Shown here: in pieces, positions 1-64,000 of the stretch
How the letters are laid out: the number at the start of each line of letters is the position of its first letter
Numbering within the stretch: position 1 is the first letter of the stretch
Assembly (NCBI RefSeq): GCF_000685155.1
Contig: NZ_JMIY01000003.1
Span: 167,575-231,574 of the forward strand
Reading direction: 5' to 3'
DNA length: 64,000 nucleotides
Source of the DNA: Candidatus Methanoperedens nitratireducens
GTDB taxonomy: Archaea > Halobacteriota > Methanosarcinia > Methanosarcinales > Methanoperedenaceae
The notes under the pieces: model-generated
Databases searched by the model: none
What the model was told of the DNA's origin: nothing
Seen by the model: the letters and a program-made list of their open reading frames with translations, nothing else
Program-made: the position numbers and the translations under genes

Positions 1-2650
1 CCGAAGTCAACGTTATATTTGAAATCACAGGTGGGGTAACATCAGCAAGAGGCGCGAATACTGAGAAATGGCTTGTGTATCCTGAGACTGTCCTGTTCAG
101 GGTATCGACACTTGAATTCTCTGTGATCTCCCATCTGTTTGTCGTTGTATTGTAGAACCACAGCCTGAGTTTTGTTTCATCTTCAGTGAAAGAAGAGAAA
201 TAAGAGAAATTATACTGCATCTCTATCCTGATGAGCTCATCAAAGGTCAGGTTAGATAGATTTAAAGCAACTCCAGCATGCTTTAGACCATCCAGGGCTG
301 GAATATCTACAGGCGCTACCAGAAGCACGCCTGATAGGTCTGTGGATTCAGGGATGCTGATCGAGGCATTGAATATTGTCGAGTCGATTGTAAAATTAAA
401 TCTCAAGGTTCCAGCGCTTGCATTGATCGTTTCTTTGATCCCGAGAAGAATGCTGGTCGAGGTATTGCTGTTGTCTCTGGCATCGGTCACATTTACAGGG
501 AGCCTGATTAAAGTGCCGTTTATGCCAGTTTTATTAGTGGTTACATCAAATCGCCATATGCCGCTTGAATTTTCCATTTCCTGAGATGCATTCCCACCCA
601 GATTAGTAAGATCCACAGTTACATTTTTAATACTGCTCACATCGGCAAAATCATGTGTGATGATCTCCAGAGTTGTACTATCTATTCCATCAGCCCTTAT
701 CGAATCAGGGGTGGCTCTGGCTGATTCTATTACAGGCGGGGTTAGATCTGTTACACTCAGTAGTATAGTCCCATTCTCAATATTCCCTGCACCGTCTGTG
801 GCATTCACTGAAAGTGAAAAGTTGCCGACCGCTGTGGTATTTACAGTTATCTGCCAGATATCGCCTCCTGTATTCTGCATTGGACTGCCTGGTGAGCCGC
901 CAATTGCACTTAAGTTCACTGCTACCTGAGCAACTCCGCTCAGGTTGTCAGTGACGTTAACACTTAATATGGAACTCCCTGAACCAGCCTCGATTTTAGA
1001 GGGGGTTGCACTGGCGCTGCTAATAAGCGGGGGCGTATTATCTACTATTATGGATAACTGAATTAAATTGTTTATATAACCCATATTGTTATATGCTGTA
1101 ACATTGAGATCGTATATTCCATCTGAGGCATTTACTATTACATTATCATTTACCCAGAATCCTGAGATGCTGGATAATGAAACATTTGTTATAGATGCGT
1201 TTATAGATGAGACGTTTACGCTGGCGTTTTTTACTCCTGCGATTGCGTCTGTTATTGTGGCATTGAGGATTACTGCAGTGCCGTTCCTTGCTGCACTGCC
1301 TGCCTGATATCCTGTGGGATTTGCGATAACAGATGGAGCAATTGCCGCGAAGACATTAATTCGCCCCGCTCCGTATGTATCGTCTTTTCCGGCAGTACCC
1401 AGATCCACTGAAGTAGTTTCAAGAATGCTTTTTATCTGTGAAGGTGATAGAGTTAGATCGTTTTTCTTTGCAGCATGTAAAAGAAGAGCTACCATGCCTG
1501 AGACATGGGGGGTTGCCATTGAAGTGCCTGATAGAGCCACATAACCATTTGAAAGATTCAATGAAGTAACACCAACACCAGGCGCAACAACGCCGTGATC
1601 TATCATGGCTGCACCCCTGCCTGAGAAATATGCTATCGAATCACTACTATCAACAGCGCCTACAGCAATTGCATTTCGGATGCATCCCGGTGATGAGACA
1701 CCACTGGCATTGTTTCCTGCTGCTGCCACGACAACTATACCGGCGTTCACAGCATTATTAATTGCATATGCAATTGCAGGATTATCAATATCACAGTCTG
1801 GCGTCATCCAGGTCTGTTCGGTGCCCAAGCTCATGCTGATCACATCAGCTCTGTTGCTCACAGACCACTCTATCCCGCTTATCATATCACTTGCACTACC
1901 ACTGCCTTTATTATTAAGCACCTTTACTCCAAACAGGCTCACATTTGGCGCCACGCCCGTAGTTATTCCAAGGCTACCATTTCCTCCCACAGTTCCAGCG
2001 ACATGGGTTCCGTGACCATAAGGGTCATCGTCGTATGCTGATCCACCGCCATTTATATAATCCACCCACTTAACGACCCGTCCTGCAATATCAGGATGTG
2101 CTGCGTTAATCCCTGTGTCAATCACGGATACATTGATGCCGCTGCCGTCAATCCCGAGTTCCCACACTTTTGTTGTATTTATGTATTTTATTTCAGATGT
2201 CGCATTGTCAATCTGCCCCTGTGAGACCAGAGCTGAATAATCCTCAAGAATATGAAGCTCAGAGTCAAGCTCTATACTTGCAACATCATCGCGCTTTGAA
2301 AGTATCTCGATGAGCTCAGGCGATGCATTGACCGCTATGGCGTTCACGATCCAGAACTGTTTTATTTTATCTGCTTTTCCCCTGCTTCTTTCTTTATTCA
2401 ATAAAGTTACAAGGTTCTGCTGGCTGTCTGATGCACGTTCCTTCATCAGGGTTACTGCATCTCCTTTTGATAAAGTCTTAAAAGAAGGACTGTCTTTCAG
2501 AGTGATTATCACAGGAACATACTCGCCTTCTAACATGCGGGATTTTACATCCATCGTGATTCTATCACTCGCAGCTTCAGTTTCTACCAGAAATATACCT
2601 GATAAAGAAAATAAGAGCAAAAATACCAGTATGGAAGTAACTTTTTTGAT
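1..2650 (-). CDS. Secreted subtilisin-family (S8) serine protease with Ig-like repeats, partial
   Basis: Extracellular subtilase whose C-terminus lies beyond the left edge. The minus-strand frame appears open from the edge to about 2650. Counting codon 1 at 2650, the catalytic triad is visible: Asp178 in VIDTG, His213 in GHGTHVAG and Ser377 in SGTSMATPHVSG, with an AAGN oxyanion block between His and Ser. The N-terminus is Lys-Lys followed by a hydrophobic run (VTSILVFLLLFSLSGIFLV), a typical signal peptide, then a propeptide-like stretch. After the catalytic domain come Thr/Val-rich Ig-like repeats containing DLTPP/DVTPP linkers and many N-x-S/T sequons, which suits an N-glycosylated surface protein. 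No ATG, GTG or TTG follows the strong ribosome-binding site GGAGGAG (2657-2663); the next codons are ATA ATA ATC, so the start is non-canonical or a base is wrong. The family call is secure, the start is not. Confidence 0.9.
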   Translation of the reverse strand, partial: MKKVTSILVFLLLFSLSGIFLVETEAASDRITMDVKSRMLEGEYVPVIITLKDSPSFKTLSKGDAVTLMKERASDSQQNLVTLLNKERSRGKADKIKQFWIVNAIAVNASPELIEILSKRDDVASIELDSELHILEDYSALVSQGQIDNATSEIKYINTTKVWELGIDGSGINVSVIDTGINAAHPDIAGRVVKWVDYINGGGSAYDDDPYGHGTHVAGTVGGNGSLGITTGVAPNVSLFGVKVLNNKGSGSASDMISGIEWSVSNRADVISMSLGTEQTWMTPDCDIDNPAIAYAINNAVNAGIVVVAAAGNNASGVSSPGCIRNAIAVGAVDSSDSIAYFSGRGAAMIDHGVVAPGVGVTSLNLSNGYVALSGTSMATPHVSGMVALLLHAAKKNDLTLSPSQIKSILETTSVDLGTAGKDDTYGAGRINVFAAIAPSVIANPTGYQAGSAARNGTAVILNATITDAIAGVKNASVNVSSINASITNVSLSSISGFWVNDNVIVNASDGIYDLNVTAYNNMGYINNLIQLSIIVDNTPPLISSASATPSKIEAGSGSSILSVNVTDNLSGVAQVAVNLSAIGGSPGSPMQNTGGDIWQITVNTTAVGNFSLSVNATDGAGNIENGTILLSVTDLTPPVIESARATPDSIRADGIDSTTLEIITHDFADVSSIKNVTVDLTNLGGNASQEMENSSGIWRFDVTTNKTGINGTLIRLPVNVTDARDNSNTSTSILLGIKETINASAGTLRFNFTIDSTIFNASISIPESTDLSGVLLVAPVDIPALDGLKHAGVALNLSNLTFDELIRIEMQYNFSYFSSFTEDETKLRLWFYNTTTNRWEITENSSVDTLNRTVSGYTSHFSVFAPLADVTPPVISNITLTS

Positions 2651-2797
2651 TATTATCTCCTCCGGTTCACCACATCGATTCGAGATGGCAATTCCTGCCG
2701 TATCATAGTTTCAAGGTTATTTATATTTTATGATCATAATGATAATGATTAGGGCTCAGCTAATTATAGTTTGCTGCATAACAATCAATAAAATATT

Positions 2798-2986
2798 AAC
2801 CGCAGATGAACGCAGTAGATGCAAATGTAGATATCGAATAAGCCTCAGTATCCCGTGGCATGCTGGGAGACCATACAATAATTCCAACTTCTCAACTGTG
2901 ATTCGTATATCAAAAAAGCTCTCTGCGCCTCAGTGTCTCTGTGGCTTCATAAAAAACTTGCCACTGAGACACAGAGAACACAGAGG
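2798..2986. repeat. Intergenic small dispersed repeat and inverted repeat
   Basis: The gap between the protease and the RPA gene holds no convincing gene. It carries a copy of the 'accgcagatgaacgcag' repeat (2798-2820), which recurs near 40270, 41400 and 54905-54960. It also has an imperfect hairpin whose arms are 2921-2945 (ctcagtgtctctgtggc) and 2960-2986 (gccactgagacacagag). The arms match with two mismatches over 17 bases. Function is unknown; such low-complexity repeats are often seen between genes in environmental genomes. Confidence 0.6.
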
Positions 2987-3095
2987 TTACAATCAGGATT
3001 TGCAGAGCACTACCTAATCCTGTTATCCCTTTAATTATTGGATGGGTTCAGGATAACCAGAAAGCTTTTATCCAGATCTTTCTTTCTAGAGTGCT

Positions 3096-4220
3096 ATGGT
3101 GAGTTTCGAAGAGATTGAAGAGGTCTACAAAAGGCTTGAGGGGAGACTTAAGCCAGATGAGTTCAAGTCAATGGTAGAGGAGAAGGTTATAATGATGAAC
3201 GGACTTTGCGATTCTAAAACCGCTGCTATGCTTGTTGCCAGCGAGCTGGGATTAAATGAGACCATTAAGATCAAGGACATAGCACCGGATAAAGGCGGTG
3301 TCGTTTTTATAGCAAAGGTGATCTCAATCGGTGATATCCATGAGTTTTCACGCAGTGACAGCAGTACAGGGCGCGTAGTGAACATAACCTTTGCTGATGA
3401 TACTGGCTCGATTAAGGCTGCACTGTGGGATGAGGCTTCCGATCTTGTGAAAATCGGGGACATAAAGATGGGACAGAGCCTTAAAGTGAAAGGATACATC
3501 AAAGAGGGGCAGAGAGGACTTGAGGTAAATGTAGGCAGGGGCGGGAACATAGAGCATGTAGATAAAGCGGTAGCTGTGAACCTGGAGCCCATGAAGATCA
3601 ATGATATAAAGTCTGGAATGAGCGGCTTGAACATTATAGGCAGGATCATCGATACAGGAAAAGTGAGGGCTTTCCAGCGCAAGGATGGAACAACTGGAAA
3701 AGTGACAAATTTAACCCTTGGAGATGAGACAGGCAAGATAAGGGTAACTCTCTGGGATTCAAAGGCTGAGAGTGCTGATTTTAAGATAGGGGATACAGTG
3801 GAGATAATAAACGGGTATGCCCGTGAGAATACATTTAGCAATCAGATAGAACTACAACTGGGCTCAGGTGGAAACATAATGAAGAGCAACACTGCTGTTG
3901 ATTATTCTGAAACCTTTACACAGATTGCCGATATCGGGATCAACTCGGCCTACAGCGTAACAGGGCATGTCTCAGGGCTTGATGAGATCCGGGAGTTTGA
4001 TCGTCCGGACGGGACCAAAAATAAGGTATCGAATATATACGTCTCTGATGATACAGGGCGCATAAGGGTGGCACTGTGGGGTGAGCATGCAGAGCTTGTA
4101 AATGAGCTCGATATAGGCAGCGAGATAAGTATAATAGATGCTTTTGCTAAACCGGGGAGGAACGAAGAAATAGAGCTTAGCGCTGGTGCAAGGACACGCA
4201 TACAGGTTCTACGGAAATAA
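3096..4220 (+). CDS. RPA-like single-stranded DNA-binding protein, three OB folds
   Basis: Euryarchaeal replication protein A homologue that would coat single-stranded DNA in replication and repair. Three OB-fold repeats are visible at about residues 57-150, 165-262 and 274-372. Each has the same signature: a (V/I)xxI strand, an RxDG(S/T)xxKV loop, then D(D/E)TGxI(K/R)(A/V)xLW. The first ~50 residues are a helical N-terminal segment typical of archaeal RPA. No C-terminal zinc finger is present, so it resembles the RPA1-type subunit rather than zinc-finger RPA2/3. A TATA-like cttttatcc lies about 27 bases before the ATG, suggesting a leaderless or short-leader transcript. The next gene follows after about 60 bases. 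Confidence 0.9.
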   Translation: MVSFEEIEEVYKRLEGRLKPDEFKSMVEEKVIMMNGLCDSKTAAMLVASELGLNETIKIKDIAPDKGGVVFIAKVISIGDIHEFSRSDSSTGRVVNITFADDTGSIKAALWDEASDLVKIGDIKMGQSLKVKGYIKEGQRGLEVNVGRGGNIEHVDKAVAVNLEPMKINDIKSGMSGLNIIGRIIDTGKVRAFQRKDGTTGKVTNLTLGDETGKIRVTLWDSKAESADFKIGDTVEIINGYARENTFSNQIELQLGSGGNIMKSNTAVDYSETFTQIADIGINSAYSVTGHVSGLDEIREFDRPDGTKNKVSNIYVSDDTGRIRVALWGEHAELVNELDIGSEISIIDAFAKPGRNEEIELSAGARTRIQVLRK

Positions 4221-4282
4221 TAGATACGGATAGAACAACAGCGCCAAAAAAGCTTTAGATATTATATTCCTTTCTACTATTC

Positions 4283-4585
4283 ATGAGTATCAGGCTGTCC
4301 CGCCCGTGCATTGAAGATCCCACCCGGTACATAGCAGAATGTCATCTCGGGAAAAGGGTGGTTATGGATAAGTTGTGCGATATTTTGCGCAATAAAGGGG
4401 CAAAAGAGTTGAAATGCTCAATAAGGCTTGGTGTTGCACGGTTTGAATTGGATGGAAGGAGCGTGATGATATACCAGAGCGGGCGCGTGGATATAAGAAG
4501 GATACAGAGCATGGGCGAGGCAAGGGAGGTGATGGAACAGATAATGTATATGGTAAAGGATGCTCTTAGCGATATATCCTCTTAG
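4283..4585 (+). CDS. Conserved-looking archaeal small protein of unknown function
   Basis: A 100-residue soluble protein with mixed alpha/beta character and no family that I recognise. A central pattern (KCSIRLGVARFELDGRSVMIYQSGRVDIRR) reads as antiparallel beta strands and is followed by an amphipathic helix. It lies just downstream of the RPA gene in the same direction. Its 3' end overlaps the convergent membrane-protein gene by 20 bases. It ends in TAG. Codon-position composition and compact spacing support a real gene; the function is open. Confidence 0.7.
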   Translation: MSIRLSRPCIEDPTRYIAECHLGKRVVMDKLCDILRNKGAKELKCSIRLGVARFELDGRSVMIYQSGRVDIRRIQSMGEAREVMEQIMYMVKDALSDISS

Positions 4586-4883
4586 AGAATTCACCGAATA
4601 TATTACTGGTACTTTTAGATAGGTCTTCTATCTTTTTCTCAAGATTCTCCTCAACGCCTTTGATATTTATCCTTATGGAACGTTCTTTTGAATTTACGGT
4701 CTCTTCAAGTTCCCGCAGCCTTGAATCAACCAGCAGTATCATAATAGCAAGAGAACCGATCAGAAGTACAGCTGATATGATAATAACAGTATCTGAACTG
4801 CCAAGCCGGATAAGCCATTTATATGTCAATACCATCGAAGAGGCTATCATAACCACAGCCAGTACAACGTTTTTAACTTCCAT
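4566..4883 (-). CDS. Small membrane protein with two TM helices and a C-terminal coiled coil
   Basis: A 105-residue protein. Two hydrophobic helices (about residues 5-23 and 33-52) are followed by a charged heptad-like segment (RLRELEETVNSKERSIRINIKG onward to the C-terminus) that should form a cytoplasmic coiled coil. No family is recognised. It converges with the preceding plus-strand gene, overlapping by 20 bases. Such short two-helix plus coiled-coil proteins may scaffold or oligomerise at the membrane, but nothing in the sequence fixes a role. Confidence 0.65.
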   Translation of the reverse strand: MEVKNVVLAVVMIASSMVLTYKWLIRLGSSDTVIIISAVLLIGSLAIMILLVDSRLRELEETVNSKERSIRINIKGVEENLEKKIEDLSKSTSNIFGEFSKRIYR

Positions 4884-4989
4884 TCATACACCTCTTAATC
4901 AGTAGCAGTTGTACTTTTGGATATATATAGGTTTAGATTTTCAATCAGGCAGGAGGGTTGCGCAAAAGTAACGATATAGATTTGAAAAA

Positions 4990-5064
4990 TGGGGCCGCTG
5001 AGATTTGAACTCAGGTCTCATACACCCCAAGCATGAAGGATGGTCCAGGCTACCCTACGGCCCC
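4990..5064 (-). tRNA. tRNA-Pro (GGG anticodon)
   Basis: Reverse-complement reading gives a full cloverleaf. The acceptor stem GGGGCCG pairs with CGGCCCC, with discriminator A at 4990. The anticodon stem CATGC/GTATG (one G-U pair) encloses the loop TTGGGGT, placing GGG at positions 34-36. The T-arm carries GTTCAAATC. CCA is not encoded: the base after the discriminator starts a TTTT run that may end transcription. No intron is seen. Confidence 0.95.
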
Positions 5065-5181
5065 TCGGGTGCATCTCTTAGTTATCCTGCCAGTACTTTA
5101 TTCTTTCTAATCAATTTATGGACTCAACAGGTGTATTCTTCATATATACACTTCGTTGTTTGACGATGTATCTTTCGTTAG

Positions 5182-5190
5182 TTTTATATG
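5182..5190 (+). promoter_or_regulatory. TATA box of the HTH regulator gene
   Basis: TTTTATATG lies 28-36 bases before the ATG at 5218. With the usual archaeal spacing of about 25 bases to the transcription start, the leader would be only a few bases long. This argues for the start at 5218: the in-frame ATG at 5188 lies inside the box itself. Confidence 0.65.
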
Positions 5191-5217
5191 CATCTACACC
5201 ATTATCCAACCATTAAC

Positions 5218-6003
5218 ATGACCGAAAATGCAGCTGTAGCTCCAATATATGTTCCGCCTGCTCCTGGTATGAATGTTGCTTATAAAGATCTCCGGCATAA
5301 ACTTGCTGAGAAAATGGCAGGAGAAGTAACGCTTTCTGATAATCCTGGAGAGACATTAAAAAAATGGCGCTCACTTTTTGAAATATCCCAGTCCGATCTT
5401 GCTGCTTATCTGAAAGTCTCACCATCTGTGATCAGTGACTATGAGAGCGGCAGGAGAAAATCTCCCGGGATTTTCATTGTGAGTAAGATCGTGGATGCCA
5501 TCCTGGATATGGATATCGCGCGGGGGGGAGTAAAGATCCGCTCATATGAGGATATACTGCGGGGGGATTTCAGTGCCGATGCCATCTATGATATCCATGA
5601 GTATCTCTCGCCTATTTCAGTTGAAGAGATAACAAAACTGATCAAAGGAGAAGTGGTATACAGCCCGGGCAGTGAATACATAAAACCATTATATGGCTAT
5701 ACTGTAATCGATAGTCTAAAAGCTATTCTCCAGCTCTCTTATAATGAATTCCAGAAATTGTATGGATGGAGTTCTGAGAGAGCCATGATATTCACCCGTG
5801 TCTCAACAGGTCGATCTCCTATGGTAGCGCTCAGAGTGACCAACTTAAAACCAGCTTTAATCGTGCTTCATGGGCTTCCAGCATCCAGTATAGACCCGAT
5901 AGCAGCTAAAATCGCTGAGATAGAGCACATGCCGCTCATTACTTCTGTTATGCCTATAGCCGATATAGTTAGCGAACTACAGTCACACGATATAAGACAT
6001 TAA
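5218..6003 (+). CDS. Archaeal HTH (XRE-type) transcriptional regulator adjoining the mevalonate operon
   Basis: A 261-residue predicted DNA-binding regulator. An XRE/lambda-repressor-like helix-turn-helix is clear in the first third (LKKWRSLFEISQSDLAAYLK, then VSPSVISDYESGRRKSPG). A longer C-terminal domain of about 150 residues, possibly ligand-binding, follows. This architecture is known in a conserved euryarchaeal family often placed beside HMG-CoA synthase genes. It ends 56 bases before the HMG-CoA synthase start and shares its direction, so it may control that operon; the target is inference. The start at 5218 is preferred over 5188, which falls in the TATA box. Confidence 0.85.
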   Translation: MTENAAVAPIYVPPAPGMNVAYKDLRHKLAEKMAGEVTLSDNPGETLKKWRSLFEISQSDLAAYLKVSPSVISDYESGRRKSPGIFIVSKIVDAILDMDIARGGVKIRSYEDILRGDFSADAIYDIHEYLSPISVEEITKLIKGEVVYSPGSEYIKPLYGYTVIDSLKAILQLSYNEFQKLYGWSSERAMIFTRVSTGRSPMVALRVTNLKPALIVLHGLPASSIDPIAAKIAEIEHMPLITSVMPIADIVSELQSHDIRH

Positions 6004-6059
6004 TATTTTTTAAGATATCCCTAAATTAAAACAGAGGTTAAAAATAATAGAGGTTAAAA

Positions 6060-7100
6060 ATGAATGTTGGAATTGTTTCATACGGTGCATATATCCCCTG
6101 CTATAGAATCAAAATTGAAGAGATAGCCAAGGTATGGGGCGATAATGCAAGTAGTATTATTGATGGGCTGATGATTTATGAAAAATCTGTGCCCGATATG
6201 GATGAGGATACTATTACAATAGCAGTAGAGGCTGCACGCAATGCAATAAATCGTGGCGGCGTGAATCCTGAGCGGATCGAGGCTGTATTCACAGGCTCAG
6301 AGAGCCACCCCTACGCTGTCAAGCCCACAAGTACAGTTGTGGCTGAAGCTATCGGGGCCACCCCGAATCTCACGGCTGCTGATTTTGAGTTTGCCTGCAA
6401 GGCAGGGACTGCTGCTGTCCAGGCATGTATCGGATTGGCTGAATCCGGCATGATCGATCTTGGACTGGCAATAGGTTCAGATGTCTCGCAGGGGGCACCT
6501 GGTGATGCCCTTGAGTACACAGCCGCAGCAGGCGGGGTTGCATTCATCATAGGAAAAGAAAAAACTGTAGCAAAGATAGAATCAACATATTCGTTCACTA
6601 CAGACACGCCTGATTTCTGGAGAAGGGAAGGAATGCCCTATCCTGAACACGGCGGACGATTTACAGGTGAGCCGGGTTATTTTAAGCATGTGACCTCTGC
6701 AGCATCTGGACTTATGGATAGAATGGGTACAAAACCTTCTGATTATAAATATGCAATATTCCATCAGCCAAACGGTAAATTTCCTGTCCGGGCTGCAAAG
6801 ATGCTTGGTTTCTCAACTGAACAGATCAAACCCGGTCTTGTGGTCTCTCGTCTCGGGAATACATATTCAGGCTCGTGCATGATGGGATTAGCCGCAACTC
6901 TTGATATTGCCAGACCCGGAGACAGGATATTCGTGACAGCTTTTGGTTCTGGTGCAGGAAGTGATGCTTTCAGTATACGTGTGACCGATAGAATAGATGA
7001 AATCCGCAATGGTGCGCCCAGTGTTGAAGAACTGCTGGCTAACCCTATATATATCAATTACGCAACCTATGCGAAGCATAAAGGTAAGATTAAGTTATGA
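6060..7100 (+). CDS. Hydroxymethylglutaryl-CoA synthase (archaeal type)
   Basis: Condenses acetyl-CoA with acetoacetyl-CoA to HMG-CoA, the second step of the mevalonate route to archaeal isoprenoid lipids. The 346-residue length matches the archaeal enzyme. The acylated nucleophile is Cys113 ([13 protein letters not shown]), the catalytic His is His235 (FHQPNGKFP), and Gly-rich C-terminal blocks ([19 protein letters not shown]) follow. The thiolase starts 9 bases downstream and the DUF35 protein follows. In methanogenic archaea these three gene products are known to form one complex that channels acetoacetyl-CoA. Confidence 0.96.
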
Positions 7101-7109
7101 GGTGATATC

Positions 7110-8279
7110 ATGAGGGATGTTGCGATCGTAGGTGTGGGATGCACGGAATTTGGCGAATTATGGGATAGATCATTCAGGGAACTTTTTGTTGAGGCAGGGA
7201 TAAGTGCGATCGAGGATGCAAATATCCAGGGAGGAGAGATCGATGCGCTTTATGTCGGAAACATGAGCGGTGGGCGCTTTATAGAACAGGAGCATCTTGG
7301 CGCTCTGATTGCCGATTATGCCGGGTTAGCAAGTCTTAATATACCCTCAACGCGTGTTGAGGCGGCCTGCGCCTCAGGCGGACTGGCACTGCGGCAGGGA
7401 ATTGTTGCCGTTGCATCAGGTTATCATGATATCGTAATAGCAGGCGGAGCTGAGAAAATGACTGATGTTGATGTTCAAATAACAACAGACGCTCTGGCAG
7501 CCGCAGCCGATAGAGAATGGGAAGGTGTAATGGGGGCCACGTTCCCGGGCCTTTATGCAATGATTGCCAGGCTTCACATGCATAAATACGCCACAACTCA
7601 GGAGCAGCTTGCTTGCGTCGCAGTTAAGAACCACCATAATGGAACAATGAATCCAAAAGCACAGTTCCAGAATGAGATATCGATAGAAACAGTTCTGAAT
7701 TCGATCATGGTGGCAGATCCTCTCCATATCTATGACTGCTCGCCCATTACAGATGGTGCCTCTGCCGTGGTTATCGCACCTGCCGAGATTGCGCGAAAAT
7801 ATACGGATACGCCTATATACGTAAAGGCGTCAGCGCAGGCAAGCGGAACACTTGCTCTTCACGACAGGCTGGATATAACCACACTTGATGCGACTGTGGC
7901 TGCAGCGAGCAGGGCATACAGGATGGCAAAGGTTACACCAGGGGACATCGATTTTGCCGAAGTGCATGATTGTTTCACTATCGCTGAGATATGCGCTATT
8001 GAAGACCTTGGCTTTGTGAGGAAGGGAGAAGGCGGGCCAGCCTCTCTGTCAGGCATGACTGCCATAGGAGGAAAGATACCCATAAACCCATCAGGTGGAT
8101 TAAAAGCATGCGGCCATCCTGTCGGTGCGACAGGAGTAAAGCAGGCTGTTGAAGTAGCGCTGCAGCTTCGCGGTGAGGCAGGAAGACGCCAGATAGATGG
8201 TGCAGAGATCGGCCTTACCCACAATGTTGGAGGCTCAGGCGGCACTGCTGTTGTCCATATATTCTCAAGGGAGAAATAA
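7110..8279 (+). CDS. Acetyl-CoA C-acetyltransferase (archaeal thiolase)
   Basis: Makes acetoacetyl-CoA from two acetyl-CoA and hands it to HMG-CoA synthase. The 389-residue thiolase fold shows the nucleophile Cys87 in EAACASGG, the HDCFTIAE His motif and the C-terminal [10 protein letters not shown] block. It belongs to the archaeal/SCP2-like thiolase group, which needs a DUF35 partner. The ribosome-binding site GAGGTGAT precedes the ATG. It sits between HMG-CoA synthase (9-base gap) and the DUF35 gene (3-base gap), so all three are surely co-transcribed. Confidence 0.95.
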
Positions 8280-8282
8280 AAA

Positions 8283-8693
8283 ATGTCAGTTCCAAGATTC
8301 TGGAGAAGGCTTAAAAATCTGTACAATCTCATAGGTACACGATGCGAGAAATGCAATGAATACTATTATCCGCCCAGGAATATGTGCCCGAAATGCAGGA
8401 GGAGCGGTTTAATGGTTCCGTTTAAATTCAAAGGATTTGGAGAGGTGCTGACTTATACGGTTATGCACAGCTCTACAAAGGATTATGCAAAGCAAACGCC
8501 ATATATACTTGCCATAATTAAACTGGATGAAGGCCCCAATCTTACTTCACAGGTAATATGCAGCCATAAGGATATCCATATAGGCATGAGGGTGAAATCT
8601 ACATTCAGAAGATTAGGTGAAGAAAGCGAGAGGGGAATGATATACTACGGCACAAAATTTGTTCCCCTGATTAACCCATCTAAAGAGTTTTGA
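8283..8693 (+). CDS. DUF35 zinc-ribbon/OB-fold scaffold of the thiolase-HMG-CoA synthase complex
   Basis: A 136-residue member of the DUF35 (rubredoxin-like zinc ribbon plus OB fold) family. Four cysteines form the zinc site: CEKCNEYYYPPRNMCPKC at about residues 18-35. The OB domain follows (GEVLTYTVMH). In archaea this protein bridges thiolase and HMG-CoA synthase and helps bind CoA. It starts 3 bases after the thiolase stop, the last gene of the operon. Confidence 0.93.
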   Translation: MSVPRFWRRLKNLYNLIGTRCEKCNEYYYPPRNMCPKCRRSGLMVPFKFKGFGEVLTYTVMHSSTKDYAKQTPYILAIIKLDEGPNLTSQVICSHKDIHIGMRVKSTFRRLGEESERGMIYYGTKFVPLINPSKEF

Positions 8694-8765
8694 TTAGTTT
8701 CACCCCACTCACATCAAGTATATATTCAGAAGATTCCTTCATTGCTACAAAGGAGGCATAAGATC

Positions 8766-8957
8766 ATGGAATACATGCAGGATATTCAGGTATGCGAACC
8801 ATTCGTTATAATGGAATCCAGCAGTCAGGACTACAGTTCAACTGTGGTGCTGCTGCGAAACCTTGCCGAGAAAAAAGATATCACATCACTTGAAAGGAAA
8901 GCCCTGGCTATTGCTATTAAACTGATCCAGAGCAATATCGAGCCAAAAAAATCATAG
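8766..8957 (+). CDS. Small acidic protein of unknown function
   Basis: A 63-residue protein, not recognised. The start at 8766 is chosen over the upstream in-frame ATG because AAAGGAGG (8749-8756) lies at ideal spacing before it. A TATA-like tatatatt sits at about 8718-8726, giving the gene its own promoter. The C-terminal half (NLAEKKDITSLERKALAIAI) looks helical. The 3' end overlaps the convergent substrate-binding-protein gene by 6 bases. Confidence 0.65.
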   Translation: MEYMQDIQVCEPFVIMESSSQDYSSTVVLLRNLAEKKDITSLERKALAIAIKLIQSNIEPKKS

Positions 8958-9878
8958 ATTGTAATGCGGCAGTTCTTTGTGGACTTTCTCAATAAAACCG
9001 TGCTCAAATATCTCGCTCTCGGATAAGTTCCTTGAGATATATTTTAGCCTGTGAAGCACAGGCACAAAAGACATGGTGGAGCCAACAAAATCAGAGGACA
9101 GTGCAGCACAGTATTTTGGTGAAACCCTGTAGGCATCCAGAATAAAGTCCTCATCCACGATTCCTGTCAGTTTTGAGACTATCCCTGCCGCATCTTCAGG
9201 TTTTGTCCGAATAAAATTACTGGCTTGCTCATGCATATTTAAGAAACCCGGGATTACATCAGGATATTGCATCAATTCCTTCCTGATAACTATCCCGTAG
9301 CTCGGGTTGTTGGGCCAGAGCCTGTATGGTGGAACAATTATCTTTGCACTGCAGGCGCGCGCTGCTGCAACAGCAAGAGATGGCGTCCCGACTGCTGCGT
9401 CGATCTCGCCATCCACCAGCGCCTCAAGAACAAAGTCAGTCCATGCAAAGTTCCTCACCTTAATTTTGAACTTCGCTTCCTCTAACGCATTATTAATGAT
9501 GACATCGTGAATTGAGCCTCTTGGGGGAGAGCCGATAACCTTTCCTTCGAACTGCAACAGTACGGCATTGAGATCCATCAGGTCATCAAGTGTCCTGTAC
9601 TCCCTCCGGGCTATCAGTACCGTTCCTTCAACATGGCCTCCTGCTATGCATATAATCTGAACTCCGCGGTCGATACCGATAATGGCTGGAGGAAGGCCGA
9701 TATACCCGATATCTATCTCCTCACTCTCAAAAGCCTTTACGATATCAGGACCAGAAGCAAAGAGTTTCCAGTTTGCATGTATGCCTGCTTTATCCAGCCA
9801 GTCCGTGCCCATTAGAATAAAGGAGGTATGATAGGCAGTGGATAGATGGCCGATGTTGATGGGGTCAGGGTTAAGCAT
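8952..9878 (-). CDS. ABC-transporter substrate-binding-like protein (NMT1/SsuA/TauA type), no signal peptide
   Basis: A 308-residue periplasmic-binding-protein fold of the NMT1/THI5-SsuA class, whose known members bind sulfonates, nitrate or pyrimidine precursors. Visible blocks are the N-terminal IGHLSTAYHTSF strand-helix, DIGYIGLPPAIIGIDRG, VIGSPPRGSIHDVIINNAL and EIDAAVGTPS. There is no signal peptide or lipobox: the protein starts MLNPDPINIGHL, so as read it is cytoplasmic. No permease or ATPase gene is adjacent. It may be a metabolite-binding enzyme or sensor built on this fold. Its promoter region is shared with divergent uppP. Confidence 0.75.
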   Translation of the reverse strand: MLNPDPINIGHLSTAYHTSFILMGTDWLDKAGIHANWKLFASGPDIVKAFESEEIDIGYIGLPPAIIGIDRGVQIICIAGGHVEGTVLIARREYRTLDDLMDLNAVLLQFEGKVIGSPPRGSIHDVIINNALEEAKFKIKVRNFAWTDFVLEALVDGEIDAAVGTPSLAVAAARACSAKIIVPPYRLWPNNPSYGIVIRKELMQYPDVIPGFLNMHEQASNFIRTKPEDAAGIVSKLTGIVDEDFILDAYRVSPKYCAALSSDFVGSTMSFVPVLHRLKYISRNLSESEIFEHGFIEKVHKELPHYNL

Positions 9879-9979
9879 TATTAATCTTTTTACTAATAAC
9901 AGGCTATATATTTATTTTGCCTTCCTCAACTTAAGAGAAAGATACTAAAGAGATAAGCTATATCATAGTATGGGGTTTT

Positions 9980-10747
9980 ATGGAAATCGTTTATATCATT
10001 TTGCTCGCTATTATTCAGGGGATTACAGAATGGCTTCCTATCTCAAGTTCTGCGCATCTGGCTCTGACACAACAGATTCTGGCTGTTCAGCCGCCCATAC
10101 TTTTCGATATTTTTCTACACGTCGGTACTATTGCCGCAGTCATGGTCTTCATGCGCAATGAGATCCTCGATATGTTCAGGGCACTGGTAAAAGCCGATAT
10201 GGGTGATGAAAATTTCAGACTTGCTGCTCTTGTAATTGCTGCAAGCATTCCGACAGCAGTCGTAGGATTTGCATTCCGGGATTTCTTTGAATCAATGTTC
10301 CTGGATTCCAGAGCTATTGGCACAGCACTGGTTATAACAGGCATTTTCCTCCTCATCTGCGAGATAAAAAAAGGGCATATGACCGTTTCGATACCGAGCG
10401 CATTATTGATCGGCCTGGCTCAGGGAATCGCTGTGGCCCCCGGAATCTCAAGAAGCGGTGCGACAATTGGCGCTGCCCTGCTGCTTGGAGTAAGAAGGGA
10501 GAGTGCTGCAAAATTCTCTTTCCTGCTCTCAATACCTGCAATCTTCGGAGCAACGATTTTTGAGGCAAAGGATGCTTCCTTTGTCGGAATGGATAATGGA
10601 ATGATTTTTGTCGCACCGCTTGTCTCGGCAATAGTCGGTTATTTCACTATCGGGTTCTTTTTAAGATACGTGAAAGAGAAAGGGATGCGCCCGTTTGCCT
10701 ATTACTGCCTGCTCTTTGGGGCACTCGCATTCATATTCCTGACATGA
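9980..10747 (+). CDS. uppP: Undecaprenyl/polyprenyl-diphosphate phosphatase (UppP/BacA family)
   Basis: Integral membrane phosphatase that recycles polyprenyl diphosphate carriers; in archaea the substrate is presumably dolichyl diphosphate from N-glycan assembly. The 255-residue protein has about eight hydrophobic segments and both family signatures: EWLPISSSAHLAL near the N-terminus and GIAVAPGISRSGATIG in the second half. A TATA-like 'gctatatc' lies about 20-25 bases before the ATG, so the transcript is probably leaderless. It is divergent from the substrate-binding-protein gene. Confidence 0.93.
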   Translation: MEIVYIILLAIIQGITEWLPISSSAHLALTQQILAVQPPILFDIFLHVGTIAAVMVFMRNEILDMFRALVKADMGDENFRLAALVIAASIPTAVVGFAFRDFFESMFLDSRAIGTALVITGIFLLICEIKKGHMTVSIPSALLIGLAQGIAVAPGISRSGATIGAALLLGVRRESAAKFSFLLSIPAIFGATIFEAKDASFVGMDNGMIFVAPLVSAIVGYFTIGFFLRYVKEKGMRPFAYYCLLFGALAFIFLT

Positions 10748-10817
10748 ACCTGTGCTTTTGAGAAGCAAAAATAAATGGTGTTAAGATTACAGGAGAGTTT
10801 CGGGTATGTTCATCATT

Positions 10818-10904
10818 TCAACTCCTCCTGTTACCAAAAATCCGCTTAAAAAGCAGCGTTAGAAGAGCCAGCAGCAGAGCTATAGGTTCGTATCTCTTTA
10901 CCAT
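10818..10904 (-). CDS. Possible 28-residue single-TM microprotein
   Basis: A short frame reading MVKRYEPIALLLALLTLLFK and then a basic tail (RIFGNRRS). It has one hydrophobic helix flanked by positive charges. It begins 22 bases after the stop of the CxxCH/PEF-CTERM gene in the same direction. No clear ribosome-binding site is seen. It may be a real microprotein or the shifted tail of a decayed surface-protein gene. Confidence 0.3.
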   Translation of the reverse strand: MVKRYEPIALLLALLTLLFKRIFGNRRS

Positions 10905-10925
10905 GTCTACCCAAATCCTTTGATT

Positions 10926-11990
10926 TTACCTTTTTCTGACCAGCATCGCTACCAGCAATGCTGAAATTGCAAAAAGTGCTTCAAATTCAGGCATTTGGGG
11001 TGTTGCTATGGGTGTAAGCATCTCTGTGGGGATTGGTGTGGGTTCGCCTGAAACAATCACATTGAATATAAGCCCAATTGATGCTGCGCCGCATGCGGGC
11101 TGAGATTTACGGCAGTACGGCTCACCATCTGCAATCAATGTAGCGTGGCCAGGGCTGCGCGCCTGATATATGCCCTGAACACCCTTAATAGCCACTCCTG
11201 TGACCTGATTGAGGACGGTCTGATTATCCAATGTAATATTCCAGTCATAGAAGCCCTCTTCCAACTTGATTAGAACGGTTTCATTGATCTGAAGTGTAGT
11301 GGTCTTACCATCATCTTCAGCGGTGATAATTTTGCCCGCCGGCATTGTTGTAGTGGTTGTCGGTGTTTGAAGCCCAAGTCCGATTGTATCTACTACGAAC
11401 CCTTTCTCAGAACCGCCTTTACCGTAGTGGCACCTGAAGCAAAAACCGTTGTTGATCGTGATCTCAGAGAATTTTGATGGCTTTGTATCCAGATTGCCGT
11501 GGCAGGTATCGCACTTGCTGTCATTCCCGCCGTAATCATTACCGTGGTTGCCTTCGCCAAACATCCATTTAGAAAACGATGGATTGATTGAGGTCGGGGT
11601 ATTCGGATGAGTGGGTGCGGTTGGTATATAGTCAATTATCTTCTGTTCTCGTCCTAAACGCGGTGCTCCGAGCGTGATAACCTGGAAACTTGGGTTGGTC
11701 TTCAGGGACAATACGGTATAGACAGTTCCATAAAAGGGACTAAGCACTTCCGGTGAGTAGTTGCCATCATAGTAACTGACCGTGGGATGCTTCCCCTGCT
11801 CTGTGGTAAAAGTCTCGAATCGATAGGTCGGATCCGAAAGGTTGCCAATAACAGATACCCTCAGCTTTTGCCCCACGAACTGGTGGATATCCTTCGTCGG
11901 GTCGTCAATGCGTGTTGGAATGAGATCGTCGAGATTATTTATCACAATGAGACGAGCGCCTGCATCTCTATCACTCAGACTAAACTGCAT
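10926..11990 (-). CDS. CxxCH (two haem-binding motifs) surface protein with PEF-CTERM-like tail, N-terminus probably lost
   Basis: A 354-residue protein with two CxxCH haem-attachment motifs (CDTCH and CFRCH) in mid-sequence, so a putative c-type cytochrome or cytochrome-like electron-transfer protein. After them comes a beta-rich domain and a Pro/Thr linker. The C-terminus is MPEFEALFAISALLVAMLVRKR without the first residues of the linker: a PEF motif, one hydrophobic helix and a basic end, as in archaeal PEF-CTERM sorting signals. No signal peptide is present, yet haem attachment and sorting need export. A stop codon lies two codons before the ATG, and an IS relic lies just upstream, so the 5' part was probably lost. 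Confidence 0.65.
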   Translation of the reverse strand: MQFSLSDRDAGARLIVINNLDDLIPTRIDDPTKDIHQFVGQKLRVSVIGNLSDPTYRFETFTTEQGKHPTVSYYDGNYSPEVLSPFYGTVYTVLSLKTNPSFQVITLGAPRLGREQKIIDYIPTAPTHPNTPTSINPSFSKWMFGEGNHGNDYGGNDSKCDTCHGNLDTKPSKFSEITINNGFCFRCHYGKGGSEKGFVVDTIGLGLQTPTTTTTMPAGKIITAEDDGKTTTLQINETVLIKLEEGFYDWNITLDNQTVLNQVTGVAIKGVQGIYQARSPGHATLIADGEPYCRKSQPACGAASIGLIFNVIVSGEPTPIPTEMLTPIATPQMPEFEALFAISALLVAMLVRKR

Positions 11991-12152
11991 GCGTCATCGG
12001 TTAAGCCCACCATTCCTCTCTGAATCGATACCTGTTCACATGCGGATCAAGAGCTTGGCTCTCATACACCTTCATAACAGTCTCAAAAGTTGACTATACT
12101 TCCGAACCAATGAATATATTCTTCTGCTTATAAAAAGAGTGAGAATAGCGAT

Positions 12153-12425
12153 CTATATATAAGCTTCAACAATCTGAGCGTTCTTGGTATTGACAACATC
12201 CAGAGCATATCGGCTTTTCAATTCCTTGAAAATCAGTTCAATCTCCCATCTTGCACCATATAGCTTCGCAACATCTTCAGGTCCCAGAACATCTTGAGTT
12301 ATATCCGTAATTTGCCTCTTAAGTTTTGGCAGAACTTCGCTGAGATGTTTTCCTACAACGTCGATGCTGTTTCCCCGACATGTGTTATATACACCTGTGA
12401 TGAGAGGATCAGCATTTCCCTTCAA
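12153..12425 (-). pseudogene. IS4-family transposase C-terminal remnant
   Basis: The 90-residue fragment contains the hallmark of IS4-type DDE transposases around the catalytic Glu: LYGARWEIELIFKELKSRY (Y-x2-R-x3-E-x6-K pattern). Both the N-terminal Asp-bearing part and the end are missing, and in-frame stops lie upstream. No matching terminal inverted repeats were found by eye. This is a dead insertion-sequence relic. Confidence 0.8.
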
Positions 12426-12581
12426 CCCCCCTACGATTGAATAACTAAAGATTCATCCATCTATAAAAAATCAATCAAAAGGGGCGATTACATGAAAACT
12501 CTTAACCGATGACCAATGAATAAGATTTAGGGTATCAAAACAATAAAATACTTCAAGGATATTTTAGATGGAGTGAAATAA

Positions 12582-13499
12582 ATGAATATACTGATTACAG
12601 GAGGACTGGGACAGGTAGGTTCATATTTATGTGAGCGGCTTTCAGATAGCAACGAAGTTACTGTTCTGGATAATTTCTCTAACAACCTGAATAATATAGA
12701 ATTATCATCTGATGTTAAAATAATAAGAGGTGATATACGCGATCAGAGGGAAGTTAATGAACTTGTAAGTGAAGCGGATGTGATAATCCACACAGCAGCA
12801 CAGATAAGTGTTAAAAGATCCACAGATGATCCGATATACGATGCAGATAATAATATAAGCGGAACTCTAAACATTCTTGAGTCGGCCAGAAAGCAGAATA
12901 TTGAACGTTTTATATATATAAGTTCGGCAGCAGTATATGGAAAGCCAGAGAACCTGCCAATCAATGAAGAGCATCCAACCGATCCGCTCTCGCCATACGG
13001 ATTAAGTAAACTCACAGGCGAAAGATACTCAATGCTCTACTATAGTCTTTATGGGCTTCCTGTAGTTTGCCTTCGTCCTTTCAACATATTCAGTCCACGC
13101 CAGAATCCAGACAATCCATATTCAGGTGTGATCACGAAGTTTATTGAGAGGGCAAGAAATAACCAGAGCCCGGTGATCTTTGGTGATGGGAACCAGACCA
13201 GAGACTTTGTTTATATTGAAGATGTTGTGGAAGCTGTATTTAAAGCAATGGAAAACAAGAGAGCGATAGGAGAGGTATTTAATATAGGCACAGGCAGACC
13301 GACCAGGATCAAGGAGTTGGCTGAGGTGATAATTAGGATCTCCGATAAAAAACTGAAGCTTCAGTTTGCATCTGCCCAGATAGGGGATATAAGGGAAAGC
13401 TATGGGGATATAACGAAAGCTGAGGAAATCCTTGGATATAAACCAGAATATTTATTAGAACAGGGGCTGAGGTTATGTGCGAATTATAATAAAATATGA
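12582..13499 (+). CDS. NAD-dependent nucleotide-sugar epimerase (UDP-glucose 4-epimerase-like SDR)
   Basis: A 305-residue extended SDR. It has the Rossmann motif GGLGQVGSYL at residues 7-16, the catalytic Ser pair (YISSAAVYG) and the YxxxK motif (SPYGLSKLTGE). The C-terminal GDGNQTRDFVYIEDVV block is typical of UDP-hexose 4-epimerases and related decarboxylases. The substrate is probably UDP-Glc/Gal or UDP-GlcNAc/GalNAc and cannot be fixed from sequence. The RBS-like ggagtg precedes the ATG. It opens the glycan island, 42 bases before gmd. Confidence 0.88.
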   Translation: MNILITGGLGQVGSYLCERLSDSNEVTVLDNFSNNLNNIELSSDVKIIRGDIRDQREVNELVSEADVIIHTAAQISVKRSTDDPIYDADNNISGTLNILESARKQNIERFIYISSAAVYGKPENLPINEEHPTDPLSPYGLSKLTGERYSMLYYSLYGLPVVCLRPFNIFSPRQNPDNPYSGVITKFIERARNNQSPVIFGDGNQTRDFVYIEDVVEAVFKAMENKRAIGEVFNIGTGRPTRIKELAEVIIRISDKKLKLQFASAQIGDIRESYGDITKAEEILGYKPEYLLEQGLRLCANYNKI

Positions 13500-13541
13500 A
13501 AGAAGTATGATGTAAAATTTAGTCAATTCTAGTGATATGTT

Positions 13542-15152
<1,611 letters not shown>

Positions 15153-15233
15153 CTATACTGTAATAATGAACCCTCTATCCACGCAGTAACTACGGGACCG
15201 ACGACGACAATGATATGGATGTGAGGTAATATA

Positions 15234-15605
15234 GTGGAAGCTATGAGAAGCATATTGATCAACCGGATCAGAGAGCAGGGTAAGAAAGTATGTACAGAAT
15301 GTAGATCATATGACCTGGAATTTTATCACCAGGTATATATTGAAGGAGAGCTGTTCTCTTTTCCCTACTGCAGGCAGTGCGGCCTGGTGCAATGGCAGGT
15401 CGTATCCGGTTTTCACCTGACACTTGAGAAGCTGTATGAACTGTACCTGAGGCTTGCTGATGAATTCGGTCTCTCTAAGGAGAAAATATTGTTAGATCTT
15501 GAATATATCAAAAAAAGAAAAGGCGATGAGGGTTATTCGGATGATGTGGAGATATTGAAGGATGTTTTTGGAAGAGTATGGATAAAACATTATATAAAAA
15601 AGTGA
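15234..15605 (+). CDS. Small zinc-ribbon protein of unknown function
   Basis: A 123-residue protein with a probable zinc site formed by two CxxC pairs, CTEC near residue 20 and CRQC near residue 46 (FPYCRQCGLVQWQV). A helical C-terminal half follows (LEKLYELYLRLADEFGLSKE). No family is recognised. A GTG at 15234 and an ATG four codons later are both possible starts; a weak GAGGT lies upstream. It sits between the fcl relic and a flippase. Confidence 0.6.
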   Translation: MEAMRSILINRIREQGKKVCTECRSYDLEFYHQVYIEGELFSFPYCRQCGLVQWQVVSGFHLTLEKLYELYLRLADEFGLSKEKILLDLEYIKKRKGDEGYSDDVEILKDVFGRVWIKHYIKK

Positions 15606-15631
15606 TATGAAAGCTCTTCAACATTTAAAAT

Positions 15632-17104
15632 ATGTTTGATACTTTTTTAACTCGCATAATGAGCATAGAGCCTGTTCGGCGGCAGAGTATAGTATCGCTC
15701 ATCTGGCAGATTGCACTTACTTTCATTGGTTTTTTAAGTACTATGTACTTCGCGCACGCTGTGGGTGCAGGCGTTCTGGGCGTATACTTCCTGTTTCTTG
15801 CATATCTCAGTATCATTGGTCTGGTGACTGACGGCGGTTTTGGCGGGGCTGCGGTCAAACGTATCAGTGAAGGAGAAGAGCAGGATGCATATTTCAGTGC
15901 ATATGTTGTGCTGCGCTCTGTTTTTGTGACAGTGGTTGTAGTTGTACTTATTGCATTTCGCAGTTATTTTGCGGGTCTCAATGATGCAGGAACATTTATC
16001 TGGCTTTTAATGGCACTGATTGTGTCACTATTGTATGGGGCTGTTTCAGGCGGCATGCAAGGGTGCGGCAAGATGGGGATACATGCTACAGGCAACTTTA
16101 TTAACAACATTTCGCGCATTTTTGTTCAGGTTGTTGCAGTTTTTATGGGTTATGGTGTTGCAGGCCTTGCTGGTGGCTTTGTTGTGGGCATTTTTGTTGG
16201 TTCCATAGTGCAGCTACGTTTTTTTGATCTATGCTTTGTGCGCTTTAGGTGGGGGCATATTAAAAGCCTGTCAACATTTTCGTTGTGGGTGTTCTTTATT
16301 TCAAGCGGGATGATAGTGTATTCTAATGCAGATACGGTCATGATAGGTTATTATCTTAGTAATGCGGATGTAGGTGTGTACCGTATAGTACTGCAATTCA
16401 CATCAATGGCAATGTTTACAACAGCCGCACTTCAATCAACACTATATCCCAGGGTTAGCCGCTGGGGAAAGACTGGTGATACCGGACTGATAGAAGGGTC
16501 GCTCTCGCGAGCATTCACTTATTCGCTTATTCTGGTCATACCAATGTTTGTGGGTGGATTTTTACTCGGTGATAAACTCCTGTATTATTTCTACGGCGCA
16601 GAATTTGGACGGGGTTATACGACAATGGTGGTATTGTTTCTTGTGCAAATTGTAAACATATTCTACTATTTATTCACTACATATCTAACTGCAATGAATC
16701 ACCTCAAAGACCTGTTTAAGATTACTGTGGTGGCAGTTACGGCTAATATTGTATTGAATGCTACATTGATACCTGTGATCGGGATTGCAGGGGCAGCGAT
16801 CGCCACACTTGTTACTATGGGATTAAATGCAGTTCTGGCAATGTGGGTATTATCAAGGATGATAACAGTCAGTGTGGAGTCCGGGAGTTTGTTGAATATT
16901 CTAAAAGCAGCTGTTGTTATGTCGTTGGTTGTTGGAGGATATCGGATACTTGTACCGCTGTCGAATGTGTGGCTGGCACTGGTTCCAGTTGTGCTGGGTG
17001 CTGTAGTATATGGGGTTCTGGTGTTGAAGTTTGATAGAAAGATTTATGAAGAGTTAAAGGGGATTATGCTGCAGATGAATCTGGCATGGCCCGCATGGTT
17101 GTGA
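15632..17104 (+). CDS. Polysaccharide/lipid-linked glycan flippase (Wzx-like, MOP superfamily)
   Basis: A 490-residue integral membrane protein with about 14 hydrophobic helices, the layout of the polysaccharide transporter (PST) branch of the MOP superfamily. Opening residues (IVSLIWQIALTFIGFLSTMYFA) and an early GVLGVYFL block are typical. It would flip polyprenyl-linked oligosaccharide across the membrane. It is the first of three intact flippase genes in the window, and its Val-rich sequence differs clearly from the two at 37.9 and 47.8 kb. Confidence 0.9.
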   Translation: MFDTFLTRIMSIEPVRRQSIVSLIWQIALTFIGFLSTMYFAHAVGAGVLGVYFLFLAYLSIIGLVTDGGFGGAAVKRISEGEEQDAYFSAYVVLRSVFVTVVVVVLIAFRSYFAGLNDAGTFIWLLMALIVSLLYGAVSGGMQGCGKMGIHATGNFINNISRIFVQVVAVFMGYGVAGLAGGFVVGIFVGSIVQLRFFDLCFVRFRWGHIKSLSTFSLWVFFISSGMIVYSNADTVMIGYYLSNADVGVYRIVLQFTSMAMFTTAALQSTLYPRVSRWGKTGDTGLIEGSLSRAFTYSLILVIPMFVGGFLLGDKLLYYFYGAEFGRGYTTMVVLFLVQIVNIFYYLFTTYLTAMNHLKDLFKITVVAVTANIVLNATLIPVIGIAGAAIATLVTMGLNAVLAMWVLSRMITVSVESGSLLNILKAAVVMSLVVGGYRILVPLSNVWLALVPVVLGAVVYGVLVLKFDRKIYEELKGIMLQMNLAWPAWL

Positions 17105-17129
17105 TTATCCTTGCGCGGGGGGAAAGCTT

Positions 17130-17312
17130 GTGAATGAAGAGGTTGAGAAAATTCTACGTGGAGATGTCTATACTGCCGTCCTGAAGGTCAGGGAAGATGT
17201 CTGTCTTCACTGCGGTGAACGCCTCTATTCGCAGGAAATTGTTATAAGCTTTGAAGAGATCAGAAGAAAGCTGGAACACAAAGAAGTAGCAGACTTTCAA
17301 CATATAGGATAA
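17130..17312 (+). CDS. YgiT-type zinc-finger protein, probably incomplete
   Basis: A 60-residue frame with VCLHCGERLYSQEIVISFEE, resembling the second half of YgiT/MqsA-type zinc-finger proteins, which often act as antitoxins. Only one CxxC pair is present; the first pair seen in complete members is missing. No toxin partner is adjacent. The 127 bases to the next gene contain no further gene. Probably a TA remnant. Confidence 0.5.
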   Translation: MNEEVEKILRGDVYTAVLKVREDVCLHCGERLYSQEIVISFEEIRRKLEHKEVADFQHIG

Positions 17313-17439
17313 TCTTCCGCAATCACAGGTGCGGTCAAAGAAGGAAAAATCACCATGCTTGGACGTGTAGGCAGCCTGCTTGAGGTGGGCACAGTTTTCC
17401 ATCCCGAATTAAATAGATTTTTGCCAAAGGTGTAAAAAA

Positions 17440-18330
17440 ATGAAAATGAATCAAACGTGTACTAAAATCTGCAGAATATTCCTCGAAAAAATTTCAATTC
17501 CAAATGAAGAAAAATTGGTTCAGAATTATATTCGCAAGTGGTCTCCAAAAGAATTTTATGAAGTTACATTGCCAGATGAAGGGGAGGTTAGAATGCTCAC
17601 AAATCCTTCGGATCATGTAGGAGCTTATTATTATTATCTTAATGGTTATGAAAAACGGATTTGTGAGATAGTTCGCTCACATTTAAAGCCAGGGGATGTT
17701 GCTTTTGATATTGGTACATTTTATGGATTTTATTCTGCATTGTTCTCTAAAATTGTGGGCGACAAAGGCGAAGTTCATGCTTTTGAAATTGATCTCAAAA
17801 ATTTTAACATCACAAAGAAAACAATTTTGCTCAATAGATCGGAAAATGTCACATTGAATTTCATAGCAGTTGCAGAATCTGATGGACTAATGGAATTTAT
17901 TTCCCCCGAAAGCGTCGCAAACGCATATAATTTTGACTCATTGAAAGGAAATCGAGGTACAGGCCATCTATCATATGTTAAAACAAATGAAAGTATCTCT
18001 GTTAAAACATTATCACTAGATTCCTATGTCTCTGAAAAAAAGTTAGACCACATTGATTTTATTAAAATTGATATCGAAGGATATGAGTTACCAGCTTTGA
18101 GAGGAATGAAAAACCTAATTAAAAAATATCAACCTTTGATAATAGTTGAATTTGGATCTGTCTCTGCCCTGCGTACAGGTTATAGCCTTAAAGAAATGTA
18201 TGATTTTTTTATTATGAACGATTACAAATTATATAATGCAGATTCAAAACTCCTCGTTCCAATTAAACGAGATGAGTTAGAAAAAGAACCTACTTATTTC
18301 AACGCATTTTGCATGCCGAATACAAAATGA
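17440..18330 (+). CDS. FkbM-family SAM-dependent methyltransferase
   Basis: A 296-residue methyltransferase of the FkbM type, commonly O-methylating sugars in glycan clusters. SAM-binding motif I is FDIGTFYGFYSALFSKIVG, followed by the acidic strand end VHAFEIDL. The FIKIDIEGYELPALRGM block is the most diagnostic FkbM signature. The N-terminal ~70 residues form an extra domain. It is followed 18 bases later by a glycosyltransferase. Confidence 0.9.
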   Translation: MKMNQTCTKICRIFLEKISIPNEEKLVQNYIRKWSPKEFYEVTLPDEGEVRMLTNPSDHVGAYYYYLNGYEKRICEIVRSHLKPGDVAFDIGTFYGFYSALFSKIVGDKGEVHAFEIDLKNFNITKKTILLNRSENVTLNFIAVAESDGLMEFISPESVANAYNFDSLKGNRGTGHLSYVKTNESISVKTLSLDSYVSEKKLDHIDFIKIDIEGYELPALRGMKNLIKKYQPLIIVEFGSVSALRTGYSLKEMYDFFIMNDYKLYNADSKLLVPIKRDELEKEPTYFNAFCMPNTK

Positions 18331-18348
18331 AGACTAAAAGCGAGTCTT

Positions 18349-19569
18349 ATGAAAACGTTGCAAGTAGGGAACATAGATACGATCGGTGGCAGATTTAATG
18401 GTGCCGACCTCCATCGTCAACTCCTCAAACGAGGAATAGAGTCACAGTTCTGCGTCTGGACTAAAGAGACAAATTATAAAAATACATGGCGTTTGACTGA
18501 CTTTCCGGGTCGAGGGTTGTTAAACCGCGCGATAAATTTGGTTGAAAGAAAGTTATCTCTTCATTCAGTCCTGTATCCCTTTTCCTGGCAACTCCCATTT
18601 GACAAAAGATTTCATTCTGCAGATATCATTCATTATCATTTAATTCATACTGGATTTTTTAGCCTGTCTAGTCTGCCCACATTGTCGCGTCTGAAACCTT
18701 CTGTTTGGACGTTGCACGACCCATGGGCAATGACCGGTCATTGTATTCATCCTTACAAATGTGAGAAATGGAAAACTGGTTGTGGAGAATGTCCCCGCTT
18801 GAATACGCCGATATCAATGCTAAAAGACCACACCGCTTTGATGTGGAACATTAAGAAATGGGCTTACAAGAATGCAGATATAGACATTATTGTTGCTTCC
18901 AAGTGGATGCTAAATATGGCGAAGCAAAGTCCGTTACTTTCTAATTTCCGTTTGCATCATATTCCATTCGGGATAGATTTGAATGTATTTCATCCAATGG
19001 ATAAGGAAAAAGCAAAACACATATTGGGAGTAAAACCAGGCAGTATCGTTCTTGCTTTTAGAGCAACATCTAATGAATTTAAAGGCCTTTCATTTATCAA
19101 GCACTGTTTGCACAAACTGAAATTAAGACAACCGATTTGTCTAATAACCCTCCACGAGAGAGGGCTATTAGATGAATTCATAGATAAGTACCAAATAATT
19201 GACATGGGGTGGGTTTCCGCTGATAAATTACCCATCGTTTACAATGCTTGCGATATTTTCCTAATGCCTTCTACTGCCGAAGCGTTTGGAATGACAGCGA
19301 TAGAAGCCATGGCATGTGGAAAGCCTGTGATTGTTTTTGATGACACTTCTTTACCAGAAGTAATCTTTGCGCCAAAAGGTGGAATTGCAGTTCCGCAGGG
19401 AGATGTAGAGGGCTTGATGCATGCGATTGAGAGTTTGATTGAAGACTCTCAAGCTCGTCAAGAAATAGGTGATTCAGCTATAGAACTGGTTAGAAAAAAT
19501 TATAACCTTGAAACATTTATGGAGAGAATCATGGAATTGTATCGCGAAGTGATTAAACTCAGAGAATAA
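18349..19569 (+). CDS. GT4 family glycosyltransferase
   Basis: A 406-residue GT-B fold transferase. The C-terminal donor-binding half carries the E-x7-E type motif EAFGMTAIEAMACGKPV. The N-terminal half has WTLHDPWAMTGHCIHPYKC and a cluster of cysteines (C-x5-C-x8-C-x2-C region), as in WcaC/WcaL-like and related GT4 enzymes. Donor and acceptor cannot be told. It lies 18 bases after the FkbM gene and 8 bases before the SDR reductase. Confidence 0.9.
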   Translation: MKTLQVGNIDTIGGRFNGADLHRQLLKRGIESQFCVWTKETNYKNTWRLTDFPGRGLLNRAINLVERKLSLHSVLYPFSWQLPFDKRFHSADIIHYHLIHTGFFSLSSLPTLSRLKPSVWTLHDPWAMTGHCIHPYKCEKWKTGCGECPRLNTPISMLKDHTALMWNIKKWAYKNADIDIIVASKWMLNMAKQSPLLSNFRLHHIPFGIDLNVFHPMDKEKAKHILGVKPGSIVLAFRATSNEFKGLSFIKHCLHKLKLRQPICLITLHERGLLDEFIDKYQIIDMGWVSADKLPIVYNACDIFLMPSTAEAFGMTAIEAMACGKPVIVFDDTSLPEVIFAPKGGIAVPQGDVEGLMHAIESLIEDSQARQEIGDSAIELVRKNYNLETFMERIMELYREVIKLRE

Positions 19570-19577
19570 GGATACTA

Positions 19578-20471
19578 ATGAATCTCCTCATCCTCGGCGC
19601 CTATGGCATGTTAGGACACAAGCTTTTCCAGAAGCTAAGCCAGCATTTTGACACGTATGCAACCTGCCGCAATATCCGCAAAGAAGAGTGGATATCTCAG
19701 ATACTTCCTACGGATCGTTTAATACCCAGTGTACAGGCAGAAGACTTTGACAGTATCTTGAAAGCAATTAATGCAGTCCGCCCGGATGCGATCATTAACT
19801 GCATAGGCATTATCAAGCAGCTTGATGCTGCAAAAGACCCTATCCCAAGTATTGCAATCAATGCGCTCTTCCCTCATCAACTTGCAGCAGTCTGTCAGGC
19901 TCAAGGGATCCGGTTGATCCATTTCAGCACTGACTGTGTATTTTCTGGCAAAAATGGCATGTACACGCATAAAGACATAGCTGACGCCGAGGATCTCTAT
20001 GGAAGAACGAAATTTCTGGGCGAGGTTGGAGGGAAGGGATGTATCACGATCCGAAGTTCAATTATCGGACGCGAGCTGGGTACACGACACGGTCTATTGG
20101 AGTGGTTTCTTAGTCAGGCAGGCGGGACGGTGAAAGGTTATAGAAAGGCAATTTACACAGGATTTACTACTATAGAGATGTCCCACATTGTAAATAAAAT
20201 TTTGGTAAATCATCCTGACCTGTCGGGCGTCTGGCATGTTGCTTCGTCTCCCATTTCCAAATATGACTTGCTCTGCCATATCAATGAAAAAATGGTGTTG
20301 AACGTCCGGATTGAACCGGATGACCAGTTTATATGCGATCGAAGTCTGGATGGGCGATTATTTGCTAAACAAACAGGTTATGTTGCTCCCTCGTGGGATA
20401 AAATGATTGAGGAACTTGCAAAAGATTCATCACCATATAATGACATTAAAAAAGCGGATGTGAAAAATTGA
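19578..20471 (+). CDS. RmlD/WbvR-like SDR reductase for a UDP-6-deoxy-HexNAc
   Basis: A 297-residue reductase of the dTDP-4-dehydrorhamnose-reductase family: GAYGMLGHKLF at the N-terminus, FSTDCVFSGKNG, and YGRTKFLGE (YxxxK). Gene order with an inverting 4,6-dehydratase and a 2-epimerase points to L-sugar HexNAc synthesis. The protein lacks the C-terminal cupin of WbjC/CapF. That makes the WbvR-like 4-reductase giving UDP-L-RhaNAc more likely than the L-FucNAc route; this is inference. Its last bases overlap the TTG start of the dehydratase. Confidence 0.82.
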   Translation: MNLLILGAYGMLGHKLFQKLSQHFDTYATCRNIRKEEWISQILPTDRLIPSVQAEDFDSILKAINAVRPDAIINCIGIIKQLDAAKDPIPSIAINALFPHQLAAVCQAQGIRLIHFSTDCVFSGKNGMYTHKDIADAEDLYGRTKFLGEVGGKGCITIRSSIIGRELGTRHGLLEWFLSQAGGTVKGYRKAIYTGFTTIEMSHIVNKILVNHPDLSGVWHVASSPISKYDLLCHINEKMVLNVRIEPDDQFICDRSLDGRLFAKQTGYVAPSWDKMIEELAKDSSPYNDIKKADVKN

Positions 20472-21529
20472 TACTTGAAGGTAAACGTATTCTTATTACT
20501 GGGGGAACTGGCTCTCTCGGAAAAGTACTTGTGCGAAGGCTTATCTCTGGTGAGTTGGGGAAACCAAAACAGATTGTAGTGTTCTCACGAGATGAGGCAA
20601 AACAGCACTTTATGCGCCTGGAATATTTAAAACGCCAATCTGCGACAGATGATGTAATCTATCGCAATTTTCAAGAGCTTCTGACTTTTCGCATTGGCGA
20701 TGTGCGTGATTTTCACAGTGTCAGTGCTGTTGTACGTAATGCGGACGTGATATTCAATGCTGCTGCACTCAAACAGGTTCCCACATGCGAATATTTCCCT
20801 TTCGAGGCTGTACACACGAATATAGCCGGGCCTGAGAATATCATCCGTGCCATTCGAGAGCATAATTTGCCCGTTGAAACTGTTATTGGGATTTCTACTG
20901 ACAAGGCATGTAAACCTGTTAATGTAATGGGTATGACAAAGGCTATTCAGGAGCGTGTTTTTATTCGCGCCAACCTTGATTGCTCTGATACCCGTTTCAT
21001 CTGCGTTCGATATGGTAATGTTCTTGCATCTCGAGGCTCGGTTATACCGTTATTCCATGATCAGATTAGAAGCGGAGGTCCTGTAACAATTACAACAGAG
21101 GATATGACCCGTTTCCTGCTAAGTCTTGATCAAGCTGTAGACACTATTTTTGCTGCTCTGCGTAATGCAAGGCCAGGGGAAACATATGTTCCCAAGGTCC
21201 CCTCAGCTAAGGTTACGGATATTGTTGATGTATTGATCGGTGATCGTCCCATAAAGAAAATAATTACTGGAATTCGTCCAGGAGAAAAGATACATGAGAT
21301 TCTGGTTTCAGAGGAGGAAGCAAATCGTACTATTGATAAGGGTGCATATTATGCCATATTATCCATCCTGCCTGAGTTGAAAGCGGATACTCTGGAGAAA
21401 TCTACAATTGGAAAAGAATTCAGTTCATCGGACAATTTAATGACAAAAGAAGAAGTTAAAGCTTTGTTTATTCGTCACAAGCTTATGGTAGAAGATAATC
21501 TCACTTATGAAGATGAGTTGCTTAGATGA
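20468..21529 (+). CDS. UDP-GlcNAc inverting 4,6-dehydratase (WbjB/CapE/WbvB-like)
   Basis: A 353-residue SDR. It carries ITGGTGSLGKVLVRRL (NADP site), GDVRDF, FNAAALKQVPTCE and STDKACKPVNVMGMTK. In the last block the YxxxK Tyr is replaced by Met (MGMTK), as in inverting UDP-GlcNAc dehydratases. The product would be the UDP-L-arabino-4-hexulose precursor of UDP-L-FucNAc or UDP-L-QuiNAc. It starts on a TTG overlapping the reductase stop, and its stop overlaps the ATG of the 2-epimerase, so the three are translationally coupled. Confidence 0.9.
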   Translation: MILEGKRILITGGTGSLGKVLVRRLISGELGKPKQIVVFSRDEAKQHFMRLEYLKRQSATDDVIYRNFQELLTFRIGDVRDFHSVSAVVRNADVIFNAAALKQVPTCEYFPFEAVHTNIAGPENIIRAIREHNLPVETVIGISTDKACKPVNVMGMTKAIQERVFIRANLDCSDTRFICVRYGNVLASRGSVIPLFHDQIRSGGPVTITTEDMTRFLLSLDQAVDTIFAALRNARPGETYVPKVPSAKVTDIVDVLIGDRPIKKIITGIRPGEKIHEILVSEEEANRTIDKGAYYAILSILPELKADTLEKSTIGKEFSSSDNLMTKEEVKALFIRHKLMVEDNLTYEDELLR

Positions 21530-22611
21530 AAATCCTTACAATTCTTGGCACTCGGCCAGAAATAATTCGCCTGAGTCGTATAATCCCCAAACTAGATCAC
21601 CTATGTAACCATGTTCTTGTGCATACAGGTCAGAATTATGATCGAACACTGAATGAGCTTTTTTTTGAAGAACTCGATCTTCGCCTGCCAGATCATATTC
21701 TTGAATGTAAATCAAAGAGCACTATGGAGCAGATTGGCAAGATTTTAGTTGAATGTGAGCGAGTCATACAACAAGAAAAACCTGATCGTCTTTTAGTGCT
21801 TGGTGATACAAATAGTGCACTATCGGCTATTGTAGCTAAACGATCTGGAATACCTGTATATCATATGGAAGCGGGTAATCGCTGCTATGATGACCGTGTA
21901 CCAGAGGAAGTAAATCGGAGAATCATAGACCATAGCAGTGATATTCTTTTACCTTACACCGAACGCAGTCGTGCTAATCTCCTCAGAGAAGGGATTCAGG
22001 GTGAACGCATCTATGTGACAGGAAATCCGATCAAAGAAGTGTTAGATTATTACACTTCACAGATTGATGCAAGCAATGCGTTGAAAAATCTCGGGGTAGA
22101 AGCGAACAATTATTTTCTGATAACATTGCACAGGGCAGAAAACGTGGATATAAAAGAGCGTCTTATAAAATTTATCGAAGCCTTCCATAAACTTCATGAG
22201 ATATACAACCTTCCTGTTATATGCAGCCTCCATCCAAGAACCCGTTCCCAGCTCGATAAACGGTCTCTGATTCTTGATGGAGAAGGTGTACAGGTAATTG
22301 AACCATTTGGTTTGTTTGACTTTATCAATCTTGAAAAACACGCCAAATGTGTTCTGAGCGATAGTGGAACTGTGCAGGAAGAATGCTGTATATTTAGAGT
22401 TCCTGCTGTTACATTGAGGGATGCGACGGAACGACCAGAAACTGTGGAAGTGGGTAGCAATATGCTCAGTGGAGCTGAACCTGGGTCAATTCTTTCTTGT
22501 GTAAAGACTGTTCTGAATCAAACTTGTGACTGGATGCCACCACATGAATACCTTGAGAGAGATGTGAGTAATACAGTAGTTAAGATTGTGCTAGGATATA
22601 AATGGAGGTAG
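21526..22611 (+). CDS. UDP-HexNAc 2-epimerase (WbjD/WbvD/WecB-like)
   Basis: A 361-residue non-hydrolysing UDP-N-acetylhexosamine 2-epimerase. Signatures are GTRPEIIRLSRIIPKL, VHTGQNYD, VLGDTNSALSA, HMEAGNRCYDDRVPEEVNR, and SDSGTVQEECC near the C-terminus. In this operon it should act third, epimerising C2 of the 6-deoxy-L-hexosamine made by the two preceding enzymes. Its ATG overlaps the dehydratase stop (ATGA). It ends in TAG. Confidence 0.92.
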   Translation: MKILTILGTRPEIIRLSRIIPKLDHLCNHVLVHTGQNYDRTLNELFFEELDLRLPDHILECKSKSTMEQIGKILVECERVIQQEKPDRLLVLGDTNSALSAIVAKRSGIPVYHMEAGNRCYDDRVPEEVNRRIIDHSSDILLPYTERSRANLLREGIQGERIYVTGNPIKEVLDYYTSQIDASNALKNLGVEANNYFLITLHRAENVDIKERLIKFIEAFHKLHEIYNLPVICSLHPRTRSQLDKRSLILDGEGVQVIEPFGLFDFINLEKHAKCVLSDSGTVQEECCIFRVPAVTLRDATERPETVEVGSNMLSGAEPGSILSCVKTVLNQTCDWMPPHEYLERDVSNTVVKIVLGYKWR

Positions 22612-22614
22612 CTA

Positions 22615-23574
22615 GTGTTCTATCCCAAAGTATCTATTATAATTCCAGTCTATAACGGCTCGAAATATCTGCGTGAAGCGATCGACAGTGCTCTTGCACA
22701 AACTTACAAGAATATAGAAATTATTGTGATAAATGATGGATCTAATGACGGATCAAAGACAGAGATGATAGCAAAATCATATGGAGATAAAATCCGTTAT
22801 TTCTATCAAGATAATGGGGGTGTTGCTTCGGCTCTGAATTTTGGTATTCGAATGATGAAAGGAGATTATTTTTCATGGTTAAGTCACGATGATATTTATT
22901 ATCCGAATAAGGTTGAAGAACAAGTAAACTTTTTTAAAAAAAATAGAACCGATGTTATATTGTATACTGATTATGAGTATATAGATTCCGAATCAAAATA
23001 CATACGCTCTGAAATAATTAAAAATATTGAGCCCCGACAATTTGTTTATTTTTTGATTACAAGCTATCCTATTAATGGCTGTACTACCTTAATTCCAAAA
23101 ACGTGTTTCAGTAATGTGGGAGTATTCAATGAAAGTTTAAAAACTACACAGGATTATGAACTATGGTTTAGGTTGGCAAAAAAATATCAATTTATACACC
23201 TATCGAAAACTTTATTAAAATCTCGTATCCATTATGAACAAGGAACTATTGCATTGAATAATATAGTATTAAATGAATGTGATGACCTTTATCATTGGTT
23301 TATAGATGAATTGTCAATAAATGAAATATTAAGTTTAACAAACGATGCGATTGGATTATTTTATATTAAGTCTGCCATTGCATTGAAAACTAAAGGTTAT
23401 ATAGGAGCAGCCAATTTTACTTTGAAAAAATCATTGAGATATTTATTTAAATCAGATGTTAAATCATCATTAAAAAATATATATTTAGTTATTTATTATA
23501 TTTTTTGTGAGCCTAAGATAACTGGCTATTATTATTTGAGGAAACTTAAATTAATAAAAATAAATAAGAGTTAA
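22615..23574 (+). CDS. GT2 family glycosyltransferase
   Basis: A 319-residue GT-A fold transferase. N-terminal signature: VSIIIPVYNGSKYLREAIDS, then VINDGSNDGS. SWLSHDDIYYPNK is the metal-binding DxD-like region. It starts at a GTG three bases after the epimerase stop, with GGAGG inside the preceding codons as ribosome-binding site. Base composition turns markedly AT-rich from here to about 28.6 kb, unlike the sugar-nucleotide genes before it, which hints at separate acquisition. Confidence 0.9.
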   Translation: MFYPKVSIIIPVYNGSKYLREAIDSALAQTYKNIEIIVINDGSNDGSKTEMIAKSYGDKIRYFYQDNGGVASALNFGIRMMKGDYFSWLSHDDIYYPNKVEEQVNFFKKNRTDVILYTDYEYIDSESKYIRSEIIKNIEPRQFVYFLITSYPINGCTTLIPKTCFSNVGVFNESLKTTQDYELWFRLAKKYQFIHLSKTLLKSRIHYEQGTIALNNIVLNECDDLYHWFIDELSINEILSLTNDAIGLFYIKSAIALKTKGYIGAANFTLKKSLRYLFKSDVKSSLKNIYLVIYYIFCEPKITGYYYLRKLKLIKINKS

Positions 23575-23601
23575 CAATAGATATAAAATTAATATATATA
23601 T

Positions 23602-24687
23602 ATGAAAATTCTTATAATCCCAGAATATGGTACCTTTGGCGGGACGCTCACCTTTCTAAAAAGGTTATTATATATACATAATAAAAATAATATTGAAACA
23701 GCAGTATTGATTCAGAAAAATCAACAGATTCCCGAAACAATGGCCCTTTTTAAGGATTCCGGCGCAAAAGTGTATACATCCTCAAATAGATTCAAATTAT
23801 TCTTACATCCTTTATTTTCACCGATATTTGATTTGTTTTTTTGTTGGAAAGCTTTTGTCTCGTATCGCCCTGATATTATAGTTGTATCAAATGGTTCACC
23901 AGGGACAATGCTCAGTGTTTTGTTCTTTCCAGTGCCCGTAATATTTGTGATGCATTCATATCCGAGAAAAAAAATGCTTCTTCCAATACGTTTTATGTGC
24001 AGAATGGCAAGCAGGTACCAAAATCGTTTTGTAACCGTTTCTCAATTTTCAAAGGAAAATATAAATCGCTTTATGGGGGTACCACTTAAGCATATTGAAG
24101 TCATATATAATAGCTTCCAGCCAATAAAAACTTATATAAACAATAAAAACGCACATATTCTTACCGTTGGACATGTGGAATGGTATAAAGATCCCGAATG
24201 TTGGTTAAGTGTCGCAAAAAAAGTCATTGATAAAAAACAGGATGTCCGTTTCTTATGGGTCGGTGATGGTGAATTGCTGAGATCCTTTAAGTTAAAAATT
24301 CATGAACTTGGCATGGAAAGCCGAATTGTTATGTGCGGTTTCAGCAACCAGATAGAAAACTATTATGCAGATGCCATATTATATTTTCAGCCAAGTTTAC
24401 TCGAAAGTCACGGCATCTCAGTTGTAGAGGCTATGGCGCACGGATTACCTTGCGTAACATCCGATGCTGGTGGCCTGCCTGAATCAGTTGTAAATGGTGA
24501 AACTGGCTTTACATGTCCACCTAATGATGTGGAATGTTTTGTTTCACGAATTATTAAATTGCTGGATGATGATAAACTTAGGGAAAAAATGGGACAGTGC
24601 GGAAAATTGCGGGCAGAAATACTTTTTTCCGAAGAAGTCCAAGAGAAAAAAATGATCAGCCTATACACATCAGTATTACAAAAATAG
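23602..24687 (+). CDS. GT4 family glycosyltransferase
   Basis: A 361-residue GT-B transferase. It opens with [14 protein letters not shown] (acceptor-side loop) and has the donor-binding block [18 protein letters not shown] followed by SDAGGLPE. It is AT-rich like its neighbour and ends in TAG nine bases before the truncated glycosyltransferase copy. Confidence 0.9.
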
Positions 24688-24695
24688 GTATCGAA

Positions 24696-24965
24696 ATGTC
24701 CGATTTCCAACTAAAAACCACGGTCGCGTTCATCGTATTCAACCGCCCTGACACCACCAGAAGAGTGTTCGCAGAAATAGCGAAAGCCAGACCAAGAAAG
24801 CTTCTGATTATCGCTGACGGCCCGCGCGCGGATCATCCTGAGGACGCAGAAAAATGCGCTGCTGTCCGTGCTATCATAGATGGTGTGGATTGGGACTGCG
24901 AGGTGCTGAAAAATTATTCAAATTCAATTTCTGCAACATTTGAATCAATCCTTCCCGAATGTTAA
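24696..24965 (+). pseudogene. Truncated 5' copy of the HlpA-like glycosyltransferase
   Basis: The first ~76 codons ([19 protein letters not shown] onward to [11 protein letters not shown]) match the N-terminus of the intact gene at 25663, with a few substitutions. Homology ends abruptly near 24923; about 14 unrelated codons ([14 protein letters not shown]) follow to a stop. The catalytic remainder is missing, so it cannot be an active enzyme. It directly precedes the VapBC module. Confidence 0.9.
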
Positions 24966-25009
24966 TGTATGAAGAAACCTTAAATACGTGATTTCACATA
25001 TATAAGAGT

Positions 25010-25288
25010 ATGACAAATATAACACTTTCAATACCGAATGAAGTACATCATAAAATGAAAATGCATAAGGAAATAAGATGGAGTGAGGTCGTGAGAAGAG
25101 CTATTACTGAGTTTATAGGAAAGCTTGAAGAAAAAGGCGCTGAGATGACGACTAAGGAATTGCTCGAAGAGCTTGGTGATGATTTTAGAAAAAAACTGAA
25201 CGAGCTGAGTTTTGAGAAAGCTGAAAAAGGGTATGAAAAAATGAGGGCTGCAGAGTGGAAAAGAGTCTCTTCGATACAAACTTTTTGA
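25010..25288 (+). CDS. vapB: VapB-type ribbon-helix-helix antitoxin
   Basis: A 92-residue protein. The N-terminal ~45 residues have the archaeal VapB/CopG pattern (ITLSIPNEVHHKMKMHKEIRW, read in two parts, then SEVVRRAITEF). A charged helical toxin-binding tail follows. Its end overlaps the vapC start by 34 bases, as in coupled TA modules. A TATA-like tatataag lies just upstream (about 25001-25008), so transcription may be leaderless from inside the duplicated region. Confidence 0.85.
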   Translation: MTNITLSIPNEVHHKMKMHKEIRWSEVVRRAITEFIGKLEEKGAEMTTKELLEELGDDFRKKLNELSFEKAEKGYEKMRAAEWKRVSSIQTF

Positions 25289-25581
25289 TTGACGCATACA
25301 GGGGCAGGGAATCGCTCGACGGCTATACGACCATACTGAACCTCATAGAGTTCCCAAAAGCGATTGAGTTCAATCTTCTAGTTCTGTTTCCATCTAAATC
25401 CGATTATTATCTTGCTTTAAAAATTTCTACTGAACTTTTGATAACTGGAAAACCAATACCTGCTGTTGATTCAGTAATTGCAGCGGTTGTTTTGAACAAT
25501 AAATTGAAGCTGGTGACAAAGGATAAGCATTTTCATATGATTAAAAATATTATTAAAGATTTCAAAGTTGATGTGGTTTGA
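25255..25581 (+). CDS. vapC: VapC-type PIN-domain toxin
   Basis: A 108-residue PIN ribonuclease. The acidic active-site residues are visible: Asp in LFDTNFLIDAYRG, Glu in NLIEFPKA, Asp in PAVDSVIAAVV and Asp in VTKDKHF. The start is GTG at 25255 inside vapB. It is a little shorter than the usual 125-140 residues but all key acids are present. It sits between the truncated and the complete glycosyltransferase. Confidence 0.87.
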   Translation: MEKSLFDTNFLIDAYRGRESLDGYTTILNLIEFPKAIEFNLLVLFPSKSDYYLALKISTELLITGKPIPAVDSVIAAVVLNNKLKLVTKDKHFHMIKNIIKDFKVDVV

Positions 25582-25662
25582 TAATGAATATGGAAGAATA
25601 AAACGCTGCATGAAATTCTACACCTCCCAATATTCATCATTATTACAAAAACAGATATAGAA

Positions 25663-26592
25663 ATGTCTAATTTCAAACTAAAAACCCCGGTCGCTTTCAT
25701 CATATTCAACCGACCTGACACCACAAGAAGAGTGTTCGCAGAAATAGCGAAAGCCGGACCAAGAAAGCTTCTGGTTATCGCTGACGGGCCGCGCGCGGAT
25801 CATCCTGAGGACGCAGAAAAATGCGCTGCTGTTCGTGCTATAATCGACAATGTTGATTGGGACTGCGAGGTGCTGACCAATTACTCGGATGTAAATTTAG
25901 GCTGCAAACGCCGGGTGTCAAGCGGTCTGGACTGGGTATTCGATACAGTTGAAGAAGCAATTATTCTTGAGGATGACTGCCTGCCGCACCCGACATTCTT
26001 CCGATTTTGTGAGGAGTTGCTGGAGAAATATAGGAACGATAAGCGGATTGCCATGATCAGCGGGGATAATTTCCAGTTTGGCAGAAAAAGGACTAAGTAT
26101 AGTTATTACTTCTCTCGTTACCCTCATATATGGGGCTGGGCATCCTGGCGTCGAGCCTGGAAGAATTATGACGTTGATATGAAACTGTGGCCTGAGATTC
26201 GTGATGGTGGATGGTTGCAGGACTTGCTTGGGGCTAAAATAAGCGTCTGGTATTGGAAAAATAGATTTGAAAATGTGTATAAAGGGAAGATAGATACCTG
26301 GGATTACCAGTGGGCTTTTTCATGCTGGATACAAAACGCATTGACCGTTATACCTGATGTAAACCTGGTTTCAAATATTGGATTTGATATGAACGCCGTG
26401 CATACAAAAGTCAAACATGAATTTGCTGATATGGAAATAGAACCCATGAGTTTTCCTATTTCACATTCAGATTACATATTACGCGATTCAAATGCAGATT
26501 TCTTCGTTGAAAATAAAATGTTTTCTGGTATTAAGTCATTGATGTTACGAGTTATTAAGAGAGTTATTAATAAATTGGAGGGCGTACAATAG
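25663..26592 (+). CDS. Glycosyltransferase (HlpA-like GT2 group)
   Basis: A 309-residue transferase of the group annotated as hemolytic-protein-HlpA-like or GT2. Visible: [20 protein letters not shown] at the N-terminus, [15 protein letters not shown], and EEAIILEDDCLPHPTFFRF (DD metal site), then RYPHIWGWASWRRAW. This is the complete copy; its first ~76 codons are duplicated upstream of the VapBC module. It ends in TAG. Confidence 0.85.
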   Translation: MSNFKLKTPVAFIIFNRPDTTRRVFAEIAKAGPRKLLVIADGPRADHPEDAEKCAAVRAIIDNVDWDCEVLTNYSDVNLGCKRRVSSGLDWVFDTVEEAIILEDDCLPHPTFFRFCEELLEKYRNDKRIAMISGDNFQFGRKRTKYSYYFSRYPHIWGWASWRRAWKNYDVDMKLWPEIRDGGWLQDLLGAKISVWYWKNRFENVYKGKIDTWDYQWAFSCWIQNALTVIPDVNLVSNIGFDMNAVHTKVKHEFADMEIEPMSFPISHSDYILRDSNADFFVENKMFSGIKSLMLRVIKRVINKLEGVQ

Positions 26593-26650
26593 GCTTTTCA
26601 TAGATGAATTTAAATTTTAAAGCAGATAACATGTTATTAGAATAAAAGGT

Positions 26651-27436
26651 ATGATGCTCGAAAACAAAAACAAATGTGCCTGCAATTATACAGCATTTAA
26701 GGAATATCATAAACATTCCCAGGCACTTGATTATGATGTAGAGTATGTTCAATGTGAATCATGCGGCATGATCATTGCTCCGGAATCGACGAAATATACT
26801 TTATTCAACATATATAATGCTGATTATTTTATAAATGTTGATTATAGGTAGAGGGGGCGAGCAAAAATATTGCTTACGTATATTAAATATATTTATATAT
26901 TTATTTGTCTTAAAAAAATGCATATTTGCGATTTTGGCGCAGGGAATGGATATTTAAGTAAATTTCTGATTAATAATGGATTCAATGTTTTGGCTTATGA
27001 ACCATTCAATCAAAATAATACATACTTAGAAAAATCATACTACTGTGACAAACCTTTCAATGCAGATGTACTATTGATGGTAGAAGTCTTTGAACATTTC
27101 ACTAATGCATTTGAAGACATTCATAAAATCTTAACTGATTTTCATAACCCCAAATTAGTAATATTTACAACAAGATTAACCGATAATGCTAACGAACCTA
27201 TCGAGGATTGGTTCTATTTAGATCCTGATTCAGGGCATTTCACTTTGTGGTCAAAAAAAAGTTTGACTTTGCTTGGTGAAATGAACGGATACAAATTGAT
27301 ATCTTTAGATGATACATTTCTTCACATCTTTTGCAAGGCATCAGATATAGAGATGTGCAATAATCTTAAAATTTTATCAATTCCTACAAAGTTTGCAGTG
27401 AAGGTAAGAGGAGTCATTAAGAGGTTATTCAAATGA
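26651..27436 (+). pseudogene. SAM-dependent methyltransferase interrupted by an in-frame TAG
   Basis: One frame from 26651 to 27436, broken only by TAG at 26849-26851. Before the stop is a zinc-binding head (C-x1-C near residue 9 and VQCESCGMI). After it the frame resumes with RGRAKILLTYIKYIY and then the SAM motif ICDFGAGNGYLSKFL, VEVFEHF and a normal C-terminus. The head and body together match class I methyltransferases with an N-terminal zinc ribbon that are common in glycan clusters. Either it is a recent nonsense mutant, or translation restarts at a TTG near 26870, or TAG is read through. Confidence 0.8.
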
Positions 27437-28578
27437 AAATACTTTATGACCACACCGTATTTCAATTCCAGCGATATGGCGGAATATCAAGATATTTTTA
27501 CGAACTCATAACAAAGCTTTCAATAAAAGAAGAGGTGGGCATAAACCTATTCCAAGGTTTTCACATAAACGAATATGACCTATCAGAGCACAAGCAAAAT
27601 TTTGACTCATACTGGGGGCATAAATGGAATTACAAAAAACCCGCTGCACAGTATATAGCATATATATTATTTACAATTCCAAATAACATTTTATTTTATA
27701 ATTATATGAGCTCGTCGGATGTTAATATATACCATCCAACATATTACAGAAACGATTTGGACAAATATAAGAAATCAGCAATTGTGTTAACAGTGCATGA
27801 TATGATTCATGAATTGTACCCCGACCAGTTTATAGATAGCAGGTTTGTAATTAAAGCAAAAAAAAAATCCATTGATACAGCCAATCTAATAATATGTATT
27901 TCTCAAAATACAAAAAAAGATTTAATGAACATATATGACGTACCCGATGATAAAATAAAAGTCATATATCATGCAAACTCGCTGCCTAAATCTAATGAAT
28001 ACCTGAAATGTGCTGATTTTGAAAAAATATATTCAATAACCAAACCATTTTTATTATATGTCGGTGATCGAAAACGTAGTTACAAGAATTTTACGATGTT
28101 GCTTGAAACATATTCGACTAAGCTTTCAGATCGCTTTGATTTGGTCTGTTTTGGTGGAGGAGATTTTAATCATAATGAATTAAAAACCATTAAAAATAAA
28201 AGATTTTCCGGGAAAGTAATTCATTTAAGCGGTTCAGATCATCTGCTTGCATCGTTATATAAAAATGCATTTTGTTTCATATATCCATCTTTATATGAAG
28301 GATTTGGCATCCCATTGCTTGAAGCTATGGGAATGGGATGTCCGGTCATTGCCGCTAACACAAGCTCAATCCCGGAGGTTGTGAATAAAGCGGCTTTATT
28401 GTTTGATCCCAATTCAAAAGATAGTTTAATTAATGTAATTGAATTGTTAGAAAGCAATGAGTCAAGGCGTGAGAAATTGATTAATCTTGGTTTAGAACAA
28501 GAGAAAAAATTCAGTTGGGCCAAAACTGCTAATGAAACATTTAAAGTTTATGAGTATGCATATGATTTAAAACATTGA
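27433..28578 (+). CDS. GT4 family glycosyltransferase
   Basis: A 381-residue GT-B transferase. The N-terminus has FQFQRYGGISRYFYEL, and a TVHDMIHELYPDQF block is typical of mannosyltransferase-like GT4 enzymes. The donor-binding region is SLYEGFGIPLLEAMGMGCPV. The ATG overlaps the methyltransferase stop (ATGA), showing translational coupling to the interrupted gene. Confidence 0.9.
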   Translation: MKILYDHTVFQFQRYGGISRYFYELITKLSIKEEVGINLFQGFHINEYDLSEHKQNFDSYWGHKWNYKKPAAQYIAYILFTIPNNILFYNYMSSSDVNIYHPTYYRNDLDKYKKSAIVLTVHDMIHELYPDQFIDSRFVIKAKKKSIDTANLIICISQNTKKDLMNIYDVPDDKIKVIYHANSLPKSNEYLKCADFEKIYSITKPFLLYVGDRKRSYKNFTMLLETYSTKLSDRFDLVCFGGGDFNHNELKTIKNKRFSGKVIHLSGSDHLLASLYKNAFCFIYPSLYEGFGIPLLEAMGMGCPVIAANTSSIPEVVNKAALLFDPNSKDSLINVIELLESNESRREKLINLGLEQEKKFSWAKTANETFKVYEYAYDLKH

Positions 28579-28640
28579 TCAAATAAGCATAACTCCCGAA
28601 ATCATTTATGGATAATAAAGAGATACACGGAAATAAAACA

Positions 28641-29573
28641 ATGAACCCCAAATCCCCAATCTACATCGCAGGCCACCGCGGCATGGCCGGCTCAGCTTTA
28701 AAACGAAAACTGGAATCAAAAGGTTATACCAACATCATAACCCGCACTCACAGCGAGCTCGACCTCACCAACCAGCAGGCGGTAAACAACTTCTTCGAAA
28801 CCGAAAGACCTGAATATGTTTTCCTGGCAGCAGCAAAGGTCGGCGGAATCCTTGCAAACAGCAAATACCCGGCTGATTTCATCTATGAAAATCTCATGAT
28901 AGAAGCCAACGTCATCCATGCCGCATACTCCCATGGCGTGAAAAAACTGCTATTCCTCGGCTCATCATGCATATATCCCCGACTTGCGCCGCAGCCGCTC
29001 AAAGAAGAATACCTGCTCACAGGCGAACTTGAGGTCACAAACGAGGCATATGCTATTGCAAAGATTGCGGGAATACGAATGTGCAAGCATTACAACCAGC
29101 AGTATGGGACGAACTTCATCTCAGTCATGCCAACCAACCTCTATGGACCTAATGACAACTACGACCTTGAGACATCGCATGTCATGGCAGCACTTATACG
29201 CAAGTTCCATGAGGCAAAGGTGATCAATGCACCAGAGGTCGTTGTGTGGGGCACTGGAGCACCCAGGCGGGAATTTCTGCATGTGGATGATATGGCAGAT
29301 GCGTGCGTGTACCTGATGGAGAACTATGATGCAGCGGATATCGGTGAGTTTGTCAATATCGGAGTAGGAGAGGATGTTACGATCAGGGAACTGGCTGAGT
29401 TGATAGGTGAGCTCGTGGGATACAGTGGAGAGATCGTGTACGACTCCACAAAGCCTGACGGGACGCCGCAGAAGCTGCTGGATGTCAGCAGGCTGCACGG
29501 ACGGTGGGAAGCAAGGATATCGCTAAGAGCTGGAATTAAGCAGGCATATGAGTGGTATGTAATTAATAAGTGA
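28641..29573 (+). CDS. fcl: GDP-L-fucose synthase
   Basis: Epimerises and reduces GDP-4-dehydro-6-deoxy-D-mannose (from Gmd) to GDP-L-fucose. Blocks: [19 protein letters not shown] (NADPH site), [38 protein letters not shown], and [20 protein letters not shown] (YxxxK). An upstream in-frame ATG at 28608 would add 11 poorly conserved residues; I prefer 28641. GC-richer than the preceding AT-rich genes. It supplies the activity lost from the relic at 14.6 kb. Confidence 0.93.
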
Positions 29574-29579
29574 TGAATA

Positions 29580-30449
29580 ATGACCTCAAAACCCTTAATT
29601 TCTGTTATTGTAGCCGTGTATAACGGTGCTAAAACCTTACAGCATTGTATCGATAGTGTATCTAATCAGACGTATCTCAATAAAGAGCTTATTATCATTG
29701 ATGGTGGTTCTACAGATGGCACGATAGAAATTATAAAATCCAATCAAGATAAAATCACTTACTGGGAGTCAGAGCCTGACAACGGTATCTATCATGCATG
29801 GAATAAGGCACTGGGCCATGCCAGTGGAGATTGGATATGTTTCCTGGGATCTGATGACTATCTCTGGAAAAGTAGTGTATTTGAAGAGATAATACCGCAT
29901 ATGATCAAAGCGGAATCTCAAGGTACGCGAATGGTGTATGGGCAGGTTGCAAGAGTAACAGAAGATGAAGAGATATGTTGTCTTGATGGTGATTCGTGGG
30001 AGTACACATGGAGGGGCATCATTATAGATGGAATAGGCTCTTTTGCACATCAAGGGATGTTTCACCATCGCAGCATCTTTGAACTTTATGGAATGTTTGA
30101 TGTATCTTTCAAAATAGTAGGAGATTATGAACTGCTAATCAGGGTGTTTAAGGAGGGAGGAAATGCAATCTTTGTAAATGGATTGATCGTTACAGGAATG
30201 CAAATTGGAGGAATTACTTCCAACTGCGTAAAGCTGGTTAATGAAATGGCCAGAGCACGCAGAAAAAATCGACTGAGGGTTATTACAATACCATGGCTCA
30301 TATCCTATGCCTGGGCTATTTGCTTTCCATTTTTAAATTATATAATTGGAGAGAGGTATGTTAGATATTTAGTTAACTTTGGAAAAAGCTCGGTAACGTA
30401 TCTTTCTTACAAGAAGAATGTTATTTTAGAACACAAGAATGATCAATGA
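29580..30449 (+). CDS. GT2 family glycosyltransferase
   Basis: A 289-residue GT-A transferase of the WcaA/colanic-acid-like type. It has ISVIVAVYNGAKTLQHCIDS, IIDGGSTDGT, SEPDNGIYHAWNKAL and CFLGSDDYLW (DxD-like). It starts six bases after fcl and closes this stretch of sugar genes. Confidence 0.9.
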   Translation: MTSKPLISVIVAVYNGAKTLQHCIDSVSNQTYLNKELIIIDGGSTDGTIEIIKSNQDKITYWESEPDNGIYHAWNKALGHASGDWICFLGSDDYLWKSSVFEEIIPHMIKAESQGTRMVYGQVARVTEDEEICCLDGDSWEYTWRGIIIDGIGSFAHQGMFHHRSIFELYGMFDVSFKIVGDYELLIRVFKEGGNAIFVNGLIVTGMQIGGITSNCVKLVNEMARARRKNRLRVITIPWLISYAWAICFPFLNYIIGERYVRYLVNFGKSSVTYLSYKKNVILEHKNDQ

Positions 30450-30514
30450 ATCAATTTAATTCATGACAAAAGTTTAATCGATAAAAAAGATGAATATACA
30501 AAAATCCACAATCT

Positions 30515-30542
30515 TTATAATCTTTAAATTCTACTTATAAAA
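30515..30542 (+). promoter_or_regulatory. Probable TATA elements of the aglB promoter
   Basis: The 110-base gap before aglB is AT-rich and carries two TATA-like boxes, tttataatc at 30516-30524 and cttataaaa at 30532-30540. With the first box, transcription would start near 30543 and include the ribosome-binding site GAGGTG (about 30550-30555) in front of the TTG start. Confidence 0.45.
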
Positions 30543-30559
30543 CTGTTCCGAGGTGTACA

Positions 30560-33118
30560 TTGGCTAAAGCAAAATCTGAAAAACAATACAGGGAAAAACC
30601 TGGAAAAAAGACAAACAATACTACAGGGAAAGAAACAGGAACATTTTTTAATGTCAGGTACCTTTCTTACATATCAGTTATTGCAATCTTCCTGTTCTCA
30701 TTCTATATAAGAGGGATCACACCCATAGAAAGCGTTTTCAGAGGTGGGATTGTAGGGTTTGCGGCTGATGATGCTGTGTTCCATATGAGGCTGGTTGAGA
30801 ACACCATCTACTTTTTCCCCCATCGGATATTCTTCGATGCATATACCCTTTATCCATATGGAAATTCATTGCACCTTGCTCCTTTGTTCTCGCAGACGAT
30901 CGCTTTTTTTGCCCTGATTGCAGGTTTTGTTACAAATAGCTGGAATCCCGCCATTGCCGGTATGCCTTCTCAATCCGCTATTGATACAGTAGGAGCGTTC
31001 TTTCCTGCGATTATGGGGGCTCTGATAGTATTCCCGGTCTACGTTATTGGCAGGGAATTGATAGATGAGAAAGCGGGATTGATTGGAGCTTTTTTAATTG
31101 CAATACTGCCGGGTCAGTTCCTCTCAAGGTCAGTACTTGGATTCACAGATCATCACGTAGCAGAAATATTCTTTTTAACGCTTACGATGATGTTTTTCAT
31201 CATCGCCATTAAAAAAGCGGAAAATATCACACTTGACCACTGGCTGAATAAAGACTGGAATGCATTGAAGACACCCTTAATTTACTCTCTTTTTGCAGGC
31301 ATTTCTTTCGGAGCGTATCTTCTCAACTGGGTTTATGGTGTTTTCTTTGCGGCTGTATTTGGTATTTTTGTTATCATCCAGTATATTATAGATCATTTCA
31401 GGGGGAACTCCACAGAATACCTGGGCGTAGTAGGTACAATCGCATATATTGTTGCCATGATAATGGTCATTCCTTATATTGATCTTAGCAATGGCTTTAG
31501 CTCATCAAGATACTCCCTCCTTCATTTAAGCGTAACAGGCGGTGGCGCCGCTGTGCTTGCTTTACTGAGTCTTGCTTCCAGGGAAATGAACAAACGTGGA
31601 TATAAGGGAACTCATTATTTATTGTTTGTATCAGGCACGATATTGACCGGTCTGATAGCCCTGAAAATCCTGTTGCCTGGATTTTACGTTGCAACCGTAG
31701 GACAAATAGGTGTCATATTTAAAGGATATAGCGGCGGCAGTTTAACTATCGCAGAAGCATCTCCGATCACTCCTGAGATGATAATGGGCAATTTCGGATA
31801 TAATTATTATCTTGCTTACCTTGCAATCGGGATACTTTTCTATTATATTATCAAAAAATCAAATGCAGAATATACACTGCTGGCAGTCTGGAGCGTTTTT
31901 GTTCTGGCAATGATGCTGGCTCAGAACAGATTTGCATACTACTATGCGGTGAACGTGGCAATACTTTTAGGATTCATGGGCTCCAGAATTCTGGATTTTA
32001 GTGGCTGGAATAGTTTTGATTCGAATGATATAATTGAACGTGTGAAAAAAACCAGGATACAGCATGCCCTCTCTTTAATTATTGTGGTCGCAGTAATAGG
32101 CTTCATGCCGCCGGGTGCTTCTCCGTATAAGATCACCACAGAAACTGCACAGTGGGGGGCTGTCTCACCAGGGTATTACGAATGGTATGACGCTCTTAAC
32201 TGGATGAGATATAATACCCCTGATCCGGGTTTAGACTACTATGCTATCTACGAGAAACCAAAGAACAGCACATACACCTATCCTGAAACTGCGTATGGCG
32301 TTATGAGCTGGTGGGACTACGGGCATGTTATTACCTATTACGGCCGCAGAATCCCGAATGCGAATCCGTTCCAGGCAGGCATTGGGGGCGGGCCGGATCA
32401 TGCACCCGGGGCCTCTACTTTCCTGATCGCACCTACTGAAGAAAAAGCAAACGAAATCCTTGATAAGCTGGGTACCAATGGAAAACCTGGTGCAAGATAC
32501 GTTGCCAGCAATGCTTATATGGCTTATGCAATCCTTACCGTTTTTGCAGAATGGGATCTCTCCAATCAGGACTATTATATACCTGTTCAAACATCCCAGG
32601 GAACGATAGGCGCTCCCTCGATGAAGTATTTTAACACAATGGAGGCAAAACTCCATATATTTGATACGAATGGCCTGAGCCACTACCGCCTGGTGCATGA
32701 ATCCGCGCCCAACCCATATACCCTTGGCGGCAATGCTGAAAGGTGGTATAAGAATGTTTATAATGTTTTATACGACGGCAACTTGCCTGTCGAGGACTCA
32801 GGATATGCTAAGATATTTGAATATGTAAAAGGAGCCAGAATCACAGGAACAGCACCGTCAAATACTACAGTCACACTGACCAATACGATCGAAACAAATA
32901 TAAGAAGAACTATTCAATACTCACAGACAACTTCCTCTAATGGTACGTATTCCTTTACAGTTCCCTATTCCACACTAGGTCCGATTCCGGGAGAGACGCA
33001 GTTCGATACAAAACCAGCAGGACCTTATACAGTGACAGCAGGTGATATCTCAAAGCAGATCGACGTAAGTGAAAAAGATGTTCTTGAAGGACGTACTGTA
33101 ACCCTTGATCTGGTGTGA
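30560..33118 (+). CDS. aglB: Archaeal oligosaccharyltransferase AglB (STT3)
   Basis: Transfers the lipid-linked oligosaccharide to Asn in N-x-S/T sequons on the outer face of the membrane. 852 residues: a cytoplasmic basic tail, about 13 transmembrane helices in residues 30-520, then a soluble domain. The substrate-binding WWDYG motif is at residues 584-588. Catalytic-side loops are FAADDAVFHMRLVEN near residue 70 and FTDHHVAEIFF near residue 200. The last ~85 residues form an Ig-like/carboxypeptidase-regulatory beta domain. Start is TTG with GAGGTG upstream. Its position in the glycan island ties the surrounding enzymes to N-glycosylation of surface proteins. Confidence 0.95.
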   Translation: MAKAKSEKQYREKPGKKTNNTTGKETGTFFNVRYLSYISVIAIFLFSFYIRGITPIESVFRGGIVGFAADDAVFHMRLVENTIYFFPHRIFFDAYTLYPYGNSLHLAPLFSQTIAFFALIAGFVTNSWNPAIAGMPSQSAIDTVGAFFPAIMGALIVFPVYVIGRELIDEKAGLIGAFLIAILPGQFLSRSVLGFTDHHVAEIFFLTLTMMFFIIAIKKAENITLDHWLNKDWNALKTPLIYSLFAGISFGAYLLNWVYGVFFAAVFGIFVIIQYIIDHFRGNSTEYLGVVGTIAYIVAMIMVIPYIDLSNGFSSSRYSLLHLSVTGGGAAVLALLSLASREMNKRGYKGTHYLLFVSGTILTGLIALKILLPGFYVATVGQIGVIFKGYSGGSLTIAEASPITPEMIMGNFGYNYYLAYLAIGILFYYIIKKSNAEYTLLAVWSVFVLAMMLAQNRFAYYYAVNVAILLGFMGSRILDFSGWNSFDSNDIIERVKKTRIQHALSLIIVVAVIGFMPPGASPYKITTETAQWGAVSPGYYEWYDALNWMRYNTPDPGLDYYAIYEKPKNSTYTYPETAYGVMSWWDYGHVITYYGRRIPNANPFQAGIGGGPDHAPGASTFLIAPTEEKANEILDKLGTNGKPGARYVASNAYMAYAILTVFAEWDLSNQDYYIPVQTSQGTIGAPSMKYFNTMEAKLHIFDTNGLSHYRLVHESAPNPYTLGGNAERWYKNVYNVLYDGNLPVEDSGYAKIFEYVKGARITGTAPSNTTVTLTNTIETNIRRTIQYSQTTSSNGTYSFTVPYSTLGPIPGETQFDTKPAGPYTVTAGDISKQIDVSEKDVLEGRTVTLDLV

Positions 33119-33337
33119 TTACTCAAGCAAACTTTTCCCTTTAGTGAAGCCCAACAGCGATGCTGAAATTATAACTAAAACTATTATTAATACAGATACA
33201 TATATACTCGCCACTCTCTCTATATTTTTCAAAATCAGGATATAGAGAAGATCTGCTATCCAGATGCCTATAATAAGTCCCATAAATCCAAAGGTAATGG
33301 CATATACCGATCTTTTGAGTAATTCTGAAATTTCCAT
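33119..33337 (-). CDS. Small two-TM membrane protein
   Basis: A 72-residue protein with two hydrophobic helices (residues about 11-33 and 44-63) separated by a short charged loop. No family is recognised. It converges on aglB with no gap between the two stop codons. Its own promoter would lie at 33340-33380, which contains AT-rich TATA-like sequence. Confidence 0.55.
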   Translation of the reverse strand: MEISELLKRSVYAITFGFMGLIIGIWIADLLYILILKNIERVASIYVSVLIIVLVIISASLLGFTKGKSLLE

Positions 33338-33603
33338 AATTTGTTGTGATTAAGGCACTTTAATATATTAAATATATCGAAGGTGGTTACCAACAGGGAT
33401 ATATTCTCGTTAGTAATAGAAAGCAAAAGTTGGAACACAAATAACTTGCTACAAATATATAGCCGGTGCGGCCTGAGTGCTTGCATAGTCAATGCCTCCA
33501 GCAACTTTCGGGTATGCGCACCTGATATCCTCTATCGTTCTGTCCGAGGATGTGCGCTCATCTCCGACATCCTTAAATCTTATTGTAGCAATTTTAACTT
33601 AAT

Positions 33604-33804
33604 ATGACATTGAGATCTAAATCCAAGAAAATTAATTTGCCTATTATTGTGGAAAAAGATGAGGATGGATTCTATGTTGTGTAGTGTCCACTTTTAAAAG
33701 GTTGCTACACTCAGGAAAAATCACTTGACGATGCACTTAAAAACATACGAGAAGTAATTGAGATGGATCTGGCGCAAATCAAGGCAAAAGTTGGCATATC
33801 CTGA
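33604..33804 (+). pseudogene. hicB: HicB-like antitoxin gene with in-frame TAG
   Basis: The 66-codon frame reads as a HicB/UPF0150 partial RNase-H-like protein: INLPIIVEKDEDGFYVV, stop, CPLLKGCYTQEKSLDDALKN. TAG at 33682-33684 stands where the family has Glu (GFYVVECP), so a single GAG-to-TAG change explains it. No hicA lies next to it. Upstream (33486-33600) I see no clear gene. Compare the intact hicB at 41993. Confidence 0.8.
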
Positions 33805-33808
33805 TATT

Positions 33809-35182
33809 TTATACTATGAGTAAGAAAAGCCATATCGGGATAAATAATATGCTGAATCCTCTGAACTCTTCTCTCTTAAATATGTCTTTTGTCACGACTA
33901 TTCCCAGGTTCAGATCTTTTATTTCCATGAATTCTATAAGTCCTTTCATGTCTGCATTTGTGGATTGCTCCTTATACTTCACTTCAACGGGAATAACCTT
34001 CAGCGAGTCATCATATACAAAATCAACCTCGTATTTATTTTTCCAATAATAGGGCTCAAAGAACGGTTTTGATTCGTGACCTTTTTTAATCAGGTGCCAC
34101 GCAACTATATTTTCAGCAGCTTTGCCATCATCCCGATCCAGGGTAAGTGCCCTTCTTAGCCCTTCCTCCCAGAAGTAGAGCTTCTTTGCCAGCTTCTCGG
34201 CTGCTTTTTTAGATGGTGCATAAACCTCAGCTACGAACACCATCATAGAGCTTTGCAGGTAGTAAAGGTAGAGTTTCAAAGTTTCCCGATCAACATCGAG
34301 CCGTTCTGACAACCCTTTGTATGTGAACCTGTTGGTGGAAATAGCAGCGATATCCCGCACCATTTTTTCAAGAAGTAAAGGATCTTTTACCTTGAACACG
34401 CTTACGATGTCTTTGAACAGGATGAGAGCAAAATAATCTTCAACAATAGTTCTATGCCACTGCGTCAGATCTCTGACTTTGAACCATTCAGGATATCCAC
34501 CGGTATCGAAATATTGACCCAGGAAATGCAGTATGATCTGTTTATGTGCGATAACGCTGTAGTATGCTTTTTCTATATCTTCAAAACTATCCATGCCGGG
34601 TTTTTGTGGTGACATCTCAGCCAGGGTGATGTTATTGAATTCCAGGAACTCTCGGAATGTCAGAGGAAAGACATCTATAAATCTAATCCTTCCTGCCAGG
34701 CTTTCAGAAGAATCCAGATATAGGAGAGTTTTAGATGACCCTGAAATAATGAATCTGCATGTTGCATGGGCATCTATGTAATATTTTAACTGTGACCGCC
34801 ACTCTTTCAGGACATGTATTTCATCCAGTAAAAGGTAAACTTTTTCTCTGGATGGGTCTATACCTGTAAGTACATGGTACGTGTTCAGAATATCGTGAAT
34901 GCTATCAATTCTACCTATAAGGTCATCTATTCTTACGTAGACGATTCTCTCAGGTTGCATTGTTTTAAGAAGATGTTCTATGTACTGGTAAAGTATAGTC
35001 GTTTTTCCGCTTCGTCTTATCCCAGAGAGGCATATTATTCTTTCAAGTTTATCTGATTCCTGTATTTTGTCGAGATAACCTGATCTCGGAATTCCTTTGT
35101 CCGATGGCTTTACATTTTTTGTTTGCCACCAGTAGTTTCTTTCTTTGAGGTAGCTTATTAAGAACTCTTTATCCATATGCAA
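33809..35182 (-). CDS. AAA+ ATPase with DUF4143 domain
   Basis: A 457-residue member of the abundant archaeal/bacterial AAA_14-DUF4143 ATPase family, whose role is unclear. Walker A is SGIRRSGKTTILYQYI (residues ~54-69) and Walker B is VYLLLDEIHVLKEW. The DUF4143 half ends with an EVDFVYDDSLKVIPVEVKYK block that looks like a nuclease (PD-(D/E)xK) core. It is typically found scattered and mobile. It converges with the broken hicB. Confidence 0.88.
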   Translation of the reverse strand: MHMDKEFLISYLKERNYWWQTKNVKPSDKGIPRSGYLDKIQESDKLERIICLSGIRRSGKTTILYQYIEHLLKTMQPERIVYVRIDDLIGRIDSIHDILNTYHVLTGIDPSREKVYLLLDEIHVLKEWRSQLKYYIDAHATCRFIISGSSKTLLYLDSSESLAGRIRFIDVFPLTFREFLEFNNITLAEMSPQKPGMDSFEDIEKAYYSVIAHKQIILHFLGQYFDTGGYPEWFKVRDLTQWHRTIVEDYFALILFKDIVSVFKVKDPLLLEKMVRDIAAISTNRFTYKGLSERLDVDRETLKLYLYYLQSSMMVFVAEVYAPSKKAAEKLAKKLYFWEEGLRRALTLDRDDGKAAENIVAWHLIKKGHESKPFFEPYYWKNKYEVDFVYDDSLKVIPVEVKYKEQSTNADMKGLIEFMEIKDLNLGIVVTKDIFKREEFRGFSILFIPIWLFLLIV

Positions 35183-35254
35183 GTATAACCCGCATAATTC
35201 TAATAAATGTTGCGGTCTGTGTTTGCAGTTTTATATAGTGGTTTTGTATATTTT

Positions 35255-35731
35255 TTAATTTGACAAGCAAAAATCTTGCAAAATCCTGTTCGCAATACCA
35301 TCAATATCATCAAGCTCTATCCCTGCTCTCCCCACCACTGCCACAACACAGCATCCTCTTTTGAAAATATCTATATCCTCATCACTGTCCGCTATTATTA
35401 TGCGGGGCTTACCAGACAGGGCGAAGCCATCGGCAAGCACGAGATCATTATCTGCAAAGTATTTATCACAGAGATCACCAAGCTCCATCTCACCTTCAAC
35501 ATTCTTAATTACCGCAAGTTTAACAGATGAAGATATCGCTACTGTATCTGCTCCAGCCTTTGCATATTTCCAGGTATCCTTGCCCTGTATATCAATCTCA
35601 AAATCACCGTGTTTGTGGTGTTTCAAAGCACCCACCCGAAGACCGCGGGCTTTAAGCTCTTTTATCAGTGCCTCCATCAATCTCGATCTATCGAGTTTGC
35701 TCTTTCCCATAATGCAGATCACAGGAGGCAT
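35255..35731 (-). CDS. mobB: Molybdopterin-guanine dinucleotide biosynthesis protein MobB
   Basis: A 158-residue MobB homologue assisting GTP-dependent attachment of GMP to molybdopterin. Signatures: LKARGLRVGALKHHKHG and KDTWKYAKAGADTVAI, then DLVLADGF. The P-loop position reads GKSKLDRSRLMEAL and lacks the usual GK(T/S) core, so nucleotide binding may be weak. I place the start at 35731, where ATG overlaps the fdhD stop (TGATG); an upstream ATG at 35749 lies inside fdhD. Last of the mobA-fdhD-mobB run. Confidence 0.85.
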   Translation of the reverse strand: MPPVICIMGKSKLDRSRLMEALIKELKARGLRVGALKHHKHGDFEIDIQGKDTWKYAKAGADTVAISSSVKLAVIKNVEGEMELGDLCDKYFADNDLVLADGFALSGKPRIIIADSDEDIDIFKRGCCVVAVVGRAGIELDDIDGIANRILQDFCLSN

Positions 35732-36477
35732 CACAGACCAAGCCTCCATGGATGTGTGAAGACCGATATTTTATTATGCAAGACAAAACATACAAGACAG
35801 ACACCGGTCCGTTCGGCAGCCTCCACACCTGTATTCAGGGGTGCTGTCTTTGTCGCAACTAACGGAATTCCTGCCCGTGCTGCTTTTAGTACCATGCCTG
35901 CAGACTGCCGCCCTGTTGAAGAAAGGAAATGCCTGCCAGGATCAATGCCCTCAAGATATGCACAGCCCACCACTTTATCAAAAGCGTTATGCCGTCCCAC
36001 ATCTATAGCCTTTACTATGCATTCACCATCTGTATTCACAAGGCATGCAGCATGGGTTCCGTGTGTCTTTTTGTATATCTCTGACTCTAAAAATGTGAAG
36101 CTTCTTTTAATTGCATCTGGCCTGAATACAGTATCTGATCTGACTGATATCGCTTCGTTCTCGTCCCACCGCACACCGATACATCCGGATGACCGCAGCT
36201 CTCGCCAGAGCTCAAGATGCTCTGTAGGCTCTATCTCTACATATACTGTCCTCTCCTCTATGTGCAGCTCCCTGATCTCGTGAGGATTTTTCACAATCCC
36301 TTCGCAGATGAGATAGCCAAGAGCAAGCTCTTCTATCATCTCAGGAGTAGCCAGGATTGAAGCAGTAAGGATTCTATTTACAAACAGTTCGATGGTATCC
36401 TCAACTGCTACCTGGTATGTTATCTCGTGCGATACATCATCGGTTAATTGATTTGCCTGATAGTTCTTTATGTACAT
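35731..36477 (-). CDS. fdhD: Formate dehydrogenase accessory sulfurtransferase FdhD
   Basis: Transfers sulfur from a cysteine desulfurase to the molybdenum/tungsten bis-MGD cofactor of formate dehydrogenase-type enzymes. Blocks: EELALGYLICEGIV, SSGCIGVRW (single Cys at the acceptor loop), KKTHGTHAACLV, AIDVGRHNAFDKVVG and FLSSTGRQSAGMVLKAARA. The start at 36477 follows the mobA stop by a few bases. A longer frame from 36522 would overlap mobA by 38 bases. Its presence implies a bis-MGD enzyme elsewhere in the genome. Confidence 0.9.
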   Translation of the reverse strand: MYIKNYQANQLTDDVSHEITYQVAVEDTIELFVNRILTASILATPEMIEELALGYLICEGIVKNPHEIRELHIEERTVYVEIEPTEHLELWRELRSSGCIGVRWDENEAISVRSDTVFRPDAIKRSFTFLESEIYKKTHGTHAACLVNTDGECIVKAIDVGRHNAFDKVVGCAYLEGIDPGRHFLSSTGRQSAGMVLKAARAGIPLVATKTAPLNTGVEAAERTGVCLVCFVLHNKISVFTHPWRLGL

Positions 36478-36484
36478 ATTAAAA

Positions 36485-37108
36485 TTATTTGGATAATCTT
36501 TCGATATCCTTGTATGTTTCAATATCCTTGTATGTATTGATATTCATGAATGTTCTTAAATCAGGATCGATGCTCTTAATCCTATCTACTGAGACATAAT
36601 TGACATCCAACCTGAATACAGGAGCCAGAATTATAGTCTCCCCCTTCTCAATTGCCTCTCTTGTCTCTTTTATCATAGGCTCGCATCTGTAAACAGCATG
36701 CAGGGGCTCAAGAAAGCCATCATCCCATCGGGGAATGGCAGCATCATAATGTTCGCTCTCCCTAAAGAGCATCTTGATCACATCTTCATTTATAAAGGGC
36801 ATATCGCATGCTGCAACAAAACAGTATTCATCCTCACATATAAGCATGCCTGAGAGTATGCCAGCAAGCGGACCTGTATCTTTACAGATATCGTATGCAA
36901 ATCTATACTCATGACCTGACAGAACAGAATCCAGCAGCTCGCCCTGTGCTGTATCGCGCACAGATACTATAATGTTATCCGCTGCTTTTTCCAGGCTTTC
37001 GATAACGAAGGCTATCAAGGGTTTGCCATTAATATCTACAAGTGCCTTCTCCTGGTAACCAAGGCGGCTGCCCTTCCCGCCAGCCAGGATGAGCGCAGAG
37101 GATCCCAT
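36485..37108 (-). CDS. mobA: Molybdenum cofactor guanylyltransferase MobA
   Basis: Adds GMP from GTP to Mo-molybdopterin. A 207-residue nucleotidyltransferase with ALILAGGKGSRLGYQEKALV (G-loop), VAACDMPFINEDV (metal Asp) and IPRWDDGFLEPLHAVYR. The C-terminus holds a near-perfect 18-base tandem duplication (…YKDIETYKDIE…, about 36502-36537), extending the protein by six residues. The next gene starts within 10 bases downstream. Confidence 0.92.
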   Translation of the reverse strand: MGSSALILAGGKGSRLGYQEKALVDINGKPLIAFVIESLEKAADNIIVSVRDTAQGELLDSVLSGHEYRFAYDICKDTGPLAGILSGMLICEDEYCFVAACDMPFINEDVIKMLFRESEHYDAAIPRWDDGFLEPLHAVYRCEPMIKETREAIEKGETIILAPVFRLDVNYVSVDRIKSIDPDLRTFMNINTYKDIETYKDIERLSK

Positions 37109-37109
37109 A

Positions 37110-37796
37110 TTAAATATGCCCTGCCTCTCTCATGCTAAAATGCCGCCCATCTCCTATTATAACATGATCAAGTACGTCGATTCCTATAATTTTTCCAGCC
37201 TCTATCAATTTCTTTGTTATCTCTATATCTTCCCTGCTCGGTGTTGGATCACCGGATGGATGGTTATGAGCCAGGATTATGTGCGCTGCTGATACTGCCA
37301 GTGCAGCCTTAAATACTTCTCTTGGATGTACGATGTTGGCGTTGAGCGATCCGATAGAAATAATCTCCTCTTTGATTATCTGGTTTTTGGTATCCAGACA
37401 GAGCTCGATAAAATTCTCTTTTTTCTGTTCCCTCATCCTGGGGTAGATTCGCCTGTAGACATCCTCAGGTGAGTTGATCTTTGGTTTTGCATCCTCATTA
37501 AAGGATTCAAGCCTTCGTGCGATCTCAAAACATGATGCAATCTGCGCTGCTTTACTCTCCTTGATCCCATGGATCTTCATTAATTGGTCAGGGCTTATCT
37601 GTGAGAGCTGCTTCAGGTTGTATTGTGATAATATCCTCTGGCATAGATTGATCACGTTCTCCTGTCTTGAGCCCGTCCTCAGGATTATGGCCAGAAGCTC
37701 AGAATCACTCAGCGCAGCCGCGCCATTCTTTATGAGTCTTTCCCTTGGCCTCTCTTCTTTTTGCATATCAAGGATTCTGATCTTGTACTCCTGCAT
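37110..37796 (-). CDS. radC: RadC-family JAB/MPN-domain protein
   Basis: A 228-residue RadC homologue. The N-terminal helix-hairpin-helix region (LMKIHGIKESKAAQI) is followed by the JAB metal site HNHPSGDPTPSREDI. The DNA-repair role given to this family in old annotations is doubtful; many members travel with mobile or defence loci. It ends one base before mobA. It is divergent from the flippase at 37879. Confidence 0.9.
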   Translation of the reverse strand: MQEYKIRILDMQKEERPRERLIKNGAAALSDSELLAIILRTGSRQENVINLCQRILSQYNLKQLSQISPDQLMKIHGIKESKAAQIASCFEIARRLESFNEDAKPKINSPEDVYRRIYPRMREQKKENFIELCLDTKNQIIKEEIISIGSLNANIVHPREVFKAALAVSAAHIILAHNHPSGDPTPSREDIEITKKLIEAGKIIGIDVLDHVIIGDGRHFSMREAGHI

Positions 37797-37878
37797 GATT
37801 CCTCTTAATTATTTTAATAGATTAAAATCTTTGCAGGAATCAAGGTTTAAGCCTTCCACATCCATACTACACGCAAAC

Positions 37879-39132
37879 ATGCATCCAGACATAAAAAGAT
37901 ACATTGGCGACCCTCTTTACAGGAACTCCTTCTTTATCATGCTCACATCGATAACCGGTGCAGGCTTTGGCTTCTTCTTCTGGATGCTCGCAGCGAAACT
38001 CTATCCGAAGGAGGATGTGGGGCTTGCAACAGCACTTATCTCTTCTATGAGTCTTATCATACTGCTATCCAGATTTGGCCTGGATACTACCATAATCCGC
38101 TTTTTTCCATCGAATGACAAAAGCAGAGTTTTCAATACATCTGTACTCATAACGACTGCTTTTGCGGTTGTTTTCGGAGCAGTATTCATCCTTGGAGTGG
38201 ATATACTCTCACCGCAGTTAAGCCTATTAGGATCACCTTTGAACTCAACTCTCTTCCTGATCTTTCTTGCTGCAAATTCTGTTGCCACTTTAACAAGCGT
38301 CTCGTTTGTTGCAATTCGAAGAGCAGGGTTTAATTTTCTCCAGAGCCTTGTGGTCGGCTCAAGAATACTCTTTCTTATCCCGCTTATAGCACTTGGGGCT
38401 ATCGGCATCTTCGGCGCAGTTGGGATCTCGTTTGTACTTGCGTTTATTGTAGCGCTTGCTTTTCTTGCCCGGTATGGGATCAGGCCAAAGCTCACTATCG
38501 ACAGGGTGTTCCTTAATGATTCCCTGCATTTCTCGGCCGGGAATTATGCTTCCGGGCTGCTCATGGCAGCTCCAAATATGATTCTGCCGATTATGGTCCT
38601 GAATGTACTGGGGGCTGAGGAGGCAGCACATTATTACATAGCTTTTGCAATCGCATCACTGCTTTTTATGATCCCCACTGCCATAAGCACATCCCTCTTC
38701 GTTGAGGGAAGCCACGGAGAAGCGCTGAAAAATACTACCATAAGATCAATTGCAGCGGTTTTTTTGCTTCTAACTCCCGCAATTGTGATCCTTTATTTTG
38801 CTGGTGGCTGGCTGCTCGGGATCGTTGGCAGGGATTATGCTGCAAGCGGGCTTGAACTTTTGAGAATTATGGTTCTTTCAAGCTTTTTTGTTGCCGTGGT
38901 TTTTGTTTATTTCTCGATAAAGAAGGTTCAGAAGGATGTTAAAGGGCTGGTTTTACTGAGCGGGCTTTTGTTCGCTTTACTTACCGGGTTGAGCTATGCT
39001 TTTATGCTCTGGTTCGAGATTACTGAAGTCGGGTATGCATGGCTGGTGGGCTATGGAATTGGGAGCAGTACAGCATTATGGGTATGGATGGTGGGGTGGG
39101 TGCGCCGGTTGCAGCGGGAGGATAGCATGTAG
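37879..39132 (+). CDS. Polysaccharide flippase (MOP/PST family)
   Basis: A 417-residue membrane protein with about 12 hydrophobic helices. It opens MHPDIKRYIGDPLYRNSFF and has KEDVGLATALISSMSL after the first helices, a signature shared with the flippase at 47772. I chose the ATG at 37879: frames extending further upstream run through the divergent radC gene. It is one of two intact members of this subfamily; fragments of further members lie at 40306, 41521 and 42555. It ends in TAG. Confidence 0.9.
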   Translation: MHPDIKRYIGDPLYRNSFFIMLTSITGAGFGFFFWMLAAKLYPKEDVGLATALISSMSLIILLSRFGLDTTIIRFFPSNDKSRVFNTSVLITTAFAVVFGAVFILGVDILSPQLSLLGSPLNSTLFLIFLAANSVATLTSVSFVAIRRAGFNFLQSLVVGSRILFLIPLIALGAIGIFGAVGISFVLAFIVALAFLARYGIRPKLTIDRVFLNDSLHFSAGNYASGLLMAAPNMILPIMVLNVLGAEEAAHYYIAFAIASLLFMIPTAISTSLFVEGSHGEALKNTTIRSIAAVFLLLTPAIVILYFAGGWLLGIVGRDYAASGLELLRIMVLSSFFVAVVFVYFSIKKVQKDVKGLVLLSGLLFALLTGLSYAFMLWFEITEVGYAWLVGYGIGSSTALWVWMVGWVRRLQREDSM

Positions 39133-39175
39133 TGAAGAAATCATAAATACGATTGAAAAAGGTTGATTGTTGCGA

Positions 39176-39380
39176 CGCGCCTATAGGTAAATGGGCAACC
39201 AATGGCGCAAATAACAAATCGAAGATGAACATAGATTTGATTACATCAATATCATGTTTTTACAGTTGCGGCGCTTCATAAAAGCCGATACAACTTCCAG
39301 AGCAAAACATTCACCGCAATGAGCGCAAAAGACGCAAAACATAGCAACAACAATTTTTGCGAGCTTTGCGCTCTCTGTGC
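39176..39380 (+). repeat. Intergenic blocks repeated downstream
   Basis: The 424-base gap after the flippase holds no convincing gene. Bases 39176-39240 (gcgcctataggtaaa ... gcaaataacaaa) recur at 41357-41424. Bases 39253-39355 (gcggcgcttcataaaag, then ccagagcaaaacattcaccg) recur at 42312-42412, at roughly 80-85% identity by eye. The second block contains a 'caccgcaatgagcgcaaa' repeat. Confidence 0.75.
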
Positions 39381-39556
39381 TGATAGTTGGGCTGGGGGTA
39401 CGTGGCTCTTTTGAAGTACGGGCTGGTGGGGCTGGGGTGTGCTGGGGGCGAATGCGATGGTGATGAAGGAGGGATGGGCTTAGGAAAAAGGAAGAATTGT
39501 TAACATAAAGATATATAGATGAAAAACAGATAAACCTAATTAACGAGAGAATTTTC

Positions 39557-39808
39557 ATGTCAGAGCCCAGTATTATCGATGAAAAAGCGAAAGAAATTTA
39601 TGAAACTCACAGGGAAGAATTGGAGAAATTGTATCAGGGGAAGATAATTGCCATAGATATTGATGAAAACAGCATTGTAGCTGTTGGAGAGTATGCCAGT
39701 GAAGTAGGTCTTGAAGCAAAGAAGAAAAGACCACATCATAGGATATTCATGCGGAGAGTAGGTAAAAACCCCTCAGTTGTCCGGCTGAAGAATCGAAAAT
39801 ATGTCTGA
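39557..39808 (+). CDS. Small partner of a retropepsin-like protein
   Basis: An 83-residue protein of unknown function. The first 30 residues are helical and acidic (KAKEIYETHREELEKLYQGK). Then comes a beta strand pattern (IIAIDIDENSIVAVGE) and a basic C-terminus. It overlaps the start of the next gene by 8 bases, the spacing of a two-gene unit. The position between flippase sequences, where the other slots hold TA pairs, suggests a comparable module; that is inference. Confidence 0.65.
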   Translation: MSEPSIIDEKAKEIYETHREELEKLYQGKIIAIDIDENSIVAVGEYASEVGLEAKKKRPHHRIFMRRVGKNPSVVRLKNRKYV

Positions 39809-40172
39809 GAAGGCTATTTTCGAATATATCGATAATGACCCTCTGATTTTGATCACTCTTATTAATCCCGTTTCCAATAAAAAGGCGAGGGCTTATGCAT
39901 ATCTTGATACCGGCTCAGATACTGTTGTTATACCCAGGGATCTCTGGATAAAGCTTGGGTTGGAAATGCATAACCGTGCCAGCGCGAGCGCGGTGGGAGG
40001 CATCGTTACAACGTGGTATAGCTGGGTACATATGCAATTCCTTGGAGACGAACATAGAGATATTATCGCTTTTTACCAGGATGAAGGAGATGTTTTGATT
40101 GGACGGAGCGTTATCGATAAGTATTCAGTGACCTTTGATGGTCGAAATTCAAGCTTGATCATCGATAAGTAA
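39801..40172 (+). CDS. Retropepsin-like (clan AA) aspartic protease domain protein
   Basis: A 123-residue protein with the single-domain aspartyl-protease signature YLDTGSDTVVIPRDLW near residue 32 and a second conserved block, GDVLIGRSVIDKYSVTF, near residue 95 (the flap/ILG-like motif). Such single-domain retropepsins act as dimers. No signal peptide or membrane helix is seen. It overlaps its small upstream partner by 8 bases. Confidence 0.75.
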   Translation: MSEKAIFEYIDNDPLILITLINPVSNKKARAYAYLDTGSDTVVIPRDLWIKLGLEMHNRASASAVGGIVTTWYSWVHMQFLGDEHRDIIAFYQDEGDVLIGRSVIDKYSVTFDGRNSSLIIDK

Positions 40173-40305
40173 GCAGATACAACTTTTACAATATAAAAAA
40201 TACGTGTCTGCATCCTCAAGGGTTGCGCCCCTTGATGCGTGTCTATGCGTCACGGCGAGCATGACACCGATGAACGCAGATGGCTTCAGGATCAAAACTT
40301 ACCTC

Positions 40306-40541
40306 ATGTCCTTAAAGCAATACTACCCGACCCCCTCTACCGCAACTCCATCGCCATGATTCTGAACTCTGCATTCGGCGCGTTCTTCGGCCTCCTGTTC
40401 TGGATAGTGGCGGCGCGGACCATGTCCTCGAAGGATATCGGGCTTGCGACCGCGGCGATATCGGCGGCGGCGCTGATAGTGGGGCTTTCGAGGCTGGGGC
40501 TGGATGCCGGGCTTGTGAAGTATTTGCCTGAATTATTATAA
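40306..40541 (+). pseudogene. Flippase 5' fragment 1 (frameshifted)
   Basis: Encodes the first ~75 residues of a PST flippase (DPLYRNSIAMILNSAFGAFF, then MSSKDIGLATAAISAAAL) and then stops. Its ATG at 40306 (MSLKQYY) is out of frame with the rest. Compared with fragment 2 at 42555 (tactaccgcgacccc), one G is missing here (tactacccgacccc). High GC codon use contrasts with neighbouring small genes. It follows the retropepsin pair and precedes the UPF0175/DUF3368 pair. Confidence 0.88.
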
Positions 40542-40608
40542 GGAATGATATTTATTATAGGGAATGATATAAGTTATATTAGAATTAAATAGTAATGGTG
40601 CATATTTC

Positions 40609-40863
40609 ATGAAATTAGTGGAGATCCCTGACGACATATTAACCTCAATAAAAATTCCTAAAATGGAATTAGAAAGAACATTAAAGATCGAACTGGCGAT
40701 AGTACTCTACCAGAGAGGAGCCATCTCTCTTGGAAATGCAAGAAAATTGGCTGGCTTGAGCAAATGGGAATTTTTAGAGGAACTGGGAAGAAGAAAGATA
40801 TCACGTCATTATACAAAAAAAGAGCTTGGAGAGGATTTAGCTTTTGCCAAAAGTAGTGTGTAA
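40609..40863 (+). CDS. UPF0175-family antitoxin
   Basis: An 84-residue protein with the UPF0175 signature: LERTLKIELAIVLYQRGAIS, LGNARKLAGLSKWEFLEELG. The helix-turn-helix-like middle is typical of antitoxins paired with DUF3368 toxins. Its end overlaps the toxin start by 20 bases. A paralogous pair lies at 57881-58441 on the other strand. Confidence 0.87.
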   Translation: MKLVEIPDDILTSIKIPKMELERTLKIELAIVLYQRGAISLGNARKLAGLSKWEFLEELGRRKISRHYTKKELGEDLAFAKSSV

Positions 40864-41335
40864 TTCATCTCCTCTTATTCACCTTGCCAAAATCGGGAAA
40901 TTGGAGCTGTTGAGGGATTTCTTTGAGAAAGTATTGATACCCGAGGCGGTTTACAAGGAATGTGTGATTGATGGCAAAGACAGGGATGATTCAAGCAATA
41001 TCAAGAATGCATCATGGCTCAGGGTAGCGAAAATAAAGAATATTGAGCTTAAGAAAGCTCTCAATTCTTTTCTGGATGAAGGAGAGTCGGAAGCCATAGC
41101 ACTGGCACTTCAGGAGGAGGCGGATTTGATTTTACTTGATGACTATGAAGCAAGAGAATTTGCCAGAGTATACAAGTTGAAAATCATCGGTACCATAGGG
41201 ATCCTGTTAAAAGCGAAACATACAGGCAGGATAGCAAGTTTAGGTGCAGTCTTGGATGAACTGGGAGAAACTGGCTTCTGGTTAAATGAGGATTTGCGTT
41301 CTGAAATTTTAAGAGATGCAGGAGAGAACACATAG
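40844..41335 (+). CDS. DUF3368 PIN-domain toxin
   Basis: A 163-residue PIN-like ribonuclease. Signatures: VVCNSSPLIHLAKIGKLELL, FLDEGESEAIALALQ, LILLDDYEAREFARV and IIGTIGILLKAKHTG. The start is TTG at 40844 within the antitoxin gene. The arrangement is that of a UPF0175-DUF3368 type II TA system. It ends in TAG, 70 bases before the next repeated block. Confidence 0.88.
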   Translation: MPKVVCNSSPLIHLAKIGKLELLRDFFEKVLIPEAVYKECVIDGKDRDDSSNIKNASWLRVAKIKNIELKKALNSFLDEGESEAIALALQEEADLILLDDYEAREFARVYKLKIIGTIGILLKAKHTGRIASLGAVLDELGETGFWLNEDLRSEILRDAGENT

Positions 41336-41455
41336 AGCATATTTTCTAACAATTCCGCGCGCCTGTAGGTAAAAAAGCAACTAATAGTGCAAATAACAAA
41401 CCGCAGATGAACGCAGATGGCTCAAGCGCCGGAACACCTTCAGCAATTCCCACCA

Positions 41456-41632
41456 GGCGCGCCAATAGAACCCCGTGCAACATCCAGACTTTATGTACTC
41501 TCAGCGCAAGCTATGCCCTCTAAAATGCTCTGGTTCGGGATTGCTGGAGTCGGATATGCATGGCTGGTGGGCTATGGAATAGGGGGCGCTGGCGTTGGGG
41601 TGATGGTATGGAGAGAGGGGTGGGTGTAGGGC
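41456..41632 (+). pseudogene. Promoter-leader fragment joined to a flippase 3' fragment
   Basis: Bases 41456-41523 match the leader block also found before 43530 and 47390 (including agactttatgtactc, 41486-41500). At about 41521 this joins sequence matching the last ~35 codons of the flippase at 37879 (ALWF..GVGYAWLVGYGIG). The join removes the whole gene body. It is the scar of an internal deletion or a recombinational fusion. Confidence 0.8.
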
Positions 41633-41760
41633 AGGATGGATTCACTGCAAAAGGCACTGGAACATACTTAAATACAGATAGACATTATATAAGATTATGA
41701 ATTTAGCAAAGCATTTGAAAGAGCCGATCAGCCCAACTTCAGAGAGCAGGTGAATTTCCA

Positions 41761-41988
41761 TTGCCTTGGCTTAGAGAGATCAAAGGAAAATAAGCAATAA
41801 AAGCTTTTGTAAAAGCTGGAGGAGTTAAAAGGAGCGGTAAAGGCGACCATGTTAATATCAAGATGCCAAATGGACAAATTATCACAATACCAGTCTCAAA
41901 AGAACTTAAAATCGGTCTGATCAAAGCAGCAATAAAAAAAGCAGGATTGACTGAAGAGGAATTCATGCGATTGTTAAAAAGGAGATGA
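41761..41988 (+). pseudogene. hicA: HicA toxin gene with in-frame TAA
   Basis: The frame reads LPWLREIKGK, stop (41791-41793), AIKAFVKAGGVKRSGKGDHV, NIKMPNGQIITIPVSKELK, and ends KAGLTEEEFMRLLKRR. This is the HicA dsRNA-binding-like fold with the catalytic His in GDHV. The stop replaces the Glu of the usual GKEAI segment (GAA to TAA). The toxin is probably inactive unless it starts downstream. Antitoxin hicB follows 4 bases later. Confidence 0.85.
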
Positions 41989-41992
41989 GATA

Positions 41993-42220
41993 ATGGAATA
42001 CACTGTATTAGTTTATAAAGCCGAAGAAGGAGGTTATTGGGCAGAAGTCCCGGCCTTACCCGGCTGCTATTCTCAGGGTGAGACGGTCGAAGAAACAATA
42101 AAAAATGTAAAGGAAGCAATCGAAGCACATATACTTGCTTTAAAAGAAGAAGAGAAGGTACCAGTAGAAGAAGATTTTATCATAGCAAGAGTAAATGTGG
42201 CAGAATCTGCTGCAGTGTAA
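41993..42220 (+). CDS. hicB: HicB-type antitoxin
   Basis: A 75-residue HicB/UPF0150 protein: YTVLVYKAEEGGYWAEVPAL, PGCYSQGETVEETIKNVKEA. The start follows the damaged hicA by 4 bases, with GGAGATGAG as ribosome-binding site. The C-terminus is short and carries no separate DNA-binding domain. The antitoxin is intact while its toxin is broken. Confidence 0.9.
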   Translation: MEYTVLVYKAEEGGYWAEVPALPGCYSQGETVEETIKNVKEAIEAHILALKEEEKVPVEEDFIIARVNVAESAAV

Positions 42221-42311
42221 AGTTTATGCTATACCGGGCTTGCGGCTGCTGTAAAGGATGGCAACAGGCGGGGCGCATCAATATATGCATGAATTATTTA
42301 GATTATATATT

Positions 42312-42540
42312 TTTCCAGTGACGGCGCTTCGTAAAAAGCCGATGCAACTTCCAGAGCAAAACATTCACCGCCAAGAACGCAAAGGGCGCAAAGAAAACGA
42401 TAACAACTAACTCAAAACGAACTCCAAACTAACTCGGGTTAATCTGCATCAAACATATTGATTATAGTGATATTATTTTTCAACATTTCGGCATGCCGAT
42501 AGGATTCTCACGCAACCTTAAGACTTTATGTACTCCCAGT
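42312..42540 (+). repeat. Second copies of intergenic and leader repeats
   Basis: The gap after hicB (42221-42554) has no gene. Bases 42312-42412 repeat the block at 39253-39355 (cggcgcttcgtaaaaag, then gcaacttccagagcaaaac). Bases 42490-42540 are a diverged leader copy containing agactttatgtactc (42521-42535), placed directly before flippase fragment 2 and likely its former promoter. Confidence 0.7.
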
Positions 42541-42554
42541 AATTATAAGCACTG

Positions 42555-42734
42555 ATGCTCACAACCCTGAAGCAATACTACCGCGACCCCCTCTACCGCA
42601 ACTCCATCACCATGATGCTCAACTCCGCGTTCGGTGCGTTCTTCGGGCTTCTGTTCTGGATAGTGACGGCGCGGACCATGTCCTCGAAGGGATCATGGGA
42701 TCGCAGTGAGGTTAGGCGGCTGGAGTTAATATGA
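42555..42734 (+). pseudogene. Flippase 5' fragment 2
   Basis: Begins MLTTLKQYYRDPLYRNS and retains about 48 flippase codons (to MSSKGS). Homology then ends and eleven unrelated codons lead to a stop. It is closely similar to fragment 1 (40306) and clearly less so to the intact flippases, so both derive from one lost gene. It precedes a VapBC-like pair. Confidence 0.88.
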
Positions 42735-42848
42735 GGAGATGAGGCTGATGATTGGGTGCCGGACTTGTGAGGTTTTTGGTGACAGGGTTAAAAGCAGGCA
42801 AAACACCATAATCCTATATACATTAAAGTGGTAATTGAGTGTTAGAAT

Positions 42849-43010
42849 ATGAAGAAGGAAGAAATCGAACTTGTGGAAGCAGTTCATAAAGCCAGATTAA
42901 AGAGTACGAGATTACTTGAAGAACAGGGAATTTCAACACTGGCATTGATACTATCAAAAACTCTGGTGGATGTTGTAGAAAATCCTGAAAAAATCGATGC
43001 CTTAATATAA
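42849..43010 (+). CDS. Small VapB-like antitoxin candidate
   Basis: A 53-residue, mostly helical protein (MKKEEIELVEAVHKARLKST onward). It shows no strong family motif, but it lies seven bases before a PIN-domain gene, so antitoxin is the natural reading. A TATA-like 'ctatata' is at about 42815-42821, giving it its own promoter. Confidence 0.6.
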   Translation: MKKEEIELVEAVHKARLKSTRLLEEQGISTLALILSKTLVDVVENPEKIDALI

Positions 43011-43017
43011 ATTATAA

Positions 43018-43455
43018 ATGAAACTTTATCTTGACACCACAATCCTTGCAGCTTTAACTTATTTCAAAGATAAAGATACCAGGCGATATTCCGAATGTAA
43101 CAGGCTTATTAGAAAATGTAATGACAAAGAATCAACGCTTGTTATTTCTTTTTATTCAATCCACGAACTTTTTTTACTGCCTTTTGAATATGAAGATAAG
43201 AAAACGGCTCGCAAGATTGGTCTCGCATTAATAAAAGAAATTCTGAGTATAAATCGAATTGAACTTACTGAGCTTTTATCCCGTGAGAAGAGAATTATTC
43301 ACCAGGATATGTTCTCAATGAGCGATAGAACGGACATTCCACATGCAATCTCGGCGTATGTTGAAAATTGTGATTGTATCGTGACATATGACAGTCATTT
43401 TGATCAGATATCGAATAAAATAAAAGTTTTTGAACCTGAATCAGTTCCAATTTGA
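43018..43455 (+). CDS. PIN-domain toxin (VapC-like)
   Basis: A 145-residue PIN nuclease: first Asp in LYLDTTILAALTYF, Glu in FYSIHELFLLPF, Asp residues in SDRTDIPHAISAY and VTYDSHFDQI. Complete length. Pairs with the small helical protein seven bases upstream. It occupies the slot between flippase fragment 2 and the leader/epimerase fragment. Confidence 0.85.
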   Translation: MKLYLDTTILAALTYFKDKDTRRYSECNRLIRKCNDKESTLVISFYSIHELFLLPFEYEDKKTARKIGLALIKEILSINRIELTELLSREKRIIHQDMFSMSDRTDIPHAISAYVENCDCIVTYDSHFDQISNKIKVFEPESVPI

Positions 43456-43483
43456 TTTCTTAACCTACATCTTCTAACAGTCC

Positions 43484-43840
43484 GGCGCGCCGATAGAACC
43501 CCGCGCAAAACATCCAGACTTTATGTACTCTCAGCGCGAGCTATGCCATCTAAGGATCCAGAGCGCCCGGCTCCGCCCAGGGGAAGCGCCACTCGCAAGC
43601 CGAGTCTTGCATTGGATCTCAACACGTTATTTTTCCTTTTAGCCCTGTGTTTTCCGGGATGAGCATAAAGCAGCCGGAATAGTGGTGCAAGTCGGCATGA
43701 ACACCTTATTGATATGCCACATGAACCCGATAATTATCGTGATGATAATCCGCAGTTTTTAAATATTAATTAAACATAGAGGGTTTCGGAAAAACGGAAT
43801 GAAAAACGAAAGGGTACTGGTAACAGGTGGTGCAGGCTTC
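43484..43840 (+). repeat. Long direct repeat, copy 1: leader/promoter plus epimerase 5' end
   Basis: About 340 bases that recur at 47371-47690 at roughly 85-90% identity by eye. Landmarks are agactttatgtactc (43516-43530), a potential hairpin TTCCGG/CCGGAA (43652-43657 with 43674-43679), the 10-base palindrome GATAATTATC (43729-43738) and an AT-rich TATA region (43756-43770) before the ATG at 43799. In copy 2 one stem base changes to give a G-U pair, so the hairpin would survive in RNA. Confidence 0.85.
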
Positions 43841-43975
43841 ATCGGCTCAAACCTGGCAGAGGAACTGGCAAGGAAAAATGAGGTTGTTATTCTTAAAGGT
43901 GAATATTCCTGTAGCATGTTCAGCAATGCGTATAATCTGTCCCTAGTCCCACATGGATATTTCTATGATATTTAA
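43799..43975 (+). pseudogene. NAD-dependent epimerase 5' fragment (copy 1)
   Basis: A 58-codon frame beginning [20 protein letters not shown], an intact Rossmann GxxGxxG start of a UDP-sugar epimerase/dehydratase. Homology ends after about 34 codons; the rest is unrelated and overlaps the aminotransferase fragment. The same first codons recur at 47652. Confidence 0.85.
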
Positions 43976-44393
43976 AAAACCTGAGGATTTAACGTTAGAT
44001 AAAAATGTACAATTATACGATTTTAATAGGAGATGGGCAGAGAACGCCAGATACCTCTCCCAGGGCTTAAAGGGCATTGAGGGAATCGGGATCCCGCATG
44101 TAAGAAAGGGCTGCACGCATGTTTTTCATCAGTATACCATCAGGGTCACGGACGGGTGCAAATTCAAACGGGATATGCTTGTTAAGATCTTAGGAGAAAA
44201 TGGTATCGGAACAGGCATATATTATCCGATACCGATACATAAGCAGCCCTTTTATAACAATCTCGGCTATCGGGATTCATTAAGAAATACCGAAATAGCT
44301 TCGAAGCGGGTGATATCCCTGCCAGTACACCCGACTGTCACAAGGGAAGATCTGGACCACATCATCAGGACAATTGAAGAGGCGGCTGGATGA
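43953..44393 (+). pseudogene. DegT/DnrJ/EryC1 aminotransferase, C-terminal part only
   Basis: 146 residues matching the C-terminal third of PLP-dependent sugar aminotransferases (WbpE/WlbC type): RRWAENARYLSQGL, HVFHQYTIRV, GIGTGIYYPIPIHKQPFY, then SLPVHPTVTREDLDHI. The PLP-binding Lys and the large N-terminal domain are absent, so it cannot transaminate alone. It is joined to an epimerase 5' fragment by an abrupt junction near 43900-43960. ATGA overlap with the next gene shows the old operon. Confidence 0.88.
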
Positions 44394-45325
44394 GGGTAGG
44401 AGTTATTGGTGCGGGTGCAATGGGACAGCACCATGTACGCATCTACAATGAGATGGAGAATGTTGAACTCGTTGGTATATCCGATGTTTCAGAGAAAAGA
44501 GTGAAAGAACTATCAAGGCAATACGGCATTGAGGGCTATACTGATCATGAGGTGCTGCTCAAGCAGGACCTTGATGCTGTAAGCATAGTTGTGCCTACGA
44601 CCCTGCATACATCCATCGGTCTGGATGCTATTAATTCTGGCGTGAATGTGATTGTGGAAAAACCTATTGCTGATACTCTGGAAAATGCCAAAAAACTGAC
44701 TAATGCTGCTAAAGATGCGGGTGTTAAATTAATGGTAGGTCACATTGAGAGGTTCAATCCGGCAGTAACAAAACTGAAACAGATAATCGAATCCGGGATA
44801 CTGGGCAAGATCGTATCTATCTCAACGCGTCGGGTTGGTCCTTATAATCCCAGGATACGCGATGTCGGCGTAATACTTGATATCGGGGTGCATGATATTG
44901 ATGTGCTATCCTACCTGTACGGCATGAAGGTAAATGAGGTGTATGCCATTGCCGGCGCAGATATTCACTCACTTGAAGACCATGCAGCAATCATCCTGCG
45001 CTTTAATCACGAATATTCAGGAATAGTGGAGACGAACTGGCTTACGCCGCATAAGGTGCGAAAACTGACAGCTATCGGACTTAAGGGTGTGGCATATCTT
45101 GACTATATCGATCAGACCGTGGAACTGCATGACGGTGAATGGATAAGGACAGCAAAAGTGATAAAGGACGAACCATTGAAGAAAGAACTTCAATATTTTA
45201 TTCGTATATTATCTAACGATATTGAGCCCAGCCCCTCTGGAGAAGACGGGATACATGCGCTCAAGGTAGCAACTGCAGCAGTCGAATCATATAACAAAGG
45301 AAAAGCAGTAAAGATTGAACTATAG
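44390..45325 (+). CDS. Gfo/Idh/MocA-type UDP-sugar oxidoreductase (WbpB/WlbA-like)
   Basis: A 311-residue NAD-dependent dehydrogenase: Rossmann VGVIGAGAMGQHHVRIYNE, the VEKPIADTLENAKKL motif with the catalytic Lys, VGHIERFNPAV, and ILDIGVHDIDVLSYLYG. In UDP-GlcNAc3NAcA pathways it oxidises C3 of UDP-GlcNAcA before transamination. It sits between the aminotransferase remnant and the UDP-sugar dehydrogenase, which fits that route. The stop is TAG. Confidence 0.9.
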   Translation: MRVGVIGAGAMGQHHVRIYNEMENVELVGISDVSEKRVKELSRQYGIEGYTDHEVLLKQDLDAVSIVVPTTLHTSIGLDAINSGVNVIVEKPIADTLENAKKLTNAAKDAGVKLMVGHIERFNPAVTKLKQIIESGILGKIVSISTRRVGPYNPRIRDVGVILDIGVHDIDVLSYLYGMKVNEVYAIAGADIHSLEDHAAIILRFNHEYSGIVETNWLTPHKVRKLTAIGLKGVAYLDYIDQTVELHDGEWIRTAKVIKDEPLKKELQYFIRILSNDIEPSPSGEDGIHALKVATAAVESYNKGKAVKIEL

Positions 45326-46753
45326 ATGGTTGTAAGTATGAGCAGTAAACTGAAAAATATACTCGATGAAAAAGGTCCTATCAGGAAGATAGGTGTTATT
45401 GGCATGGGTTATGTAGGCATTCCGGCAGCAGTGCTTTTTGCTGATTCAGATGCCTTTGAGTTCGTATGGGGATTCCAGCGCGACTCGCCGACATCTGGCT
45501 ACAAGATAGATATGTTAAATAGGGGCGAAAGTCCGCTGAAAGGCGATGAGCCCGGACTGGAAGAGCTAATCAAAAAGGTGGTGGACGCAGGGAAGTTCCG
45601 ATGCACTTCTGATTTTACCAGGATATCAGAAGTAGATGCCGTTACCCTTGCCATACAGACACCTTTTTTAAGCGCGAAGAGCTTGGAGCCTGATTTTGGT
45701 GCCTTGATAGAGGGATTGAGGCTTACAGGCAGGAATATTACAGAAGGAACTCTCGTTGTACTTGAATCCACCATTACCCCAGGTACCACCGGAGGACTTG
45801 CAAGGCAGATACTGGAAGAGGAATCAGGCATGAAAGCGAGTGAGGATTTTGCGCTTGCCCATGCCCCAGAGAGGGTGATGGTGGGGCGGCTGCTGCGCAA
45901 CATCAGGGAGCACGACCGCATAGTTGGAGGCATAGACAGGGAAAGCACACAGAGGGCGGTTGAATTGTATTCCCTGGTGCTTACATCCGGCAGGATCATC
46001 CCCATGACCGCCACTGCTGCGGAGGTGACGAAGACAGCCGAGAACACCTTCCGCGACCTCCAGATAGCAGCGATCAACCAGCTGGCGCTGTACTGCGAGG
46101 TGATGGGCATCAACGTGTACGACGTAAGGACGGGCATAGACAGCCTGAAGGGCGAGGGCATCACCCGCGCGGTTCTGTATCCCGGCGCTGGCGTTGGAGG
46201 GCACTGTTTGACCAAGGATACGTATCACTTAGAGAGGGGAGTGAAGATATCGGGGGGGAAGCTTGATTATCCACAGGGTATGGAATCTATCTTTGTACTG
46301 GCGCGGAAAGTGAACGATTTTATGCCAGTGCATATGTATAATCTGACAGTTGAGGCACTTTCAAGGGCAGGTAAGACCCCAGCGGATTCGAAGGTCGCTT
46401 TGCTGGGCTGGGCATTTATCAGGAACTCGGATGATGCCAGGAATACACCATCTGAACTATACAGGAAACTGCTGCTTGATTCAGGATGTGCAGTCGAGGT
46501 TCACGATCCTTATGTGAAAGAGTATCCGGGTGTAAGTATATCCCATGAATTATCAGATGTGGTAAAGAATGCTGATGCAGCGGCGATACTGACAGGGCAT
46601 GACGAGTATTTCAAACTGGATGCATCCGCTCTTAAAGAGTTAATGGGTAAGGAGCATCCAGTGATAGTGGACGGACGGAACGTGATCAAGCCTGACGATT
46701 TCATCGCTGAGGGCTTTGTGTACAAAGGGATTGGACGCGGTGACAAGAATTAA
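45326..46753 (+). CDS. UDP-N-acetylhexosamine dehydrogenase (WbpA/WecC family)
   Basis: Oxidises C6 of a UDP-HexNAc to the uronic acid. A 475-residue UDP-glucose/GDP-mannose dehydrogenase with IGVIGMGYVGIPAAVLFAD, LESTITPGTTGG, AEVTKTAENTFRDLQIAAIN and the catalytic-Cys block GVGGHCLTKDTYHL. A second ATG at 45338 is also possible. The C-terminal domain is complete (VALLGWAFIRNSDDARNTPS). Together with the WbpB-like gene it would feed a 2,3-diacetamido-uronate sugar, if aminotransferase and acetyltransferase exist elsewhere. Confidence 0.92.
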   Translation: MVVSMSSKLKNILDEKGPIRKIGVIGMGYVGIPAAVLFADSDAFEFVWGFQRDSPTSGYKIDMLNRGESPLKGDEPGLEELIKKVVDAGKFRCTSDFTRISEVDAVTLAIQTPFLSAKSLEPDFGALIEGLRLTGRNITEGTLVVLESTITPGTTGGLARQILEEESGMKASEDFALAHAPERVMVGRLLRNIREHDRIVGGIDRESTQRAVELYSLVLTSGRIIPMTATAAEVTKTAENTFRDLQIAAINQLALYCEVMGINVYDVRTGIDSLKGEGITRAVLYPGAGVGGHCLTKDTYHLERGVKISGGKLDYPQGMESIFVLARKVNDFMPVHMYNLTVEALSRAGKTPADSKVALLGWAFIRNSDDARNTPSELYRKLLLDSGCAVEVHDPYVKEYPGVSISHELSDVVKNADAAAILTGHDEYFKLDASALKELMGKEHPVIVDGRNVIKPDDFIAEGFVYKGIGRGDKN

Positions 46754-46768
46754 GAGGTGGTGATATAA

Positions 46769-47053
46769 ATAAGGATTGATAGAATAATCTGGCTTGATGA
46801 GATTATTGAAAAAATACGCTATAAGCACAATGTTACTGTAACTGATGTTGAAGATGTTTTTAAGAATAAACCAAAGTTCCGACGTGGTCCAGCAGGAAAT
46901 TATGTTAAAGAAAATATATATTATGCGCTTGGTAGCACAGATACAAACCGTCTGTTATTCGTAGTCTTCATTTTCAAGAGAACTAACGAAGCATTAATAA
47001 TAAGTGCACGAGAAATGGATATTAAGGAAAAATTGATGTATTTAAAATTATGA
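46769..47053 (+). CDS. BrnT/DUF4258-like toxin with ATA start
   Basis: A 94-residue frame starting at ATA (46769): IRIDRIIWLDEIIEKIRYKH, VTDVEDVFKNKPKFRRG, YYALGSTDTNRLLFVVFIFK, ALIISAREMDIKEK. The order W…KH-x-V…VEDVF…G.T…R…ISAR.M matches BrnT ribonuclease toxins. GAGGTGGTGA (46754-46763) is a good ribosome-binding site, with no ATG, GTG or TTG at the right distance; TAA lies just upstream in frame. The stop overlaps the next ATG (ATGA), as brnT-brnA pairs do. Confidence 0.8.
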   Translation: MRIDRIIWLDEIIEKIRYKHNVTVTDVEDVFKNKPKFRRGPAGNYVKENIYYALGSTDTNRLLFVVFIFKRTNEALIISAREMDIKEKLMYLKL

Positions 47054-47307
47054 CCAAAAAAATACCAGATTTCAAATCACTGGAAGAAGCGGCTGATTAC
47101 TGGGATAACCACAGTTTTGCAGAGTATATAGAAGACACAGAGCCGGTTGAAATCGAAGTTAATCTTACTAAACACAGAATAATACTGGAAATAGATAGCG
47201 ATCTTTCTGAAAAGCTTAAGAAAATCGCCCAGAAGAAAAAGAAAAGCTATGATAAGCTGATCGGCTCATGGATACGTGAAAAAATAAACCAAGAAGCTTC
47301 TAATTGA
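47050..47307 (+). CDS. BrnA/CopG-type antitoxin
   Basis: An 85-residue protein beginning KKIPDFKSLEEAADYWDNHS, the classic start of CopG-family BrnA-like antitoxins. A basic C-terminal DNA-binding part follows (IILEIDSDLSEKLKKIAQKK, then SYDKLIGSWIREKI). Its ATG overlaps the toxin stop. The pair lies between the UDP-sugar dehydrogenase and the second leader/epimerase repeat. Confidence 0.87.
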   Translation: MTKKIPDFKSLEEAADYWDNHSFAEYIEDTEPVEIEVNLTKHRIILEIDSDLSEKLKKIAQKKKKSYDKLIGSWIREKINQEASN

Positions 47308-47370
47308 AGATATGACTTGATAGAGAGCGTGTGTGTGAATATCCAAACATTGCCCATATTCTCCAACAAT

Positions 47371-47690
47371 CTCCAGACTTTATGTACTCCCAGCGCAAGC
47401 TGTGTACTATAAAGATCCAAAGCATTGGGCCATGGAAGCGCCGCTCGCAAGCCGGGTCTTGTATTGGATCTCAATACGGTATTTTTCCTTTTAGCCCTGT
47501 GTTTTCCGGGATGGGCATAAAGCAGTCGGAATAGTGGTGCAAGTCGACATGAATACCTTATTGATATGCCACATGAAACCGATAATTATCGTGATAATAA
47601 TCCGCAGTTTTTAAATATTAATTAAACATAGAGGGTTTTGGAAAAACGGAAATGAAAAACGAAAGGGTACTGGTAACAGGTGGTGCAGGC
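47371..47690 (+). repeat. Long direct repeat, copy 2: leader/promoter plus epimerase 5' end
   Basis: Second copy of the block at 43484-43840. agactttatgtactc is at 47375-47389, hairpin arms at 47504-47509 and 47526-47531 (now with a G-U pair) and palindrome GATAATTATC at 47581-47590. The segment corresponding to the first ~40 bases of copy 1 has diverged. Nothing else is encoded in 47308-47651. Confidence 0.85.
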
Positions 47691-47750
47691 TTTACCGGCT
47701 CAAACCTGGCAGAGGAACTTGCGGGGAAAACGCTCTGGAAATCAGCATGA
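47652..47750 (+). pseudogene. NAD-dependent epimerase 5' fragment (copy 2)
   Basis: 32 codons, [20 protein letters not shown] and a short tail, then a stop. Compared with copy 1, Ile is replaced by Thr in the Rossmann loop, and homology ends after 26 codons. It directly precedes the intact flippase. Confidence 0.85.
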
Positions 47751-47771
47751 GGATTGCGATACCAAAAACAC

Positions 47772-49001
47772 ATGAAGAATTTAAACAATATTAAACAATA
47801 TTTAAATAATCATTTATATAAAAATTCATTTTTCCTGGTTCTGAGCAGGGTCTTTAACGTTGCTGCCGGATTCATTTTCTGGATGATCGCAGCAAGGTTT
47901 TATTCAATAGAAGATGTCGGCCTGGCTACAGCTCTGATCTCTTCCCTGGGGCTGGTCATACTTTTCTCAAGGTTCGGGCTTGATTTCTCTATAATCCGCT
48001 TTCTTCCCGGCAGTGATAAAAGCAAGGTTTTCAGCACATGTTTGATCGTAACTACAGTCTCTGCTTTTATTGTGGGAATTATTTATATTTCAGGTATTAG
48101 CTTTTTCTCTCCAGGCCTGTCTTTTATTCAGGATTCAGGTTATGCTATGGTTTTTCTTGTTTTTGCGGTTATGAACTCAGTGGCTGCAACAACTGGAAAT
48201 GCCTTTGTGGCCATGAGGAGAGCAGGTCATTTCTTCTTTCAGAATGTTTTACTTGCCTCAAGGATCCTGCTGTTAATCCCACTGGTATTTCTCGGAAGCT
48301 TTGGCATATTTGGCTCTATGGGCCTTGCCTACTTAATTGCAGCTTTATTTGCATTCTTAATTTTAAGCAGGTTAATAGTATTTGATCTCAGGGTGGATAA
48401 GCAGTTCATAAAAGGGTCTTTTAGATTTTCATCCGGCAATTACATGTCAAATGTTCTCCTCGCAGTTCCTACATTAGTTATGCCGATATTGATCCTGAAT
48501 TTACTTGGAGAGGCTGAGGCTGCTAAATATTACATTGCTTTTGCTATCGGGAATCTTGTTCTTATAATCCCGGATGCTTTGAGCACCTCACTTTTTGTGG
48601 AGGGGAGCCACGGCGAAAGTTTGAGGAAGAACGTGATCAGGGCTGGCCTGGCTATTTACTCTTTCCTGGTTCCAGCAGTTATATTGATCTATTTCTTCGG
48701 GGATTTCTTACTTGGTCTGGTCGGGAAAGATTATGCTGAAGCTTCTGAGCTTTTGAGATTGCTGGCTCTATCAAGCTTCTTTGTTGCTGTGCATTCGCTG
48801 TTTGTTCCGGTTCAGAACGTAAGGATGAGGGTTGAGAGCATTGTGAAATTGAATCTACTGCGGTTTTTGCTTCTGCTGGGGTTGAGTTATGTTCTTATTC
48901 TGAAGTTCGGGATCGTGGGGGTAGGGTATGCGTGGATGGTTACTTATGCTGTTCTTGGGCTGGGGATTGTGGTGGTGGTGAAGAGGATGGGGTGGTTTTA
49001 A
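47772..49001 (+). CDS. Polysaccharide flippase (MOP/PST family)
   Basis: A 409-residue membrane protein with about 12 helices, closely related to the gene at 37879: shared blocks include NSFFLVLSR, EDVGLATALISSLGL, GSHGES and GNYMSNVLLAVP. The ATG at 47772 (MKNLNNIKQYLNNHLYKNSF) is preferred to an upstream TTG at 47754. It converges with the glycosyltransferase operon on the minus strand. Confidence 0.9.
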   Translation: MKNLNNIKQYLNNHLYKNSFFLVLSRVFNVAAGFIFWMIAARFYSIEDVGLATALISSLGLVILFSRFGLDFSIIRFLPGSDKSKVFSTCLIVTTVSAFIVGIIYISGISFFSPGLSFIQDSGYAMVFLVFAVMNSVAATTGNAFVAMRRAGHFFFQNVLLASRILLLIPLVFLGSFGIFGSMGLAYLIAALFAFLILSRLIVFDLRVDKQFIKGSFRFSSGNYMSNVLLAVPTLVMPILILNLLGEAEAAKYYIAFAIGNLVLIIPDALSTSLFVEGSHGESLRKNVIRAGLAIYSFLVPAVILIYFFGDFLLGLVGKDYAEASELLRLLALSSFFVAVHSLFVPVQNVRMRVESIVKLNLLRFLLLLGLSYVLILKFGIVGVGYAWMVTYAVLGLGIVVVVKRMGWF

Positions 49002-49054
49002 ATACGCCACCTTGTTTTATATACCAGACTCTTTGGATAACTTTTTATAACCCT

Positions 49055-50857
49055 CTATGAAATTTTATAAACATTTGCATCTCCTGAATCATAAATTTTA
49101 TAAGAAGAAAAATTTGTTTCCAATTCATTATAGTTATAATGTGGGTAAAATGGAGGAATCCCATATGGAATCATTAATGCTCTCCGCATCAAATCATTTA
49201 GTGCTACATAATTTACTTTCAAAGTTTTAAGTCCATGTATAATAATTCCATCCTTTGTTAGTGCAACGTTTGAATAAGTTGCATTCCGCTCACCATATCC
49301 AGAAATAGCCGCATAACTGTAGGCTCCGTCCGACCATATTAAAGACGTATTGTCTGTATATTTATTAATCCATAGGGCTACATCTATATGATAATGTTCT
49401 AAAAATCGTTGAGCTTCTCCATGTTCATAATCTATTTGTTCAATTGGATGTGGACTATACAACCAATCGCTAGGCAAAACAACTTCACCACTAAAAAATG
49501 GAGCTGGTATAATTAAAAGAGTTGTTAATAAAGTAAATATTAAGGTTTTTCTAAATTTACTTAATCGGCTTTCATTAATTCTATAAATAAAGTAACCTGC
49601 TACCATTATGAGCCATAAAGATGAGTATACAGCCGTTCTATAAAATGTTGTTGAAGAAACACTCGTGCCATAGTTTATTGCCCAAAATATAATAGCAAAG
49701 ACGGATAAAGGTGTAACAATCGATTTAAATTTTTTATCAAATGATATGAATCGTAAACCAATTAACGAGATAATAATAAAAAAAATTACTCTAAGTAGTC
49801 CAAATATCTTAAATTCGATCGATGCAACTGAAAACGAACTTTGTGCTCTATTATTTAATATTTCGCTGGTTATTGAACCTTTAAAGAACGTTTCAAATGA
49901 GATAAAAAATGATTGCATGGTCTTTATAAATGGATTTAACATATATGCATTATATATCCAATATATAACTAAAAGGGTTATAGATAACACTACCAGCACA
50001 TCAAATCTTTTTACAGAAGGGGTGCTCTCAACAATTTTATCTAACTTTGAACCAAGTGATGTACGGATTATTTCATAAATAAAAATAAAAATAAGAGATA
50101 AAACCCCGAAAAATGATACTACAGGATGAGCAAGTATAACTGTTAAAATGAGAATGATTATTAGAATATTTAATGATGATGTTATTTTATCTCGATCTGT
50201 TTTAATTAATAGGTACCCTAAAATTATTAAGAATGCAAGTGCAGCTGTAGTTCTTGTAAACTGCATCAGCCATCTACTTATAAAAGGTAATGAAACCAGA
50301 ATAATGGCTCCTAACAATGCTGGTTTACTTTTTCCTGTAATTTTGTTTATTATTAAAAAGGTGAATAGTGCTAATATAATAGAAATTATTGTAGGCATCC
50401 ATATCGCCACATTATATATGCTAGTAGCATTATTTTCACCTATGATAAGACCTAAACTGACCGTAAGTATATGAATTACGGGGAAAAGTTCAAAAGAATA
50501 GGATTGGACATTTTTAATAAAGCCATATCTTAGGATATATTGCACAGATGTTAAATCTATTTGAGAATCGCCGTGAAATAATCCAAATCTAATTGCAAAC
50601 ACGGATACAATAGATATTGTATAAAAAATTACAAGCATAGGATAAATCCGAGTTACATTATATTTAAACGATGCAAATAACAATAAATAAATTAAGATAA
50701 ATATAGATACATACGAGTATGGTAGAGCAATTTCGTATCTGAGTGCAATGAATAATCCAACTAAAGCATCAATGAATAAAAAAATCACAAGCACTTCAAT
50801 GCGGCTGTTTTTATTGCAATTTTGGGAATTTATTAGATTATCTTTTCTGCTATCCAT
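49055..50857 (-). CDS. Large multi-spanning membrane protein, possible GT-C transferase or polymerase
   Basis: A 600-residue protein with roughly 12 hydrophobic helices over residues 20-455, then a soluble extracytoplasmic C-terminal domain of about 120 residues (WINKYTDNTSLIWSDGAYSY). The architecture resembles GT-C glycosyltransferases and archaeal surface-polysaccharide polymerases, but no decisive motif is visible. It is the last gene of the minus-strand glycosyltransferase operon and starts 7 bases after the GT4 gene. Strongly AT-rich. Confidence 0.75.
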   Translation of the reverse strand: MDSRKDNLINSQNCNKNSRIEVLVIFLFIDALVGLFIALRYEIALPYSYVSIFILIYLLLFASFKYNVTRIYPMLVIFYTISIVSVFAIRFGLFHGDSQIDLTSVQYILRYGFIKNVQSYSFELFPVIHILTVSLGLIIGENNATSIYNVAIWMPTIISIILALFTFLIINKITGKSKPALLGAIILVSLPFISRWLMQFTRTTAALAFLIILGYLLIKTDRDKITSSLNILIIILILTVILAHPVVSFFGVLSLIFIFIYEIIRTSLGSKLDKIVESTPSVKRFDVLVVLSITLLVIYWIYNAYMLNPFIKTMQSFFISFETFFKGSITSEILNNRAQSSFSVASIEFKIFGLLRVIFFIIISLIGLRFISFDKKFKSIVTPLSVFAIIFWAINYGTSVSSTTFYRTAVYSSLWLIMVAGYFIYRINESRLSKFRKTLIFTLLTTLLIIPAPFFSGEVVLPSDWLYSPHPIEQIDYEHGEAQRFLEHYHIDVALWINKYTDNTSLIWSDGAYSYAAISGYGERNATYSNVALTKDGIIIHGLKTLKVNYVALNDLMRRALMIPYGIPPFYPHYNYNELETNFSSYKIYDSGDANVYKIS

Positions 50858-50864
50858 GTTACTT

Positions 50865-51869
50865 CTAAATTGAATTTCGGTAAATTTTGATATATTCTTC
50901 TGCCATTTTTTTTAATGTAAACTTTTCTAATACTCTTTCCCTGTTATATTTACCCATTTTCTCTCGCATATTTTCGTCTCCTGCAAGCATTATTATATTA
51001 TCTGCAAAATTATTAATATCATCTATTTTGCATAAAAATCCTCCTTTACCATCAACAATCAATTCAGGTAGGGAAGAACAATTTGTTGTCACAACAGGCT
51101 TTCCACAAGCCATCGCTTCCGCAACTGTTAATCCAAAACCTTCTAATCGAGAGGGAAACAAAAAAATATCACATAGATTATAAGCTTTCACCAACTCCTT
51201 TTCACTAAGTCTGCCTATTGTCCTGATATTTTTTGTTTCTTCTTTAAAATCATTTCTAAGTCCTGATGTTGCTAATAATATGAAATCATCACCCACTTTA
51301 TTCATTATTTTTGGTAATAAATCCCCACCTTTTCTTTTCGATAAATTACCTGCAAAAAACAATACAGTTGTTGTTTCAGGAATTCCATAATTTTTTTTTT
51401 CTACAGCCATCGGCTTAAAAATGTCTATATTTACACCATTGTATATCATCTTAGAATCATAATATCCAAATATCTCCTCTAATTTTTGTTTTGTGTACTT
51501 GCTGATACAAGTAACTACATTCGCAACTTTTAGACTTTTTTCTTCACATTTATAAACAAATTTATAATATGCTTTTTGAGGAGTCGTGATATATTGTGAG
51601 AAAGAAGGATCATGAACAAGGTGATGCTCAGTAACAACCAAAGGTAAATCTGTTTTAAAAGCAAATCCATAGGCAATATTAGAATGAGTTATATAAGACC
51701 CATTTAATTTTTCATTTTTAAAACTCAATAGCTGAGGAAAAAAAGCATAATATTGCGGGAAATATTTTACAGAACTATCTATTCCTTGCTTTATAATTTC
51801 TTGCGATAGGTTGTTAGCCCATGTATCAACACCAGATCCGCCAGTTATTTGTTTAAATACGACTTTCAC
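50865..51869 (-). CDS. GT4 family glycosyltransferase
   Basis: A 334-residue GT-B transferase. N-terminal GGSGVDTWANNLSQEI acceptor loop, VTEHHLVHDPSF, and donor-binding SRLEGFGLTVAEAMACGKPV followed by VTTNCSSLPE. About 110 bases separate it from the methyltransferase upstream, an AT-rich gap that could hold a promoter. Confidence 0.9.
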   Translation of the reverse strand: MKVVFKQITGGSGVDTWANNLSQEIIKQGIDSSVKYFPQYYAFFPQLLSFKNEKLNGSYITHSNIAYGFAFKTDLPLVVTEHHLVHDPSFSQYITTPQKAYYKFVYKCEEKSLKVANVVTCISKYTKQKLEEIFGYYDSKMIYNGVNIDIFKPMAVEKKNYGIPETTTVLFFAGNLSKRKGGDLLPKIMNKVGDDFILLATSGLRNDFKEETKNIRTIGRLSEKELVKAYNLCDIFLFPSRLEGFGLTVAEAMACGKPVVTTNCSSLPELIVDGKGGFLCKIDDINNFADNIIMLAGDENMREKMGKYNRERVLEKFTLKKMAEEYIKIYRNSI

Positions 51870-51982
51870 GCTATTATCTCCGATTTGTCAGGTTTTTTTA
51901 GTCAATATATAAGTAGGTATAAAATAGTATAGATTTTTATAGATAAAACATGGCATCTTCGTAAAAAGTGAATTCTCTCGAA

Positions 51983-52618
51983 TTATATCGGTAGCCTTGA
52001 ATTTTTTATTATTCTAATAGTATAATCCTCAATTTCAAAATTACTTAGAAGTTTACGTAAACCATAATACGAAAGATGCTTTTCATAATATTCTTGCCCT
52101 TTGCCGGTTATTCGCAAATATAAATCTGCAATTGACTTAGGCAACCAGGATAAAAACGGTATATGGTAATGACCTTCAATAATACTAAATTTATTACCGG
52201 CTGAAAAAAAACAAAATCCCTCATCCTTTAATACTCGATATATTTCGCTCATCATTAGATGCGAATTAGTAACATGTTCATAGACGTGATTGCAGATTAT
52301 TACATCAAGAGATTTATCCTTAAGTGGTAGACTTAATGCATCACCAGCTAATAAACATGCTTCCACATTCATAATTTTATGTGCTGACAGTATTGCATTA
52401 TGATCTATGTTAATAACTATAGCTGTCCTAAAATGTTTAGATAATAGATTTACAATAATTCCAGCCGAACATCCAACTTCCAAACAAACAGCATTTTGAA
52501 AATCTATGCTTGAATAATTGCCTATTATACTCCATATTTTCTCAAACTTAGGTGTTCTTGAACCTAAACTTGATACGGCTGTATTAGTTTCAGAAAAATG
52601 ACATTGATATTTATCCAT
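51983..52618 (-). CDS. Class I SAM-dependent methyltransferase
   Basis: A 211-residue methyltransferase: motif I CLEVGCSAGIIVNLLSKHF, DHNAILSAHKIMNVEACLL, then DVIICNHVYEHVTNSHLMM and YRVLKDEGFCFFSAGNK. The start at 52618 is chosen because GGAGAAT lies upstream and it overlaps the preceding glycosyltransferase by 8 bases. A longer frame from 52669 would overlap it by 59 bases. Confidence 0.87.
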   Translation of the reverse strand: MDKYQCHFSETNTAVSSLGSRTPKFEKIWSIIGNYSSIDFQNAVCLEVGCSAGIIVNLLSKHFRTAIVINIDHNAILSAHKIMNVEACLLAGDALSLPLKDKSLDVIICNHVYEHVTNSHLMMSEIYRVLKDEGFCFFSAGNKFSIIEGHYHIPFLSWLPKSIADLYLRITGKGQEYYEKHLSYYGLRKLLSNFEIEDYTIRIIKNSRLPI

Positions 52619-53837
52619 TCTTGTGATTCTCCTCAATTGCGTGCTCATAAATCTCATGAAACTCTTCAATTACGTGATTCCATGAAAACTTCTCTCTTAT
52701 TGTTTTCAATCCATTTTCCCTAAATTTCTTTGCCAAACTCTCATTAGTTAATAATTCAGAGATACTGTCTACTAAATCTCTTGAGGATTTTTCAGGGATT
52801 AAAAAACCATTATAATTGTGCTTAATGATATCTGTTACTCCACCCGCAGCGGTCCCAATTACTGGAGTACTGCAAGCCATTGCCTCTAATAGAACTACAC
52901 CTAGACCATCACTTTGTCCATCAATGGTTATTGAAGGTAGAATAAAAACGTCTGAAGAAGCATAATATTTATACAAATCAAAATTTTTAATGTAACCTTC
53001 AAAAATCACATTATCTTTCAAGGATAAACTTTCTGTTAACTTTTCTAATTTTTCTTTTTCAGGCCCATCACCCACAATTACCAATTTAGCTTTAGGAAAA
53101 TTTTTAATTACGTCCCTCATCGCAATTATTAAATATCCAATACCTTTTAGTTCTATCAATCTACTAACGCTTAATATGAGATATTTTGCCCTAAAATGCT
53201 CCTTTAGATTCTCATTATGTTCGGATCGAAAATAATTTATATCTATACCCATTGGCACAATATTAACTTTATTCTCAATATTGTTATTAATTGATAAGAG
53301 TAAATTTTTAGTATAGCTACTATTTGTGGTTATTCTATCCGAATTTTTGATGATAAAAGAACAAATAATTTTTAAGATTTTAGATTTTTTTATAGTATTT
53401 ACATCGCTACCATGTACTGTTGCTATATGAGGAATACCAAAAATTCTGCGACAAATCGCCGCAACTAAACTACTCGGAAATAACCAATGGGAATGAATTA
53501 TATCAATATCTTCTTGTTTTATTATTTTTATACTATTAAAAATTTCAGATAAAATAAATAGAGGCACCTGTATTTTTGCTAAATGGCTTTTTTTTATATT
53601 ATATGGAATGCCATTTCCATATGTAAGTTTTTGAAGGCGATATGGGTAAAAATATGGAAATCGATATACTTTTAATCCACTAATATTTTCATGATATCTA
53701 GCACCTGGATCGTGAGGTGCTAATATAATAACCGATAGACCGTCATCTTTCAATTTCTTAGTCAATTCATAAATAAAATTTCCCGCAAAATCTCCGCTAT
53801 ATCGTGGAAATGAGCTAGTTAACACAAGAATTTTCAT
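52611..53837 (-). CDS. GT4 family glycosyltransferase
   Basis: A 408-residue GT-B transferase: VLTSSFPRYSGDFAGNFIYEL at the N-terminus (longer than a motif, quoted to its first 20: VLTSSFPRYSGDFAGNFIYE), HSHWLFPSSLVAAICRRI, and donor block SDGLGVVLLEAMACSTPV. Its ATG overlaps the stop of deacetylase fragment A (ATGA), so the fragment acts as its leader cistron. First complete gene of the minus-strand glycan operon. Confidence 0.9.
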   Translation of the reverse strand: MKILVLTSSFPRYSGDFAGNFIYELTKKLKDDGLSVIILAPHDPGARYHENISGLKVYRFPYFYPYRLQKLTYGNGIPYNIKKSHLAKIQVPLFILSEIFNSIKIIKQEDIDIIHSHWLFPSSLVAAICRRIFGIPHIATVHGSDVNTIKKSKILKIICSFIIKNSDRITTNSSYTKNLLLSINNNIENKVNIVPMGIDINYFRSEHNENLKEHFRAKYLILSVSRLIELKGIGYLIIAMRDVIKNFPKAKLVIVGDGPEKEKLEKLTESLSLKDNVIFEGYIKNFDLYKYYASSDVFILPSITIDGQSDGLGVVLLEAMACSTPVIGTAAGGVTDIIKHNYNGFLIPEKSSRDLVDSISELLTNESLAKKFRENGLKTIREKFSWNHVIEEFHEIYEHAIEENHKNG

Positions 53838-54154
53838 GATTCTTTAGCCTTCCCCAGAACCTCATAATGATATCCCACCTCATGCCCCATGCCTTCTATC
53901 TCTTTAATAAGTTCTGGTCTGAACACGCTGCCGTTCATTCTGAAATAATACGTTGCCCTGATCCCGAACTCCCGCTCCACCCTCGCAGTACCCAGCGCGC
54001 TTCCCGCCCTCCTGTCTATATCATGGCGCATCATGGCGAACCTGTCGGGCAGCTCCGCATCTTCGAAGTACTCTGCCAGCGTCAGGGTGGGATAGTGCTG
54101 CGCTATTGCAGAGCAGAGGGCGCGGAATTTTGTAAGGGTGAAATCGAGGGACAT
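53834..54154 (-). pseudogene. Polysaccharide deacetylase 5' fragment A
   Basis: 106 codons of a NodB-like deacetylase: FTLTKFRALCSAIAQHYPTL, then the metal-site motif FAMMRHDIDRRAGSAL, GIRATYYFRMNG, GHEVGYHYEVL. The remaining ~150 residues with the His metal ligands are missing. The stop overlaps the start of the next glycosyltransferase. It is the longest but one of six copies, and its ~20-base leader (gagatgtctc before ATG) is shared with copy D. Confidence 0.9.
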
Positions 54155-54172
54155 GAGACATCTCAATATATT

Positions 54173-54430
54173 TTATTGCCGCATTACCTTTTGCAGCCTC
54201 TTTCTATATGGAATATTTTCACCTGTGTTCACTTCTGTTATTTTATTTAAATATTTAAGAAGTTCACTAAAAACATTCTTTCTGGCTCTCCACAACTCAA
54301 TACCAACTGGTTCATCGTTTTCTCCATATTCTATGAATAAATCCTCGGAAACTTCAACAGTGTCCTTTATTTCTCCTTCCCTGATTAACAGGTATAGTAT
54401 ATCTGAGTCTGCATCGTATCTGGTTATCAT
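54173..54430 (-). CDS. DUF2283-family protein (putative antitoxin)
   Basis: An 85-residue protein with the DUF2283 pattern: YDADSDILYLLIREGEIKDT, ELWRARKNV. DUF2283 proteins are typically paired with DUF4258 proteins in TA-like operons. It overlaps the upstream gene by 4 bases (ATGA). It lies between deacetylase fragments A and B. Confidence 0.87.
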   Translation of the reverse strand: MITRYDADSDILYLLIREGEIKDTVEVSEDLFIEYGENDEPVGIELWRARKNVFSELLKYLNKITEVNTGENIPYRKRLQKVMRQ

Positions 54431-54708
54431 TTAATTCTCACCCATCTGCCTCTTTTCTCTCTCATTTTGATTATTTCCATCCTTGAAGTATCAATAACTG
54501 TGATCAATTTAATTCTTTCGCCTGATGAATATACAATTATAAGTCTGTGACCCGGCCTGGACTTTCGCTCACCAACAGCGACCAGATTCCCGGTTTCGAT
54601 ATCCAGAAATACACTTTCTGGATTTTTAATGATATCTTCAGCTTCAGATTTGGATATTTTCCTTTCCTTAAGCTTCATTTCTGCATGTTGAGAGCAATCA
54701 AAATCCAT
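54427..54708 (-). CDS. DUF4258-family protein (putative toxin)
   Basis: A 93-residue protein: DCSQHAEMKLKERKISKSEA, EDIIKNPESVFLD, RPGHRLIIVYSSGERIKLIT, TVIDTSRMEI. The SQHA…KM..R.I…V…I..P pattern identifies DUF4258, related to BrnT-like RNases. Its stop overlaps the DUF2283 start. The start lies about 20 bases after fragment B ends. Confidence 0.87.
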   Translation of the reverse strand: MDFDCSQHAEMKLKERKISKSEAEDIIKNPESVFLDIETGNLVAVGERKSRPGHRLIIVYSSGERIKLITVIDTSRMEIIKMREKRGRWVRIK

Positions 54709-54730
54709 CGTATATCCCTTAATTCATCTG

Positions 54731-54845
54731 TCCCTATCGGGCAGCTCCGCACCTTCGAAGTACTCTGCCAGTGTCAGGGTGGGGTAGTGCTGCGCTATTG
54801 CAGAGCAGAGGGCGCGGAATATTGTTAGGGTGAAATCGAGGGACA
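54731..54845 (-). pseudogene. Polysaccharide deacetylase 5' fragment B
   Basis: The shortest copy: about 37 codons (MSLDFTLTIFRALCSAIAQH to ELPDR), then two other codons and a stop. It differs from copy A by several substitutions (Ile for Lys at position 9; EGAELP like copy C). It directly precedes the DUF4258/DUF2283 pair in transcription order. Confidence 0.88.
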
Positions 54846-54902
54846 TAAGGTGTTTTACTTTCTATTCAAGTCGTGACATAACGATCAATTTAATATTGAC
54901 AT

Positions 54903-54965
54903 CAAATGAACGCGGATAAACGCTTAACAAATCTGCGTTCATCTGCGTTTATCTGCGGTTTTTTC
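54903..54965. repeat. Inverted copies of the 'accgcagatgaacgcag' repeat
   Basis: Arms 54906-54923 (atgaacgcggataaacgc) and 54932-54959 (tctgcgttcatctgcg and on) are inverted relative to each other and can pair imperfectly. The whole 441-base gap 54846-55286 contains no convincing gene; the rest of it (54966-55286) shows nothing I can identify. Confidence 0.6.
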
Positions 54966-55286
54966 ATATATTTTGTTTTCTATAAATAGCTGTCACAAAT
55001 TTAATTCTTTCGGTGATGTAAAATTCACATGATGGCTTTTTGGAGCTCTGGGGGTGTTCGGGGATCGCAGAGGCGCCGGTATATTTATAATTACATTTTA
55101 ATAAATCTGTGGTGGAGGATGGATAATTAACACCGAACTCCCACGAACTGAAACGAACTCACGCAATCGGAGTTATGGAATATCCGTGCCGGATGCCCGC
55201 AATCAAGCTTTAGTTTATTGTTTTGTATCCGAAATTTATCTGGAATTACCGCAAAATAACTGCTTAATCGTTACCTAATCGTTACC

Positions 55287-56672
55287 CTAATCGTTACTTT
55301 TGATAACGTATTTTACTCCTCTTCCTTTTCCCATTATTGTAACGAATCCATTTTCTGCCATATCTTTTAACTCAATATACGCCGTTTTATTGGAAACGGA
55401 ATTGAGATCCATATACTCCTTTCGTGTTATGAGCCCTTTTTTCTGTGCAAAGTATAATGCTTTTTTCTGCCTTTCATTTAGCCTATCTGAGATATCAGCA
55501 GCCTCAACATAAGTCGTTTCATTAATCTGAGATTCAAAGATAATTTTTGTTTCCAATGGATGCAGGTCGTAATATGGCTCCTTATTCCCCCAGTCTCCAC
55601 ATAACCTGCTCATCAACTTAATGCCTGAACCGTATTTCTCAATAAAACCCATATCATACATAAGAGAACAGAGAATTGGATTTACAGGCTTGTGTACTGG
55701 ATTTTTTGGCGTCACCCCTTTGGGAAATGTACCTGGATTTATAATCTCTGCATATGTATCGAACAAAAACGCCCTAACATCCGCCGGTTCATCATAATTT
55801 CTGTGGATCAATGCATTGATCAGCGCTTCTCTCAATGCATCTATAGGATATTCAAATTTATCTTCCCTTTGAAAACTTGTAGGAACCCTCTTACTCAGCA
55901 ACCTGATATTTCTCCTTATAAATTCCTCTGCCATATTCACAATTTCTCCGAGCGTCCCCCTACAATCGATTCTATCAATCACAGGCTGTGTTACATCAGT
56001 GCCCTTAAATTTAACAATCCGTAATCCAGAATTAATAAAAAATCTCTGCGGATTTTTACCAAAAAGCAATATTCCTGCATTTGTAGGTTTCATATAACCA
56101 TTAGATGATTTTATCGCACCAATATTAATGAGCAGTTCCTCAAAAGCCATATCTTTCGGTTTAGCCACATTTCTGTTTCTATTTCTTTCATCCAAAAACC
56201 ATTTCACTTTCACTTCATCAATATCATCAAGATTCGCATCTTCGCAAACCTTCTCGTCCCAATAAACCTTCGATGCCCCAAGAGCAAGATTCTTTATCCT
56301 TTCGTGTCCAAGTGTCTGATTCGACTTTCCGACCCGCATAAACGCCCTACCAAAAGCAAGAACTGGTTTTTGCATAGTCTCTTCAACATCCACAACAATA
56401 ACCGGCTTTTCATGAACCTTCTCAATCCGAACAGAAGGACAGATAACAGGATCCGTATTCTGCTTAATCTGATTTGCCAGATTTTCAATTGTTCTTTTCC
56501 CACAATCAACTCCAATGATCTCACAATTATCTCCCACACCAATAAAAATTAATCCGCCATTTTTGTTCGAGAATGCAGAGATCGTCTCAACAATATCCCT
56601 CCAATCAGCAAGTGAGGTCTTAAATTCAGTAGTTTCAGATTCCCCCAGATTGATTACTTCAACAGTATTCAT
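55287..56672 (-). CDS. AlbA_2-domain ATP-binding regulator (putative)
   Basis: A 461-residue protein of the widespread Schlafen-like AlbA_2 family. N-terminal: ESETTEFKTSLADWRDIVET, SAFSNKNGGLIFIGVGDN. The central HATPase_c_4-like part has YPIDALREALINALIHRNYD and NPGTFPKGVTP. The C-terminus ends in a winged-helix (KALYFAQKKGLITRKEYMDL). Often called a putative transcriptional regulator and frequently seen in mobile or defence regions. It fills the slot between fragments C and B where the other slots hold TA pairs. Confidence 0.88.
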   Translation of the reverse strand: MNTVEVINLGESETTEFKTSLADWRDIVETISAFSNKNGGLIFIGVGDNCEIIGVDCGKRTIENLANQIKQNTDPVICPSVRIEKVHEKPVIVVDVEETMQKPVLAFGRAFMRVGKSNQTLGHERIKNLALGASKVYWDEKVCEDANLDDIDEVKVKWFLDERNRNRNVAKPKDMAFEELLINIGAIKSSNGYMKPTNAGILLFGKNPQRFFINSGLRIVKFKGTDVTQPVIDRIDCRGTLGEIVNMAEEFIRRNIRLLSKRVPTSFQREDKFEYPIDALREALINALIHRNYDEPADVRAFLFDTYAEIINPGTFPKGVTPKNPVHKPVNPILCSLMYDMGFIEKYGSGIKLMSRLCGDWGNKEPYYDLHPLETKIIFESQINETTYVEAADISDRLNERQKKALYFAQKKGLITRKEYMDLNSVSNKTAYIELKDMAENGFVTIMGKGRGVKYVIKSND

Positions 56673-56727
56673 GGCCGCCTAATCTCTCCACCACCTCTAG
56701 ATATTCCCAACATTGCCATAACCCGTC

Positions 56728-57093
56728 TTATTCTCTCCCTTGCCATTCCATCCCCGAATGGATTCTCCCGGTTTCGTCCCCCTTAGCCTTCCCAAGCACC
56801 TCATAATGATACCCCACCTCATGCTCCATGCCCTCTATCTCCCGCATTATCTCAGGTTGGAACACAATACCGTTCATCCTGAAATAATACGTCGCCCTTA
56901 TCCCGAACTCCTGCTCCACCATCGCCGTACCCAGCGCGCTTCCCGCCCTCCTGTCTATATCGTGGCGCATCATGGCGAACCTATCGGGCAGTTCCGCACC
57001 TTCGAAGTATTCCGCCAGCGTCAGGGTGGGGTAGTGCTGCGCTATTGCAGAGCAGAGGGCGCGGAATTTTGTGAGGGTGAAATCGAGGGGCAT
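56728..57093 (-). pseudogene. Polysaccharide deacetylase 5' fragment C
   Basis: 121 codons, the longest copy: MPLDFTLTKFRALCSAIAQH, FAMMRHDIDRRAGSAL, EFGIRATYYFRMNG, HEVGYHYEVLGKAKGDE. Deacetylase homology ends at almost the same codon as in copy A; a short unrelated tail (TGRIHSGMEWQGRE) follows. Its leader (attatgtcttctttaaatc on the plus strand, 57094-57114) is shared with copy E. Confidence 0.9.
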
Positions 57094-57116
57094 ATTATGT
57101 CTTCTTTAAATCTCAT

Positions 57117-57341
57117 TTATGCGCAGCTCGTCGCTTCTGACGAGAGTGCTTTGAATTCAAGTGGAACATCCTCTTTAGAATAGTAAAGTACCTCTAATCC
57201 AATGACCTTGTTTTTCTTATCTTTCTTTAGAATAATACCTTCCCCCACTTCTTCGCAAACAACTTCTTTCCTGGGATCATCAAACCAGATATCCAGGGTC
57301 TCCATTTCTTTATTGTGGATTACTAATAGCTTTTTCTCCAT
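57117..57341 (-). CDS. DUF2283-family protein (putative antitoxin), second pair
   Basis: A 74-residue protein: IHNKEMETLDIWFDDPRKEV, GIILKKDKKNKVIGLEVLYY. This matches the DUF2283 pattern of short beta strands with D.E…V…..V.G.E. It overlaps the upstream partner by 19 bases. Sequence is quite different from the DUF2283 at 54173, so the two pairs were not made by local duplication. Confidence 0.82.
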   Translation of the reverse strand: MEKKLLVIHNKEMETLDIWFDDPRKEVVCEEVGEGIILKKDKKNKVIGLEVLYYSKEDVPLEFKALSSEATSCA

Positions 57342-57643
57342 ATTTCTTCACCTTCTTTTAATCGATCTGTTATATATGTTGTTATAATAAATCCCTCCCC
57401 ATTTAAATGCTTGCAAGCAACACAAATATAGCGGTTGCCTGTACTCTTGTAATAAAGGTAAACTCTTTCATCCTTGTTGCTTTTTCTAATAAATTCTGGA
57501 TCTTTTAGGGTTTTGATTATTTCCTTTTCTTTACCCTCCATATTTGGATGCTTTACAGTTTTCACAAAATCCCAGTATTCTTTTGTAATTCTGATTTCTT
57601 TATATAATGGAGTTTTGACCTTGAAATAAATGTTGTCCTTCAA
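57323..57643 (-). CDS. DUF4258-like toxin candidate, second pair
   Basis: A 106-residue protein: PLYKEIRITKEYWDFVKTVK, LKDPEFIRKSNKDERVYLYY, YICVACKHLNGEGFIITTYI, TDRLKEGEEIW. The pattern (K HP..G.E..I...L.DP..IR.S..D..V.LYYK......+.V+.K…GFI.T.Y.TD..K.G) is that of PBECR/DUF4258-type RNase toxins. It precedes a DUF2283 gene as in the first pair. Placed between fragments D and C. Confidence 0.8.
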   Translation of the reverse strand: MKDNIYFKVKTPLYKEIRITKEYWDFVKTVKHPNMEGKEKEIIKTLKDPEFIRKSNKDERVYLYYKSTGNRYICVACKHLNGEGFIITTYITDRLKEGEEIWRKSY

Positions 57644-57666
57644 TGTATCACCTATTTCTGACTACC

Positions 57667-57858
57667 TCAAAGATCCCGCTCCACCCTCGCAGTACCCAGC
57701 GCGCTTCCCGCCCTCCTGTCTATATCATGGCGCATCATGGCGAACCTGTCGGGCAGCTCCGCATCTTCGAAGTACTCTGCCAGCGTCAGGGTGGGATAGT
57801 GCTGCGCTATTGCAGAGCAGAGGGCGCGGAATTTTGAGAGGGTGAAATCGAGGGACAT
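57667..57858 (-). pseudogene. Polysaccharide deacetylase 5' fragment D
   Basis: 63 codons: MSLDFTLSKFRALCSAIAQH … FAMMRHDIDRRAGSAL, ending GTARVERDL. It is nearly identical to copy A over this span and shares the same leader (gagacatctcaatat on the plus strand). Truncation occurs just before the ATYYFR strand. Confidence 0.9.
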
Positions 57859-57880
57859 GAGACATCTCAATATGTTCTCT

Positions 57881-58144
57881 TCACTTATCCTCTGCATCAA
57901 AAATCTCTAATATCTCCTCTTTTCCTTTTATAATTGTATTATCTTTTACTTCGATATCTCTTAAAATGTCTAACTCAAAAATTTTATCAGGAAATGAGAA
58001 ACCAATCCTCCTGGCGCGCAGAAGCTCAATGTAAACAGAACTGGTTATACAAATATCAGATTTTGGAAATATCTTTTTAAGGAGAGCTATTCTGTCTATC
58101 TTGGCAAAAGTGCTCGCTATATCGCAGTCTAAGATAATAGACAT
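57881..58144 (-). CDS. PIN-domain-like toxin, apparently C-terminally truncated
   Basis: An 87-residue protein opening IILDCDIASTFAKIDRIALL with SVYIELLRARRIGF, the start of a PIN domain (first Asp and the Glu present). PIN toxins of the DUF3368 type run to 140-160 residues, but here the last conserved Asp block is missing. The unit ends near fragment D, so the 3' end may have been cut when the array formed. It follows the antitoxin start-to-stop with no gap. Confidence 0.65.
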   Translation of the reverse strand: MSIILDCDIASTFAKIDRIALLKKIFPKSDICITSSVYIELLRARRIGFSFPDKIFELDILRDIEVKDNTIIKGKEEILEIFDAEDK

Positions 58145-58441
58145 TCAGTCTCCCACTGCCTTAGATATCCTCTTCTTGCTCTCTTCCCTTGATCCCCCTG
58201 TCTCGATTCTAATACCTCTGTTGGAGAGAATCTCCTTAAATTCCTCAAGAGTCATTCCAGCTATGTCTGCTGCCTTCCAAAGGCTTACTTCCCCGTATTT
58301 ATAAAGACCAACAGCAATCTCCACTTTTAGTGATGGTTTAGACTCAAGTAATGCTCTAATTGCGTCCGTTATAATATCCTCTTTAGAATGGTAAATGTTC
58401 ATTCTCATTAATACATTAATTTCTTCTCTATTAATCGCCAT
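58145..58441 (-). CDS. UPF0175-family antitoxin
   Basis: A 98-residue protein: YHSKEDIITDAIRALLESKP, LKVEIAVGLYKYGEVSLWKA, ADIAGMTLEEFKEILSNRGI. These match the UPF0175 family (E.A..LY..G.+S...A...AG.....F...L..+.I). Directly followed by the PIN-like gene, the same order as at 40609-41335. It lies between fragments E and D. Confidence 0.87.
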   Translation of the reverse strand: MAINREEINVLMRMNIYHSKEDIITDAIRALLESKPSLKVEIAVGLYKYGEVSLWKAADIAGMTLEEFKEILSNRGIRIETGGSREESKKRISKAVGD

Positions 58442-58479
58442 CTTTTAATCACCTACCATATTTTATAGCTGCCTTTACA

Positions 58480-58698
58480 TTATCCTTCACTTTCAATTGC
58501 TTTTACGCCCAATTCCTGCTCCACCCTCGCCGTACCCAGCGCGCTCCCTGCCCTCCTGTCTATATCATGGCGCATCATGGCGAACCTGTCGGGCAGCTCC
58601 AATCCTCCGAAGTACTCTGCCAGTGTCAGGGTGGGGTAGTGCTGCGCTATTGCAGAGCAGAGGGCGCGGAATTTTGTGAGGGTGAAATCGAAGGGCAT
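58480..58698 (-). pseudogene. Polysaccharide deacetylase 5' fragment E
   Basis: About 63 homologous codons (MPFDFTLTKFRALCSAIAQH … RRAGSALGTARVEQELG) and a few unrelated ones. The segment EYFGGLELPDRF differs from the other copies. Its leader (tatgtcttctttaaatctc) is shared with copy C and runs into the 3' end of the MazF-like gene. Confidence 0.9.
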
Positions 58699-58710
58699 AT
58701 TATGTCTTCT

Positions 58711-59040
58711 TTAAATCTCCATTATCTTTTTTAGTTTTTGATTCACATCATTTTTGAGTTCTTCATCAAGTTCCCCAAGCTCGCCCACAATAAGGTCTTT
58801 CAATACAGTCGCAATTTTATCAAGTTTTATTATTGAATCTACTTTCAATCCTGCCCTTCTAAAACCCTTATGATTCTTCGTGACCAGAACATCCACTTCA
58901 GAAAGATCAGATTGGATTTTTGAAGATATGAATGCCAGTATTACATCTTCCCTGCCTTCATAGATTACCAGGGCTGGCCTGAGCTTTACGGCTGTTAGAT
59001 CAGTAAATGGAAAAGGCACAAGGACAATCTTACCTTTCAT
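58711..59040 (-). CDS. MazF/PemK-like growth-inhibiting RNase toxin
   Basis: A 109-residue protein: GKIVLVPFPFTDLTAVKLRP, ALVIYEGREDVILAFISSKI, GLKVDSIIKLDKIATV. The I.L..FPF.D....K.RPA.VI…+.I.A.I.S…..L..+S.+..DKI.T. pattern is MazF/PemK. Its start overlaps the small upstream gene by 4 bases. The last bases lie in the leader that precedes fragment E. Confidence 0.88.
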   Translation of the reverse strand: MKGKIVLVPFPFTDLTAVKLRPALVIYEGREDVILAFISSKIQSDLSEVDVLVTKNHKGFRRAGLKVDSIIKLDKIATVLKDLIVGELGELDEELKNDVNQKLKKIMEI

Positions 59041-59225
59041 TTATATCGGACCTTCAAATCCTCTATTTTATAGAGAATGGGTTCATCCTCAAAAAATTTA
59101 TATAATGATGTTTCGGAAAGCTTCATGATAGCGGTAATTTCTCTGTCATAAAGGAGCTCGTCCATCTTTCTTGAGATCTCAATTACGTATTTTTTAATAT
59201 CCCTGACTTCAGCATCTATGTTCAT
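59037..59225 (-). CDS. Small antitoxin candidate of the MazF-like toxin
   Basis: A 62-residue acidic helical protein (MNIDAEVRDIKKYVIEISRK onward). Not recognised by motif, but the ATGA-type overlap with the MazF-like gene makes it the probable antitoxin. A short downstream helix carries acidic residues (KFFEDEPILYKIEDLK). Confidence 0.6.
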   Translation of the reverse strand: MNIDAEVRDIKKYVIEISRKMDELLYDREITAIMKLSETSLYKFFEDEPILYKIEDLKVRYK

Positions 59226-59230
59226 AATGT

Positions 59231-59323
59231 TTATAATATACCTTCCTTAATAATCAATTTTTCAGTATCTATTATTTGCATTATCAATCTTATCCAGACT
59301 GTGTTCTTTATTTCTGATGCCAT
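59231..59323 (-). CDS. Possible 30-residue peptide gene
   Basis: MASEIKNTVWIRLIMQIIDT and ten further residues, preceded by a good ribosome-binding site (GGTGATT). It ends five bases before the small antitoxin candidate. No homology is visible; it may be a leader peptide, the remnant of a longer gene, or spurious. Confidence 0.3.
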   Translation of the reverse strand: MASEIKNTVWIRLIMQIIDTEKLIIKEGIL

Positions 59324-59363
59324 TTGAATCACCTGTTTATATGATTATATATTTTATAGAAAC

Positions 59364-59573
59364 TTATACATACTGTCTTATCCCCAACTCCCGCTCCACC
59401 CTCGCCGTAAAGAGCGCGCTCCCCGCCCTTCTGTCTATATCATGGCGCATCATTGCGAACCTCTCAGGCAGCGCTTTTGCTTGGAAGTACTCTGCCAGTG
59501 TCAGGGTGGGGTAGTGCTGCGCGACTGCACCGCAGAGGGCGCGGAATTTTGTGAGGGTGAACATGGAGAGCAT
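59364..59573 (-). pseudogene. Polysaccharide deacetylase 5' fragment F
   Basis: About 67 codons: FTLTKFRALCGAVAQHYPTL, FAMMRHDIDRRAGSAL, RVERELGIR, then QYV and stop. This is the most diverged copy (AVAQ, FQAKALPERF, FTARVE). Homology stops right after GIR, close to where D and E stop. It is the first element of the array in transcription order. Confidence 0.9.
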
Positions 59574-59603
59574 TTTTGAAGTCCTGAAGCCTATAAGTAT
59601 GTC

Positions 59604-60194
59604 ATGTTCCTTTTCGGCCACCTCGGTATCACACTCGGGCTCTTCTTTATCCTCGGTTACCTTGTGCCCGGCATCCGGGGCAGGATCAATTACTGGTTCG
59701 TGGCACTTGGGGCCGTACTGCCCGACATCATCGACAAGCTACTCGGAAGGGTGCTCTTTGCTAATTCCCTTGCCAGCGGCCGCCTCATCGCCCATACGCT
59801 GATATTCATCCTCTTTCTTGCTCTTGTGGGTCTTTATCTCCACAGGCGCAGCAGGGATGCGCGCATGCTCCTTGTATCCGGCGCATCTTTGCTCCACCTG
59901 CTCGAAGACCACATGTGGGCGCAGCCTGTGACCTTTCTCTGGCCCCTGCTTGGATGGAGTTTTCCGCGGGGCGCAGCTTCTGATGACTGGATTGATTATT
60001 TCCTTGTTACGATCAGGAACTCTTATACCCCTGATTTCTCCTATGTTTTCATCTCCGAGATCATTGGATTTACCATCATAACGCTCCTCCTGGCATACCT
60101 GTTCTCCAGGACAAAAGCAGATCATCAGCAGTCACACCGTCCCGCTTCTGCTCTTATCAGCCTGCATATCAAAGAGCATCGCAAACAGAAGTAG
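59604..60194 (+). CDS. Membrane-bound metal-dependent hydrolase (YbcI/DUF457-like)
   Basis: A 196-residue membrane protein with about five hydrophobic helices. Metal-site residues expected for the family are visible: His in FGHLGITLG, Asp in LGAVLPDIIDKLLG, His in LIAHTLIF, and HLLEDHMW. The substrate is unknown. Its 3' end overlaps the convergent double-GT2 gene by 63 bases. It is divergent from deacetylase fragment F. Confidence 0.82.
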   Translation: MFLFGHLGITLGLFFILGYLVPGIRGRINYWFVALGAVLPDIIDKLLGRVLFANSLASGRLIAHTLIFILFLALVGLYLHRRSRDARMLLVSGASLLHLLEDHMWAQPVTFLWPLLGWSFPRGAASDDWIDYFLVTIRNSYTPDFSYVFISEIIGFTIITLLLAYLFSRTKADHQQSHRPASALISLHIKEHRKQK

Positions 60195-61784
60195 CTGAGC
60201 GCCCATGAGCGTTATGAAAACAGCAAGCAGCGGGAAGTTGGGGGATACAGGGATTTGATACAATTTCTGGGATAATATCCACATGCTGAACAGAACTCCT
60301 GCCGGCACAAGCGCCATGCTCGCCAGGTAGAAGAACACCAGCGGGTGGAAATCCAGCACCATGTACTTTGTCTTCAACCGCCACAGGAACCCTCTGAAGA
60401 TCATTGGCGCTACCTTCATGATATACCTTCCATACTTGATCTTGGACTTCTCCCTGCCGTAGCGCGCAGGCATCACCACATCCTCCACCCTCATCCCAAA
60501 GGTGTTCAGCTTTACCAGTATATCATTGCAGTATCCGTAATACGTGTATATGGAATCCAGGTTCAGTACCTCAAGCGCCTGTCTTGATATCGCCGTGTAC
60601 CCGTTCTGCGGGTCAGTGATATGCCAGTACCCGCTGCCTATCTTTGTGATCATTGTAAGCATGGCATTGCCAAGGAACCTCCATTTGCTCATCCCGCTGC
60701 GGAAATTCCTGCTGATAAGCCTGTTGCCCTTGGTATAGTCAGCCCTGCCTTTGATGATCGGCATCAGTAGACGCGGGAGCTGCTCCGGGTCCATCTGGTT
60801 GTCCCCTGCCATGACCGCCACAATGTCCATATCCTCTTCAAGAGCAAGTTTGTAGCCTGTAATAATGGCTCCACCCACACCCAGGTTCTTCTCATGCCGT
60901 ACAGATACGACCCTCGGGTCGGTCATATGCTTAATGATATCTGGCGTCCTGTCAGTACTGCAGTCATCAATGAGATATATCCTTTTAACGTATTCCGGGA
61001 TGCCTTTGATGGTTTCCTCGATAAGGAGTTCCTCATTGTATGCCGGAACCACCACGCCTGTTCTATACAGGTCCAGCAGCCTGAGATCCTGATCTTTACT
61101 AAAATGCAGATTTTTGATTCTCAGGTTTGTATTCTTTGCATATGTGAGTATCTGCTTTGTAATATCCCCTACATTGTTTGAGGGCTTAAGCGTGTCCAGA
61201 CACTTAACTGAATATGCAGCAAATCCAGGGTAATTACTATTGGATTTTCTTGTAGATAATTCTCCTTTTGTTAAAAATAAAATATTATTGTTATGCGAAT
61301 TATTTTCAGTAGGTGAATGGCATACCACTGCATCGAACTCACCTCTTGTTATAGGACCAATAAGTTGCGGGATATTGTTCGGATCATGTGTGCCGTCACC
61401 ATGCAGGGTAATAAGCATCCTGGCATCTTTTTCTGTTCTCAATATATTATCCAGTATGGGTATATGGCCATTATCAGATAGATCGATGACTTCGGCCCCT
61501 ATTGATGTAGCCAGTTCAGATATAGATTCGTCTTTGTGATCGAGTATTACATATACTCTATCAACATATTTTTTTGTTATAGCGATAGTACTTCCCAGAG
61601 TAAGATAATTCAATCTATGGTTAATAATCCCGATGCTGATCTTTTTGCCGTTTATCTCGTTTTCTGATATCCCCGGCAGGCTGTGCTTGAGAGCATGCAT
61701 CCCGGCAGGCCGGATCCTCCTGTAGATCCGTTGCTCTGGCAGATCATCCTCTTCCTGAAATTGCAGCGGGACTTTTTTTTTCAT
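60132..61784 (-). CDS. Tandem-domain GT2 protein, dolichol-phosphate mannosyltransferase-like
   Basis: A 550-residue protein with two related halves. Residues about 45-235 look like a degenerate GT2-type fold (IGIINHRLNYLTLGSTIAIT, ISELATSIGAEVIDL, LITLHGDGTHDPNNIPQL). Residues about 237-450 are a complete DPM1/GT2 domain: GVVVPAYNEELLIEETIKG, IDDCSTDRTPDII, VMAGDNQMDPEQL. Two C-terminal helices anchor it in the membrane. It would make or transfer polyprenyl-phosphate sugars for glycan assembly. The 239-base gap to queC (61785-62023) holds no gene. Confidence 0.88.
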   Translation of the reverse strand: MKKKVPLQFQEEDDLPEQRIYRRIRPAGMHALKHSLPGISENEINGKKISIGIINHRLNYLTLGSTIAITKKYVDRVYVILDHKDESISELATSIGAEVIDLSDNGHIPILDNILRTEKDARMLITLHGDGTHDPNNIPQLIGPITRGEFDAVVCHSPTENNSHNNNILFLTKGELSTRKSNSNYPGFAAYSVKCLDTLKPSNNVGDITKQILTYAKNTNLRIKNLHFSKDQDLRLLDLYRTGVVVPAYNEELLIEETIKGIPEYVKRIYLIDDCSTDRTPDIIKHMTDPRVVSVRHEKNLGVGGAIITGYKLALEEDMDIVAVMAGDNQMDPEQLPRLLMPIIKGRADYTKGNRLISRNFRSGMSKWRFLGNAMLTMITKIGSGYWHITDPQNGYTAISRQALEVLNLDSIYTYYGYCNDILVKLNTFGMRVEDVVMPARYGREKSKIKYGRYIMKVAPMIFRGFLWRLKTKYMVLDFHPLVFFYLASMALVPAGVLFSMWILSQKLYQIPVSPNFPLLAVFITLMGAQLLLFAMLFDMQADKSRSGTV

Positions 61785-62023
61785 CGCCTATTTTTCACCA
61801 CCTATACCCGCAGGATTTACGAATATCCGGGGTCCTTTTTTCTCCGGGATAAGAGCATCGTCCGCTCTTATCAGCGTTTTTTTAAAATATGAACCTTCAT
61901 TATTATCATGTTATTAATAAAGTTTTCGCATGGTAATGATGAGTATAAAGATAAAAAAAAGTTCAGGTTATCTTCACATGAATATCAACACTCTGAACCC
62001 GGCTCAGGTCTTTTCTTATTTGA

Positions 62024-62704
62024 TTAGTTTCTTAATCTCTTAAGCAATGGGTCCTCTGCACCTGCAATATCAAAAGCTCTCTTTCGCCTAAGACATGATT
62101 CGCATACCATGCAGGGTCTTTCATTGCCCTCATAACATGACCATGACCAATCAAGAGGTGCATCTATCTCAAGGCCCCTTTTGACTATCCCGGCCTTATC
62201 CAGGGAAATAAGAGGTGTATAAACTGAAACATGCGTAAGTGTACCGAATTTCAGCATCTCGTTAAAGCTCTCTACGAACTCAGGCGTGTTATCAGGGAAA
62301 GTTGCAGCTTCCTCGGCATCGAATCCTGTAGTTACCAGATCACACCCATAATTCTCCGCAAAAGCGGCTGCAACCCCGAGAAAAACCACATTGCGAGCAG
62401 GCACCCAGACCTGTCTGGCGGTTCTCCGGGTAATCTCTTTATCATCAAGATCAGAGCCTGATATCTCAGGCAGCTCTTCTTTACCTGTGAGTGCACCGCG
62501 AAATGACCTGTACCAGGGAAGGTCGATAATGATATGCTTTACCCTGAATCGCTCACAGATGGCTTTTGCGAACTCTATCTCCTTTTTCCTGGCTCTCTGG
62601 CCGTAATCAAAAGTCAGGCACAGCACCTCATCGCATTTATCGTATGCTTCCTTGAACGCAACAGTAGAATCAAGACCGGATGAAAGTAAAACTATGGATC
62701 TCAT
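62024..62704 (-). CDS. queC: 7-cyano-7-deazaguanine synthase QueC
   Basis: ATP-dependent conversion of carboxy-deazaguanine to preQ0, the precursor of archaeosine in tRNA. A 226-residue protein with the PP-loop VLLSSGLDSTVAFKEAY, TFDYGQRARKKEIEFA, WVPARNVVFLGVAAAFAE and the C-terminal zinc site SWSCYEGNERPCMVCESCLR (four Cys in the last 35 residues). No other que genes are in the window. Confidence 0.95.
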   Translation of the reverse strand: MRSIVLLSSGLDSTVAFKEAYDKCDEVLCLTFDYGQRARKKEIEFAKAICERFRVKHIIIDLPWYRSFRGALTGKEELPEISGSDLDDKEITRRTARQVWVPARNVVFLGVAAAFAENYGCDLVTTGFDAEEAATFPDNTPEFVESFNEMLKFGTLTHVSVYTPLISLDKAGIVKRGLEIDAPLDWSWSCYEGNERPCMVCESCLRRKRAFDIAGAEDPLLKRLRN

Positions 62705-62844
62705 ATCGAACCATTGACCCGGAGAATATTAAAACCTGACATAAGAACATCTGGTTACTCTTGAGTTCTTCAGAATAGTAATGTTTATAATCTCACATCT
62801 GGATGATTAGTTAAGATTAACCAATATAGCAGCGAGGTTAGTTA

Positions 62845-64000
62845 ATGAGGACAAAAGTCATAATCATGGGCGCAGCCGGGCGTGATTTCCATAACTTTAA
62901 TGTTTTTTTCAAGGATAATGAAGATTATGAGGTAGTGGCCTTTACAGCCGCACAGATCCCGGGAATCGCAGGGCGGGTTTACCCCGTGGAACTGGCAGGT
63001 TCTCTATATGAGAGGGATATACCTATCTATCAGGAAGAGGAATTACCCGGGCTAATAAAAGAGCAGGATATAGAACAGGTCGTTCTGGCTTATTCAGACC
63101 TCTCCCATGAAGCGGTTATGCAGAAAGCCTCACTGGTTTTAGCCGCAGGTGCTGATTTCAGATTAATGGGAACTAAAAGCACCATGCTCAGGTCAAATAA
63201 GCCGGTGATCTCAGTATGTGCTGTCAGAACCGGTGCAGGCAAGAGCCCTACCTCGCAGAAACTGGTGGATCTATTAAAAGAAAAAGGACTCAGAGTGGTG
63301 GTGGTGCGGCATCCCATGCCGTACGGGGACCTATTAAAGCAGGAATGCCAGAGATTCGCATCTATGGAGGACTGTATTCTTAATGAGTGCACTATCGAAG
63401 AGAGAGAAGAGTACGAACCATATATCTGCTGTGGGACTGTTGTTTATAGCGGCATTAACCATAAAAAAATATTAAGCATGGCAGAGAAAGAGGCTGATAT
63501 TATAATCTGGGATGGGGGTAACAACGATCTTCCTTTCTATTGGCCCGATCTGCATATTGTAGTTGCTGATCCACTCAGACCAGGACATGAACTGACCTAT
63601 TATCCAGGAGATGTAAATATACGTCTTGCGGATGTGGTTATTGTAAACAAGGTGAATTCTGCCAGAGAGGAGGATGTAGAACTGGTGATCAACAATATCA
63701 AATCCATAAATAATAGAGCAATGATCATAAAAGCCATGTCTGTGATAACCCCGGATGAACCTGAGTTGATAAGAGGAAAACGTGTTTTAGTTGTGGAGGA
63801 CGGCCCTACCCTTACGCATGGAGGTATGGCCTTCGGTGCCGGGTTTATAGCTGCAAGAGAATACGGGGCAAAAGAAGTGATAGATCCAAGAGCACATGCG
63901 GTCGGATCAATCTCTAACACCTATGAGGAATTTCCCCATCTTGGTACTGTGCTTCCTGCTATGGGCTACGGTCCAATTCAAATGAAAGAACTGGAGATGA
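62845..64000 (+). CDS. Cyclic 2,3-diphosphoglycerate synthetase family protein, partial
   Basis: 385 residues to the right edge, still open. It begins MRTKVIIMGAAGRDFHNFNV, then EVVAFTAAQIPGIAGRVYP, VVLAYSDLSHEAVMQKA, and the P-loop-like VCAVRTGAGKSPTSQKL. Later blocks are VRHPMPYGDL and IIIWDGGNNDLPFYWPDLHI. These are features of the archaeal cyclic 2,3-diphosphoglycerate synthetase/GTPase family. Members in organisms without the diphosphoglycerate solute are of unknown function, so the enzyme activity is not proven. A GAGG-like site (agcgagg) lies 8 bases before the ATG. Confidence 0.75.
   Translation, partial: MRTKVIIMGAAGRDFHNFNVFFKDNEDYEVVAFTAAQIPGIAGRVYPVELAGSLYERDIPIYQEEELPGLIKEQDIEQVVLAYSDLSHEAVMQKASLVLAAGADFRLMGTKSTMLRSNKPVISVCAVRTGAGKSPTSQKLVDLLKEKGLRVVVVRHPMPYGDLLKQECQRFASMEDCILNECTIEEREEYEPYICCGTVVYSGINHKKILSMAEKEADIIIWDGGNNDLPFYWPDLHIVVADPLRPGHELTYYPGDVNIRLADVVIVNKVNSAREEDVELVINNIKSINNRAMIIKAMSVITPDEPELIRGKRVLVVEDGPTLTHGGMAFGAGFIAAREYGAKEVIDPRAHAVGSISNTYEEFPHLGTVLPAMGYGPIQMKELEM

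Follow-up and report, generated by a model that had tools for sequence, protein, structure and literature searches.

Small aspartic peptidases of clan AA have been catalogued in prokaryotes, and a protein of A. fulgidus was placed among the COG3577/COG5550 peptidases (PMC2642776, from the accessible part of its text). According to the accessible part of PMC11957791, further protein factors are involved with those bacterial A2 peptidases that have been characterised. The DUF5678 family, which is the second component of the system described below, has no function given in its Pfam description. A search of full-text literature that covered few subscription papers and no bioRxiv preprints yielded no description of a pair formed by these two kinds of protein, and DUF5678 was mentioned there only in work unrelated by title.

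The locus lies in a stretch of 64,000 nucleotides from Candidatus Methanoperedens nitratireducens, the whole of which is called the window, and consists of two small overlapping genes, P0001 and P0002 (Table 1). The positions of both frames and the 8 bases common to them are those reported in the preliminary description. This had also called the partner acidic/basic, in agreement with its composition: residues 1-59 of P0001 contain 14 D/E and 9 K/R, and the tail contains 0 D/E and 8 K/R. As the TATA-like stretch in front of the pair is conserved in the leader alignment, a promoter may travel with the two genes; the stretch, carried along with the pair, is a candidate for this function by its sequence.

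Table 1. Features of the P0001/P0002 locus (positions in the window).
Feature	Position	Strand	Description
P0001, partner gene	39557..39808	+	83 aa, DUF5678-like; predicted helix-helix-strand-strand-helix-strand
P0002, protease gene	39801..40172	+	123 aa, predicted retropepsin-like clan AA aspartic protease, DTGSD type
Overlap of the P0001 and P0002 frames	39801..39808	+	8 nt, ATGTCTGA; likewise 8 nt in relatives L150, L151 and L152
Catalytic Asp-Thr-Gly codons of P0002	39906..39914	+	residues 36-38; read from sequence and alignment
Leu-Ile-Gly codons of P0002	40095..40103	+	residues 99-101; G101 invariant in alignment
Candidate promoter stretch with TATA-like run	39485..39522	+	conserved in an alignment of four genomes, own included

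P0002 is a predicted retropepsin-like aspartic protease of clan AA. In the Pfam scan, it exceeds the cut-off of PF13650 (Asp_protease_2; 25.6 bits, cut-off 24.3), and it scores 30.3 bits with TIGR03698 (clan_AA_DTGF), below the curated cut-off of 57.35. Among 15 aligned relatives, D36, G38, P45, G67 and G101 are invariant and T37 is nearly so; all three residues of the catalytic D-T-G are invariant in a seven-row alignment. With a profile built from these 15 rows, yeast Ddi1 is matched at E 1e-5, and structures of HIV-1 protease are matched at E 4e-5 and weaker. The AlphaFold2 model (seven alignment rows) has a low confidence (pLDDT 57), and its best PDB matches are the retropepsin-like protease of Rickettsia conorii (E 6.5e-5), which we take to be APRc, followed by HIV and SIV proteases. 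The hallmarks of clan AA retropepsins are present: the D-T/S-G motif, the flap glycine, the hydrophobic-hydrophobic-Gly motif, of which Leu-Ile-Gly 99-101 presumably occupies the position, and, in the low-confidence model, an all-beta fold. A HEXXH zinc-protease motif was not seen by eye in P0002. With the PF13650 cut-off passed and the fold matched to PDB retropepsins, the clan AA domain with DTGSD motif proposed in the preliminary description is upheld.

For P0001, a distant relationship with DUF5678 (PF18929) is supported by two sequence comparisons. The protein scores 18.0 bits, below the cut-off of 23.2 (E=0.0027; 38 of 49 model positions aligned), and a profile of its genus family against a DUF5678 set gives E=1.7e-4 with a probability of 49%. 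The structural model (pLDDT 72) has no match in the PDB better than E 0.59. No DNA-binding domain was detected by Pfam in P0001 or in the other scanned DUF5678-like partners, and no HTH family of Pfam matches P0001. The P0001 family occurs in 13 of 40 genomes, own included. Neither P0001 nor P0002 has a match above cut-off to a known, curated TA family, and PADLOC returned weak matches only.

The two genes form a conserved module. In 294 genomes of the organism's own phylum, 93 DUF5678 places score above the Pfam cut-off, and a retropepsin-like ORF lies on the same strand at most 700 nt downstream of 73 of them, versus 1/93 upstream and 0/93 antisense. Two protease HMMs were used, one of them trained on 22 segments from the first 30 places (28/30 positive); beyond these 30, 45 of 63 places are positive, including L079, which had served to train the second HMM. 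A downstream protease was not found at the remaining 20 places, 4 of which are contig ends or N runs. The start codon nearest to the partner stop overlaps that stop by 4 nt in 25 of 72 pairs and lies within 30 nt of it in 59, a choice of start that is biased toward small gaps. The layout is that of type II TA systems: two small, adjacent, co-directional genes, usually overlapping, with the partner first.

Judged by coordinates, L079 is the only one of the 73 positives that also belongs to the 62 archaeal TIGR03698 places; the other proteases are of a DSGAD-like kind, beyond the reach of that model. Among the TIGR03698 matches, all 23 archaeal DTGF/DTGY/DSGF places have a DUF5678-like or RHH-type partner upstream (split in L014). 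By HMM, the 61 places other than L079 have a partner upstream in 13 cases, several of which belonged to the HMM training set, downstream in 1 and antisense in 0. A partner was found by HMM for 1 of the 27 DTGA/DSGA proteases of the same search. Over this search and the bacterial one below, some genomes (G147, G137, G464) have six to eight TIGR03698 matches, and those of the DTGA/DSGA type that were read are nearly all partnerless.

The association extends to bacteria. In a phylum labelled Chloroflexi after a single record title (251 genomes, 72 TIGR03698 places, 31 of them read), HMMs trained on archaeal rows only detected a partner upstream of 11/11 DTGF/DTGY/DAGY proteases versus 0/20 others, and downstream or antisense of none of the 31. 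Eleven partner loci were also retrieved from GTDB genomes (three of them, L092, L093 and L099, repeat loci of the archaeal TIGR03698 search), and in six a DTG-bearing protease ORF follows closely. As for the rest, the downstream protease ORF ends early in L093, only a remnant without DTG is left in L097, no downstream protease was found in L098, L102 is degraded, and L096 is an intact orphan partner with an unrelated gene downstream.

In 72,556 plasmid records, tblastn with the Tolypothrix proteins found the protease P0004 in 11 and the partner P0003 in 9, all cyanobacterial, with the protease adjacent to the partner every time. The partner accompanies all eight near-full-length plasmid proteases, although both proteins are the same in three of these records and another two records resemble each other. 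An Oscillatoria plasmid has kept the partner with a protease reduced to its first 32 residues, and two protease fragments on cyanobacterial plasmids have no partner match. The Tolypothrix record annotates the partner as "hypothetical protein" and the protease as "clan AA aspartic protease"; no TA gene is annotated alongside. P0004 also gave a weak match (E 6e-5) to an aspartyl protease that PADLOC lists for type III operons of Sulfolobales. Close relatives of P0001, P0002 and one archaeal partner were sought on plasmids as well, with none found; the cyanobacterial branch was the only one detected there. A virus-borne module, as far as non-distant forms are concerned, was rejected, with no relative in phage records (queries P0002 and P0004) or IMG/VR viral contigs.

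Several plasmid copies have TA or defence genes as neighbours. A short RelE/ParE gene and the ParD gene that goes with it lie ~20 nt from the pair on Trichormus plasmid A; in Nostoc commune, the distance to a RelE/ParE gene is ~1.2 kb. On a plasmid of Nostoc sp. MS1 (L272 3723-4360), the pair is flanked by pglZ and pglX of a BREX-1 operon and is encoded on the opposite strand; an IS630 transposase gene is present farther along. The archaeal and bacterial counts (73/93; 11/11 vs 0/20) reject the possibility that the two genes usually occur apart: in archaea, in the phylum labelled Chloroflexi and on cyanobacterial plasmids, they are usually together. For the DTGF/DTGY/DTGSD forms examined, the partner does occur without the protease, and the reverse was not seen.

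Closer to the locus, a search with P0002 gave 16 loci in 11 of 40 relatives, of which 15 belong to 10 of the 24 own-genus genomes. Every intact own-genus protease has the partner (11/11, own included), and so does L164 outside the genus. The protease is broken or truncated in L154, L160 and L161, and in L162 a start codon is missing from the expected place. With the partner profile, 25 places corresponding to 24 loci were found, 21 with an intact or broken protease adjacent; all six weak matches of the profile adjoin such a protease. L184 is a decayed partner locus and L189 runs into a contig end. L172 (G565:C1:243524-243751, minus strand) is an intact orphan partner for which no protease was seen; the ORF that follows it downstream, after 268 nt, resembles an aminoacyl-tRNA synthetase by eye.

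When 14 kb were compared (blastn, E 1e-10), the alignment of the locus to L150, L151, L152 and L154 was confined to the two genes, beginning with the partner and ending with the protease, and the pair is broken in one of these four. Among themselves, the alignment of the four begins ~300 nt before the protease start; L150 and L151 also have a neighbouring TA pair in common, and L152 and L154 some downstream sequence. In 12 comparisons, dN/dS ranged from 0.06 to 0.23 for the partner and from 0.05 to 0.12 for the protease, with several dS near saturation and one value per gene unusable (dS saturated). Both genes are under purifying selection. Since dN/dS is well below 1 in both and the pair alone aligns with four relatives, the pair represents more than a chance arrangement. 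Around the pairs L155-L158 of four genus relatives, the flanks share many dispersed short repeats, which suggests a cassette-like exchange.

Another explanation would be that two small genes of an ordinary operon came to lie in a TA island by chance. Some relatives do lie beside housekeeping genes (L151 near chaperonin and GrpE, L152 near AdoMet synthetase). A housekeeping operon is disfavoured, because the similarity of the locus to its relatives is limited to the pair and because 14 pairs of one archaeal family, described below, share few neighbours in their 1.5-kb flanks: several genes between L008 and L009, one between L002 and L004, and a PIN-like gene between L003 and L004. The conservation of the pair in archaea, one bacterial phylum and Cyanobacteria, together with the proximity of DUF433 above chance (see below), makes a chance landing in a TA island very improbable.

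In the window, the pair had been described as occupying a slot of a TA array, and the adjoining slots indeed carry TA genes by Pfam: UPF0175 with a DUF3368 PIN gene, a HicA remnant with HicB, and an unnamed small gene with PIN_3. HicA looks broken (window 41698-42220), as profile positions 29-58 alone match, in a 41-aa ORF at 41863-41988, and HicB downstream is open. At 42849-43455, a 53-aa ORF without a Pfam match stands directly before the PIN_3 gene; it may encode an as yet unnamed antitoxin. Between the TA slots lie a long flippase-like ORF and shorter stretches of a gene resembling it (37474-39132, 40239-40541, 41417-41629 and 42555-42734), with an N-terminal piece at 40328-40434 and 42584-42690 and a C-terminal piece at 39004-39066 and 41525-41587. 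It is as if the TA modules lay in repeated remnants of one flippase-like gene.

TA genes are found near many copies of the pair, not all. Directly upstream of L151 are ParE and a VapB-like gene (below cut-off), and the arrangement of L150 is alike by eye. The pair is followed by a PIN gene in L158, and it adjoins a HicB-like gene in L155, a YafQ-like gene (below cut-off) in L154 and a MazF gene in L159; PIN genes also lie within 1.5 kb of L003, L005, L008 and L012. Ten TA-looking neighbours, chosen by eye and then scanned with Pfam, all have a match. By eye, no TA gene was recognised near L153, L161 and L163, and of the 14 RHH-type pairs, 7 have none that was recognised within 1.5 kb on either side. 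These genomes are TA-rich, and the quantitative control is that of DUF433 only: it lies at most 1.5 kb from 4 of 15 pair loci versus 0.07 expected. Two of the four cases may share one ancestral context, and with the related contexts of G545 and G566 counted once, 3 cases are left (P about 5e-5). In a Pfam tally of the flanks (91 ORFs of 10 loci) and of control stretches (146 of 162 ORFs), the control too has TA-like HEPN and nucleotidyltransferase genes among the matches listed (25 of 45 flank and 25 of 128 control families). Taken by its distribution, the module resembles TA systems, with patchy presence, mobile or plasmid contexts and TA islands, and its contexts are not housekeeping-only. 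The suggestion that a real two-gene module occupies the TA slot is thus strongly supported by the co-occurrence survey and the contexts.

One archaeal family (f7, presumably Archaeoglobi) has another kind of partner. An RHH-type gene lies upstream of the protease at 14 DTGF/DTGY places, 13 intact and one (L014) split. One of these partners matches RHH_6 just below the cut-off (E=1e-5; 26.5 bits, cut-off 27), and a profile of nine of them matches PDB 2k6l (E=5e-6). Only 2 of the 14 are recognised by the partner HMMs at E<0.05. A fold shared between RHH partners and DUF5678 is not supported, as the C-terminal half of the former has no detectable relation to DUF5678 in the profile comparison. In L177 (G555:C147), the N-terminal part of a DUF5678 gene looks RHH-like by eye, without a Pfam RHH match, and a DTGF-type protease ORF follows it.

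An RHH domain in the partner would also suit a switch of the ImmA/ImmR kind, in which the partner is a repressor or anti-factor and its cleavage by the protease derepresses the pair or neighbouring genes. Modules of this kind, made of a COG2856 Zn-protease and an Xre protein, were proposed in the 2009 TA survey (PMC2701414, in the accessible part of its text). However, P0001 and the other scanned DUF5678-like partners are without a Pfam DNA-binding domain, and a role as regulator is not evident for a plain DUF5678 partner, so that such a switch seems improbable here.

Partner and protease are linked further. In L054 (G189:C60:2325-2447, minus strand), a natural fusion was found: one frame of 204 residues, counted from stop to stop, contains first the partner domain and then a protease domain with the DTG motif. 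Across 22 pairs, the distances among partners and among proteases are correlated (Spearman rho 0.52; maximum of 2000 permutations 0.28; shared ancestry uncorrected). Partner and protease types also stay matched in G549, G554 and G566, which have two kinds of pair each. The fusion and the similarity of the trees are indirect hints that P0001 and P0002 may form a complex.

The fusion is odd for a toxin that has to be released and counts against a TA-like role. It suits a dedicated, non-toxic regulatory protease, whose partner would be a pro-domain, an inhibitor or a substrate adaptor that folds, holds or targets the retropepsin; one or a few specific proteins would be trimmed, as by RimB with RimK and RpsF. 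The tight overlap and conservation of the pair agree with this, and RimB is a precedent of a retropepsin-like protease working with partner proteins (PMC11957791, accessible part). Together with the absence of a DNA-binding domain from P0001, the fusion fits an inhibitor, pro-domain or adaptor equally well. Different flanks, decayed copies, patchy presence, plasmid copies and TA neighbours are, on the other hand, unusual for a housekeeping regulator, and this explanation is considered unlikely, if the most credible of the alternatives.

A TA-like system with the predicted aspartic protease as effector is the preferred reading, with a probability of about 0.55. It is favoured by the gene order, the overlap, the RHH-type partners in one family, the plasmid copies, the TA neighbours and the orphan partners. 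The different flanks, the purifying selection, the decay in some genomes and the presence in one defence operon also fit a TA-like unit. Against it stand, besides the fusion, the lack of a detected DNA-binding domain in P0001 and of hits above cut-off to known TA families, the 20 DUF5678 places where no protease was found, the copies with no TA gene recognised nearby, the failure to find the module in phage records or viral contigs, and its rarity among plasmid records. P0002 would then be the putative toxin, and P0001 the putative antitoxin, inhibitor or substrate. In the mechanism proposed, the first gene would provide a small DUF5678-family partner that binds the protease encoded by the second gene, which overlaps the first, and holds it inactive. 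If the partner disappeared, through stress, through infection or because the island or plasmid is lost, the dimeric protease would be activated and cut cellular proteins, and growth would be slowed or stopped. In the archaeal family with the RHH domain, the partner might in addition act as the repressor of its own operon, in the manner of type II antitoxins. Binding, inhibition, toxicity, trigger and substrates are all inferred.

The pair may be an undescribed switch of cellular self-control or defence. There is an about even chance that it stands for a widespread TA or abortive-infection family with a retropepsin-like effector and a DUF5678-type antitoxin, distributed over archaea, the phylum labelled Chloroflexi and cyanobacterial plasmids, and once in a BREX operon. 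If so, DUF5678 would gain a function, the retropepsin would become a growth-arrest effector, a large group of retropepsin-like proteases in prokaryotes, uncharacterised so far, would be given a role, and the aspartic protease would join the enzyme classes suspected as TA effectors. Whether an HIV-protease-like enzyme acts as a growth-control effector in prokaryotes is now directly testable, in an experimentally simple system that includes plasmid copies in named cyanobacterial strains.

Compared with the known systems, P0002 resembles the TIGR03698/COG5550/PF13650 peptidases in its DTG motif, its length of about 120 residues and its predicted retropepsin fold, and differs from TIGR03698 in its DTGSD motif and its score below the cut-off. 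No partner is named for clan AA peptidases in the family descriptions or in the accessible part of PMC2642776. RimB, RloA and Rickettsia APRc are retropepsin-like enzymes of bacteria, like P0002, but belong to different operons. The accessible parts of PMC11957791 (RimB) and PMC12239564 (RloA) name no DUF5678-like gene. Members of DUF5678 (PF18929) head the same kind of pair, whereas P0001 itself is below the cut-off of the family. The COG2856 Zn protease with Xre (ImmA/ImmR-like) is, in the accessible part of PMC2701414, likewise a small protease with a small regulator in TA-like contexts; its catalytic motif is another one, and P0001 has no Xre domain. With type II TA systems (VapBC, RelBE, HicAB), the pair has in common the small partner gene in first place, the overlap, the location in TA islands and on plasmids and, in some cases, an RHH partner. 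The effectors of those systems are nucleases, while here the effector would be a predicted aspartic protease.
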